Assembly (NCBI GenBank): GCA_015063545.1
Contig: SVTX01000017.1
Span: 1-37,168, forward strand
Direction of reading: 5' to 3'
Source of the DNA: Oscillospiraceae bacterium
GTDB taxonomy: Bacteria > Bacillota > Clostridia > Oscillospirales > CAG-272
DNA: 37,168 nt
Shown here: piece after piece, positions 1-37,168 of the stretch
How positions within the stretch are numbered: the first letter of the stretch is position 1
Layout of the letters: every line of letters starts with the position of its first letter
Notes under the pieces: generated by a model
The model's input: only the letters and a program-made list of their open reading frames with translations
Databases searched by the model: none
What the model was told of the DNA's origin: nothing
Program-made: the position numbers and the translations under genes

Positions 1-9
1 GTAAAAAGC

Positions 10-50
10 AAAGACCACACACAAGGTTTTATCCTTATATGTGGTCTTTT
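10..50. terminator. Intrinsic terminator hairpin at left edge
   Basis: A 10-bp perfect stem (AAAGACCACA at 10-19 with TGTGGTCTTT at 40-49) encloses a 20-nt loop and ends in a T-run on the plus strand and an A-run on the left. It probably ends a gene lying left of the window; it could work in both directions. Confidence 0.7.
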
Positions 51-123
51 CTTGTTTGCCCCGCTTGAAGGTGTCGCTCAAAAATTTACTGTTTTTCGTA
101 AATCCCTAAGTTGCACCATCTTT

Positions 124-447
124 GGCGTCTTTCTGTGTTTTTTGAGAAGGATAAATCAATAGCTCACCCCGATAGGGGATTCGCTCTTGATGGGATTCAG
201 AACTCTTACCACGCAAAGCGTGGTGCGAGATTCAGAACCCTCTGTGCCCCAGCCAAACACAAAAAAAGACGCCTATTGGCGTCTTTCTGTGTTTTTTGAG
301 AAGGATAAATCAATAGCTCACCCCGATGGGGGATTCGCTCTTGATGGGATTCAGAACTCTTACCACGCAAAGCGTGGTGCGAGATTCAGAACCCTCTGTG
401 CCCCAGCCAAACACAAAAAAAGACGCCTATTGGCGTCTTTCTGTGTT
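124..447. repeat. 154-bp tandem repeat downstream of tRNA-Gln
   Basis: Two full units (124-277 and 278-431) differ by one base (A174 versus G328), and the start of a third unit (432-447) runs into the tRNA-Gln 3' end. Read along tRNA-Gln transcription, each unit holds a terminator-like GACGCC/GGCGTC hairpin, an inverted copy of the tRNA 3' end (TGTGCCCCAGCCA on the plus strand at 243-255 and 397-409), a motif GGTTCTGAATC, a hairpin ACCACG/CGTGGT, and AGTTCTGAATCCC. Apparent reading frames through this block end in translated tRNA sequence and are not believed to be genes. This block explains the gene-free stretch at the left end. Confidence 0.85.
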
Positions 448-460
448 TGGCTGGGGCACA
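397..460. repeat. Long palindrome containing the tRNA-Gln 3' end
   Basis: TGTGCCCCAGCCAAACACA (397-415) is the exact reverse complement of 442-460, giving 19-bp arms around the inner GACGCC/GGCGTC hairpin. The right arm is the acceptor 3' strand, discriminator and CCA of tRNA-Gln plus 6 nt of trailer. In the tRNA transcript the downstream arm could therefore pair with the tRNA 3' end and compete with the acceptor stem. Confidence 0.85.
415..440 (-). terminator. Terminator of tRNA-Gln
   Basis: On the minus strand a stem AAAGACGCC (440-432 read in reverse) pairs with GGCGTCTTT around a 4-nt loop and runs into seven T residues (plus-strand A-run 415-421). It lies just past the CCA end of tRNA-Gln. 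The same hairpin recurs in the upstream repeat unit around 265-286. Confidence 0.8.
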
Positions 461-523
461 GGGATTCGAACCCCGGAAGTGACGGAGTCAGAGTCCGTTG
501 CCTTACCGCTTGGCGATGCCCCA
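448..523 (-). tRNA. tRNA-Gln (anticodon CTG)
   Basis: A 76-nt cloverleaf with encoded CCA (448-450). The acceptor stem is TGGGGCA/TGCCCCA with G73. The D-arm contains CAAGCGGTAAGGCA and the T-arm carries GGTTCGAATCC. The anticodon arm ACGGA-CTCTGAC-TCCGT gives anticodon CTG, reading CAG. It has its own promoter and terminator. The trailer is unusual in being a tandem repeat with an inverted tRNA end. Confidence 0.95.
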
Positions 524-540
524 ATGTTTACGACCACATA

Positions 541-569
541 ATTATAGCAGAAGATTCCACGTTTGTCAA
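541..569 (-). promoter_or_regulatory. Promoter of tRNA-Gln
   Basis: Minus-strand TTGACA (569-564) and TATAAT (546-541) are separated by exactly 17 bp, a full sigma-A consensus, about 18 bp ahead of the tRNA 5' end. Confidence 0.9.
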
Positions 570-616
570 TAACTTTTTTAAAAAAAATAAATTTTTTTCT
601 AAATCTGTAAAAATCA

Positions 617-645
617 TTGAATTCCTATAGCTTTTGTGCTATAAT
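617..645 (+). promoter_or_regulatory. Promoter of tRNA-Arg
   Basis: TTGAAT (617-622) and TATAAT (640-645) have a 17-bp spacer. The start site would fall near 652, about 40 nt ahead of the mature tRNA. This promoter is back-to-back with that of tRNA-Gln. Confidence 0.8.
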
Positions 646-692
646 CATACTGTTATTATTTCACCGATCGTGAACTTTATACGCCAAAAAAT

Positions 693-769
693 CTACCCGT
701 GGCACAGCTGGATAGCGCGTCAGACTCCGACTCTGAAGGTCAACGGTTCAAATCCGTTCGGGTAGGCCA
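693..769 (+). tRNA. tRNA-Arg (anticodon CCG)
   Basis: A 77-nt cloverleaf with encoded CCA. The acceptor stem is CTACCCG/CGGGTAG with G73; the anticodon arm is TCAGA-CTCCGAC-TCTGA (anticodon CCG, reading CGG); the T-arm contains GGTTCAAATCC. The D-stem reads GCAC/GCGC and so has an A-C mismatch at the position where most tRNA-Arg genes have T-A. Confidence 0.93.
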
Positions 770-810
770 AACGCAACACAGAGGGGCATAAGCCCCTCTG
801 TGTTGCGTTT
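769..810 (+). terminator. Terminator of tRNA-Arg
   Basis: A 19-bp perfect stem (769-787 with 792-810) with an ATAA loop, directly after the CCA end and closing on TTT. Very strong; probably bidirectional. Confidence 0.9.
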
Positions 811-840
811 CACCACCGGAACGGTAAGCAGAAACGTTAT

Positions 841-867
841 ACATAATTTTGCATCGCAAAATTATGT
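841..867. repeat. Perfect hairpin in tRNA-Arg / permease gap
   Basis: ACATAATTTTGC (841-852) and GCAAAATTATGT (856-867) form a 12-bp perfect stem with a 3-nt ATC loop and no T-run. It is followed by GAGAGTTCAGAAT, which resembles the AAGAGTTCTGAAT that follows the hairpin in the tRNA-Gln tail repeat. The rest of 811-908 holds nothing else I recognise. Confidence 0.7.
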
Positions 868-908
868 GAGAGTTCAGAATATCTACATCGCCAAATGTGG
901 AGATTGTA

Positions 909-937
909 TTTACTTTTTCCAATATTTGTGATACAAT
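909..937 (+). promoter_or_regulatory. Probable promoter of AEC permease gene
   Basis: TTTACT (909-914) and TACAAT (932-937) are 17 bp apart, about 90 bp ahead of the start codon. Both boxes are off consensus, so this is moderate support only. Confidence 0.55.
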
Positions 938-1028
938 AACTGAGAGAATGTTCTTGCATTCAGCCAATAAAGAAGTAAAAACTTCAAAAACGCGGAGAAA
1001 AATCTTTTTGATTTAACATTAAAATATT

Positions 1029-1964
1029 ATGAGCATCTTTTTTTCAACACTCAACCAGACGGCATTTCTGTTTGGATTTATAATTATAGGATACATATTG
1101 GCGAAATTGCGCATTTTGCCGGACAGCGCGGCCGCCGTTTTATCAAAACTTGAGAACAGCGTATTTATTCCCGCGCTTATTTTAGGTACGTTTATAAGAA
1201 ACTTTACCGTAGAGCGTATAAGATCTGCTTGGAAGCTGTTAGCCATAAGCTTTGGTATAGCATTTATCGCCATAGTGCTTGCTATACTTTTTTCAAAGCT
1301 GCTTACCAAGGATAAATATATCCGCAACATTTATACGTACGGCTTAGCATTCTCTAATTTTGGATTCATGGGGAATGCAATAATCAGCAGTCTGTTTCCG
1401 AGAGTCTTTTTTGAGTATCTGATCTTTACTCTGCCATTGTGGATACTTATATATATTTGGGGTGTTCCAAGATTGCTCATGGCAGATTCCGAAAAAAAGC
1501 AAACTTTTAAAGAATCCCTTAAAAACTTTGTAAATCCTATTTTTATCTCTATGCCGATAGGAATGATCATTGGATTGATCGGTCTGCCGTTGCCCGAATG
1601 GATCACCTCCCTGGTCGATGTAGCAGGCAGCTGCATGTCGCCTATCGCTATGATCCTGACGGGAATTGTGGTCTCCTCCATTTCTTTGAAAAAGACGTTT
1701 ACAAATGTCAGAATATATATAGTTTCCGTTATACGGCTCATCATTTTGCCCGGAATATTTATCGCAGTTACTCAGTTTATCAAAATGCCCCCTGCAATGT
1801 ATATATGCGCGCTTTGCTCGCTTGCGATGCCGCTTGGACTGAACACCATTGTAATTCCGAGTGCGTTGGGCAAAGATACGTCAGTGGCGGCAGGCATGGC
1901 GGTGATTTCACATTTGCTTGCATGCATCACAATACCGTTGATTTTTGCGTTATCTCAGGTTTGA
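1029..1964 (+). CDS. AEC family transporter (auxin efflux carrier-like permease)
   Basis: A 311-residue, very hydrophobic protein with about ten predicted membrane segments in two halves, joined by a short basic/acidic stretch near residues 150-165 (ADSEKKQTFKES). The overall pattern, including FSNFGFMGNAI near residue 109 and the late SLAMPLGLNTIVIP segment, fits the Mem_trans/AEC family of carboxylate or small-molecule exporters. The length is typical. The substrate cannot be told from the sequence. No good ribosome binding site lies immediately before this ATG; a GGAG sits about 35 nt upstream. That leaves the exact start uncertain, although the N-terminus aligns well with family expectations. 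It appears to be monocistronic, with no clear terminator before the next gene. Confidence 0.85.
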   Translation: MSIFFSTLNQTAFLFGFIIIGYILAKLRILPDSAAAVLSKLENSVFIPALILGTFIRNFTVERIRSAWKLLAISFGIAFIAIVLAILFSKLLTKDKYIRNIYTYGLAFSNFGFMGNAIISSLFPRVFFEYLIFTLPLWILIYIWGVPRLLMADSEKKQTFKESLKNFVNPIFISMPIGMIIGLIGLPLPEWITSLVDVAGSCMSPIAMILTGIVVSSISLKKTFTNVRIYIVSVIRLIILPGIFIAVTQFIKMPPAMYICALCSLAMPLGLNTIVIPSALGKDTSVAAGMAVISHLLACITIPLIFALSQV

Positions 1965-2087
1965 TTTCACCAACACACCGCGTTTCAAGCATAAAAAACA
2001 AAAAATATTTCAATACATATTCCTTGCCAAAAAGTAAATAACCCTAGGCATTTATAGAAAACAAACCTTGTCAAAAGGAGAAAAATC

Positions 2088-3815
2088 ATGGCTTTCACAA
2101 AGGACAATCCTTGGATAAAGGAACGCGAAGCAAACATTTGCACGTGGAAAATAGATTATAACCGCGGCTACATCAGCAACATGGCAACGTCACTTTTGGT
2201 TGACTTTTCATGCATGTCCAACCGTCAGCTTGCCGACTACGCAAAAATGCTCAAGACGTGCGGCTTTACGGGTGCGCAGGTCACCGATATGGTTACGGCT
2301 TGGCGTGCGTCGGGCTCGTGGGAATTCGTCCATGACCGCTACAAGGTGTTCGCAGACGAGCTCCACAAGCTCGGCATGAAGTTCTCTCTTTGGGTATGGG
2401 CGGCAACCTTCACAGGACACGGCTGGGTGGATGATGAGGTCGTATATATAAATGAAGACCCTTCAAAGCCCGCGTGGAAGGATAGTCGCGTGTGGGCAAC
2501 CTTCAATAAATATTATGACATCTACGCAGACATGGCTCCCTATACGGACCGCGTTATCGCTCACTTTTTCGATCCGGGTGAGTTGAAAGATACCGAAAGT
2601 ATTCTCAAATTCACACAGCTCCTCGCAGACAAGTTCCGCGGAATAAATCCCGACGTCAAAATAGGCATCGACACGTGGGGCGCGCCCGCGGAATATCCGT
2701 CCGAGCTTGTGCGCGCGGGAATGAAGGATATAATGCTCATGGAGCTTCCCTTTTTGCCGACGTGGAGAGCCGAGGGCAAACGCGCAGAGTTCCGTCAGGG
2801 TGTAAAAAATCTCGGCGTTGAGCTTGGCTCGTGGGGCTGGTACACATGCGACTACGAGATAGACCAGATGGCGACCATGACGGTCAACAACCGCGTTATC
2901 TCGCACGTATTCAACGAAACCCGCAAGCAAGCCGACCACGTTATGGTGCCGTCGTATTGGAGTGAGCTTGAGTCTTATCATCTGCTCAATTTCTTCTCCA
3001 TGTACGCCGCAGGACATCTTCTGACAGATCCCGATGCCAATCCCGATAAGCTTTTGCGCGAAAGCGCCGAGCTTATGGTCGGCAAGGGAAACTCTGATAA
3101 TGCAGACAAGCTCATGACGGTTCTTGAATTTATCCGCGACGGTAGAAGCGGAGACACGTGGGAGAGCTTTTGGCACGCGGAGGGTAATTTCACCCTGTAT
3201 TGCGCGGATTATTCATCCGTATTCGCCCGCGCAGACGAGGCTGTGGCTAACATGGAATACCTGATAGCTCAGCCCGAGCCCGAAAACGCTATGCCCTTTC
3301 CCATAACGAGAAAAGCGCTTTATAAGCTTATACTTCCCCACGTACACCAAATACGTCAGTTTGCGCGCTTCAGAGTAGATTACGAATCTCTCAAGGCGGC
3401 TCTTGCATCGGGCGCGGATAAAGAAACTCTGCAAAGCATGGTAGACGCTATGGATTTTGAAATTCCCGAATATAACTGTATAACAGGTCTTTGGGGACAG
3501 AACGAATGCCGCGCGGCTTATAACATACTCAACAGCTTCTGCAAGCAAAACGGCCTTGTCTCGCCTGCGAGAAACGGCGCCATGAAGATGATATACAAGC
3601 GTCGCATAATTGATTTTCTCTGTGTATGTCAGCGAGGACTTGACTATCCCGTGTGGGTAAATCACATGTTCTACGAAATGGGCATTCCCTTTGGCGACGA
3701 GTTTGGCGCGGAGCTTATGCGTGAGCTTATAGACGACGGCGTGCTTATCACGCGCGAGGACGGACTTATGGCGCTTTCCAACTGGTCGGATTATAGATTT
3801 GATTTTAACATTTAA
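2088..3815 (+). CDS. Uncharacterised TIM-barrel, glycoside-hydrolase-like protein
   Basis: A 575-residue soluble protein with no signal peptide or membrane segment. It starts at an ATG eight nt after AAAGGAG. The first ~300 residues alternate strands and helices in a way that suggests a TIM barrel: KFSLWVWAATF near residue 98, HFFDPGE near 160, KIGIDTWGAP near 194, and ELGSWGWYTCDYE near 245. Aromatic and acidic residues at strand ends are typical of sugar-binding barrels such as GH20-, GH67- or GH84-like families. The C-terminal ~250 residues look helical. I cannot assign a family or substrate. With no export signal it would act in the cytoplasm. A terminator follows directly. Glycosidase activity is inference. 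Confidence 0.75.
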   Translation: MAFTKDNPWIKEREANICTWKIDYNRGYISNMATSLLVDFSCMSNRQLADYAKMLKTCGFTGAQVTDMVTAWRASGSWEFVHDRYKVFADELHKLGMKFSLWVWAATFTGHGWVDDEVVYINEDPSKPAWKDSRVWATFNKYYDIYADMAPYTDRVIAHFFDPGELKDTESILKFTQLLADKFRGINPDVKIGIDTWGAPAEYPSELVRAGMKDIMLMELPFLPTWRAEGKRAEFRQGVKNLGVELGSWGWYTCDYEIDQMATMTVNNRVISHVFNETRKQADHVMVPSYWSELESYHLLNFFSMYAAGHLLTDPDANPDKLLRESAELMVGKGNSDNADKLMTVLEFIRDGRSGDTWESFWHAEGNFTLYCADYSSVFARADEAVANMEYLIAQPEPENAMPFPITRKALYKLILPHVHQIRQFARFRVDYESLKAALASGADKETLQSMVDAMDFEIPEYNCITGLWGQNECRAAYNILNSFCKQNGLVSPARNGAMKMIYKRRIIDFLCVCQRGLDYPVWVNHMFYEMGIPFGDEFGAELMRELIDDGVLITREDGLMALSNWSDYRFDFNI

Positions 3816-3820
3816 GATAA

Positions 3821-3844
3821 AAGGAGGCCCCCGCCTCCTTTTTT
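3821..3844 (+). terminator. Terminator after TIM-barrel gene
   Basis: AAGGAGGC (3821-3828) pairs with GCCTCCTT (3833-3840), followed by TTTT. It begins five bases after the stop codon. Confidence 0.85.
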
Positions 3845-3845
3845 A

Positions 3846-3874
3846 TTGACAACTCCCCTGCCCTATGCTATAAT
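3846..3874 (+). promoter_or_regulatory. Promoter of flavoprotein-asparaginase operon
   Basis: TTGACA (3846-3851), 17-bp spacer, TATAAT (3869-3874): a perfect sigma-A promoter placed immediately after the preceding terminator. A small GAGGT/ACCTC hairpin lies in the leader just ahead of the ribosome binding site. Confidence 0.9.
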
Positions 3875-3914
3875 GATTATTAGAACAAATTGAGGTAACA
3901 CCTCGGAGGTATAT

Positions 3915-4538
3915 ATGAAGGTACTTATGATAAACGGAAGTCCCAAGGCGGCGGGCAACACGGCGCGCGCACTTGCGGAAATGACAGGTATATTTGAGCA
4001 ATACGGAGTTGAAATTGAATATCTGCACGTCGGAAATAAGGAAATTCGCGGCTGTGTGGGATGTGGCACGTGCTACAAGGCAGGAAAATGTTTCATGGAC
4101 GACATTGTCAACGAGGCGGCGCAAAAGCTCGCGGAATGTGACGGCGTAGTAATCGGCAGCCCCGTATATTACGCGGCGGCAAACGGAACTCTTGTAGCGT
4201 TTCTTGACAGACTCTTCTATAGCACAACCAAGACAATAGACAGAAGAATGAAGGTCGGCGCATCGGTTGCGGTAGCCCGCAGAGGCGGTTGCTCGGCAAC
4301 ATTCGACCAGCTCAACAAGTATTTCACTATCGCGGGAATGCCCGTGGCGTCCTCGCAGTATTGGAACAGCGTTCACGGTGCAAAGCCGGGTGAGGTTGAG
4401 AGCGATGAGGAAGGACTTCAGACCATGCGCACGCTCGCGCATAATATGGTGTTCCTTATGCGCAGCATTGAACTGGGCAAAGAAAAATACGGTCTCCCCG
4501 AAAAAGAAGCTCCTGCAAGAACCAACTTTATCAGATAA
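3915..4538 (+). CDS. Flavodoxin-fold NAD(P)H reductase / iron-sulfur flavoprotein family
   Basis: A 207-residue protein of the NADPH-dependent FMN reductase family. GSPKAAGNT at residues 8-16 is the FMN phosphate-binding loop, and GSPVYY at 81-86 is the second flavin contact. Four cysteines at about 47, 50, 53 and 59 (CVGCGTC...C) match the compact cluster motif of iron-sulfur flavoproteins, although many family members with this motif have not been shown to carry a cluster. The ribosome binding site CGGAGG lies 6-7 nt before the ATG. It is probably co-transcribed with the asparaginase gene 20 bp downstream. The physiological electron acceptor is unknown. Confidence 0.88.
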   Translation: MKVLMINGSPKAAGNTARALAEMTGIFEQYGVEIEYLHVGNKEIRGCVGCGTCYKAGKCFMDDIVNEAAQKLAECDGVVIGSPVYYAAANGTLVAFLDRLFYSTTKTIDRRMKVGASVAVARRGGCSATFDQLNKYFTIAGMPVASSQYWNSVHGAKPGEVESDEEGLQTMRTLAHNMVFLMRSIELGKEKYGLPEKEAPARTNFIR

Positions 4539-4558
4539 AGAACGGAAACAAAAAGGAA

Positions 4559-5569
4559 ATGAAAAAGGTTTGTATAATTTACACCGGCGGCACCATCGGC
4601 ATGACAAAAACCCCGAAGGGATATGCTCCCTGCAAGGGATTTTTAAAGAAAAAACTTCTTGAAATGTCCGACTTTAAGAGTGACAGGCTTCCCGCATGGG
4701 ATCTTGTGGAGCTCTCTCCGCTGTTGGACTCATCCAATATGACGGTTCACGAGTGGAACATAATAGCAGAAGAAATAGAAAAAAGATATAACGACTACTG
4801 CGGATTCGTCATCCTCCACGGAACTGACACTATGGCATACACTGCATCGGCACTGTCTTTCATGCTTGAAAATCTTAATAAACCCGTAATTCTTACAGGC
4901 TCTCAGATCCCGTTTTGCGAAATAAGAAGCGACGCGCTCGACAACCTTATCGAATCGCTCATGATAGCCGCAGACGGAAAAGCCAACGAGGTGTGCCTGT
5001 ACTTCGGGGGTAGGCTTTTGCGCGGCAACAGAGCCACAAAATACTCGGCTGACGGTCTTGAAGCATTCAAATCCCCCAACTGCCTTTACCTTGCGCAAGC
5101 GGGCATAGACATAAAATACAGCGAAGCTTTGCTGCGCAAGCCGAACGCAGGAGAATTCCACGTTACAAAGCTCGCGCCGGTACCGATAGGCGTTATTAAA
5201 ATATTCCCCGGAATACAGTTTGATCTGTTTGCCCCCATCATGACGGAAAGCCTCAGAGGAATAGTCATTGAAACCTTTGGCGCAGGAAACGTCCCCGGCG
5301 GCGAAAACCAGCTTTTGCCGATAATTAAAAAGGCAATAGCGAACGGAACGGTCATAACGGTATGCACCCAATGCCCCAGCGGAAGAGTAACTCTCGGAGC
5401 ATATGAAACAAGTATCATGCTCAAGGATGCGGGCGCGGTATGCGGCTATGACCTGACTACAGAGGCAGCAGTCGCAAAGCTGTACTATCTGTTTAGCTGC
5501 GGATATGACAGCTCCGCCATCAAATCCCTTATGGAAAAAGATATTTGCGGCGAACTTACACAACTTTAA
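4559..5569 (+). CDS. ansA: L-asparaginase, type I (cytoplasmic)
   Basis: A 336-residue protein hydrolysing L-asparagine to aspartate and ammonia. The nucleophilic threonine lies in YTGGTIG (Thr12) and the second catalytic segment is HGTDTM (87-92). There is no signal peptide, matching the cytoplasmic type I enzymes, and the length is normal (about 330-350). GTIGMTKTPKGY is typical of the flexible active-site lid region. A ribosome binding site AAAGGA lies close to the ATG. It follows the flavoprotein gene by 20 bp in one operon and ends at a strong terminator. Some family members also act on glutamine, which cannot be judged here. Confidence 0.95.
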   Translation: MKKVCIIYTGGTIGMTKTPKGYAPCKGFLKKKLLEMSDFKSDRLPAWDLVELSPLLDSSNMTVHEWNIIAEEIEKRYNDYCGFVILHGTDTMAYTASALSFMLENLNKPVILTGSQIPFCEIRSDALDNLIESLMIAADGKANEVCLYFGGRLLRGNRATKYSADGLEAFKSPNCLYLAQAGIDIKYSEALLRKPNAGEFHVTKLAPVPIGVIKIFPGIQFDLFAPIMTESLRGIVIETFGAGNVPGGENQLLPIIKKAIANGTVITVCTQCPSGRVTLGAYETSIMLKDAGAVCGYDLTTEAAVAKLYYLFSCGYDSSAIKSLMEKDICGELTQL

Positions 5570-5577
5570 AATTATTA

Positions 5578-5610
5578 CCCCGTGTGCTATAAAGACACAC
5601 GGGGATATTT
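5578..5610 (+). terminator. Terminator after ansA
   Basis: CCCCGTGTG (5578-5586) pairs with CACACGGGG (5596-5604), followed by an AT-rich, T-rich tract. Confidence 0.85.
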
Positions 5611-5645
5611 ATTTAAAATTTTTTTGATTTTTTTGAAAAAAGTTA

Positions 5646-5674
5646 TTGACAAACGGGTAATCTTTTGATATAAT
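5646..5674 (+). promoter_or_regulatory. Promoter of tRNA-Glu
   Basis: TTGACA (5646-5651), 17-bp spacer, TATAAT (5669-5674), about 18 bp before the tRNA 5' end. The segment GTTATTGACAAACG is also present at the tRNA-Gln promoter. Confidence 0.92.
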
Positions 5675-5691
5675 ATACAAGTCGTAGACAC

Positions 5692-5766
5692 GGCCCATTG
5701 GTCAAGCGGTTAAGACGCTAGCCTCTCACGCTGGAAACTCGGGTTCGATTCCCGGATGGGTCACCA
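5692..5766 (+). tRNA. tRNA-Glu (anticodon CTC)
   Basis: A 75-nt cloverleaf with encoded CCA. The acceptor stem is GGCCCAT/ATGGGTC with A73. The D-arm contains TCAAGCGGTTAAGA; the anticodon arm is CTAGC-CTCTCAC-GCTGG (anticodon CTC, reading GAG); the T-arm is CGGGTTCGATTCCCG. It is transcribed alone, with its own promoter and terminator. Confidence 0.95.
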
Positions 5767-5767
5767 C

Positions 5768-5808
5768 AAAAAAGAACAGGAGTGCTTATGCACTCCTGTT
5801 CTTTTTTG
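5768..5808 (+). terminator. Terminator of tRNA-Glu
   Basis: An 18-bp perfect stem (5768-5785 with 5790-5807) with a TTAT loop, beginning with an A-run and ending with a T-run, so it could act in both directions. Confidence 0.9.
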
Positions 5809-5829
5809 TGCTTCTCTCATCCGTGGAAC

Positions 5830-6128
5830 CGAACTTGAAAACTCGGCTCTGCCGAGTTGAAGGTTCGATTCCCGACGTTAAATCTCCGATTACTTTACAT
5901 GCTTCGCGCGAGACTTTTCTAATTTTGTGCAATAGCTCCTCTGTTGTTTTTTTGCTCACTTATACGGACGCGAGAAACCGAACAACTCAAAAAGCGCTTG
6001 CGGTTTTTGAGTTAAAGGTTCGATTCCCGACGTTAAATCTCCGATTACTTTACATGCTTCGCGCGAGACTTTTCTAATTTTGCGCAATAGCTCCTCTGTT
6101 GTTTTTTTGCTCACCTATACAGACGCGA
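5830..6128. repeat. 155-bp-period tandem repeat downstream of tRNA-Glu
   Basis: Two 113-bp conserved blocks (5861-5973 and 6016-6128) differ at three positions. Each begins with AGGTTCGATTCCCG, which copies most of the tRNA-Glu T-arm. Each is preceded by CGAAC and a hairpin, but the hairpins differ: AACTCGGC/GCCGAGTT with a 3-nt loop (5840-5858) in the first copy and AACTCAAAAA/TTTTTGAGTT with a 10-nt loop (5984-6013) in the second. No believable gene lies in the 5809-6183 interval. Confidence 0.82.
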
Positions 6129-6152
6129 TAATTTGTGCAACGTCTTTCATTA

Positions 6153-6184
6153 AGAACAGCGAGGGAGATACCCCTCGCTGTTCT
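6153..6184 (-). terminator. Terminator hairpin after degV-family gene
   Basis: AGAACAGCGAGGG (6153-6165) pairs with CCCTCGCTGTTCT (6172-6184), touching the stop codon of the minus-strand gene. The T-tract on the minus side is short and interrupted, so it may be a weak terminator. Confidence 0.65.
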
Positions 6185-7023
6185 CAATTGCTCTCAAATC
6201 CAACCAGCAAGCCGCCAAGCTCTGCATAGAACGTACAAAGTCCTCGGCACTGATAAAGCTCTACCTTTACCTTCTCAAATTTCTTTTGTATAAGCTCCTT
6301 GAGCGCTTTGCCTGTTCCCTCGTTGCAACAGTGACCTATTTTGACTTTGCCATCGCGCAAACCAAACTCGTGAAGTCTCTCCAAAATAGTCTCAATGGCT
6401 TTTTTCTCTCCGCGACACTTGTCAAGCATCTCAAGGTCTCCCCTGTCGCTTGCCTTGCCAACCACACGAATACCCAAAAGCCCTGCCATCTTGGCAGTAA
6501 TCTGGCTTACTCTGCCGTTGTTTGCAAGATTTTTCATGGATTCAAGCATAAAAAGAAGCCCTGTTTTCTTGCTATATTCGGTTATCTGATTGCATATTGT
6601 CTCAAAATCATTACCTTCAAGCACAAGCTCGCGTAACTTTTCAAGAATAAGAGCAATCTCGGGTCCCGTGGATTTGGAATCCAACACAAAAACCTTGGCA
6701 TCCGGATGCTCCTCAAGATACATTTCTCTTGCCATGCATGCAGTATTATTACTGCCTGACAGCGCGCCAGTAATAGTAACACAATATATCTCTTTAGCGT
6801 CTCCAAATGTCTCCAGCCAGTCTTCAACATTTGGGCACGATGTAGAAGATCTGCCTTTATAAGAACTCATGTTCTCTGCCATTTGGACAACATCAAGCTT
6901 TGCGTCATCTACATATTCTTTGTCTGCTGTGATTATTTTCAACGGAGCAGATCTGAAATCTACTCCCTTTAGCTCCAAAACATCGGATGATGAATCCGTT
7001 ACTATTCTTATTTTTCTTTCCAT
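6184..7023 (-). CDS. DegV family fatty-acid-binding protein
   Basis: A 279-residue protein of the DegV/EDD fold. TDSSSD (residues 9-14), TSCPN (61-65) and the SGSNN segment (89-93) match the conserved ligand-binding signatures. Firmicute relatives (FakB) bind free fatty acids and present them to the kinase FakA, although many DegV paralogues have no defined partner and no kinase gene is visible here. AGGAGG lies six nt before the ATG. The gene is the last of a three-gene minus-strand operon, nine bp after the HAD phosphatase gene. Confidence 0.9.
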   Translation of the reverse strand: MERKIRIVTDSSSDVLELKGVDFRSAPLKIITADKEYVDDAKLDVVQMAENMSSYKGRSSTSCPNVEDWLETFGDAKEIYCVTITGALSGSNNTACMAREMYLEEHPDAKVFVLDSKSTGPEIALILEKLRELVLEGNDFETICNQITEYSKKTGLLFMLESMKNLANNGRVSQITAKMAGLLGIRVVGKASDRGDLEMLDKCRGEKKAIETILERLHEFGLRDGKVKIGHCCNEGTGKALKELIQKKFEKVKVELYQCRGLCTFYAELGGLLVGFESN

Positions 7024-7032
7024 ATATCCTCC

Positions 7033-7746
7033 TTAATTTAATCCCTTTATATACTCTACAAGCGCCTCAAAATCTCCCTGAGGATACATGGAAATGTCTT
7101 TATTCTTTTTATTTATCAAAAATTCGGACATAAGGAACACTTTCATTCCAAGCTGCTCGGCTATCATGTCCTCGCCTACGTCATTACCTACCATAACGCA
7201 TTCCTCTCCCGTCACGCCAAGTTTCGCCATTACCTCTCTGTAATAGTCAAGATTGGGCTTACAAAAACGAGAGTTTTCATACGTTGTGTAAAGTTCAAAA
7301 TCACTTGTCGAAAAACCCGCCCATGCTATTCTGCTCTGCGTTGCAGAGGGCGGAAAAAGCGGATTGGTCGCAAGTGCCACTCTGTATCCCATGTTCTTGA
7401 TTGCCATTACCGCTTCATAAGCGTGTGGATTATATCCGCAGGATGAGCGCACCTCTCTGTCAAAATCCTGTTCATAAAACTCATCAAACAGGTGCTTATC
7501 GGTCAATGCGCGATCTCTGAACACACTTTGGAATACTTCAAAAAACACCTGCTCGTTTGTCTTTTCTCCGGTGTTTTTCACCATAGCGGCCGTACCCTTC
7601 CAGATCGTATCCACCAAAACATCCGGGCTGTATCCGTGCGTGATGAGTTTTTTGGACAATGCTCCAAAGTATGCCTTAATAAATTCATCCTGCTCCATAG
7701 GCAACAGCGTGCCGTCAAGATCGAACAATACAACTTTTATACTCAT
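7033..7746 (-). CDS. HAD superfamily hydrolase (phosphoglycolate-phosphatase-like)
   Basis: A 237-residue haloacid dehalogenase-type phosphatase. Motif I DLDGT (residues 9-13) supplies the nucleophile Asp9 and the acid Asp11. ATNP (near 125) is motif II, the lysine in CKPN (near 158) is motif III, and GNDVGED (near 182) is motif IV. The helical insert between motif I and motif II is a C1-type cap. The substrate is not predictable; phosphoglycolate or other small phosphate esters are usual. The gene starts after GGGAGG and lies 38 bp downstream of the marR gene. Confidence 0.88.
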   Translation of the reverse strand: MSIKVVLFDLDGTLLPMEQDEFIKAYFGALSKKLITHGYSPDVLVDTIWKGTAAMVKNTGEKTNEQVFFEVFQSVFRDRALTDKHLFDEFYEQDFDREVRSSCGYNPHAYEAVMAIKNMGYRVALATNPLFPPSATQSRIAWAGFSTSDFELYTTYENSRFCKPNLDYYREVMAKLGVTGEECVMVGNDVGEDMIAEQLGMKVFLMSEFLINKKNKDISMYPQGDFEALVEYIKGLN

Positions 7747-7784
7747 GGGTTCCCTCCCAAAATCTTATTTGATTACTCTCGCCT

Positions 7785-8231
7785 TTATATATCGTAATCC
7801 TCACATATAGCCAAGAGGTTGTCGCTTATCGCACCAAGCGTTCTGTAAAGCACCTCTCTCTCCTCATCGGATACACCGACACTGGCCTTTCTCAAAACGC
7901 TATTCACCTTATCGCAAATTATCTGAGCTACCTCTTCTCCCTGCTCTGTAAGCTTAATAGGAGCTTTATATCTTTTAGAGCCACTGGGGCGGGGCATGAC
8001 GTATGCACACGTCTCAAGATGTTCTACGGCGCGCGAAATATTCGCTTTATCCTCCTCGCAAACGTCACATAATTCCTTTACCGTAAGCGCATCGCTTTTA
8101 TACAGATAATAAATGCATGAAACGTGTACGCTCTTCAAGTTGAACTGTGACATCTCCTCGGTCTTTATCTTTTTTATGCATCTGTTAATGTTCGCCACAA
8201 GCGTAGTAAATAATTGGAATCTTTCTTCCAT
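7785..8231 (-). CDS. MarR family transcriptional regulator
   Basis: A 148-residue winged-helix protein. The recognition region spans about residues 45-90 (LTVKELCDVCEEDKANISRA), followed by a wing with RPSGSKRYKAPIKLT. The chosen ATG (8231) has GGAGG seven nt upstream; a longer frame begins 12 codons earlier without a ribosome binding site. It is first in an operon with the HAD phosphatase and DegV protein, and palindromes overlap its promoter, so negative autoregulation is likely. Four cysteines (47, 50 and others in the same region) could allow redox sensing, which is speculative. Confidence 0.88.
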   Translation of the reverse strand: MEERFQLFTTLVANINRCIKKIKTEEMSQFNLKSVHVSCIYYLYKSDALTVKELCDVCEEDKANISRAVEHLETCAYVMPRPSGSKRYKAPIKLTEQGEEVAQIICDKVNSVLRKASVGVSDEEREVLYRTLGAISDNLLAICEDYDI

Positions 8232-8254
8232 TTGATATCCTCCGCGTAAAAGTC

Positions 8255-8304
8255 GTTGTAAAAACAACTAAATTATATCACAAACTTGTTGTTTTGTCAA
8301 CAAG
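8255..8304 (-). promoter_or_regulatory. marR operon promoter with two palindromic operators
   Basis: Minus-strand TTGACA (8300-8295) and TATAAT (8277-8272) are 17 bp apart. CTTGTTG-N6-CAACAAG (8285-8304) is a perfect inverted repeat lying over the -35 box, and GTTGT-AAAA-ACAAC (8255-8268) lies just after the -10 box. Both share the GTTG/CAAC core, as expected for two binding sites of one dimeric repressor, most simply the MarR protein itself. Confidence 0.8.
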
Positions 8305-8327
8305 CTCCAAAAAATTTAAACCGCAAA

Positions 8328-8377
8328 AAAAGACACGTCTTGACATTTTGGCATCACCCGAATCAGACGTGTCTTTT
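8328..8377. terminator. Bidirectional terminator between polysaccharide locus and marR operon
   Basis: AAAAGACACGTCT (8328-8340) pairs with AGACGTGTCTTTT (8365-8377) around a 24-nt loop. The A- and T-runs on both sides would serve the minus-strand polysaccharide operon that ends at 8402. Confidence 0.8.
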
Positions 8378-8401
8378 GTTGTTATTTATTGTTAAAATTA
8401 T

Positions 8402-9898
8402 TTAATTTTGTTCATCCTGTTCTTGCTGTTCGCACGGCTCTTTGGACGCGAGTGCATCCTTCTCATCCGCGGCGACAATAGCTTCAACAAGCTTTTCTCT
8501 GCGGCCGAGAGTTCTGCATGGAAGTGGCGCCTCCATTATTATAAAGAACGTCACCGCAAGCATCGAATACGGGAAGGGACAAAATTCTCCGGGGTTTACC
8601 TGAGACATAAGGAATAGACCTGAATACGACAACAAGAGCGTAACCGTAAGATCATTTTTGTTCTTGAAAAATATGATCAATCTGTCAACAAGCTGATATC
8701 CGTAAGCCAATATTCCACACAGACCGAGACCGCCTATTACTTGCGCGAACCACATGTGATACCAGTTCATAGCACCAGACTTCGGCGCCCAAATATCCTC
8801 GTGTCCCGTATATCCTATTCCTCTGCCAAACAATGGGTTTGCCTTGAAGTCATCTCCCATTCGTCCAAGCAGTAAGAATCTGCTTTCATCATCCTTGACA
8901 AGATATCCTTTTATCTTTGCAATAAGGTCGGATACGTTTGTTATAACTCCGCCGGAATCGCCGGATATGCCATTCAAATAAGCGATTATAGGAATAAAGC
9001 ACAGCACTCCACAGGCAAATAACAAAGCTATAGTTATCGCGACAACTCTTTGCTTGATGTTCTTGGGATAAACAAGCACGTATGCTATCATTATCAGACC
9101 AAACTCAATAGTTCCCATCAAAAGTCCGCCCCTTGAGCCCGTGAAAATTATACACACATACATTACAAAGACCGACAATATGTGCGTTGGATTCTTCGCG
9201 CTGTAGTATGCCGGGAACGGCATGGCGAACATGAGAAGCGTAGAAAGATTGTTCTTGGATTGGAAATACGGGATACTGTGAATTCCCTCAATTCCCTTAG
9301 ATGCGTTGTAAAGGAACTGGTCTATATAGAACATCGTCACACAGAAGCATGCGAAAATTCCCATCAGGTACATCACACTCACTATTTCCTGCCCCGCATC
9401 CTCATCAAGCTGAGACTTGACAAGAAGATAGAAAAGTATCATGCCTATTCCGAGCGCAAACACGTAAAACAGTGCCGTGGGGGCAAAATAATCCGAGAAG
9501 GATATCGTTCCTACTCCGCCAAGTATGAGCGCCACGGAAATAGCGCAAATTCCGTAAAACGACCGTCCTATCTTAAACTTTCTGCGATAATACACAAAAT
9601 GGAATATTATCGCACCAACTACAAGCACGGCAACCCATATTATACTGAAAATCTGTTTTTTGTACGTAGGATTTTCAAGAGGGTTGTAGAGTCTTGTCAA
9701 AAATACGCACATCAGCAGCGCGGGCAGCATAGCATCCGTAAGACGCGATGAAATAACAAGCATAACCGCAATTATTATCGCAAACAACGCCGCGCCGTAT
9801 ATTTCCTGTCTCTGTATTCTGATCATGCATGCCATAAACATCAGAACAGAGTAGTAGATATACTGAAAAAGTTTCCTTTTTACTATATTGTCACACAT
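8402..9898 (-). CDS. O-antigen ligase/polymerase family membrane protein
   Basis: A 498-residue protein with about twelve membrane segments and a large outside loop near residues 310-385 (SDLIAKIKGYL...GRGIGYTGHEDIW). The loop has the FGRGIGYTGH and NWYHMWFAQ pattern of the Wzy_C (O-antigen ligase) family, whose members polymerise lipid-linked repeat units or transfer glycans. The C-terminal ~45 residues are cytoplasmic and highly charged. The start follows AAGGG. It is the last gene of the polysaccharide operon, followed by a terminator. Because an EpsG-type polymerase is also encoded here, this one may be the ligase or a second polymerase. Confidence 0.85.
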   Translation of the reverse strand: MCDNIVKRKLFQYIYYSVLMFMACMIRIQRQEIYGAALFAIIIAVMLVISSRLTDAMLPALLMCVFLTRLYNPLENPTYKKQIFSIIWVAVLVVGAIIFHFVYYRRKFKIGRSFYGICAISVALILGGVGTISFSDYFAPTALFYVFALGIGMILFYLLVKSQLDEDAGQEIVSVMYLMGIFACFCVTMFYIDQFLYNASKGIEGIHSIPYFQSKNNLSTLLMFAMPFPAYYSAKNPTHILSVFVMYVCIIFTGSRGGLLMGTIEFGLIMIAYVLVYPKNIKQRVVAITIALLFACGVLCFIPIIAYLNGISGDSGGVITNVSDLIAKIKGYLVKDDESRFLLLGRMGDDFKANPLFGRGIGYTGHEDIWAPKSGAMNWYHMWFAQVIGGLGLCGILAYGYQLVDRLIIFFKNKNDLTVTLLLSYSGLFLMSQVNPGEFCPFPYSMLAVTFFIIMEAPLPCRTLGRREKLVEAIVAADEKDALASKEPCEQQEQDEQN

Positions 9899-9956
9899 AA
9901 ATAATACCCTTAAATTTTATTTTCACCGCACGCATTGCGGTATAACGGCAACAAAA

Positions 9957-11141
9957 TTATCCTTTTCTCCACACCATCTTATTCACCACTCCGGTATAAG
10001 ACTGTATGAGCTTTACCACCTTGGTAGATACATTTTCTTCGACATAATCGGGTACGGGAATACCGTGATCTCCGTTTTCTGTCATGGAAACAGCCGTGTC
10101 CACCGCCTGCAAAAGTCCGTTGTCCTGAATGCCCGCAAGTATAAAGCATGCCTTGTCAAGCGCCTCGGGACGCTCTGTAGACGTTCTTATGCAAACCGCG
10201 GGGAACGGACGGCCAATGCTGGAAAAGAAGCTGCTTTCCTCGGGAAGCGTTCCGCTATCGGAAACTACCGCAAAGGCATTCATCTGCAAATTATTATAGT
10301 CGTGGAAGCCGAGAGGCTCGTGTCTTATAACTCTGCTGTCAAGCTCAAATCCGCTTGCATCAAGTCTGTTGCGGCTTCTGGGATGGCAGGAATAAAGAAT
10401 GGGCATATCATATTTCTGCGCCATCTTATTTACCGCGCTAAAAAGCGAGTTAAAGTTCTTTTCGGTATCAATGTTCTCCTCTCTGTGAGCAGAAAGAAGG
10501 ATGTATTTTTTCTTTTGAAGTCCAAGTCTTTGAAGTATGTCAGATGCCTCTATATCCGCCAGATTTTCGTGCAGCACCTCAGCCATAGGAGAGCCCGTAA
10601 CATAAACTCTTTCCTTAGGCAAGCCGCATTCATGCAAATACTTGCGGGCATGCTCAGAATACGCAAGGTTCACATCGGAAATGATATCGACTATTCTTCT
10701 GTTTGTCTCCTCGGGCAAACACTCATCCTTACATCTGTTTCCCGCCTCCATATGGAATATCGGAATATGAAGTCTCTTCGCCGCTATTGCGGAAAGACAG
10801 GAATTTGTATCACCAAGGATAAGAAGCGCGTCGGGCTTTATCTGATTCATAAGCTTATAGGAACAGTTGATTATATTTCCCACCGTAGCGCCAAGATCAT
10901 CTCCGACTGCATCCATATATACCTCAGGCGCATCAAGCTTGAGATCCTTGAAAAACACTCCGTTAAGATTATAGTCGTAATTCTGTCCCGTATGAGCAAG
11001 CACACAGTCAAAATACTGTCTGCACTTGCGTATTACCGCCGCAAGACGAATTATCTCCGGACGCGTTCCTACGATTATAAGAAGCTTGAGCTTGCCGTTT
11101 TCCTTAAAGGCAATATCACTGTAATCAAGTTTAATATCCAT
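9957..11141 (-). CDS. capG: UDP-N-acetylglucosamine 2-epimerase family, CapG/WbjD/FnlC-like
   Basis: A 394-residue GT-B-fold epimerase. VGTRPEIIRL (near residue 24) is the N-terminal signature, SAHREEN (near 223) and SDSGTLPEE (near 299) form the UDP site. In the UDP-L-FucNAc pathway CapG epimerises C2 of UDP-2-acetamido-2,6-dideoxy-L-talose to give UDP-N-acetyl-L-fucosamine. The assignment over plain WecB/MnaA rests on its place right after CapE- and CapF-like genes. The ATG at 11141 is chosen for AAAGGAG seven nt upstream; a longer frame overlapping the previous gene has no such signal. It starts 13 bp after capF ends. Confidence 0.9.
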   Translation of the reverse strand: MDIKLDYSDIAFKENGKLKLLIIVGTRPEIIRLAAVIRKCRQYFDCVLAHTGQNYDYNLNGVFFKDLKLDAPEVYMDAVGDDLGATVGNIINCSYKLMNQIKPDALLILGDTNSCLSAIAAKRLHIPIFHMEAGNRCKDECLPEETNRRIVDIISDVNLAYSEHARKYLHECGLPKERVYVTGSPMAEVLHENLADIEASDILQRLGLQKKKYILLSAHREENIDTEKNFNSLFSAVNKMAQKYDMPILYSCHPRSRNRLDASGFELDSRVIRHEPLGFHDYNNLQMNAFAVVSDSGTLPEESSFFSSIGRPFPAVCIRTSTERPEALDKACFILAGIQDNGLLQAVDTAVSMTENGDHGIPVPDYVEENVSTKVVKLIQSYTGVVNKMVWRKG

Positions 11142-11154
11142 TATTCTCTCCTTT

Positions 11155-12351
11155 TTACACAGGATCAAAGAATGTGTCCGGTCGTGTGGGATCAAAGCAT
11201 TCGTTTGCCCACATGAATGTCACAAGGTCCTGCGTATCGCTCAGATTTATAATGTTGTGGGTGTATCCCGTAGGCATGTGTATTGCCTGAATGTTTTCAC
11301 CCGTCACTTCAAAATTCAATATTTCGCCGTCCCCTACGCGTCTCATCTGAATAAGTCCGTGTCCGGAAACGACCATAAAAAACTCCCATTTACTATGGTG
11401 CCAATGCTGCCCTTTTGTAATGCCGGGCTTTGAAATATTCACGCTAAACTGACCGCATTTCTCCGTTCGGAGCAATTCCGTAAAGCTTCCCCTCTCGTCA
11501 ATATTCATTTTAACGGGAAAGGCTATCTTTTCTTTGGGAAGATAGGACAGATATGTCGAGTAAAGCTTTTTTTCAAAACTTCCGTTAGGAATTTCGGGCA
11601 TCATAAGTGTTTTAGGCTGCTCAGCGAACAAATACAACAGCTCTGCTATTCTGCCAAGCGTCACTCTGTGTGTCGTGGGCGCCGCGCAATATCTTCCGCC
11701 TTCGCAAAATCTTGCGTTTACACCGTCGTACTCACATCTGTGCTCTTGAGCGCGAAGCGCAGCTATCATCTCCTCGATAAGGTCATCAATATAAAGAAGC
11801 TCAAGCTCGACCGAGGGATCATTTACCGTTATAGCCAGATCATTTGCTATGTTATGACAGAACGTAGCTATTACGCTGTTGTAATTGGGTCTGCACCACT
11901 TTCCAAACAGATTCGGGAAACGGTAAATCAGCACCTTCGCGCCCGTCTGCTCAGAGTACTCGAAGAATAATTCCTCGCCCGCACGCTTGCTTCTGCCATA
12001 ATCGCTATCATATCTTCCGATAAGTGTTGCCTGTACAGAAGATGAGAGCATGACCGGGCAGGTGTTATTATACTTTTTCAGAGTGTCAAGGAGCGTGGAC
12101 GCAAAGCCAAAATTGCCTTGCATGAACTCCTCGCTGTTTTGAGGGCGGTTAACTCCCGCGAGGTTAAATACAAAATCAGCCTCGCGGCACGCAGTCTCAA
12201 GCAATTCTCTATTCGAATCAATATCGTACAAAAACAGCTCGTCTATGCGCAGATCCGGAAATCTTCTGTCCTTTCCGTCCTTTATGTTCTGCAAGCTTGC
12301 GCTGAGGTTTTTGCCCACAAAGCCGCAAGCACCCGTAATGAGTATTTTCAT
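11155..12351 (-). CDS. capF: CapF/WbjC/FnlB-like bifunctional epimerase-reductase
   Basis: A 398-residue two-domain protein. The N-terminal ~255 residues form an NAD(P)-binding short-chain dehydrogenase domain (TGACGFVGKNL at 6-16; YGRSKRAGEE near 118 supplying Tyr/Lys). The C-terminal ~130 residues are a cupin with GQHWHHSKWEFF near 315. This layout is specific to CapF, which acts on the CapE product to give UDP-2-acetamido-2,6-dideoxy-L-talose by C3 epimerisation and C4 reduction. It is slightly longer than the S. aureus protein. It lies between CapE- and CapG-like genes in pathway order. Confidence 0.93.
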   Translation of the reverse strand: MKILITGACGFVGKNLSASLQNIKDGKDRRFPDLRIDELFLYDIDSNRELLETACREADFVFNLAGVNRPQNSEEFMQGNFGFASTLLDTLKKYNNTCPVMLSSSVQATLIGRYDSDYGRSKRAGEELFFEYSEQTGAKVLIYRFPNLFGKWCRPNYNSVIATFCHNIANDLAITVNDPSVELELLYIDDLIEEMIAALRAQEHRCEYDGVNARFCEGGRYCAAPTTHRVTLGRIAELLYLFAEQPKTLMMPEIPNGSFEKKLYSTYLSYLPKEKIAFPVKMNIDERGSFTELLRTEKCGQFSVNISKPGITKGQHWHHSKWEFFMVVSGHGLIQMRRVGDGEILNFEVTGENIQAIHMPTGYTHNIINLSDTQDLVTFMWANECFDPTRPDTFFDPV

Positions 12352-12378
12352 AAAATCATTCCCCTTTTGGGTGTTATT

Positions 12379-13422
12379 TTATTTATTCCAACCCTTAAGA
12401 GCTTCCTGAACGTAGTCTGTCGTGAGGATCTTGTTTATAGTACCCTCAACGTCAAGACGCTCGGTATTATGGCTGGTGTAAGCCTCGTCTGCCATAGTCT
12501 GTACCTCTCCCTTAACTACGAACTTATCGTAATTGAGGTCACGGCTGTCTGCCGCAACTCTGAAGTACTTGCCCATATCCTGGCTTCTGAGTCTTTCCTC
12601 CTTAGTCATAAGCGTTTCGTAAAGCTTCTCGCCGTGACGCGTACCGATGATATTGGTTCCGGTATCGCCAAAGAGCTGCTGCACTGCCTGCGCAAGCACA
12701 CCGATAGTTGATGCGTCTGCCTTCTGAATAAAGAGATCACCGGGATTTGCGTTTTCAAATGCAAACTTAACAAGATCAACCGCCTCATCAAGATTCATAA
12801 GGAATCTTGTCATGTTGGGGTCCGTTATGGTTATAGGGTTGCCAGCCTTTATCTGATCAATGAAAAGCGGAATTACACTTCCTCTGGAGCACATAACATT
12901 ACCGTATCTCGTGCAGCAAATAACCGTACCGCCACGCTCAGCCGCAACGCGCGCATTGGCATAAATAACATGCTCCATCATTGCCTTGGAAATTCCCATT
13001 GCGTTGATGGGGTATGCCGCCTTGTCGGTAGAAAGGCATACAACTCTCTTAACTCCCGCCTCGATAGCCGCGTGGAGCATATTGTCAGTTCCGATAATAT
13101 TCGTGCGTACAGCTTCCATGGGGAAGAATTCGCAAGAAGGAACCTGCTTGAGCGCCGCTGCGTGGAAAATATAATCTACTCCGGGCATAGCATCGCGCAC
13201 AGACTGAATATCACGCACGTCACCTACGTAAAAACGAACCTTTTTTGCGTGGTCGGGATACTTTACCTGGAGTTCATGACGCATATCGTCCTGCTTTTTC
13301 TCATCACGCGAAAAAATTCTTATCTCACCGATATCCGACGTGAGAAACTTTTTGAGTACGGTGTTGCCAAAAGAACCCGTACCTCCTGTTATCATTAATG
13401 TTTTATCCTTGAATGCTGACAT
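12379..13422 (-). CDS. capE: UDP-GlcNAc 4,6-dehydratase / 5-epimerase, CapE/WbjB/FnlA-like
   Basis: A 347-residue extended short-chain dehydrogenase. TGGTGSFGN (12-20) is the dinucleotide loop, and STDKAAYPINAMGISK (near 131-146) is the catalytic segment typical of inverting UDP-GlcNAc 4,6-dehydratases. The closely related PseB makes a pseudaminic acid precursor, but CapF- and CapG-like enzymes follow directly, which points to the L-FucNAc branch. There is no membrane domain, unlike the large FlaA1/CapD enzymes. The start follows AGAGGT at good spacing. It is separated by 20 bp from the opine-dehydrogenase-family gene upstream. Confidence 0.92.
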   Translation of the reverse strand: MSAFKDKTLMITGGTGSFGNTVLKKFLTSDIGEIRIFSRDEKKQDDMRHELQVKYPDHAKKVRFYVGDVRDIQSVRDAMPGVDYIFHAAALKQVPSCEFFPMEAVRTNIIGTDNMLHAAIEAGVKRVVCLSTDKAAYPINAMGISKAMMEHVIYANARVAAERGGTVICCTRYGNVMCSRGSVIPLFIDQIKAGNPITITDPNMTRFLMNLDEAVDLVKFAFENANPGDLFIQKADASTIGVLAQAVQQLFGDTGTNIIGTRHGEKLYETLMTKEERLRSQDMGKYFRVAADSRDLNYDKFVVKGEVQTMADEAYTSHNTERLDVEGTINKILTTDYVQEALKGWNK

Positions 13423-13442
13423 TTGTTACCTCTTTTTATGTT

Positions 13443-14522
13443 TTAACGTTTATAAAATTCTTCAAATGTTTTGCGGTCGCATATTCCAAAATCACCAAAT
13501 GAAAATTCATCTTTGTGAAGCGATATGTTGTCATACCACGCAAGTGTTTCATTGATGTTCGGCACATCCACTCCGCAAAAGTCCGCAATTTGTTTCAGTA
13601 TAACCAATCCGTATGAAAAATCCGCCGTAAAATAACGCGAATTAAGATCGGGAATATACTTGCCGTCTACTCGCACAGATGGCGTCGTAAGACCTTTAAA
13701 GCCCTTGATGCTTTGTATTTTTGCTGTCAGTGCCTCCGGTGTATTGCTCTCATAATGCTCTTTGAGCGATTTGACGTAAGTCAGATCAAAATCCGAAAGC
13801 GCTCTGCATATTCTTTGAACTTCATCGTCACACAAAAACAGCAATTCAGAGCTTTTATTGCTCCACTCCTCGTAGAAAAGCGGCAAGCTTTCATACGTTG
13901 TGCCCTCGCTGTAGTCCTCAAAAATAGTTCTTAGACGAGTTGTATGAAGTATGGGGTTTGACGGCGTGAGTGTCAAATTCAAATAATTCGGAAGCCCCTT
14001 GCATTCCTTATCAAAGATATCGGCTATCTGTTCCTGTATCTCTTTGCAATACTCGCCCGGTAAAGATGCCACAAACAGCGTATCTCTGTATCCTGTTGCG
14101 CAAACAGTCTTACCGTATTCCACAAGTCTTGCCACGCTTGGAACGCGCTGAAGTCCAAATATTGTCGCTCCCGCGTCCATGCACTCCTTGAAGGCGCACT
14201 CTCCACCGCCCGTTCCGGGAACCAGTCCTATGCGAACGCCTTTTTTCATATTGGGCAAAATAAGCTTTGCTATATCCTGCATACAGTATGCAGGCAGAGT
14301 TACAAATATTATATCCGCATCGCAAAACGCAACGCAAGGATCATTTGTTGCACAGCTTATCTGCCCTGTGTGCAGCACTTCTCTGTTTTCGTCAACCACC
14401 GTCAACGTTTTTGAAAACAGCTGCGGCTTTGATGAATACATGATTACATTGTGCCCCTTTTCGGCACAATGGGCGGCAAACTGTGTACCGATGTTGCCAC
14501 CGCCTACTATGGTTACATTCAT
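13443..14522 (-). CDS. NAD/NADP octopine/nopaline dehydrogenase family protein
   Basis: A 359-residue dehydrogenase. An N-terminal Rossmann domain carries VGGGNIGTQFAAHCAEKGH (6-24). The C-terminal helical domain contains LTLTPSNPILHTTRL near 185 and the octopine_DH-type histidine in that segment. Known members reductively join a keto acid to an amino group (opine formation) or carry out related oxidoreductions. Here the gene sits 4 bp after the nucleotidyltransferase/PLP enzyme fusion and 20 bp before capE, so a role in making or modifying an unusual glycan substituent is likely but unproven. The ATG at 14522 was chosen because GGGAT lies about 8 nt upstream and the longer frame would overlap the fusion gene. 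Confidence 0.85.
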   Translation of the reverse strand: MNVTIVGGGNIGTQFAAHCAEKGHNVIMYSSKPQLFSKTLTVVDENREVLHTGQISCATNDPCVAFCDADIIFVTLPAYCMQDIAKLILPNMKKGVRIGLVPGTGGGECAFKECMDAGATIFGLQRVPSVARLVEYGKTVCATGYRDTLFVASLPGEYCKEIQEQIADIFDKECKGLPNYLNLTLTPSNPILHTTRLRTIFEDYSEGTTYESLPLFYEEWSNKSSELLFLCDDEVQRICRALSDFDLTYVKSLKEHYESNTPEALTAKIQSIKGFKGLTTPSVRVDGKYIPDLNSRYFTADFSYGLVILKQIADFCGVDVPNINETLAWYDNISLHKDEFSFGDFGICDRKTFEEFYKR

Positions 14523-14526
14523 ATTT

Positions 14527-16338
14527 TTATCCCAAAAGCTCTGCGCGAAGCGCATCTATAAGCTTGTTGTTATCTTCCGTATTTCTTACAGCAAGTCTTA
14601 CATACTGCTTACCGCCCATCTTTGGAGAGAGATCCTTTATGAACAGGTCGTAATTGAGAAGCAGTCTCTTTGTAAGCTCGCGGGATGTCATCTCACCCGT
14701 AAGCTCTGCCATAACGTAGTTTGCCTGAGAGGGAATTACTCTGATACAAGAAATGCTCTCAAGTTCAGAGATATATCTTGCTCTCTCGGCGCGAATCTTT
14801 ACAAGTGCAGCCGCGTAATCCTTCTTATACTTTTCCTCTATCTGCATGTAGAACTCACCAAATGAGTTGATGTTCCATATAGCCACATCTTTTTTGAGTG
14901 TAGCTATCATAGCCGCATCTCCCGACGCAAGCACGCCAAGTCTGAGACCGGGCACACCGTAAGATTTGGAAATGCTCTTCATTACGTACAAATGAGGATT
15001 CTCGTCAAGTATATTCTGAATAATAAGAGTGCTGTCAAGCTCATCCGCAAAATCTACGAACGATTCGTCTATAACAAGCTTGATTCCCTTCTCAGCAGCC
15101 CATTTTGTGAGCTTGAGAAGACCTGCCTTGTTTATATAGTTACCCGTAGGATTGTCGGGGTTTACAACAACAAGCGTGCTGATGTCCTTATCCCCGAAAA
15201 ATTCCATAAGGTCATTTTCATCGTAAGCATAATTGTCATTTTCGGGAACAAAGCATACTGATTCTTCTTTGTTGTATCTGTTAGGATATTCCTCAAACGT
15301 GGGACGGATAAATCCTACCTTTCCCGAAAGCTGTCCCATAAGAGCCTTTATAAGCTCAGCTGCGCCGTTACCGACCAAAATGTTTTCCTGATGCACGTCA
15401 AAATTCTTCGCTGCAAGCAAGGAATTCACTCTCATACCCGAAGGATACTGCGTAAGCAGTGTCTCAAAGCTTGCCTTGATCTCATCTATAAGCTTCTGAG
15501 GCGGAAAATAAGGATTCACAAGATAGCAGAAATCGAGAAGCTGAGGATATCTCCAATAACCTCCGAATCGCGCCTGAAGGAGACTCACCTTTTCATCCTC
15601 GTCGGGTGTGAACATAGAGGTGGCAATATCAAGGTCCTGAATATCATCTATCTCATACCAAAGCTGTCCTGAAAGTCTCTTTGCCTTTATCACCGGCTCG
15701 TCCAGCATGGTAATTACGCGGAGTACCTGCTCATAATATTCGTTATCTCCGAGAGCCTTTGTGTACGCGTCAAGGAACGGCACGTAGTGTGTCTGCGAAA
15801 AATGCTTGCTGAACTTATATATATTTACAGTCTTGTAATAATCCTTGATCTCGTCAAACTTGAACTTTTTACCGGGAACAAAAGCGTCTATGCTATCGTC
15901 TGCGCCAAGCTTTACACACGTTCCGTCCATCCAGCTTGCATATTTGTCCACAAGCGCAAGTGTTTCACGAGGATCGTTTACTATTTCGTCAATAACGGAA
16001 TCCTCAAAAATAAGATCGGATTCAAACAAAAGTGTATCCTCCTCACAAAGATGCTCCTTTGCAAGAGCGAGAGAATATATATTGTTAGTCTTATCGTAAA
16101 TAGGGTTATTTACGTAAACTATGGGCGTTTTGATGCCGAGCGTGGAGATGTAGTCAATGAGTTTTTGACCTTCATATCCCACAACGACTACTATTCTTGA
16201 AAGTCCTCTGTTGTCAAGCTGACCAAGCATTCTGTCAATAAGCGTAACTCCATTGACCTTAACCATGCATTTTGTATTGTCCTGTGTAAGTTCTTTAAGA
16301 CGTCGGCCCATTCCTGCCGCTAAAATTATGGCTTGCAT
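14527..16338 (-). CDS. Bifunctional LicC-like nucleotidyltransferase / PLP-dependent aminotransferase or decarboxylase
   Basis: A 603-residue fusion. Residues ~1-230 are a nucleotidyltransferase (ILAAGMGRRLKELT at 5-18; FESDLIFED near 104 for metal binding) resembling LicC/PntC-type CTP:phospho-alcohol cytidylyltransferases. Residues ~250-603 are a fold-type I PLP enzyme of the HisC/CobD group: NPDNPTGN near 393, DESFVDFADE near 423, SKSYGVPGLRLG near 456 with the PLP lysine, and RLAVRN near the end. CobD and some capsule enzymes of this fold decarboxylate threonine- or serine-phosphate instead of transaminating. A decarboxylase plus cytidylyltransferase would make CDP-ethanolamine or CDP-aminopropanol, a fitting donor for the two LicD transferases in the locus. 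That product is inference; transamination is the alternative. The start ATG abuts the stop of the LicD gene. Confidence 0.88.
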   Translation of the reverse strand: MQAIILAAGMGRRLKELTQDNTKCMVKVNGVTLIDRMLGQLDNRGLSRIVVVVGYEGQKLIDYISTLGIKTPIVYVNNPIYDKTNNIYSLALAKEHLCEEDTLLFESDLIFEDSVIDEIVNDPRETLALVDKYASWMDGTCVKLGADDSIDAFVPGKKFKFDEIKDYYKTVNIYKFSKHFSQTHYVPFLDAYTKALGDNEYYEQVLRVITMLDEPVIKAKRLSGQLWYEIDDIQDLDIATSMFTPDEDEKVSLLQARFGGYWRYPQLLDFCYLVNPYFPPQKLIDEIKASFETLLTQYPSGMRVNSLLAAKNFDVHQENILVGNGAAELIKALMGQLSGKVGFIRPTFEEYPNRYNKEESVCFVPENDNYAYDENDLMEFFGDKDISTLVVVNPDNPTGNYINKAGLLKLTKWAAEKGIKLVIDESFVDFADELDSTLIIQNILDENPHLYVMKSISKSYGVPGLRLGVLASGDAAMIATLKKDVAIWNINSFGEFYMQIEEKYKKDYAAALVKIRAERARYISELESISCIRVIPSQANYVMAELTGEMTSRELTKRLLLNYDLFIKDLSPKMGGKQYVRLAVRNTEDNNKLIDALRAELLG

Positions 16339-17157
16339 TTAATTTTCTCCTTTGTCTATCCAATATGTCTTGTTGGTATGATGTGTCGTCTGGTCTGCCG
16401 GAGGTGTCATATAATCTCCGAAAATGTTTGTAAGTATCTCGTGGTAACCTGAAGGCGCTTTAAATTCATATCCTTCAAACTGCACCATTGTGTAACCGTC
16501 AAAGTATTCCTTTTTCACTCTGTTTTTGGGGGAGTTAAAGGAGCTTTCCATAGTTCCCACATACTCGCACTCACCGTACGGGTAAAGAGCATGCATTTTA
16601 TCCGCCTTGTTGAGAACTTTTTCCTTGCCACCCGAAAGGATTCGCAAGATCGGAACGGCAAGTCTGCGCTTTATATTCTTTTTTGAATCTATAACGCAAT
16701 AAACATGACTGCGGTATGTCTTTTTCAGTTTGGCAACCCATGCATCAAATTCACCGTCATCACCCGGCATGCCGTCTATCGGAAAAATATCTATATCTAT
16801 TCCGAGATATCCCTCGCTGTAATCTATACCGGGTTCAATCTTTACAGTCCTCGTGTCTATTATTTTTACGAAAGAATGCCGTGATTTCTTGTCGTGAGGA
16901 GCTACCAGCTCATAATAAGGGGTATTCCTCTCCTTATTGTATATCTCGATAAGTCTGTTATAATCCTCTCTGGGCATTTGAAGATCAATATCATCATCCC
17001 ACGGAATATATCCCTTGTGGCGAACCGCACCTATAAGAGTTCCGTAAGCGAGAAAATATCTGATGCCGTGTTCATCGCAAAATTTCGCGAAATCTATTAA
17101 AATGTCAAGCGTTATTTTTTTCTGTTCTTCGACAGACAACTGATCTTTAAATTCCAT
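16339..17157 (-). CDS. LicD family phosphotransferase (copy 2)
   Basis: A 272-residue soluble LicD/fukutin-family protein. GTLIGAVRHKGYIPWDDDID (39-58) is the nucleotidyltransferase-fold signature and active-site acidic cluster. Family members transfer phosphocholine, or by inference other CDP-linked phospho-alcohols, onto wall or capsule sugars. The start ATG has CGGAGG six nt upstream. It is directly followed, without a gap, by the gene for the cytidylyltransferase/PLP fusion that could make its donor. It is about as similar to the other LicD copy in the motif region as paralogues usually are but diverges elsewhere, suggesting a different acceptor. Confidence 0.9.
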   Translation of the reverse strand: MEFKDQLSVEEQKKITLDILIDFAKFCDEHGIRYFLAYGTLIGAVRHKGYIPWDDDIDLQMPREDYNRLIEIYNKERNTPYYELVAPHDKKSRHSFVKIIDTRTVKIEPGIDYSEGYLGIDIDIFPIDGMPGDDGEFDAWVAKLKKTYRSHVYCVIDSKKNIKRRLAVPILRILSGGKEKVLNKADKMHALYPYGECEYVGTMESSFNSPKNRVKKEYFDGYTMVQFEGYEFKAPSGYHEILTNIFGDYMTPPADQTTHHTNKTYWIDKGEN

Positions 17158-17190
17158 ATCTTCCTCCGAATTTTATAACAACGGTATCCG

Positions 17191-18480
17191 TCAGCGCAAA
17201 TTTTTCACAAGCTCTATTATGTTTTTGGGATTCAGTCCCGAAAGCATGAGGCGGTTATTCCTTCGTATAGGTCTGATTATTATACCTATTACGATATTTG
17301 TAAACACCTGTGTTATCAGAGATGCAATAGCCGCGCCGACTATTCCGAGATAAGGTATGAGGCACGCGTTCAAAATAACGTTCATAAGCGCACCCGAAAG
17401 ATTTATTATCCACAGATACTTCTGCTTTTGTTCCGCAAGTATCCATATGTTTCGCACAGAGCCAAGATAGGCAAACGTTGTGTACCACACAATAACCTGA
17501 AGCGCGGCTATTGCGGGATAATACGCCTTACCGTACAAAATATGGATAATTGGCTTTGCGAGAAGTGTCATTCCCAAGCTTTGCGCAAGCGATAAATATA
17601 TTATCACGCAGTACAGCCTGCTTACGTTTTTTTCAAAGCTTGCGATATCCTTTTTCTTGCTTTCGAAAATTGCGGGACGTGATGAATCTATAATAGCCGC
17701 GAACACAAACGACGTTATTCCGGCGCAGGAAACCGCCGCAGAATAATAGCCTGTTGCCGCCTCATCTATCATGAGCTTCAACATTATCTTATCGGTTTGA
17801 GCAAATACCGTTACCATAAGGCTTGACACTATGTAGTGCCGGCTGGACGAAAACATTCGTTTCGCCACCGCCCATGAAAACTCCAGCTTTGCTCCGCCAA
17901 GACATCTGTAAGCTATGTGCAGACCTACAGCGATAAGCAAATAATCTATGGCATTTGATACTGCAAACCAATATACGCTCTTGCCCGATGCAAGCAAAAA
18001 TATTTTGTATGCGGAAACCACAACGTACGCACCCAAGGATATGAGTGCCATAAACTTTGACAGGTATTTTGCCTGAAACCAATACTGTATGAGTTCTATT
18101 GCTTGGAAAACAAGCAGTATACTGTAAAGTCCGCAAACTATGATGGTATCCGTCTCGCCTTTATTCGCGATCGCGGCAAACGAAACCACTCCCACTATAC
18201 AGGCAAGCGACGAGCATACGCTCATTACCGCAGACGTTCCGAATATCTTTCCTTCCTCTTCCGGATAATCCACAGTCTGCTGAACCAGAATGTTGCCAAG
18301 TCCGAGCTGCATCACGGGAACAACAAATGCCACTACCGACGCCGCATAGCTTATAAGTCCGTAATTTGAAGGACCAAGATAGCGCGCGGTAAGCATGGTT
18401 ATTATAAGCGTGAATACCGATTGTACGATCCTGCACACTATTATCCACGACGCGTTTCGAAAAATCTTATTTTTTATCAT
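17191..18480 (-). CDS. Oligosaccharide flippase (Wzx-like, MOP superfamily)
   Basis: A 429-residue integral membrane protein with about twelve or more hydrophobic segments. ARYLGPSNYGLISYA (near residue 32) is the usual Wzx/RfbX N-terminal signature and PYLGIVGAAIASLI (near 383) the matching late motif. It flips undecaprenyl-diphosphate-linked repeat units across the membrane. Its ATG overlaps the stop region of the upstream glycosyltransferase by 4 bp, consistent with translational coupling. The length is somewhat shorter than many 470-500 residue relatives but seems complete. Confidence 0.9.
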   Translation of the reverse strand: MIKNKIFRNASWIIVCRIVQSVFTLIITMLTARYLGPSNYGLISYAASVVAFVVPVMQLGLGNILVQQTVDYPEEEGKIFGTSAVMSVCSSLACIVGVVSFAAIANKGETDTIIVCGLYSILLVFQAIELIQYWFQAKYLSKFMALISLGAYVVVSAYKIFLLASGKSVYWFAVSNAIDYLLIAVGLHIAYRCLGGAKLEFSWAVAKRMFSSSRHYIVSSLMVTVFAQTDKIMLKLMIDEAATGYYSAAVSCAGITSFVFAAIIDSSRPAIFESKKKDIASFEKNVSRLYCVIIYLSLAQSLGMTLLAKPIIHILYGKAYYPAIAALQVIVWYTTFAYLGSVRNIWILAEQKQKYLWIINLSGALMNVILNACLIPYLGIVGAAIASLITQVFTNIVIGIIIRPIRRNNRLMLSGLNPKNIIELVKNLR

Positions 18481-19670
18481 TTGTTTGCTCCGTACAGCAT
18501 TACGTATTCCGCAAAGCGTAATTTTTGATCAAAGCTCCGTGCATACGAGATGCAATCTGTTTTGCTGTAAGGCTTCTGCGTACAGATGCGAATTATCTCT
18601 TGCTCCATCGCGTCAATATCATCGCAAGCCACAATCTCTCCACACCTCTCGCCTATCATTTCCGGGCTGCCTCCCGTTCTGAACGTAATAACCGGCGCGC
18701 CGCAAGCGATAGCTTCCATATTCACAGTGGGATAGTTATCCTCTCTCGTAGGGTTTACAAGAACATCTGCCACAGAGTATATCTGCGCGAGCTCTTGCTG
18801 ATTTTTTGTTCTGTGAATGGATATTATATTTTGGGGTAAATTTTTATCAATATTATCATCCGTTCCCACGAGAACTATGCGATATTGTTCGGGAAGTCGT
18901 TTTGACAGCTCAGCAAACACGTCAAGGCCCTTTCTTCTTCCCCATCCAAAAGCAACGCCGAGCACAACATACGAATCTTCACAACCGTATTTCTGTCTAA
19001 AATCTCCTGGAGTGGGCTTAAAGATATCCGTGTCTATGCCATTATTGACCACCTTTACGGAATACTCCTTCAAAAACGACTGCTTTACAAGTCCTGCGAG
19101 CCACTCCGAGGGAGTGATAAGCGTCATATCCTGCACGCCGAGAAAATACTTTTTCTTTCGCTTGAACATGAACTTTGAGTTGTCTGTTTTACTTTGGGGA
19201 TATTCTCTGAACGAAGGACATTTTTCACATCCCGTTTGCCACTTTGAGCATCCGGAAAGGTCAAAATACGGACAGTGTCCGGTAAACGACCAACAGTCGT
19301 GCAACGTCCAATACGTTTTTATGTTATGCTTTTTAATGAATTTAAACAGCAGCCTGTAATTTATATACCAACCGTGCAAATTGTGCAAATGCAAAACGTC
19401 AGGCTCAAACTTTTTCAGCTCTCTCAAAAGCTTTTTCGTTCCGAAATACGAGCCGCTGCCTTCGCATCCAAAAGTCTTGGCAATTATATTGTGCAGAGCA
19501 TTTTCCCACTTATATCCGAAGGGCTTGTGCGTTCCGTATTCCTTGGAATCAAACCACTTTCTTGAATACGTACGCACCTCGTGTCCCGCATCATTCGCCG
19601 TTTGAGCTATCTGAAGCATTATTTTTCCGGTGCTTCCGTAATCACACGTGTTTATCTGTACTATCTTCAT
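18477..19670 (-). CDS. Glycosyltransferase family 4
   Basis: A 397-residue GT-B glycosyltransferase. The N-terminus MKIVQINTCDYGSTGKI carries the acceptor-side glycine loop; HDCWSFTGHCPY near 123 and a cysteine-rich stretch (C-x-KWQTGCEKCP) match a common subfamily of GT4 enzymes in exopolysaccharide loci. The C-terminal donor domain has NPTREDNYPTVNMEAIACG near 322-340, the E-x7-E motif. It adds one sugar of the repeat unit on the cytoplasmic face. GGAGAT precedes the ATG, and the gene starts 3 bp after the EpsG-like gene ends. Donor and linkage are unknown. Confidence 0.93.
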   Translation of the reverse strand: MKIVQINTCDYGSTGKIMLQIAQTANDAGHEVRTYSRKWFDSKEYGTHKPFGYKWENALHNIIAKTFGCEGSGSYFGTKKLLRELKKFEPDVLHLHNLHGWYINYRLLFKFIKKHNIKTYWTLHDCWSFTGHCPYFDLSGCSKWQTGCEKCPSFREYPQSKTDNSKFMFKRKKKYFLGVQDMTLITPSEWLAGLVKQSFLKEYSVKVVNNGIDTDIFKPTPGDFRQKYGCEDSYVVLGVAFGWGRRKGLDVFAELSKRLPEQYRIVLVGTDDNIDKNLPQNIISIHRTKNQQELAQIYSVADVLVNPTREDNYPTVNMEAIACGAPVITFRTGGSPEMIGERCGEIVACDDIDAMEQEIIRICTQKPYSKTDCISYARSFDQKLRFAEYVMLYGANK

Positions 19671-19673
19671 TTT

Positions 19674-20741
19674 TTATCTCCAAAAAAATCTGTAAGGATT
19701 AGACATCGCCCATCCGGTATTGTACAGTGCTCTGAGGCCAAAGCATACGAAGAACACCGCGCATCCTACGTTAAAAATAATCCTTAAATACTTATTCTGC
19801 ACCGTATCGAATATTTGAGGCAAAAGAAGAACCAGCACAAGCGTAAAGTAATATCCAAGACGCGCCAAATACGGATGCCACATACAAAGCGCCTGAACGC
19901 AACACGCGACAAAGAATATATTAACAAATCCTTGATGCTCTTCTTTGGCAAATATACAGCAGAACACGTATATTGCCATGTAGATCAGGAATAATCCCAT
20001 AGCTCCCGTGTACTGCATTTGATGCTGTTTGTTTACCAAACCCAACGCAACCGTCAAGATTGGTTTTGCAAGGACAAACAATATCACAGGAACCCCGCAG
20101 GATATCCATCTTGCTATCTTGTTCAGCTTTATATGGTATAGCGGAAAAGCTATCAAAAACAGGCCCGCTGTAATGTGAAACGTCATTGCCAACAGCACCA
20201 GCGACACAAACACTATAATGTTCATGGGCTTTATTCTATCAATAAATGCAAGCGCAAGGAAACATATTCCCATCGCTATTGCTTGGCGCAATCCGGAAAA
20301 AGACAGCATGAATGCGGGAAGCCCCATATAAATTATTGCCGACAACATAGGCGACTTACTCTTTTGATATATAACGAGATATATAGGAGAGGTGGCAAGG
20401 AATGCTACGCTTCCGAGGAAAAATTGCCAGCTATTATTTATAGAGCCAATAAACTTGTTGAGTATTACATAGCCCTTTTCATAGTTTTTGAATTTGGGCA
20501 TAGTGATAACTTCCCACCACGACTTACCGGTTATATTTTTAAAAGACCATAAATATCCGTCCGACTGTCCGTATCTGAGGTCTATACCCATAGACGGATG
20601 TCGAAGCGCGAACATAAGGAACACAATAGCAAAGCAAGAAGCCGTAAAGATTATCTGCTTTTTTTGTCTGTCCTTTAAAAATTTGCTTCCAAAAGCAAAC
20701 AACGCTCCCATAAGCGCATACGCGCAAAAATATACTGCCAT
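19674..20741 (-). CDS. EpsG family polysaccharide polymerase
   Basis: A 355-residue membrane protein with about ten hydrophobic segments. FALRHPSMGIDLRYGQSDG near residue 45 and LSFSGLRQAIAMGI near 147 are the hallmarks of EpsG/Wzy-type polymerases of Firmicutes (arginine-rich outside loops that bind the lipid-linked glycan). It should polymerise exported repeat units. GGGAGG lies seven nt before the ATG. It is followed at 3 bp by the GT4 gene. It is one of two polymerase-like proteins in this locus. Confidence 0.88.
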   Translation of the reverse strand: MAVYFCAYALMGALFAFGSKFLKDRQKKQIIFTASCFAIVFLMFALRHPSMGIDLRYGQSDGYLWSFKNITGKSWWEVITMPKFKNYEKGYVILNKFIGSINNSWQFFLGSVAFLATSPIYLVIYQKSKSPMLSAIIYMGLPAFMLSFSGLRQAIAMGICFLALAFIDRIKPMNIIVFVSLVLLAMTFHITAGLFLIAFPLYHIKLNKIARWISCGVPVILFVLAKPILTVALGLVNKQHQMQYTGAMGLFLIYMAIYVFCCIFAKEEHQGFVNIFFVACCVQALCMWHPYLARLGYYFTLVLVLLLPQIFDTVQNKYLRIIFNVGCAVFFVCFGLRALYNTGWAMSNPYRFFWR

Positions 20742-20785
20742 TTGTCCTCCCTTCCGGCGTAGTGCCTGATTTGTCTTGCTAAGTT

Positions 20786-22066
20786 TTATCCCTTTGACAG
20801 GGATTCAAATATTTCTCTCATCTGACGGCTGACAGATGCAGCGTCGTGATATTTTTTCGCTATCTCAAGCCCTGCGGCTGCCGCATGAGCGCGCAGCGCT
20901 TCATTTGCAAAGCACTCCTCAAGTTTATTCTCCAACTCATCCGGAGAAGTAATGCATATAGCGCAGTCATTTCTTATCAAATGCTTCATTGAGGATATGC
21001 TGTCCGGGCCGTAAGCAACAAAGGGGATTCCGCTTCCGAGGCTATCTGCTATCTTTGTTGATACGGAATGCTTGACCTCATCCATTGATTTTTCATCAAA
21101 CGATTCGGTATGAAGAAGCATTTGCGTAGAATGGAAGGTCTTTTCAAATGCCTCTCCGCCCACAAAGCCCTTCATGCACACAGATCTTATTCCGTCAAAG
21201 GATGAAAGTATATCCGTATCCTTCTCTCCGGTATATATATGCAGCTCATAGTTGCTTAAATTTCTCTCATTTATTCTGTCGAGCGCACGACCTATCTGAG
21301 CAAGAGATGTATATCTGTTGCAACGTATATTTCCCATATACGTAATGGTCTGCGGATCCGGCGAGATGTGAGTTTGTGAGGATATCGGATAATTAGATCC
21401 CGTCATCACCGTGGTTGCGGGCACCCCAAACCTTGAGCTATAATGCTCCTTGAGTTCATCGCATATTGTTACGATATGCGTTGTTTTTTTCATGAGCTGC
21501 TCTATTTTCCTCGACAAGAGCTTCTGACGCAATCTTGCCAGCGCGCCGGTTGGCTTCTGTACAAAATAATAGTCATCGCAAATATAGGTTATTATCGGAA
21601 TATCAAGATATTTTGATATTTTCAGCGCCATATCATACAAAAACTTTGACTTTCCGGGCAACACAAATATTTCCGTAGGAGCTTCTTTTTTCAACCACTC
21701 CTTGAGAGATTTGCCAAACCAATGCGAGCACTTCCACATAAGGTCTCTTGCAAGCGCTCTGTGAGGCTTTGCATTCTTTGTGTTGCGGTACAGCTGCTCA
21801 TCGCCCTCATCCTCAAACAAAGATGCTTTGCTTTCAAGCTGCGGCCGTATTTCTCCGCCGCCCATTTTAAATTTGTAATACGAACGAAGAATATCCTTGT
21901 CCGTAACTCTGTAATAAGAACCGCACACATCGGTATCCGGAAGAGACGGATAAATATATAACTGACATACCTCCCAAGGCTGCACATCTCCCAGCATGGA
22001 AAGCATTGTCTTTCCCATGTTGTGGTACGTAGATATTGGGTTGTGAGATATGATAAGAACCTTCAT
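20786..22066 (-). CDS. Glycosyltransferase, GT-B fold (group 1-like)
   Basis: A 426-residue protein. MKVLIISHNPIS begins a Rossmann-like domain; FVLPGKSKFLYDMALKIS (near 135) and YICDDYYF (near 160) lie in the acceptor half. The donor half has ITYMGNIRCNR (near 238) and SVSTKIADSLGSGIPFVAYG (near 340-360), where the usual E-x7-E is replaced by a K-I-A-D-S-L-G-S-G form. The ATG at 22066 is chosen for the GGAGG/AGGA signals upstream; an ATG six codons earlier has none. It follows an internal terminator-like hairpin, so its expression may be lower than that of the first three genes of the locus. Confidence 0.85.
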   Translation of the reverse strand: MKVLIISHNPISTYHNMGKTMLSMLGDVQPWEVCQLYIYPSLPDTDVCGSYYRVTDKDILRSYYKFKMGGGEIRPQLESKASLFEDEGDEQLYRNTKNAKPHRALARDLMWKCSHWFGKSLKEWLKKEAPTEIFVLPGKSKFLYDMALKISKYLDIPIITYICDDYYFVQKPTGALARLRQKLLSRKIEQLMKKTTHIVTICDELKEHYSSRFGVPATTVMTGSNYPISSQTHISPDPQTITYMGNIRCNRYTSLAQIGRALDRINERNLSNYELHIYTGEKDTDILSSFDGIRSVCMKGFVGGEAFEKTFHSTQMLLHTESFDEKSMDEVKHSVSTKIADSLGSGIPFVAYGPDSISSMKHLIRNDCAICITSPDELENKLEECFANEALRAHAAAAGLEIAKKYHDAASVSRQMREIFESLSKG

Positions 22067-22111
22067 CTTATCCTGTCCTCCCATTCTTGTTGGAATTTAT
22101 ACATAAAAATG

Positions 22112-22145
22112 CGTCCGAGCCTTTTTATAAAGCTCGGACGGTCAT
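22112..22145 (-). terminator. Internal terminator or attenuator in polysaccharide operon
   Basis: CGTCCGAGC (22112-22120) pairs with GCTCGGACG (22132-22140). On the minus strand the stem is followed by CATTTTTATG, a short T-tract. It sits between the first LicD gene and the next glycosyltransferase gene, and no clear promoter follows it, so partial read-through is the simplest reading. Confidence 0.7.
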
Positions 22146-22153
22146 CTTCGGGC

Positions 22154-22993
22154 TTATTTGTCCTTGTAATATGCCTTAAAGTAATGATGCGTCACCCTGT
22201 CCTTTTCGGGCGGTAACTGCATGTAATTACCGAAAACACGCGTAAGGTGTTCGTCGTAATTTTTTACCGCCTTATATACTCTATCTTCAAATTGCAGATC
22301 CACGTATTCATCAAACAAAGACGCCTCATCAAATTTTCTCTTTTTTCTGTAAGAGCTTCCGAGCGTAGCCACATATTTTTTAGAACCAAACTCCTCGGCG
22401 GGATACTTGGCTTCTATCTTAGTTATGAGCTTATTTACAGAGAAAAATCTGCTAAGCACAAAAAATGCAAATCTTATAGGCTCATAGTACCATTTGCGCG
22501 TTTTGTTCCTGAAATATTTTTTCCAGTTTGCCGCCACAAGCAGCTCTCTCAGAAAAGTAGATTTATCATAATTTTTCTGAGCCTCCTCAGGCGTATCTCC
22601 GAAACTGTCCACCGGGAATATATCCACAAACACTCCCATTTGAGCACCGCCTCTGTTGGCAACGTCTTCTACTATAAACGTACTGTCATCCACTGCCTTG
22701 GCAAACAGATATCCGTAGGTTTTATCCGTCTTACTGCACACCAGTCGGAATGATGTTTTATGCTCCATACAGTACTGTATGAGCTTTTCATAGTCCGGTC
22801 TGGGCATGAATATGTCGAGATCGTCATCCCACGGGATAAATCCCTTATGTCGCACAGCGCCCAAAAGAGTTCCGGCAAACAAAGAATATCCAAGCCCCTG
22901 CTCCTCGCAGATGTTATGGATCTCATCAAGAATATTCATTTGTATCGCTCTGAGTTCTTCCATAGAGAGCTCTCTCATATTTTCACACGCCAT
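22154..22993 (-). CDS. LicD family phosphotransferase (copy 1)
   Basis: A 279-residue LicD-family protein. AGTLLGAVRHKGF (40-52) and PWDDDLDI (54-61) form the active-site signature. It is predicted to transfer a phospho-alcohol from a CDP-linked donor to a sugar hydroxyl of the polysaccharide. The ATG at 22993 is preceded by GGAG at six nt; a longer frame starts at TTG without support. It is third in the operon after the initiating sugar transferase and the GT2 gene, and separate from the second LicD gene by about 5 kb. Confidence 0.9.
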   Translation of the reverse strand: MACENMRELSMEELRAIQMNILDEIHNICEEQGLGYSLFAGTLLGAVRHKGFIPWDDDLDIFMPRPDYEKLIQYCMEHKTSFRLVCSKTDKTYGYLFAKAVDDSTFIVEDVANRGGAQMGVFVDIFPVDSFGDTPEEAQKNYDKSTFLRELLVAANWKKYFRNKTRKWYYEPIRFAFFVLSRFFSVNKLITKIEAKYPAEEFGSKKYVATLGSSYRKKRKFDEASLFDEYVDLQFEDRVYKAVKNYDEHLTRVFGNYMQLPPEKDRVTHHYFKAYYKDK

Positions 22994-23020
22994 TGTAGTC
23001 TCCAATTTATTATCTGTTTA

Positions 23021-23806
23021 TTATCTGTATTTCAGAAATCCCTTGATAGCCCAATGCATCATGTAGTAGCAGGTCGCAAAGAATGATATCTTTTCCACCT
23101 TTCTGTACACGTTCCACTGGTATTTGATCATTTTAGTCTTGTTATAGGATACCGAGCCCTCATGTATTTTTACAGTCAAAAGACTCTCATGCAAACAGTG
23201 AGCATTCACTCCGCGTCTCAAAATGCTGAGCCAGCATCCGAAATCCTCGCGTTTAATGGCATCGGTGGGCATATATACCTTACCAAGTGCCGTCACGTCA
23301 TATATTACCGTAGGGCATGCAATATAACAGTGCTTGAGAATATCTTTGTAGGTATACTCGTCCTTTTCGGGCGAAAATTCTCTGATACCCTCTGCGCCGC
23401 GATCAAAATAATAGTGAGTGAATGAAAAAGCGCACTGCTTTTCGCTCATAAATTTCAATTGCTTTTCAAGCTTTTCCGGATGCCAAAGATCGTCACTGTC
23501 AAGAAAAGCGATCCATCTGCCCTTGGCGATATCTATTCCGTTATTTCTGGTGATAGCCGCGCCGCTGTTCTTTTCGTTACGAAGAAGAACTATTCTGTCA
23601 TCACCGTAATTTTCGATTATTTCCGTCGAGTTATCGGTAGAGCAATCATCTACTATGATAAGCTCCCAGTTTTTATAAGTTTGGGATACCACGCTGTCTA
23701 TTGAAGCGGCGATATATTCTGCTGAATTATAGCACGGCATTATTACGGAAACAAGTCCGTAATCGGATGCGCCTTCGGCAAATATTTCTTTTGATGTTTT
23801 TTCCAT
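23021..23806 (-). CDS. Glycosyltransferase family 2
   Basis: A 261-residue GT-A glycosyltransferase. SVIMPCYNSAEYI near residue 20, DDCSTDNST near 53 and AFLDSDDLWHPEKL near 92 form the nucleotide-sugar and metal site of GT2. The remaining C-terminal part has no long membrane segment, only a short hydrophobic stretch at the end. It probably adds the second sugar, as it follows the initiating transferase by 34 bp. The ATG at 23806 has GGAG five nt upstream; the longer frame begins with TTG. Confidence 0.92.
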   Translation of the reverse strand: MEKTSKEIFAEGASDYGLVSVIMPCYNSAEYIAASIDSVVSQTYKNWELIIVDDCSTDNSTEIIENYGDDRIVLLRNEKNSGAAITRNNGIDIAKGRWIAFLDSDDLWHPEKLEKQLKFMSEKQCAFSFTHYYFDRGAEGIREFSPEKDEYTYKDILKHCYIACPTVIYDVTALGKVYMPTDAIKREDFGCWLSILRRGVNAHCLHESLLTVKIHEGSVSYNKTKMIKYQWNVYRKVEKISFFATCYYMMHWAIKGFLKYR

Positions 23807-23839
23807 ATTGTCTCCGTTAAAACAGGTCGGCTCCAAAGC

Positions 23840-24667
23840 TCATCCCTGCTTTTTTTCGTCGTCGTTACCCTCGCGCTTGAGAACCACTCCAACCGTCTGG
23901 AACATGAGTTTAATATCCATGCCGATGGAAGCGTCTTTAACGTAATGGGCATCCATGATAGCCTTATTCTTGTAATAAACGTCGTCTCTGCCATGAACCT
24001 GAGAATAACCCGAAATGCCGGGGCGCATCGCAAATACGCCGAGCTTTCTTCTCATCTCATTACAGTTGACCTCCGTCGGAACAAGGGGTCTGTAGCCTAT
24101 AAAGCTCATACTGCCTGAAAGCACACAGAAGAGCTGGGGAAGCTCGTCAAGTGAAAATCTGCGAAGCGTGCGTCCCACTTTTGTCTGGTACTGCTCCGGA
24201 TGGTCAAGCAAAGACGTAGGGCAGTCCTTAGGAGCATCCGTTCTCATGGTTCTGAATTTATAGCACTTAAACTTCTTGCCATGTCTGCCCACACGTTCAC
24301 CGTTAAACACGGCTTTTCCGGGGCTATCGCATTTGACGATTATTGCAATAATTATCATGGGAATTGCCAATATAAGCAACATGATAAGCGATGCCACGAT
24401 ATCAAAGCTTCTTTTCACAAAACGGTAAAACGTTCTCTTTTTTGTATTATGCTCAAAATTTTTGATGTATTCATCGTAATACTCGTCGGGGTAATTGATC
24501 CTATAATCAAACTCACCTTCAAAATTCGGTTGTTGATCTGCATCGGCGGATTCTTTAGCTTCATCGGGTGTATCGGAAGTTGTTGCCGCGTCACTTAAGG
24601 GTGTCTCTTGCTCCAAAGTATCATTGTTCGTGGGGGCAATATTTTCCTTTATATCCAACTGTTCCAT
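23840..24667 (-). CDS. Initiating sugar-phosphate transferase (bacterial sugar transferase family)
   Basis: A 275-residue polyisoprenyl-phosphate hexose-1-phosphate transferase. KRSFDI (85-90) precedes one re-entrant membrane helix (about 91-111). KFRTM (137-141), SLDELPQL (near 183) and RPGISGYSQVHGR (near 225) are the conserved catalytic signatures. It transfers a sugar phosphate to undecaprenyl phosphate to start each repeat unit. The first ~80 residues are acidic, low-complexity and rich in Asp, Glu and Thr, which is an unusual extension. It is the first gene of the locus, 75 nt after the predicted transcript start, and the ATG at 24667 has GAGGAG upstream. Confidence 0.93.
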   Translation of the reverse strand: MEQLDIKENIAPTNNDTLEQETPLSDAATTSDTPDEAKESADADQQPNFEGEFDYRINYPDEYYDEYIKNFEHNTKKRTFYRFVKRSFDIVASLIMLLILAIPMIIIAIIVKCDSPGKAVFNGERVGRHGKKFKCYKFRTMRTDAPKDCPTSLLDHPEQYQTKVGRTLRRFSLDELPQLFCVLSGSMSFIGYRPLVPTEVNCNEMRRKLGVFAMRPGISGYSQVHGRDDVYYKNKAIMDAHYVKDASIGMDIKLMFQTVGVVLKREGNDDEKKQG

Positions 24668-24748
24668 AAAATTCTCCTCTCGCGTTTTTGTTAACAACTG
24701 GATTTGCTTAAATGAGACAAATATCTATATTTTTCTACATTCTTTCAT

Positions 24749-24777
24749 ATTATATCATATCACATGCATTTTGTCAA
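24749..24777 (-). promoter_or_regulatory. Promoter of the polysaccharide locus
   Basis: Minus-strand TTGACA (24777-24772) and TATAAT (24754-24749), exactly 17 bp apart, with a transcript start near 24742. It is the only consensus promoter I see for the 13-gene minus-strand run. Confidence 0.9.
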
Positions 24778-24866
24778 CTGCACTTTACTGTCTTTATATG
24801 TTTTAACGATATTATTGTTTACCTCAAGAGCTAAAGTGCGCAAAATTTGTTATTTTTTTACAAAAA

Positions 24867-24895
24867 AAGGTCTGTATTCGATGAATACAGACCTT
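24867..24895 (-). terminator. Terminator of U32-uppP-TOPRIM operon
   Basis: AAGGTCTGTATTC (24867-24879) pairs with GAATACAGACCTT (24883-24895); on the minus strand it runs into a T-tract (plus-strand A-run 24862-24868). Between it and the polysaccharide promoter, 24778-24861 is AT-rich with nothing recognised. Confidence 0.9.
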
Positions 24896-24910
24896 GATCA
24901 TGTTCTGATT

Positions 24911-25525
24911 TTAACTTGTCGTTTCTTCCGGGCTTATAGCTGACACGTGAGCTTTATACTCTTCGTACGTGCACAGTATTTTTAATGCTTCAAGCAATGA
25001 ATTTGCCGTCATTTTAGCCGGCAACCCAAGTCTTGCCGCCAACATGTCGCGCCTTTGCGCACTGTTTGAACAACCGGATAGCCCATCAATATAAAAATCC
25101 GTCTTTGTTATCTCGCTTCTTTGCCTTTGTCCGTCGATTATTTCCGCCTCGGTCGAAAACGGCAAAAATATATCTCGCAAGCATTGGACAGATACTCCCT
25201 CAACACCTAAAAAGCCTTCTGCGGAATCCTGTGTTTTCCGTTTTTCCCTGCCCTTGATTTGAGGAATGTAGAGCTGTATGAGTCTATCCTTCGGTATGGC
25301 GGACGTGATGTGCGAGCGTATGACCTTCCCGCCGCCGTCTGAATCCGTGAGCAAAATTATGGGAGTTTTCTTCGCAAGCTTTTGCAAAAGCGCAAGTCTT
25401 TCGGAATTTTTGAAAACCCCAAACCCATCCGTAGTTATCACCGTAGCATCTATGACGGATAGAAGCTTTATTTTATCATATCTTCCTTCTACGATAACAG
25501 GATAATTTACCGTAAGCCTTTCCAT
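24911..25525 (-). CDS. TOPRIM domain protein with DUF4093-type C-terminus (RNase M5-like)
   Basis: A 204-residue protein. The N-terminal TOPRIM domain has VEGRYDK (residues 12-18, catalytic Glu), the TDGFG segment near 33, and LTDSDGGGK near 59-67 (the DxD metal pair). This matches RNase M5-like proteins, which process 5S rRNA precursors, but the C-terminal ~90 residues resemble DUF4093 and not the typical M5 tail, so the substrate is uncertain. The start is preceded by AAGGG. It begins 4 bp after uppP stops, so the two are co-transcribed. Confidence 0.83.
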   Translation of the reverse strand: MERLTVNYPVIVEGRYDKIKLLSVIDATVITTDGFGVFKNSERLALLQKLAKKTPIILLTDSDGGGKVIRSHITSAIPKDRLIQLYIPQIKGREKRKTQDSAEGFLGVEGVSVQCLRDIFLPFSTEAEIIDGQRQRSEITKTDFYIDGLSGCSNSAQRRDMLAARLGLPAKMTANSLLEALKILCTYEEYKAHVSAISPEETTS

Positions 25526-25529
25526 GATA

Positions 25530-26411
25530 TCAACCCTTTATAGCAAAATAAGCTATTACCAATACGCCGAGCGCTATTCTGTAAACGCCGAACGGGATAA
25601 AGCTGTGCTTTTTCACAAAATCAACAAGGAATCTTACAACTATCATGGAAACTATAAAAGAAACAAGTGTTGCTACAACAAGCGCAACTATAGCAGTCAA
25701 GGGTACACTCGCATCGGATTCCATAACGTATTTAACAAATCCCGCGCCCTTTATAAGAGCAGCGCCGCAAATCGCCGGAATTCCCAAAAAGAACGAAAAT
25801 TCTGCCGCCGCGGGACGTGATACGCCTATCATTCTTGCTCCGAGTATAGTTGAACCGGAGCGTGACGTTCCGGGCACGATAGACAAAGTTTGAAAACAGC
25901 CTATTGCCATCGCCTGACCTACGGTTATATCGTCAGTGCTGTTTGTCGTTGTTTGCTTTGTGTGGAATTTCTCAACGATGATAAACAAAATTCCGTATAT
26001 GATAAGCGCGGCGGCAACAACCTGCCAATTAAATATCCAGCCGTCTATATCTTTTCCCGTAATCTTTTCAAGTATTTTATCGCCCACAATGCCCACAAGC
26101 GCGGCGGGAATGCTTGCGAGAACTACCTTTCCCCACAAAGACCACGTGTTCTTTTTTTCAAGCGAATTCTTCTTGCCGGAAAAGGGGTTGAGCTTTTGAA
26201 AATATATTACCGCAACCGCCAAAATTGCGCCAAGCTGAATAACCACGTCAAACATATTTTTGAATTCGCGAGCAAACGTCACGTCCTTCGAGACATCAAG
26301 CTCTAAAAATTCACCGAGCAAAATAAGATGCCCCGTGCTTGATACGGGAAGCCATTCGGTTATGCCTTCCACAATGCCGAAAAGAATGGATTTCAGTATT
26401 TCAATAAACAT
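25530..26411 (-). CDS. uppP: Undecaprenyl-diphosphatase
   Basis: A 293-residue integral membrane protein that dephosphorylates undecaprenyl diphosphate to regenerate the glycan lipid carrier. GIVEGITEWLPVSSTGH (12-28) contains the conserved Glu15, Glu19 and His28, and PGTSRSGSTI (near 178) carries the second motif with its arginine. The length is a little above the usual 265-280 because of an insert near residues 76-92 (PFSGKKNSLEKKN). AAGGAG precedes the ATG. Its place beside a polysaccharide locus fits, as polymer assembly releases the substrate. Its other known effect is tolerance to bacitracin. Confidence 0.95.
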   Translation of the reverse strand: MFIEILKSILFGIVEGITEWLPVSSTGHLILLGEFLELDVSKDVTFAREFKNMFDVVIQLGAILAVAVIYFQKLNPFSGKKNSLEKKNTWSLWGKVVLASIPAALVGIVGDKILEKITGKDIDGWIFNWQVVAAALIIYGILFIIVEKFHTKQTTTNSTDDITVGQAMAIGCFQTLSIVPGTSRSGSTILGARMIGVSRPAAAEFSFFLGIPAICGAALIKGAGFVKYVMESDASVPLTAIVALVVATLVSFIVSMIVVRFLVDFVKKHSFIPFGVYRIALGVLVIAYFAIKG

Positions 26412-26429
26412 TGTTTTCTCCTTAAAACG

Positions 26430-27719
26430 TTAATTTCCGGAACGCATGATATCGCCCTCGCTTACGTCAAACGGAACCCTGCACCAGAATATCATAGACG
26501 GGTGCGGAGCAGACTCGACCGCAGCTGTGTTAGGAAGGTAGATTTCCTTTACACAAAAGGCGTTTCCGATTCTTGAGGGCGAAATTATTTCCGCGCTGTC
26601 ACCAACACAGACCTTGTTCCTCTGTATAAATCTGAACAGCTTTCCGTCAGTATTTTCAAGCTCAATTCCCGCATCCGAGAGCTTCTTCGCTTCGTCATTA
26701 TTGTACTCCGTTGCGGTGGCAAAATATGCCTTTTCGCGAATATATCCGTTCTGCGTTGTGAGCTGGGCATTTTCAATAGGGCTGTCAAGATAGTACCCCG
26801 TGCAGTACTCTCGGTGTGATACACTGTCAAGCTCACGAAACCAATCGGGGTTATATTCGTAATTTTCGGGATCCTCAAAATACTTGTCTATCGCCATTCT
26901 GTATGCATTCGTAACGACAGCCGTGTAATACGCAGACTTCATTCTGCCTTCGATTTTAAAGGAATCTATTCCGCTTTTTATAAGCTCGGGGATATGTTCT
27001 ATCGTGCACATATCCTTTGAGGACATTATAAAAGTCCCAAGCTCAGTCTGCTCTATCGGAATAGGCATATCGGGGCGTTTTTCTTCATAAACCACATAAT
27101 TCCAACGGCAAGGCTGAGTGCATTTTCCCCTGTTTCCGTCTCTGCCTGTCATCATCTGCGAAAGCATACATCTGCCACTGTACGACACACACATAGAGCC
27201 GTGAATAAATGCCTCAAGCTCGGTATCGGGAGATATTCCAAGTCTTATCGCCTCTATCTCACGAAAGCTCAATTCCCTTGCAAGAACAAGTCTTTTTGCT
27301 CCAAGAGATGCATATGCGCGCGCCGCCTCTGGAGAAACTATGCTTGCCTGCGTGGAGATATGTATCTCCATGTGAGGCGCAAGTTTTTTTACAAGCTCCA
27401 TAACTCCGAGATCGGCAACAATAAACGCATCTATACCAAAATCCTTTATTTCATTTATGAATAATTCAAGCTTGGGATATTCGTCATAATGCGGCATTGT
27501 ATTGAGTGTCAAATAAAGCTTTTTCCCTCTGGCATGGGTATACTCAACCGCCTCTTTAAGCTCATCAATTGTGAAATTATCCGCCGCCGAGCGCATGCCA
27601 AAGCTCTGTCCCGCGCAATAAACAGCATCCGCACCGTAAAGAAGCGCAGCTTTTAGTTTTTCAAAATTTCCGGCGGGAGACAAAAGCTCCGGTTTTTTTA
27701 TATTTGTTGATAACGACAT
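26430..27719 (-). CDS. U32 family peptidase-like protein (tRNA hydroxylation TrhP-type)
   Basis: A 429-residue U32-family protein. ELLSPAGNFEKLKAALLYGADAVY opens the barrel (too long a run to be chance; only its first part is conserved in all relatives), and the signature E-x-FIHGSMCVSYSGRCMLS near 185-203 is followed by CTQPCRW. The cysteines here match the iron-sulfur-type set seen in U32 proteins. Relatives YegQ/TrhP act in prephenate-dependent hydroxylation of tRNA uridine 34; others were described as collagenases. The ATG at 27719 has AAAGG eight nt upstream; another ATG six codons earlier has weaker support. It is first gene of the operon with uppP 18 bp downstream. Confidence 0.88.
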   Translation of the reverse strand: MSLSTNIKKPELLSPAGNFEKLKAALLYGADAVYCAGQSFGMRSAADNFTIDELKEAVEYTHARGKKLYLTLNTMPHYDEYPKLELFINEIKDFGIDAFIVADLGVMELVKKLAPHMEIHISTQASIVSPEAARAYASLGAKRLVLARELSFREIEAIRLGISPDTELEAFIHGSMCVSYSGRCMLSQMMTGRDGNRGKCTQPCRWNYVVYEEKRPDMPIPIEQTELGTFIMSSKDMCTIEHIPELIKSGIDSFKIEGRMKSAYYTAVVTNAYRMAIDKYFEDPENYEYNPDWFRELDSVSHREYCTGYYLDSPIENAQLTTQNGYIREKAYFATATEYNNDEAKKLSDAGIELENTDGKLFRFIQRNKVCVGDSAEIISPSRIGNAFCVKEIYLPNTAAVESAPHPSMIFWCRVPFDVSEGDIMRSGN

Positions 27720-27756
27720 TTTCTTTGCCTTTCGCATCGCAATATTTTCTCATTTT

Positions 27757-27785
27757 ATTTTAACATAAATATCTCAATATGTCAA
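27757..27785 (-). promoter_or_regulatory. Promoter of U32-uppP-TOPRIM operon
   Basis: Minus-strand TTGACA (27785-27780) and TAAAAT (27762-27757) have a 17-bp spacer. The -35 box follows directly on the T-tract of the terminator of the upstream giant gene. Confidence 0.82.
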
Positions 27786-27822
27786 TCAAAAAATACGGAG
27801 AACGCCGAAACGTTCTCCGTAT
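27786..27822 (-). terminator. Terminator of giant surface protein gene
   Basis: ATACGGAGAACG (27793-27804) pairs with CGTTCTCCGTAT (27811-27822), with a T-run on the minus strand from 27792 downward, 18 bp past the stop codon. Confidence 0.9.
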
Positions 27823-27840
27823 AAAAATTACGTTATTTTA

Positions 27841-30800
27841 TCAGTCTTCTTTTTTCTTGAATATCGCACCGCCCGCAAGAGCTATCGCGCCAAGCATTGC
27901 AAGTGCTGATACACCTACAACAGAACGGCATCCTTTGCGCTTTCCGTTCGATCCGTCATCGCTTGCCGATGTAGGAGCTTCGCTAGGAGTATCCGTAGAA
28001 TCTTCTGTTACAGGCTCATCTGTGGGTTCCGCTGTGGGCTCTGTCACAGGCTCGGTTGAGGGCTCGGTAGGACGCTCTTCTACTTCTCTCTTCTCTCCGC
28101 ATCTGTTGCAATCGGCGTCGTAATCGTCATCGTATTCGTGACCTATTGCAGCTACTGTTGTCTGTGCTACGAGAATTTCATTACATACGGAACAGTGCTT
28201 GCCTTCTGCAAGACCTGTCTCTGTACATGTAGGAGCTACTGCCGCATCAACTACTTCGGTATGTCCGAGTGCTTCAACTACTGTCTGAGCTACGAGAATT
28301 TCATTACATACGGAGCAGTGCTTACCTTCCGTAAGACCTGTCTCTGTACATGTAGGCGCTACTGCCGCATCAACTACTTCGGTATGTCCGAGTGCTTCAA
28401 CTACTGTCTGCGCTACAAGAATTTCTTCACATACGGAGCAGTGTTTACCTTCCGTAAGACCTGTCTCTGTACATGTAGGCGCTACTGCCGCATCAACCAC
28501 TTCGGTATGTCCGAGAGCATCAACTACTGTCTGAGCTACGAGAATTTCTCCACATACAGAGCAGTGCTTACCTTCGGTAAGTCCTGTTGCTGTGCATGTT
28601 GCCGCTACTGCCGTATCAACTACCTCGGTGTGTCCAAGAACATCAACTACTGTCTGTTCTACAAGAATTTCGTTACATACAGAACAGTGTTTACCTTCGG
28701 TAAGTCCTGTTGCTGTACATGTAGGCGCTACTGCCGTATCAACTACCTCGGTGTGTCCGAGAGCATCAACTACTGTCTGTTCTACAAGAATTTCGTTACA
28801 TACAGAACAGTGTTTACCTTCGGTAAGTCCTGTTTCTGTACATGTTGCCGCTACTGCCGCGTCAACTACCTCGGTGTGTCCGAGAGCTGCTGCAAGCTCC
28901 GTGCCACATACTGTACATATCTGAGCCTCTGTACATGTTGCTTCTGCGCCGGGAGTATGTCTGCCTGTTGCGGGAGCTATAAGCGCATCACATACCGTAC
29001 ATGTCTGAGCTATTGTACAAGTTGCCGCATCACCGGGGGTGTGACCAAGCGCAACTACTATTGTTTCACCGCATACTGTACATGTCTGAGCTGTTGTACA
29101 CGTTGCTTCTGCTCCGGGGGTGTGAGAAAGCTTTTCTACTGCCTCTGTAGCAACTACCGCGCCGCAGTCATTACATGTCTGTTCACGTCTTCCCACCGCA
29201 GAACACGTAGGCTCAACTGTCTGTGTCCACGTTGTGTCTTCGTGATCGCAACCGAATCCGCATACGCATACGTTAGTATCTCCGAAGCTATGAGCTACCT
29301 TTTCGGTTGTAGCGTCACAGTCGCTACACTTATTCCAGTGATATTCATCATCGCAAGTATATGCAACACTCCAGTCGTGAGCGAGCATTTCTGTTACTTC
29401 CTGCTCTACAAGTATTACATCACATCTGCTACACTTAGAGCCGTTTGTAAGACCCGTAGAAGTACATGTTGCGGGTGTTCCGAGAATTGTTACTTCTTCA
29501 TGTCCGAGCGCGGGAATTTCTTCCTGTGCTGTTATAACTGCATCACACTTGCTACATACAGAACCTTCTTTAAGACCTGTTTCTGTACATGTAGGTGCCT
29601 TTCCTGCTACTACCTTGGGTGTGTGAGGAGCCTGTTCTGTTTCTGTCTGCTCTACAAGAACAGTGTTACAAACATCGCACTTAGAGCCGTCTGTCATACC
29701 GGGTGTCGTACATGTTGCCGCATAGCCGGGAACTGTTACAGGAGTATGACCTGTAGCGGGAATTTCTTCCTGCTCTATAAGAATTGTATCACAAACCGAA
29801 CAGTGTTTGCCCTCTGTAAGACCTGTGTTTACACAATCGGGCGCTACTGCCGCGTCAACTATTTCGGTATGTCCAAGCGCGTCTCCGTCGGTTGTGTTGC
29901 AAACAGAACATGTCTTGGGATCTGTGCATGTTGCGGGTGACCATATATGACCAAGAGCTGCTCCGCTTGTTTCTCCGCAAACAGTACATGTCTTGGGATC
30001 TGTGCATGTTGCGGGTGACCAGCTATGACCAAGAGCTGCTCCGCTTGTTTCTCCGCAAACAGAACATGTCTTGGGATCTGTACACGTTGCGGGCGTCCAG
30101 CTATGACCAAGAGCAGGAATCGTTTGCTGCGCAGAAATAATCTCACCGCAAACACTGCACTTCTGTTCATCAGTAAGTCCGGGTGTTACACAGTCGGGGC
30201 TTACTCCGGGAGTTGTTTGAATAACGTGGCTTGACGGTGTGCGTGTCGCGCCGCACTTATTACAGGTGGCATCGCACGCATTGTCATATTCATGAACACA
30301 ATCTCCAAGCGCATCGCTTATCTTCTGCACAAGAGTATCGTAGCTCATCATTCCGATCGTCTTAGAAATTATCACTCCGTTTTCATCAAGAATCACAGTC
30401 ATAGGATAATATCCGCTTGCAGCAATAACATCGTAATATACTCCATTGGCAAGATCGTCAACGAATATAATATCAGAATTGGGATAGTTCTGCTGTACGT
30501 AAGGTCTTCCGTCCGCGGAACCTGCATCTGAATGAATGGCAACTATTGTTACTCTATCCGCATATTCCGTCGCAACTCTGTCAAAATGAGGAAGCTCACT
30601 TTTACAAGGGCCGCACCACGTAGCCCAGAAGTTGAGAACAGTCACCTTTCCTCTGTTCTGAAGTATATTAAATGTGCCGCCCGAATATTTTGTAAGATCT
30701 GCGGAGTAACAGATATCTCCAACGTCTACAACTTCTACACCCCTTAGCTCTCCGCATCTGTTACAGTCAAGATCGATATCTCCGTCATATGTATGTCCGA

Positions 30801-33800
30801 GAGCTTCGCCATTGGTTATTTTACACATGAAGCATTTGCTGGGCTGCGTGCAGGTTGCAAGTGTCCAACTGTGACCGTTTGCCTTTCCCTCCGTTTCACC
30901 GCATACAGAGCAAGTCTTGGGAGTTGTACAAGTTGCATCTGACCAGGTGTGCCCGAGGGCTACGCCATCTGTTGTGCCGCATACAGAGCAAGTCTTGGGA
31001 GTTGTGCAATCAGAAGCTGTCCAATTATGGCCGAGCGCGGGGATTTCCTCCTGCTCTACCGTTATGGTACCACATACCGTACACACTCTTCCTTCTTTAA
31101 GTCCCGCATCTGTACAAGTAGCTTCTACTGCGGGAATAGTCTCTTCGGTGTGTCCGAGCGCGGGTATCTCCTCCTGAGCTACCGTTACAGTATCACACAC
31201 CGTACATACCTTTCCTTCTGTAATTCCCGTCTCCGTGCAAGTTGCATCTGCCGCGGGAAGTATCTGCTCGGTATGACCGAGCGCTGGAGTTTGAATCTGA
31301 GCCTTAGTTATCTCATTACATACGGAGCAACGCTTACCCTCGGTAAGTCCGTTGTCAGTACAAGTTGCATCTGTTGCGGGAATTGTCTGTTCGGTATGTC
31401 CGAGCGCAGGAATTTCTTCCTGCTCCAAAATAAGTTCTCCGCACTCTTCGCACAAAATTCCATCTGTAAGACCGGTCTCCGTGCATGTAGGTTCTATTCC
31501 GGGAAGTATTATTTCCATGTGGTCTGCCGCCTCACCTTCCGTCGCGCCGCAAACCGTACAGGTTTTTGCCTCGGTACAAGTGGCATCCTTCCAGCTGTGT
31601 CCGGCAGCTTCACCTTCCGTTGCGCCGCAGTCCGGACAAGTCTTGGGAGAAATACACGTTGCCTCTGTCCAATTATGGGTAGCGGCAACAGATCCTATTG
31701 AAAGTCCACATCTGCTACACATCTTAGGCGCGGAACAGGTAGCATCTACCCAATCGTGTCCGAGAGAAGGCAAAGATTCCTGCGCTTGTACAATTTCTCC
31801 GCAGATCCGACAAGTTATCTCATCACTAAGTCCCTTTGCCGAACAAGTGGGTGCGACACCCGCCTTGGTTACCTGGGTGTCTCCATGAGTACAGTTCTCT
31901 ATTACGTATCCGCACACCGTACACGTACCGTTTGAATATTCATGCGCCTCCGTTTCGGATATCTCTCCGCAATCGTTGCAGGTATTCCAGTGGCCTGCCT
32001 CGTTCTTTTCGTATTCCGATACGTTCGTATGAGCACATTCTTCCATCACGTATCCGCACACCGTACATGTATTGTTTTCAAATGTATGTGCAACTTGCTC
32101 GGTCGCTTCACCGCAATCATAACACGTTTGCCAGTGAACGCTGTCGTTGCTGCTGTATGACGACGAAAAATCGTGCCCGTTGGCATATTCAGCTATAAGT
32201 CCGCACCTGGTACACGTCCAGTCCTCCGTACACGTCTTCTCCGGCCAACTGTGTCCGAGCGCCGCCTGATATACCTTTCCGCACGTGGGACAAGACTGAG
32301 GCGTCGTACATGTTGCAGCGGGTCCCACAGTGCATTCGTGAACGGGAACAGCTACGTTATTAGCCTGAAGCAGAGTCAATATCTTTCCGCTTGTGGTGGA
32401 GACGGCAAAATAAACCGTCGGTATAGTCTGCCCCGCCCAAGGTGACAGATCTGCTGCTATATTTTTAAACTTCGAGTTCGCCTCACAATTATCCGTAGAT
32501 GTAAGCTCGGCAAGTATTGTTGCCGTTTCGAGAATAGTCGCGTAGTTTGACATATCTACGGTTTGACTTGCGCTACATTCAAACCAGTTGTAATTATCAA
32601 CCGACCAGTAATATCCGCCCTGTCCCCCGTTTACAATCGCCCAACCGGTAATACTCAATTTATTATTGCCCGTAGCGGATATTCCGCTGATCTGTGGTAT
32701 GTACGGTGTCTTATACGTAGAATTATTTCTGTACGCGGACAATCCCTGATATGACGACGCACTGCCGTCAGGGCCCGTGCCATTTATAAAGTCTATGTTT
32801 CCTGCGTATCTGTACGCTGTTGATGGACTTGCGGTTATATCCGGAGTTTCCGTAACCACCTCGTTGGGAGTATCTGTGGGAGCCTCCGAGGGTTGATCCG
32901 TAGGTGTTTCTGTAGTATCATCTACGTTTGAGTTTGTAGATGACGTATTATTGTTCTTTACTCCGTCAATAAACTTAATTCCGGACGAACGAGTATATGA
33001 CGCATTTACGTATGCTCCGTCGTAAACTATCGCCAAGCTGTTTCCAACAACTCTGGGCTGACCGTCGGAGCATCCGTTTCTTCGAACGTATACGTTGTCT
33101 TCCAGAGTTACGCACGTAGCAGATCCGCCGCCGTCAAACATGAACGCATTGACACATCCAAGCTCAACGCAAAGGTCGGGAAGATTTTTGCCGCGAGCTC
33201 CCTGATATGCGCTGTCGCTCTGCGTAGTTACGTTTATGAGCATAGCGGTTCCGTCGGCTTTGATTCCTACGATAGAGGTAGGATACTGATTGTTGTTATT
33301 CGGCTCACCCGTCTTTACTCCGTTTTCAACAAGCGTAAAGAATCCGCCAATGATCTGTGTTGCGTTTCTCGCCGTGCTGGCTCTTGCCGAGCAGCTGACA
33401 GTGACAGTGTCTCCAACGCTTGCCGCGAGATTTTCAAGCTCAACGATAGACGAGCCTCTTGCCGAGAGAACTACTGTGTTTTCACCTATAGCGGGACGCG
33501 TTTCCTTCCAGTCATTATTTGTGTATGTAACATTCTTGTTCTCGTAAACCGCCGTTACTCGACCTGTAATAGTCTGACCGACTCTGAATTCAGACGTGTC
33601 ACATTCAAGATATATCTCGTACGCATCGGCGAACGCAAGCGATTCGTCGTACACACGTTTATTGTAGATCAGCAAGGAATCGGGTGCCGGGGTTCGATTG
33701 ATAGCATCCGCATTTGCTGTTTTCGTTGTATTCGTATCAGTTATTTTAAGAACTATGGAAGGCACGTTCGTTATAGCGTAAGTGCCATCCTTCAGAACGT

Positions 33801-34395
33801 AAAATGCCTTCTGTCCCGATACTTCCCAGTCCGTGTAGTTTGTGTTATCCATCTGGTTTTCGTCGCTGAACCAACCGGTGTTCCAAATTTCACCGTCTAT
33901 CATAACGAAGCCCATGGGGATACCCCTACCGCCTATCTTTACCGCAGGGCCCGTTGACGAAACGTGGTCCCCGTCATAGTCGGACGTTGTCATAAGCCAA
34001 GGCGCTGCGTTTGTTGCCGCAATAACCGTGGAGGATGAGTGGGAATTATTGTACGCAATGGCAGCAGCGCCAACGGTTGACGAGCTCCAGTTATACGTAC
34101 CGTTATTGATTACCTGAAATCTTGCGTTAGTGGGATCGGCGATCTCTATAACGTTAACCACTCCCGCAGACGAGGGAGCATATAAGCTTCCCTTTGTAAG
34201 CTTCATCTGCGTATAGCGAACACCCGTATCCCTGCCGTCAACGTAGACGGTCTCCGTAACAACGGAGGATGCTCCCGTTACCGCTGCAGGCGCAGTGTAA
34301 GCGGCAGATGTCTGCACCGATGCAACTGCCACAAAAAGAGCCAGCAGCATAGACGCGCAAATTATAAATGAGACTATCTTCAAATATTTTTTCAT
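27841..34395 (-). CDS. Giant secreted phosphodiester-glycosidase / thioredoxin-like / CxxC-repeat surface protein
   Basis: A 2184-residue protein. A signal peptide (1-32, KKYLKIVSF...TSAA) leads into a phosphodiester glycosidase (NAGPA) domain at about 45-455, with [10 protein letters not shown] near 418. A Thr/Pro/Glu-rich linker (~482-522) and an unassigned domain (~527-683) follow. Cysteine repeats fill ~685-1220 and ~1365-2103. Between them is a TlpA/ResA-type thioredoxin domain (~1227-1365) with [15 protein letters not shown] near 1257. Repeats follow the plan LGH...C...CxVC, about forty CxxC pairs in all, perhaps zinc-binding. A second acidic Thr/Pro linker, a final membrane helix (~2157-2178) and KKKED anchor it. 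No LPxTG is present. NAGPA relatives remove sugars from phosphodiester links. The ATG at 34395 has GGAAGG upstream; an earlier frame start lacks support. Confidence 0.9.
28138..28885 (-). repeat. Six 123-bp tandem coding repeats
   Basis: The segment encoding the [16 protein letters not shown] repeat recurs with exact 123-bp (41-residue) spacing; the codons for HTE fall at about 28258, 28381, 28504, 28627, 28750 and 28873. The copies are nearly identical at DNA level, indicating recent duplication or gene conversion. A more diverged set with the same period covers roughly 31030-31510 (landmarks at 31136, 31259 and 31382). Confidence 0.9.
29880..30113 (-). repeat. Three 78-bp tandem coding repeats
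   Basis: The 26-residue unit [17 protein letters not shown]... recurs three times with exact 78-bp spacing (landmarks at 29946, 30024 and 30102), nearly identical in DNA. It is a shorter version of the cysteine repeat, within the same giant gene. Confidence 0.88.
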
Positions 34396-34468
34396 AACAA
34401 CCTTCCTTTCTGATATTCGTTGGCTGTACCGCACTATTGGCGACAGAAACTCATTTTATTCTAGTTTC

Positions 34469-34497
34469 ATTTTACCACATTTCGTTTCATTTGTAAA
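34469..34497 (-). promoter_or_regulatory. Promoter of giant surface protein gene
   Basis: Minus-strand TTTACA (34497-34492) and TAAAAT (34474-34469), 17-bp spacer, giving a leader of about 65 nt before the start codon. It is divergent from the promoter of the zinc-ribbon gene, with under 70 bp between the two -35 boxes. Confidence 0.75.
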
Positions 34498-34565
34498 CAC
34501 TTTTTACGCAAAATACACAAATATTATTATAATTGTTAACATAAAGTGTTATTTGAGAGATGTTA

Positions 34566-34594
34566 TTGACTTTCGATTACAAACGTGATATAAT
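34566..34594 (+). promoter_or_regulatory. Promoter of zinc-ribbon membrane protein gene
   Basis: TTGACT (34566-34571), 17-bp spacer, TATAAT (34589-34594), followed by AGGAGG just before the ATG at 34631. Confidence 0.88.
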
Positions 34595-34630
34595 GAAACT
34601 GCAAATAACCCACTGACAGGAGGATATATT

Positions 34631-35698
34631 ATGTACTGTCCAAGATGCCGAGCTGAGATTTCAGATAGTGCTATTGTCTGTCCAAATTGCGGAGAACATT
34701 TCGCGGTTGAGCTTCAAATGATCAAGTGCAGACAGGCAAGAAACAGATCTATGCAAATTATATTCGAGATCTTTCACTCCAAACTTTTTCTTGTTTTTTC
34801 AATATTTTTAAGTATTCTTTGCGGATCATCCATCATATCCGCCATATCACTTTCCATTCCCTTCGATACCGCCGATTACGGAATGAATTTTGATGTTGTC
34901 AAGATACTTGTGTTCGTATTCTCTCTTATCGGAATGATTGCCGCGTGGAAGATATATTCATCAAATCAGCTTCCTCCTCAGGATCAGCTGAAAAAGCTCA
35001 GATTTCTTCCCAAAACACTTAAAATTCTTCAGACGATCTCTTACATAGCGCTAATTGTGCTTCTTGCTTTCGGACTGATTTTTCTGATCAGCTCTTCGGT
35101 TGTGATTGAATATATGGAATCTCAGGATTTAGATATAATGCAAGAGGTGTCCGATGTTCTTCTTAGGGAAGGAGTTATAACATCCGAACAGCTTGCAGAG
35201 CTTGCAGACGTTGATATTTATTCATACATCGTACCGATCATGATAGTTTTTTGCATCATAATGGCATTGGGTGTCGCCGTAAACATAATTTTTGCGATAG
35301 CATATAAGAAAACGGCCAAATATCTCCAAGAGCTTGAAAACACACTTCAAACAGGAAAATACGAGATATCTTCCGCGCCGTCTAAAATCATGTTCGTTAT
35401 GGGCATAATATGCGCGGCAGGCGGCATCTCGGTTATAGTGGCGCCCATCGATGCTCTGTACAGCTTATCTCTTGGCGGTTATATGATAACGTTAAGTTTG
35501 ATAATGAAAAACTTGCATGTGGCTCAGATAAAAAACAATCAGGAAATTCTCCGTGAAGAAGAAAAGCTTGCGTACCTCGCTCGCTGCACCAACGAATATT
35601 TTGCAAATTTGAACCGACAGACTCAAAGTCAACAGTATTGTGACACAACAAATCAAAATACTGATATAACAAATCAAGATCCCGACATAACAACATAA
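34631..35698 (+). CDS. Zinc-ribbon multi-pass membrane protein of unknown function
   Basis: A 355-residue protein. It begins with a zinc ribbon: YCPRC (Cys3, Cys6) and VCPNC (Cys17, Cys20). After a basic stretch come about five to six hydrophobic segments (near 50-72, 88-107, 131-155, 195-220 and 252-290). The C-terminus (~300-355) is charged, then Gln/Asn/Thr-rich with a small internal repeat around DITNQ. There is no recognised catalytic motif. Such ribbon-plus-membrane proteins are common and mostly uncharacterised in Clostridia. AGGAGG lies six or so nt before the ATG. It is monocistronic and divergent from the giant surface protein gene. Confidence 0.85.
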   Translation: MYCPRCRAEISDSAIVCPNCGEHFAVELQMIKCRQARNRSMQIIFEIFHSKLFLVFSIFLSILCGSSIISAISLSIPFDTADYGMNFDVVKILVFVFSLIGMIAAWKIYSSNQLPPQDQLKKLRFLPKTLKILQTISYIALIVLLAFGLIFLISSSVVIEYMESQDLDIMQEVSDVLLREGVITSEQLAELADVDIYSYIVPIMIVFCIIMALGVAVNIIFAIAYKKTAKYLQELENTLQTGKYEISSAPSKIMFVMGIICAAGGISVIVAPIDALYSLSLGGYMITLSLIMKNLHVAQIKNNQEILREEEKLAYLARCTNEYFANLNRQTQSQQYCDTTNQNTDITNQDPDITT

Positions 35699-35702
35699 TA
35701 AA

Positions 35703-35756
35703 AAAAGCTTGCAGGTCAACATCTCTGTGTCTGAGATGATAGGTCTGCAAGCTTTT
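35703..35756. terminator. Bidirectional terminator between zinc-ribbon and fbp genes
   Basis: AAAAGCTTGCAG (35703-35714) pairs with CTGCAAGCTTTT (35745-35756), enclosing an inner hairpin CATCTC/GAGATG. A- and T-runs flank both sides, so it can serve both convergent genes. Confidence 0.85.
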
Positions 35757-35785
35757 ATTTTTGATTTTGTCTTGTTTTTTCTGAG

Positions 35786-37168
35786 TTATGCTTTTACGAT
35801 ACCTGTCTGGTAGGCATGAAGCAACCCCTTGAGATCGTCCATGCGTTCAAGAAGCTCCTTGCCTTCATCGGTATCGGATACCATCATTCTTCTGTTCATC
35901 ATTTCAAATACCACATCGGTGGTGGCAAGTATATCCTTGTTTTCCTTGATAGCCGCCGCCTTGCCCTCAAACGCGCCGTGTGACACAAGTCTGAGTCCTC
36001 GCGAGGAATAAATGAGCGTGTAGCCCGCTATTCCCGTAGTGGTGTGATACGCTTTACAGAATCCGCCGTCAATAAGAATATATCTTCCGTTTGCCTTAAC
36101 GGGATTTTCTCCCGCGCCCGCCTTGACGGGAACGTGACCGTTTATAACGTGAGAGTATGCCTCATCAAGTCCGAATTCGTGTAAAATACGGCATATAGCT
36201 GCGTAATTGTCAATGAATGAATAATAAGGATTCTTCTGTTCCTTCCACGCTTCCCTGTCGGTAATAAAGCATCTCTCGAACGTAGTCATTTTTGCGCGTC
36301 CGAAAAGCGGGCTTTGGTTTCCGCACCACAGGTAGTACATGAAATCAAGAGCATTTCTGTCCCCATCATAATATGCACTGCGGGCTATTCTGTCACAGCT
36401 GTCCATATATGCTTTGCCGGACACCGTGCGCCCGTCGTGAAGCGTTACCGCCTGGAAGCCCCCGTCAGACGTCATGGGAATACAACCATGGAACAGGAGG
36501 TTCTGATTATATACCTTGTAAAGGCTTCCTCTTTCGTAAAGGAATCTGACATGAGACTGCAAAAGAGCGCTATGCTTGAATGCCCTTGTCAAAGATGCCA
36601 TAAGGCCCTCTTCCTCGGCTGTAAGCTCATATGGATTTTCGGGATCCAATGTGGGGAAGTCACAGTCGTTGAGAGGATATTCTACCCCATCTATGAGAAC
36701 TGTTTTGTTCTCGAAATTGATCTTATCCAGAAGCAATCTGTTTTCCATGTGATACTCCGGATGCCTCATGATAAGCTGACCTTCAAGCTTGAACTGTATT
36801 ATGGCAATGGCCTTGTGCGCCTTGGACAAACTGCTCATGTTATTCTTTATGTAGTCCTTGTCCTCTGCAGAACGAGGCATAAAGCCCGAACAGTCTCCGT
36901 AGGTTTCCTGAGCAAAGCCGATAAGGTCGCGAAGGCTTATTCCGTAAGAGTTTTCAACTATTGAAAGCGTGTTGTACTGAACCGCGCAGTTAAGCACTGA
37001 CGCAATACACGCGCGGCTGCCTGCCGCGGCGCCCATCCAAACGATATCGTGGTTGCCCCACTGAACGTCTACGTTGTGGTGCGTCATAAGCATATCAAGT
37101 ATCTTGTCTGCTCTCTGACCTCTGTCATATATGTCGCCCACCACGTGCAGACAGTCAACCGCCATGCG
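35786..37168 (-). CDS. fbp: Fructose-1,6-bisphosphatase class III (5' end outside window)
   Basis: At least 460 residues of the large Firmicutes-type enzyme are visible; full proteins are about 640-670, so roughly the first 180-200 residues lie beyond the right edge. The metallophosphatase motifs GDIYDRG and GNHD occur soon after the edge, followed by the class III-specific C-terminal region (NGHVPVKAGAGENPVKANGR and LIDGGFCKAYH). It converts fructose 1,6-bisphosphate to fructose 6-phosphate in gluconeogenesis. The methionine nearest the edge is internal: the upstream codon is still open and the motif context (RMAVDCLH) is that of the middle of the family. It ends at the shared terminator. 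Confidence 0.95.
   Translation of the reverse strand, partial: RMAVDCLHVVGDIYDRGQRADKILDMLMTHHNVDVQWGNHDIVWMGAAAGSRACIASVLNCAVQYNTLSIVENSYGISLRDLIGFAQETYGDCSGFMPRSAEDKDYIKNNMSSLSKAHKAIAIIQFKLEGQLIMRHPEYHMENRLLLDKINFENKTVLIDGVEYPLNDCDFPTLDPENPYELTAEEEGLMASLTRAFKHSALLQSHVRFLYERGSLYKVYNQNLLFHGCIPMTSDGGFQAVTLHDGRTVSGKAYMDSCDRIARSAYYDGDRNALDFMYYLWCGNQSPLFGRAKMTTFERCFITDREAWKEQKNPYYSFIDNYAAICRILHEFGLDEAYSHVINGHVPVKAGAGENPVKANGRYILIDGGFCKAYHTTTGIAGYTLIYSSRGLRLVSHGAFEGKAAAIKENKDILATTDVVFEMMNRRMMVSDTDEGKELLERMDDLKGLLHAYQTGIVKA

Follow-up and report, generated by a model that had tools for sequence, protein, structure and literature searches.

The window, which is the whole 37,168-nt stretch of DNA that was analysed, comes from an Oscillospiraceae genome (G000, 92% complete) and carries three tRNA genes, each followed by a tail. 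These tails are small non-coding repeats that lie behind many tRNA genes of the genome. Downstream of the tRNA, which is itself the source of the arms (S1), the parts follow in the order of a first hairpin, arm A, the second hairpin of the unit (hp2), approximately 4 nt and S2. Arm A repeats the 3' end of the same tRNA in antisense, and S2 is a sense copy that starts at the T-loop GTTC. This order was found behind the three tRNAs of the window and behind 17 of 25 testable tRNA or tmRNA genes in G000. The units are often arranged in tandem, with a length of about 100-155 bp each and some longer.

The tail arms of the first locus derive from tRNA-Gln(CTG), located on the minus strand (448..523) using ARAGORN and Rfam. 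A terminator-like hairpin (413..446, minus strand) was identified behind it by repeat search, folding and a terminator scan, and forms the centre of a palindrome with 96% complementary arms (396-419/438-461). The palindrome includes the tRNA 3' end, reaches at least 14 nt into the gene and has a fold z of -12.7. Arm A (383..409, minus strand) reached an antisense score of 15.5 with its own tRNA; the acceptor and T-stem are retained, and the T-loop is changed. On the same strand follow hp2 (362..378), with the stem ACCACGC/GCGTGGT, and S2 (346..357), which reads GTTC+T+GAATCCC and is a sense copy of the T-loop and the 3' T-stem strand with an extra T. The second tandem unit (122..275, minus strand; hp2 at 208-224, S2 at 192-203) is 99% identical to the first, with a period of 154 bp. 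A mechanical ORF of 147 aa overlaps this tail.

On the plus strand, tRNA-Arg(CCG) (693..769, ARAGORN) is followed by a long hairpin (769..810), a putative terminator that the simple scan did not call. Its arm A (811..836) is degenerate, with an own-tRNA antisense score of 7.5, and S2 GTTCAGAATATCT (872..884, GTTC at 872) is a degenerate sense copy scoring 6.0; neither score is significant alone. The hp2 between them has 12 bp (841..867, fold z -5.1). The tail of tRNA-Glu(CTC) (5692..5766, plus strand, ARAGORN) begins with a long hairpin with perfect 21-bp arms (5765..5810), likewise a putative terminator uncalled by the simple scan. The first unit, on the plus strand as is the second, comprises arm A (5811..5834, antisense score 11.0), hp2 (5840..5858, fold z -4.2) and S2 GTTCGATTCCCG (5863..5875, GTTC at 5863), which is the same as in the tRNA. 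The second contains arm A with an altered T-loop CGCGAGAAAC (5961..5983), an hp2 unlike that of the first in sequence (5984..6013, fold z -3.7) and S2 (6018..6030, GTTC at 6018). The tandem period is 155 bp, and the two units are 96% alike over the repeated part. This tail is overlapped by a mechanical ORF of 89 aa.

The hairpins and GTTC motifs that the initial annotation had reported after all three tRNAs were thus recovered at the positions it gave. Its description of the motif as a pseudo-T-arm needs correction, since the motif duplicates the T-loop and 3' T-stem strand of its own tRNA (in degenerate form for Arg) and is not a T-arm; that description also overlooked arm A, which repeats the tRNA 3' end in antisense and separates the first hairpin from hp2. 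A terminator had also been placed in the shared plan; the simple scan made a terminator-like call after tRNA-Gln, in both units, but left the Arg and Glu hairpins uncalled. In these two first hairpins, the T-runs lie within the stem.

The same arrangement recurs at other tRNA genes and is far from equally common elsewhere, as 13 of the 25 tRNA or tmRNA genes in G000 carried a hairpin, 2-5 nt and GTTC at 60-130 nt downstream, compared with none in both strands of window positions 6201-37168 (61,936 nt). Among upstream regions, this combination was detected in 2 of 77. The pattern ACATN{9,22}ATGTRARNGTTC matched the G000 genome 20 times versus once for the reversed pattern; 18 of the 20 matches adjoin a tRNA or tmRNA gene and one adjoins a tRNA 3' half. 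The remaining match is an orphan located 296 nt from a contig start. Among 12 genomes of the same genus, G000 included, a tail was present in 66 of 140 testable genes and in 10 of the 12 genomes, G000 among them; the tail-less genomes were G003 (0 of 9 tested genes) and G006 (0 of 12). These results support the suggestion of a tRNA-tail repeat family, for which the tRNA-linked repeats (TLRs) of E. coli provide a precedent. Units per locus numbered two for Gln, two for Glu and one for Arg in the window, and other G000 genes had as many as three hairpin units; the linker from hp2 to GTTC was 4 nt in 45 of 71 units.

The arms match the tRNA beside which they lie. In the 12 same-genus genomes, a summed arm score of at least 22 was obtained with the own tRNA for 43 of 140 genes, versus 1 of 1120 swapped pairings. 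At the tmRNA, which has a T-arm, three consecutive sense copies were recognised by eye, two of which were counted systematically. S2 spans only 10-14 nt in most G000 units, including those of the window. Displaced 3' ends complete to CCA were found at Arg(CCG) in G001 and G005, Gln(TTG) in G007 and Thr(CGT) in G000 and G005, and CCA-complete copies in which a single base after GTTC is inserted or altered occurred at Arg(CCG) in G001 and G005, Gln(TTG) in G007, Thr(CGT) in G005 and Lys in G008. The altered T-loop of arm A has a purine-rich look in G000, and its overall enrichment is weak: GAGAA occurred in 15 of 66 tailed versus 5 of 74 untailed genes, a looser set in 15 of 66 versus 9 of 74, and GARAAM in 14 of 66 versus 18 of 74. 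A conserved purine-rich motif within arm A is therefore weakly supported. An anticodon-loop variant at tRNA-Thr(GGT) was dropped as a candidate after reading, since its appearance is that of a tRNA pseudocopy whose variable region holds a hairpin.

Local arms could arise without any enzyme through replication slippage, in which a polymerase folds back and forth at the hairpin over the tRNA 3' end and so generates arm A and S2; the product is then multiplied by unequal recombination, all without a mobile part. The high similarity of the Gln and Glu units over their repeated parts and a tail form without hp2 at tRNA-Ala of G025 are consistent with this process, and fold-back templated inverted duplications are reported for yeast (PMC11724301). 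We nevertheless consider slippage unlikely, because it leaves unexplained the preferred 4-nt linker and the sharing of one core among loci: hp2 of the ACAT form occurred at 11 loci in G000 and 3 in G002 and was absent from the other 10 genomes of the genus. The core is thus specific to a lineage. When GTTC was not required, the ACAT-type hairpin was matched 9 times in G000, at 8 places, and twice in G002, each time inside a tail; the other 10 genomes had no match. A contig scan led to two contigs from a single roe deer cecum MAG, which by its matching positions seems to be G002. Across ten aligned hp2 hairpins, including that of tRNA-Arg, 8 of 12 pairs were changed on both sides and 99.2% of cells were paired; the pairing of hp2 is maintained through two-sided changes.

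Comparison of orthologous tRNA genes revealed empty and filled sites between species. At tRNA-Pro(TGG), G005 is 87 nt longer than G011 before a 68-nt flank of 91% identity. The site at tRNA-Gln(TTG) is empty in G003, G006 and G010 and filled in G001 and G011, and by eye that at tRNA-Ser(GGA) is empty in G000 and occupied in G002, where a similar old terminator lies past the units. With these differences in occupancy between species, the units behave like inserts anchored at the T-loop, and the comparison suggests that they come and go there. The old terminator is partly lost at the filled Gln(TTG) site, and therefore insertion was not clean. In the tRNA-His array, the tRNA-proximal unit of G004 and G008 is by eye unlike that of G009, and part of it resembles a distal unit of G011 and G009; this difference may reflect rearrangement instead of new insertion.

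We favour, with about an even chance of being right, the reading that the tails are tRNA-linked repeats, that is, small non-coding inserts that use the T-loop of tRNA and tmRNA genes as their anchor, with arms copied locally and an hp2 core shared within a lineage. Under this reading, the hairpin core, as folded single-stranded DNA, would be joined to the conserved T-loop tetranucleotide GTTC by a putative trans-acting enzyme. Synthesis across the 3' end of the broken tRNA and on through the hairpin that follows would restore the gene; the hairpin would then fold back, so that the 3' end is copied in antisense (arm A) and subsequently joined to the core. Such a round is predicted to leave the tRNA whole, to create a long palindrome and arm A, and to push the original 3' end beyond the core, where it remains as S2. 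Arrays would grow at the tRNA side, and tandems would result from repeated rounds or unequal recombination.

A tyrosine recombinase that acts on folded single-stranded sites, as in integrons, might instead have inserted preformed cassettes with matching tRNA 3' ends into the T-loop, with the cassettes stacking up on the tRNA side. Foreign preformed arms are indistinguishable from local copies wherever all arms match, and the array differences beside tRNA-His, seen by eye, would fit such stacking. Islands in tRNA genes of the tyrosine-integrase type resemble the tails in their T-loop or 3'-end target, the intact tRNA, the displaced 3' fragment downstream and the tandems, and displaced 3' fragments are the recognised footprint of such integration (PMC4383910). 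The initial annotation had proposed att-like remnants, and the displaced 3' ends and the empty and filled sites agree with this part of its proposal; an integrase tied to the units was not found. The R-box heptamer consensus of the integron attC site is GTTRRRY/RYYYAAC. As described in PMC2727003, attC sites are similarly poor in sequence and kept in fold, with arms, an unpaired spacer and a variable tip; the A-hp2-S2 fold pairs arm A with S2 in this form in 4 of 6 folded segments, and the pairing was not found in the Arg segment of the window or in one Ser segment. S2 reads GTTC(W)GA and has only GTT/AAC in common with the R box shown there (PMC2727003), and it does not match the R-box consensus. 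Mechanical ORFs aside, no cassette genes like those of integrons were seen in the clostridial tails. The integron integrase model TIGR02249 gave no match over the cut-off in the 12 genomes, and 14 controls likewise gave none over the cut-off. An integrase gene would not fit into units of about 100-155 bp. The core recurs at different tRNAs of one lineage and the arms do not, so that an extra exchange between cassettes would be needed. Integration of preformed cassettes is therefore doubtful in our view.

Other candidate enzymes and vehicles were also considered, and no enzyme for the units was found. One tyrosine recombinase (346-357 aa), which we label Xer-like, occurred in 11 of the 12 same-genus genomes; G000 was the genome without a match, and both G003 and G006, which lack tails, carry it. 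REP/BIME elements with a RAYT (Y1) resemble the tails as short hairpins at many loci of one genome; unlike them, the ACAT-type core was found in tails only, so that a general REP element is not supported, and the Y1 transposase (PF01797) had no match in the 92% complete G000, with matches over the cut-off in 3 of the 12 genomes. GTTC is the target of IS91/ISCR elements. Their Y2 transposase (PF04986) was detected in none of the 12 genomes, and the control genomes were silent too. Spread by viruses, phages or plasmids was evaluated using two viral patterns and one tail query each for phages and plasmids, and no tail was found: viral contigs contained no tail with the ACACATAAA pattern, a looser pattern gave 15 viral matches that all lacked the tail architecture by eye (several resemble tRNA genes), and neither the Glu tail, the only query against phages, nor the Gln tail, the only query against plasmids, had a match.

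The closest known kind is the TLR/RtT of E. coli, of which the clostridial tails look like an expanded form, and the earlier statement that no standard feature fits the description was too strong, because E. coli TLRs fit in outline. According to PMC8144298, TLRs lie downstream of a tRNA or rRNA gene in one to five tandem copies, and about 18-19 bp of each unit match the 3' end of the upstream tRNA exactly. They have been known since 1978, and this 2021 paper states that no function was known for them before its own three rRNA-operon cases, which are reported to be transcribed and to bind Hfq and CsrA. The clostridial tails likewise lie downstream, with tandem copy numbers within this range, and in both groups the unit ends with a copy of the upstream tRNA 3' end from the T-loop. 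A sense copy was found at 11 of 20 tested E. coli K-12 genes and a clear antisense arm at 4 of 20. The E. coli tyr locus resembles the clostridial tails, with an antisense T-arm copy with an altered loop, hairpins and then a sense copy, and by reading, lysV and lysQ follow the order tRNA, terminator-like hairpin, antisense T-arm, hairpins, sense 3' end and terminator-like hairpin. The E. coli tyr, arg and lys repeats have local sense copies joined to a largely shared hairpin core. The clostridial core differs in that it is often one perfect hairpin adjoining GTTC, and the identical stretch starts at GTTC in Clostridia, whereas it starts after GTTCG or GTTCGA in E. coli. The G000 units that were read, unlike E. 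coli TLRs, lie beyond the terminator-like hairpin, with 17 of 25 testable genes tagged. The Rfam family RF00391 (RtT RNA, tyrT operon) matched E. coli tyr 4 times and lys 5 times, and had no match in five clostridial loci (E <= 0.5) or in window positions 1-6200 (E <= 1). No description of the clostridial form was found in the open-access literature searched.

The annotation of the RtT region as ncRNA in E. coli, together with the transcribed rRNA-operon cases, would favour a functional RNA trailer, in which read-through transcripts fold as A-S1 or A-S2 and control tRNA processing or serve as small RNAs, and the two-sided changes that preserve the hairpins agree with such a role. The G000 units, however, lie beyond the putative terminator-like hairpin (only that of Gln was called by the scan), and tail presence varies between species down to none in G003 and G006, which makes this explanation very improbable. 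Returning to insertion at the T-loop, E. coli and clostridial TLRs could form one class of single-strand-folded inserts that target the universally conserved T-loop GTTC, with fold-back rebuilding of the tRNA and a putative trans-acting recombinase; we advance this only tentatively and think it unlikely to hold as a whole. If true, most tRNA genes of a genome could be marked by a hairpin specific to its lineage.

A lineage with many tagged tRNA genes and with empty and filled relatives makes the origin of TLRs by T-loop insertion directly testable. For annotation, Islander drops candidates shorter than 2 kb or without an integrase (PMC4383910), and the clostridial units, which differ from tRNA-gene islands in measuring about 100-155 bp, some longer, and lacking an integrase, can escape island finders with these requirements. 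Repeats at tRNA genes may also break assemblies. In E. coli, 4946 of 5375 genomes matching argQ cover at least 80% of the tRNA and repeat. In the phage set, the E. coli lys repeat had three partial hits, all to Salmonella records, with 39-49% coverage and 80-88% identity, and one of these hits lies under an annotated RtT RNA; the lys repeat also matched 18 records in the plasmid set, several of them chromosome-sized.

The tRNA-linked repeats (TLRs) of Escherichia coli are already known, and the class of element behind these tRNA genes is itself ordinary; its extent in the lineage of G000, the genome of the window (1.83 Mb in 69 contigs, 92% complete, the window being its contig C31), and what its units show are unusual. 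The units look insertional and anchored on the T-loop, each apparently half a copy of the local tRNA and half a lineage-specific core. Three tRNA genes were identified concordantly in the window by ARAGORN and Rfam, namely, tRNA-Gln(CTG) on the minus strand and tRNA-Arg(CCG) and tRNA-Glu(CTC) on the plus strand, and the hairpins and motifs that the initial annotation had placed behind them were found in the sequence at those positions. The Gln tail consists of two tandem units of 154 bp each (99% identical), and the Glu tail of two units with a period of 155 bp (96% identical over 123 nt). The terminators also claimed after the tRNAs are hairpins; a simple scan called a terminator-like site in both Gln units but not behind Arg or Glu, where the T-runs are located within the stem. 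Perfect promoter-like TTGACA-17-TATAAT elements lie ahead of tRNA-Gln (541-569, minus) and tRNA-Glu (5646-5674, plus). A 575-aa open reading frame between the tails of tRNA-Arg and tRNA-Glu (2088-3815) gave zero Pfam matches at 1e-5, and one of 2197 aa occupies 27841-34434 on the minus strand.

In the 3' direction, the order is the tRNA's own 3' part, a terminator-like hairpin, an antisense arm (A), a second hairpin (hp2, the core), a linker of about 4 nt and a sense copy (S2). Arm A is the antisense of the own tRNA's acceptor and 3' T-stem strand with an altered T-loop, and S2 comprises GTTC plus the own tRNA's T-loop and 3' T-stem, GTTC being followed by a single additional A or T in some units. 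An automatic survey, which includes a few false entries (e.g. a Gln entry within the first palindrome), returned 71 hairpin-type units (64 distinct) behind 41 genes in 10 same-genus genomes; the linker between hp2 and S2 was 4 nt in 45 of the 71, and 36 had no extra base after GTTC, 18 had an A and 17 a T. The exact own antisense T-loop was kept in arm A of 2/64 distinct units, a count covering 30 nt, with arm A sitting further upstream in some units such as those of His. Among six A-hp2-S2 segments folded as DNA, A paired with S2 in four, enclosing hp2 in both Glu units and Pro and pairing directly in Ala, which has no hp2; the pairing was weak or absent in the window Arg and Ser segments. 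The Gln palindrome extends into the tRNA, and this region folds far better than its shuffles (z -12.7).

To evaluate the specificity of the arms, the 3' end of each tRNA was aligned in both orientations with the sequence behind that tRNA and, as a swapped control, with the sequences behind other tRNAs. Across 12 same-genus genomes (G000-G011), summed scores of at least 22 were obtained for 43/140 own versus 1/1120 swapped pairs, and scores of at least 20 for 56/140 versus 5/1120. By either this score or the presence of a hairpin plus GTTC, tails were found behind 17/25 genes in G000 and, in subsets of the tRNA genes of the 11 relatives, 6/13 in G001, 4/6 in G002, 0/9 in G003, 4/8 in G004, 6/12 in G005, 0/12 in G006, 6/12 in G007, 6/10 in G008, 5/10 in G009, 2/9 in G010 and 10/14 in G011. 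The 3' T-stem of tRNA-Arg(CCG), CCGAT in G005, is CCGTT in both G001 and G011, and in each case S2 matches its own species; the arms of Val(GAC) likewise follow a species difference between G009 and both G008 and G010. The arms track between-species differences in the tRNA. Beyond the genus the score is hardly informative on its own: at the cut-off of 22, own versus swapped counts were 2/46 and 4/368 (family sample), 2/34 and 0/272 (order), 0/35 and 0/280 (phylum), and 3/20 and 0/160 in an additional set that included some genomes suspected beforehand, with one of the three being the Lys gene of G041 counted again. Clear tails were recognised there by reading at tRNA-Ala of G025 (tandem, without hp2), tRNA-Cys of G061 and tRNA-Lys of G041, and an antisense arm alone at Tyr and Thr of G037. 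Two G059 scores arise from adjacent opposed tRNA genes.

G000 carries 32 Rfam tRNA genes and a tmRNA gene, and the 25 testable ones are those followed by 130 nt or more without a tRNA; a tail was called at an own-tRNA score of at least 20 or from a hairpin plus GTTC. The eight genes without a tail were His, Tyr, Val(GAC), Arg(CCT), Ser(GGA), Leu(TAG), Ser(GCT) and one Met, which scored 19, below the cut-off, yet shows a sense copy along with a longer insert. Three sense copies, seen by eye, lie downstream of the tmRNA gene, which suggests that the T-arm is what is targeted. A hairpin followed by 2-5 nt and GTTC had no match in window 6201-37168 (61,936 nt, both strands), and occurred in 2/77 upstream regions and 1/46 genes of other genera. 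Directly after the hairpin behind some tRNAs stands a multi-hairpin cluster of another kind, with repeats of the GTGAAAT, GTGAAGT or GTGATAT type and no displaced tRNA copy (G000 Tyr, Thr(TGT) and Val(GAC) at L009, L010 and L030; L121, L125 and L138 in relatives). At the end of G000 contig C55 (L055), a tRNA 3' part resembling G010 tRNA-Pro(CGG) is fused to unrelated DNA and has a tail behind it; a genomic island that entered a tRNA already bearing a tail could have its far end here.

The pattern ACATN{9,22}ATGTRARNGTTC matched at 11 loci of G000, 20 times in all against 1 for the reversed control, and once at each of three loci of G002. The remaining 10 same-genus genomes had no match, and 4/47 more distant genomes had one each. 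With GTTC unrequired, the ACAT-type hairpin matched nine times at eight places in G000 and twice in G002, always inside a tail; the remaining 10 had no match. The core is therefore tied to the lineage and the arms to the local tRNA. The G000 Glu, Trp and Gln(CTG) tails have hairpins of other types. In ten 27-nt hairpins, hand-picked for equal length, two-sided changes occurred at 8/12 pairs and 99.2% of cells were paired, versus a mean of 78.9% after shuffling and 26-47% in slid structures; the same pattern would also result if hairpins were replaced wholesale or palindromes corrected. The tRNA-Gln(CTG) tails of G004 and G011 (L122, L123) are nearly identical, yet their hairpins between CCA and TGG differ entirely, and this palindrome centre may turn over rapidly.

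Filled and empty sites were compared among the relatives. At tRNA-Pro(TGG), G005 is 87 nt longer than G011 before a 68-nt flank (91% identical). At tRNA-Gln(TTG), the site is empty in G003, G006 and G010, and G001 and G011 carry units followed by the same flank; the filled genomes lack the old terminator's 5' arm, so insertion was accompanied by some deletion. At tRNA-Ser(GGA), G000 is empty within the 137 nt available and G002 has two units, then a terminator resembling the one directly behind the G000 tRNA (both by eye). At tRNA-His, by eye, the proximal unit of G004 and G008 is unlike that of G009, which comes next in their arrays. Part of this unlike unit resembles a distal unit found in G011 and G009, and it may have arisen by rearrangement. 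Val(GAC) has a second unit in G009, and the G004 contig stops inside the first. Displaced 3' ends are complete to CCA at Arg(CCG) (G001, G005), Gln(TTG) (G007) and Thr(CGT) (G000, G005). Tails of tRNA-Thr(GGT) in five same-genus genomes (L001, L069-L072) hold a near-whole second tRNA-Thr copy, its variable region interrupted by a hairpin-rich insert.

Searches for Y1 and Y2 transposases, integron integrases and tyrosine recombinases linked no enzyme to the units: Y1 was absent from G000, Y2 was not found (its control was also silent) and no integron integrase passed the cut-off. Tyrosine-recombinase domains are present in 12/12 same-genus genomes. One such protein of 346-357 aa, presumably Xer-like, is common to 11/12 (with a stop in G010), was not found in G000 and also occurs in the tail-less G003 and G006. 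We infer a mechanism for unit insertion; that one class extends across phyla, driven by a putative recombinase acting on folded single strands, seems to us rather unlikely.

PMC8144298 describes 22 E. coli TLRs spread over ten loci, each of which carries one to five. They share 18-19 identical bp with the 3' end of the tRNA or rRNA upstream, were first reported in 1978 and, by that paper's account, had no known function until its own study. Our E. coli set comprised tyrTV and ten further hand-picked MG1655 loci, with 20 tRNA genes having at least 100 nt free downstream. A sense copy was found in 11/20 (Tyr 2, Arg 3, Lys 6; scores 18-19 versus a swapped maximum of 11) and at none of the other nine. 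Antisense arms scoring above the swapped maximum were confined to four of the 20 genes, namely, the two Tyr genes (14.5 versus 12.5), lysV and lysQ (13 versus 11). In folding, a short antisense arm pairs with the sense copy in two lys repeats but not in an arg repeat. The Rfam RtT model (RNA of the tyrT operon) matched the tyr (4) and lys (5) repeats and had no match in five clostridial loci or the window. The tyr arm is GGGGAAGGATGAGAAGCTTCGA where plain antisense would be GGGGAAGGATTCGAACCTTCGA, the T-loop being altered as in the clostridial units. By eye, the Tyr, Arg and Lys repeats have a common hairpin stretch close to CAACGRCCCGWAGGGCGA, with variants, and local sense copies, a split between shared hairpin and local copy that the clostridial units also show.
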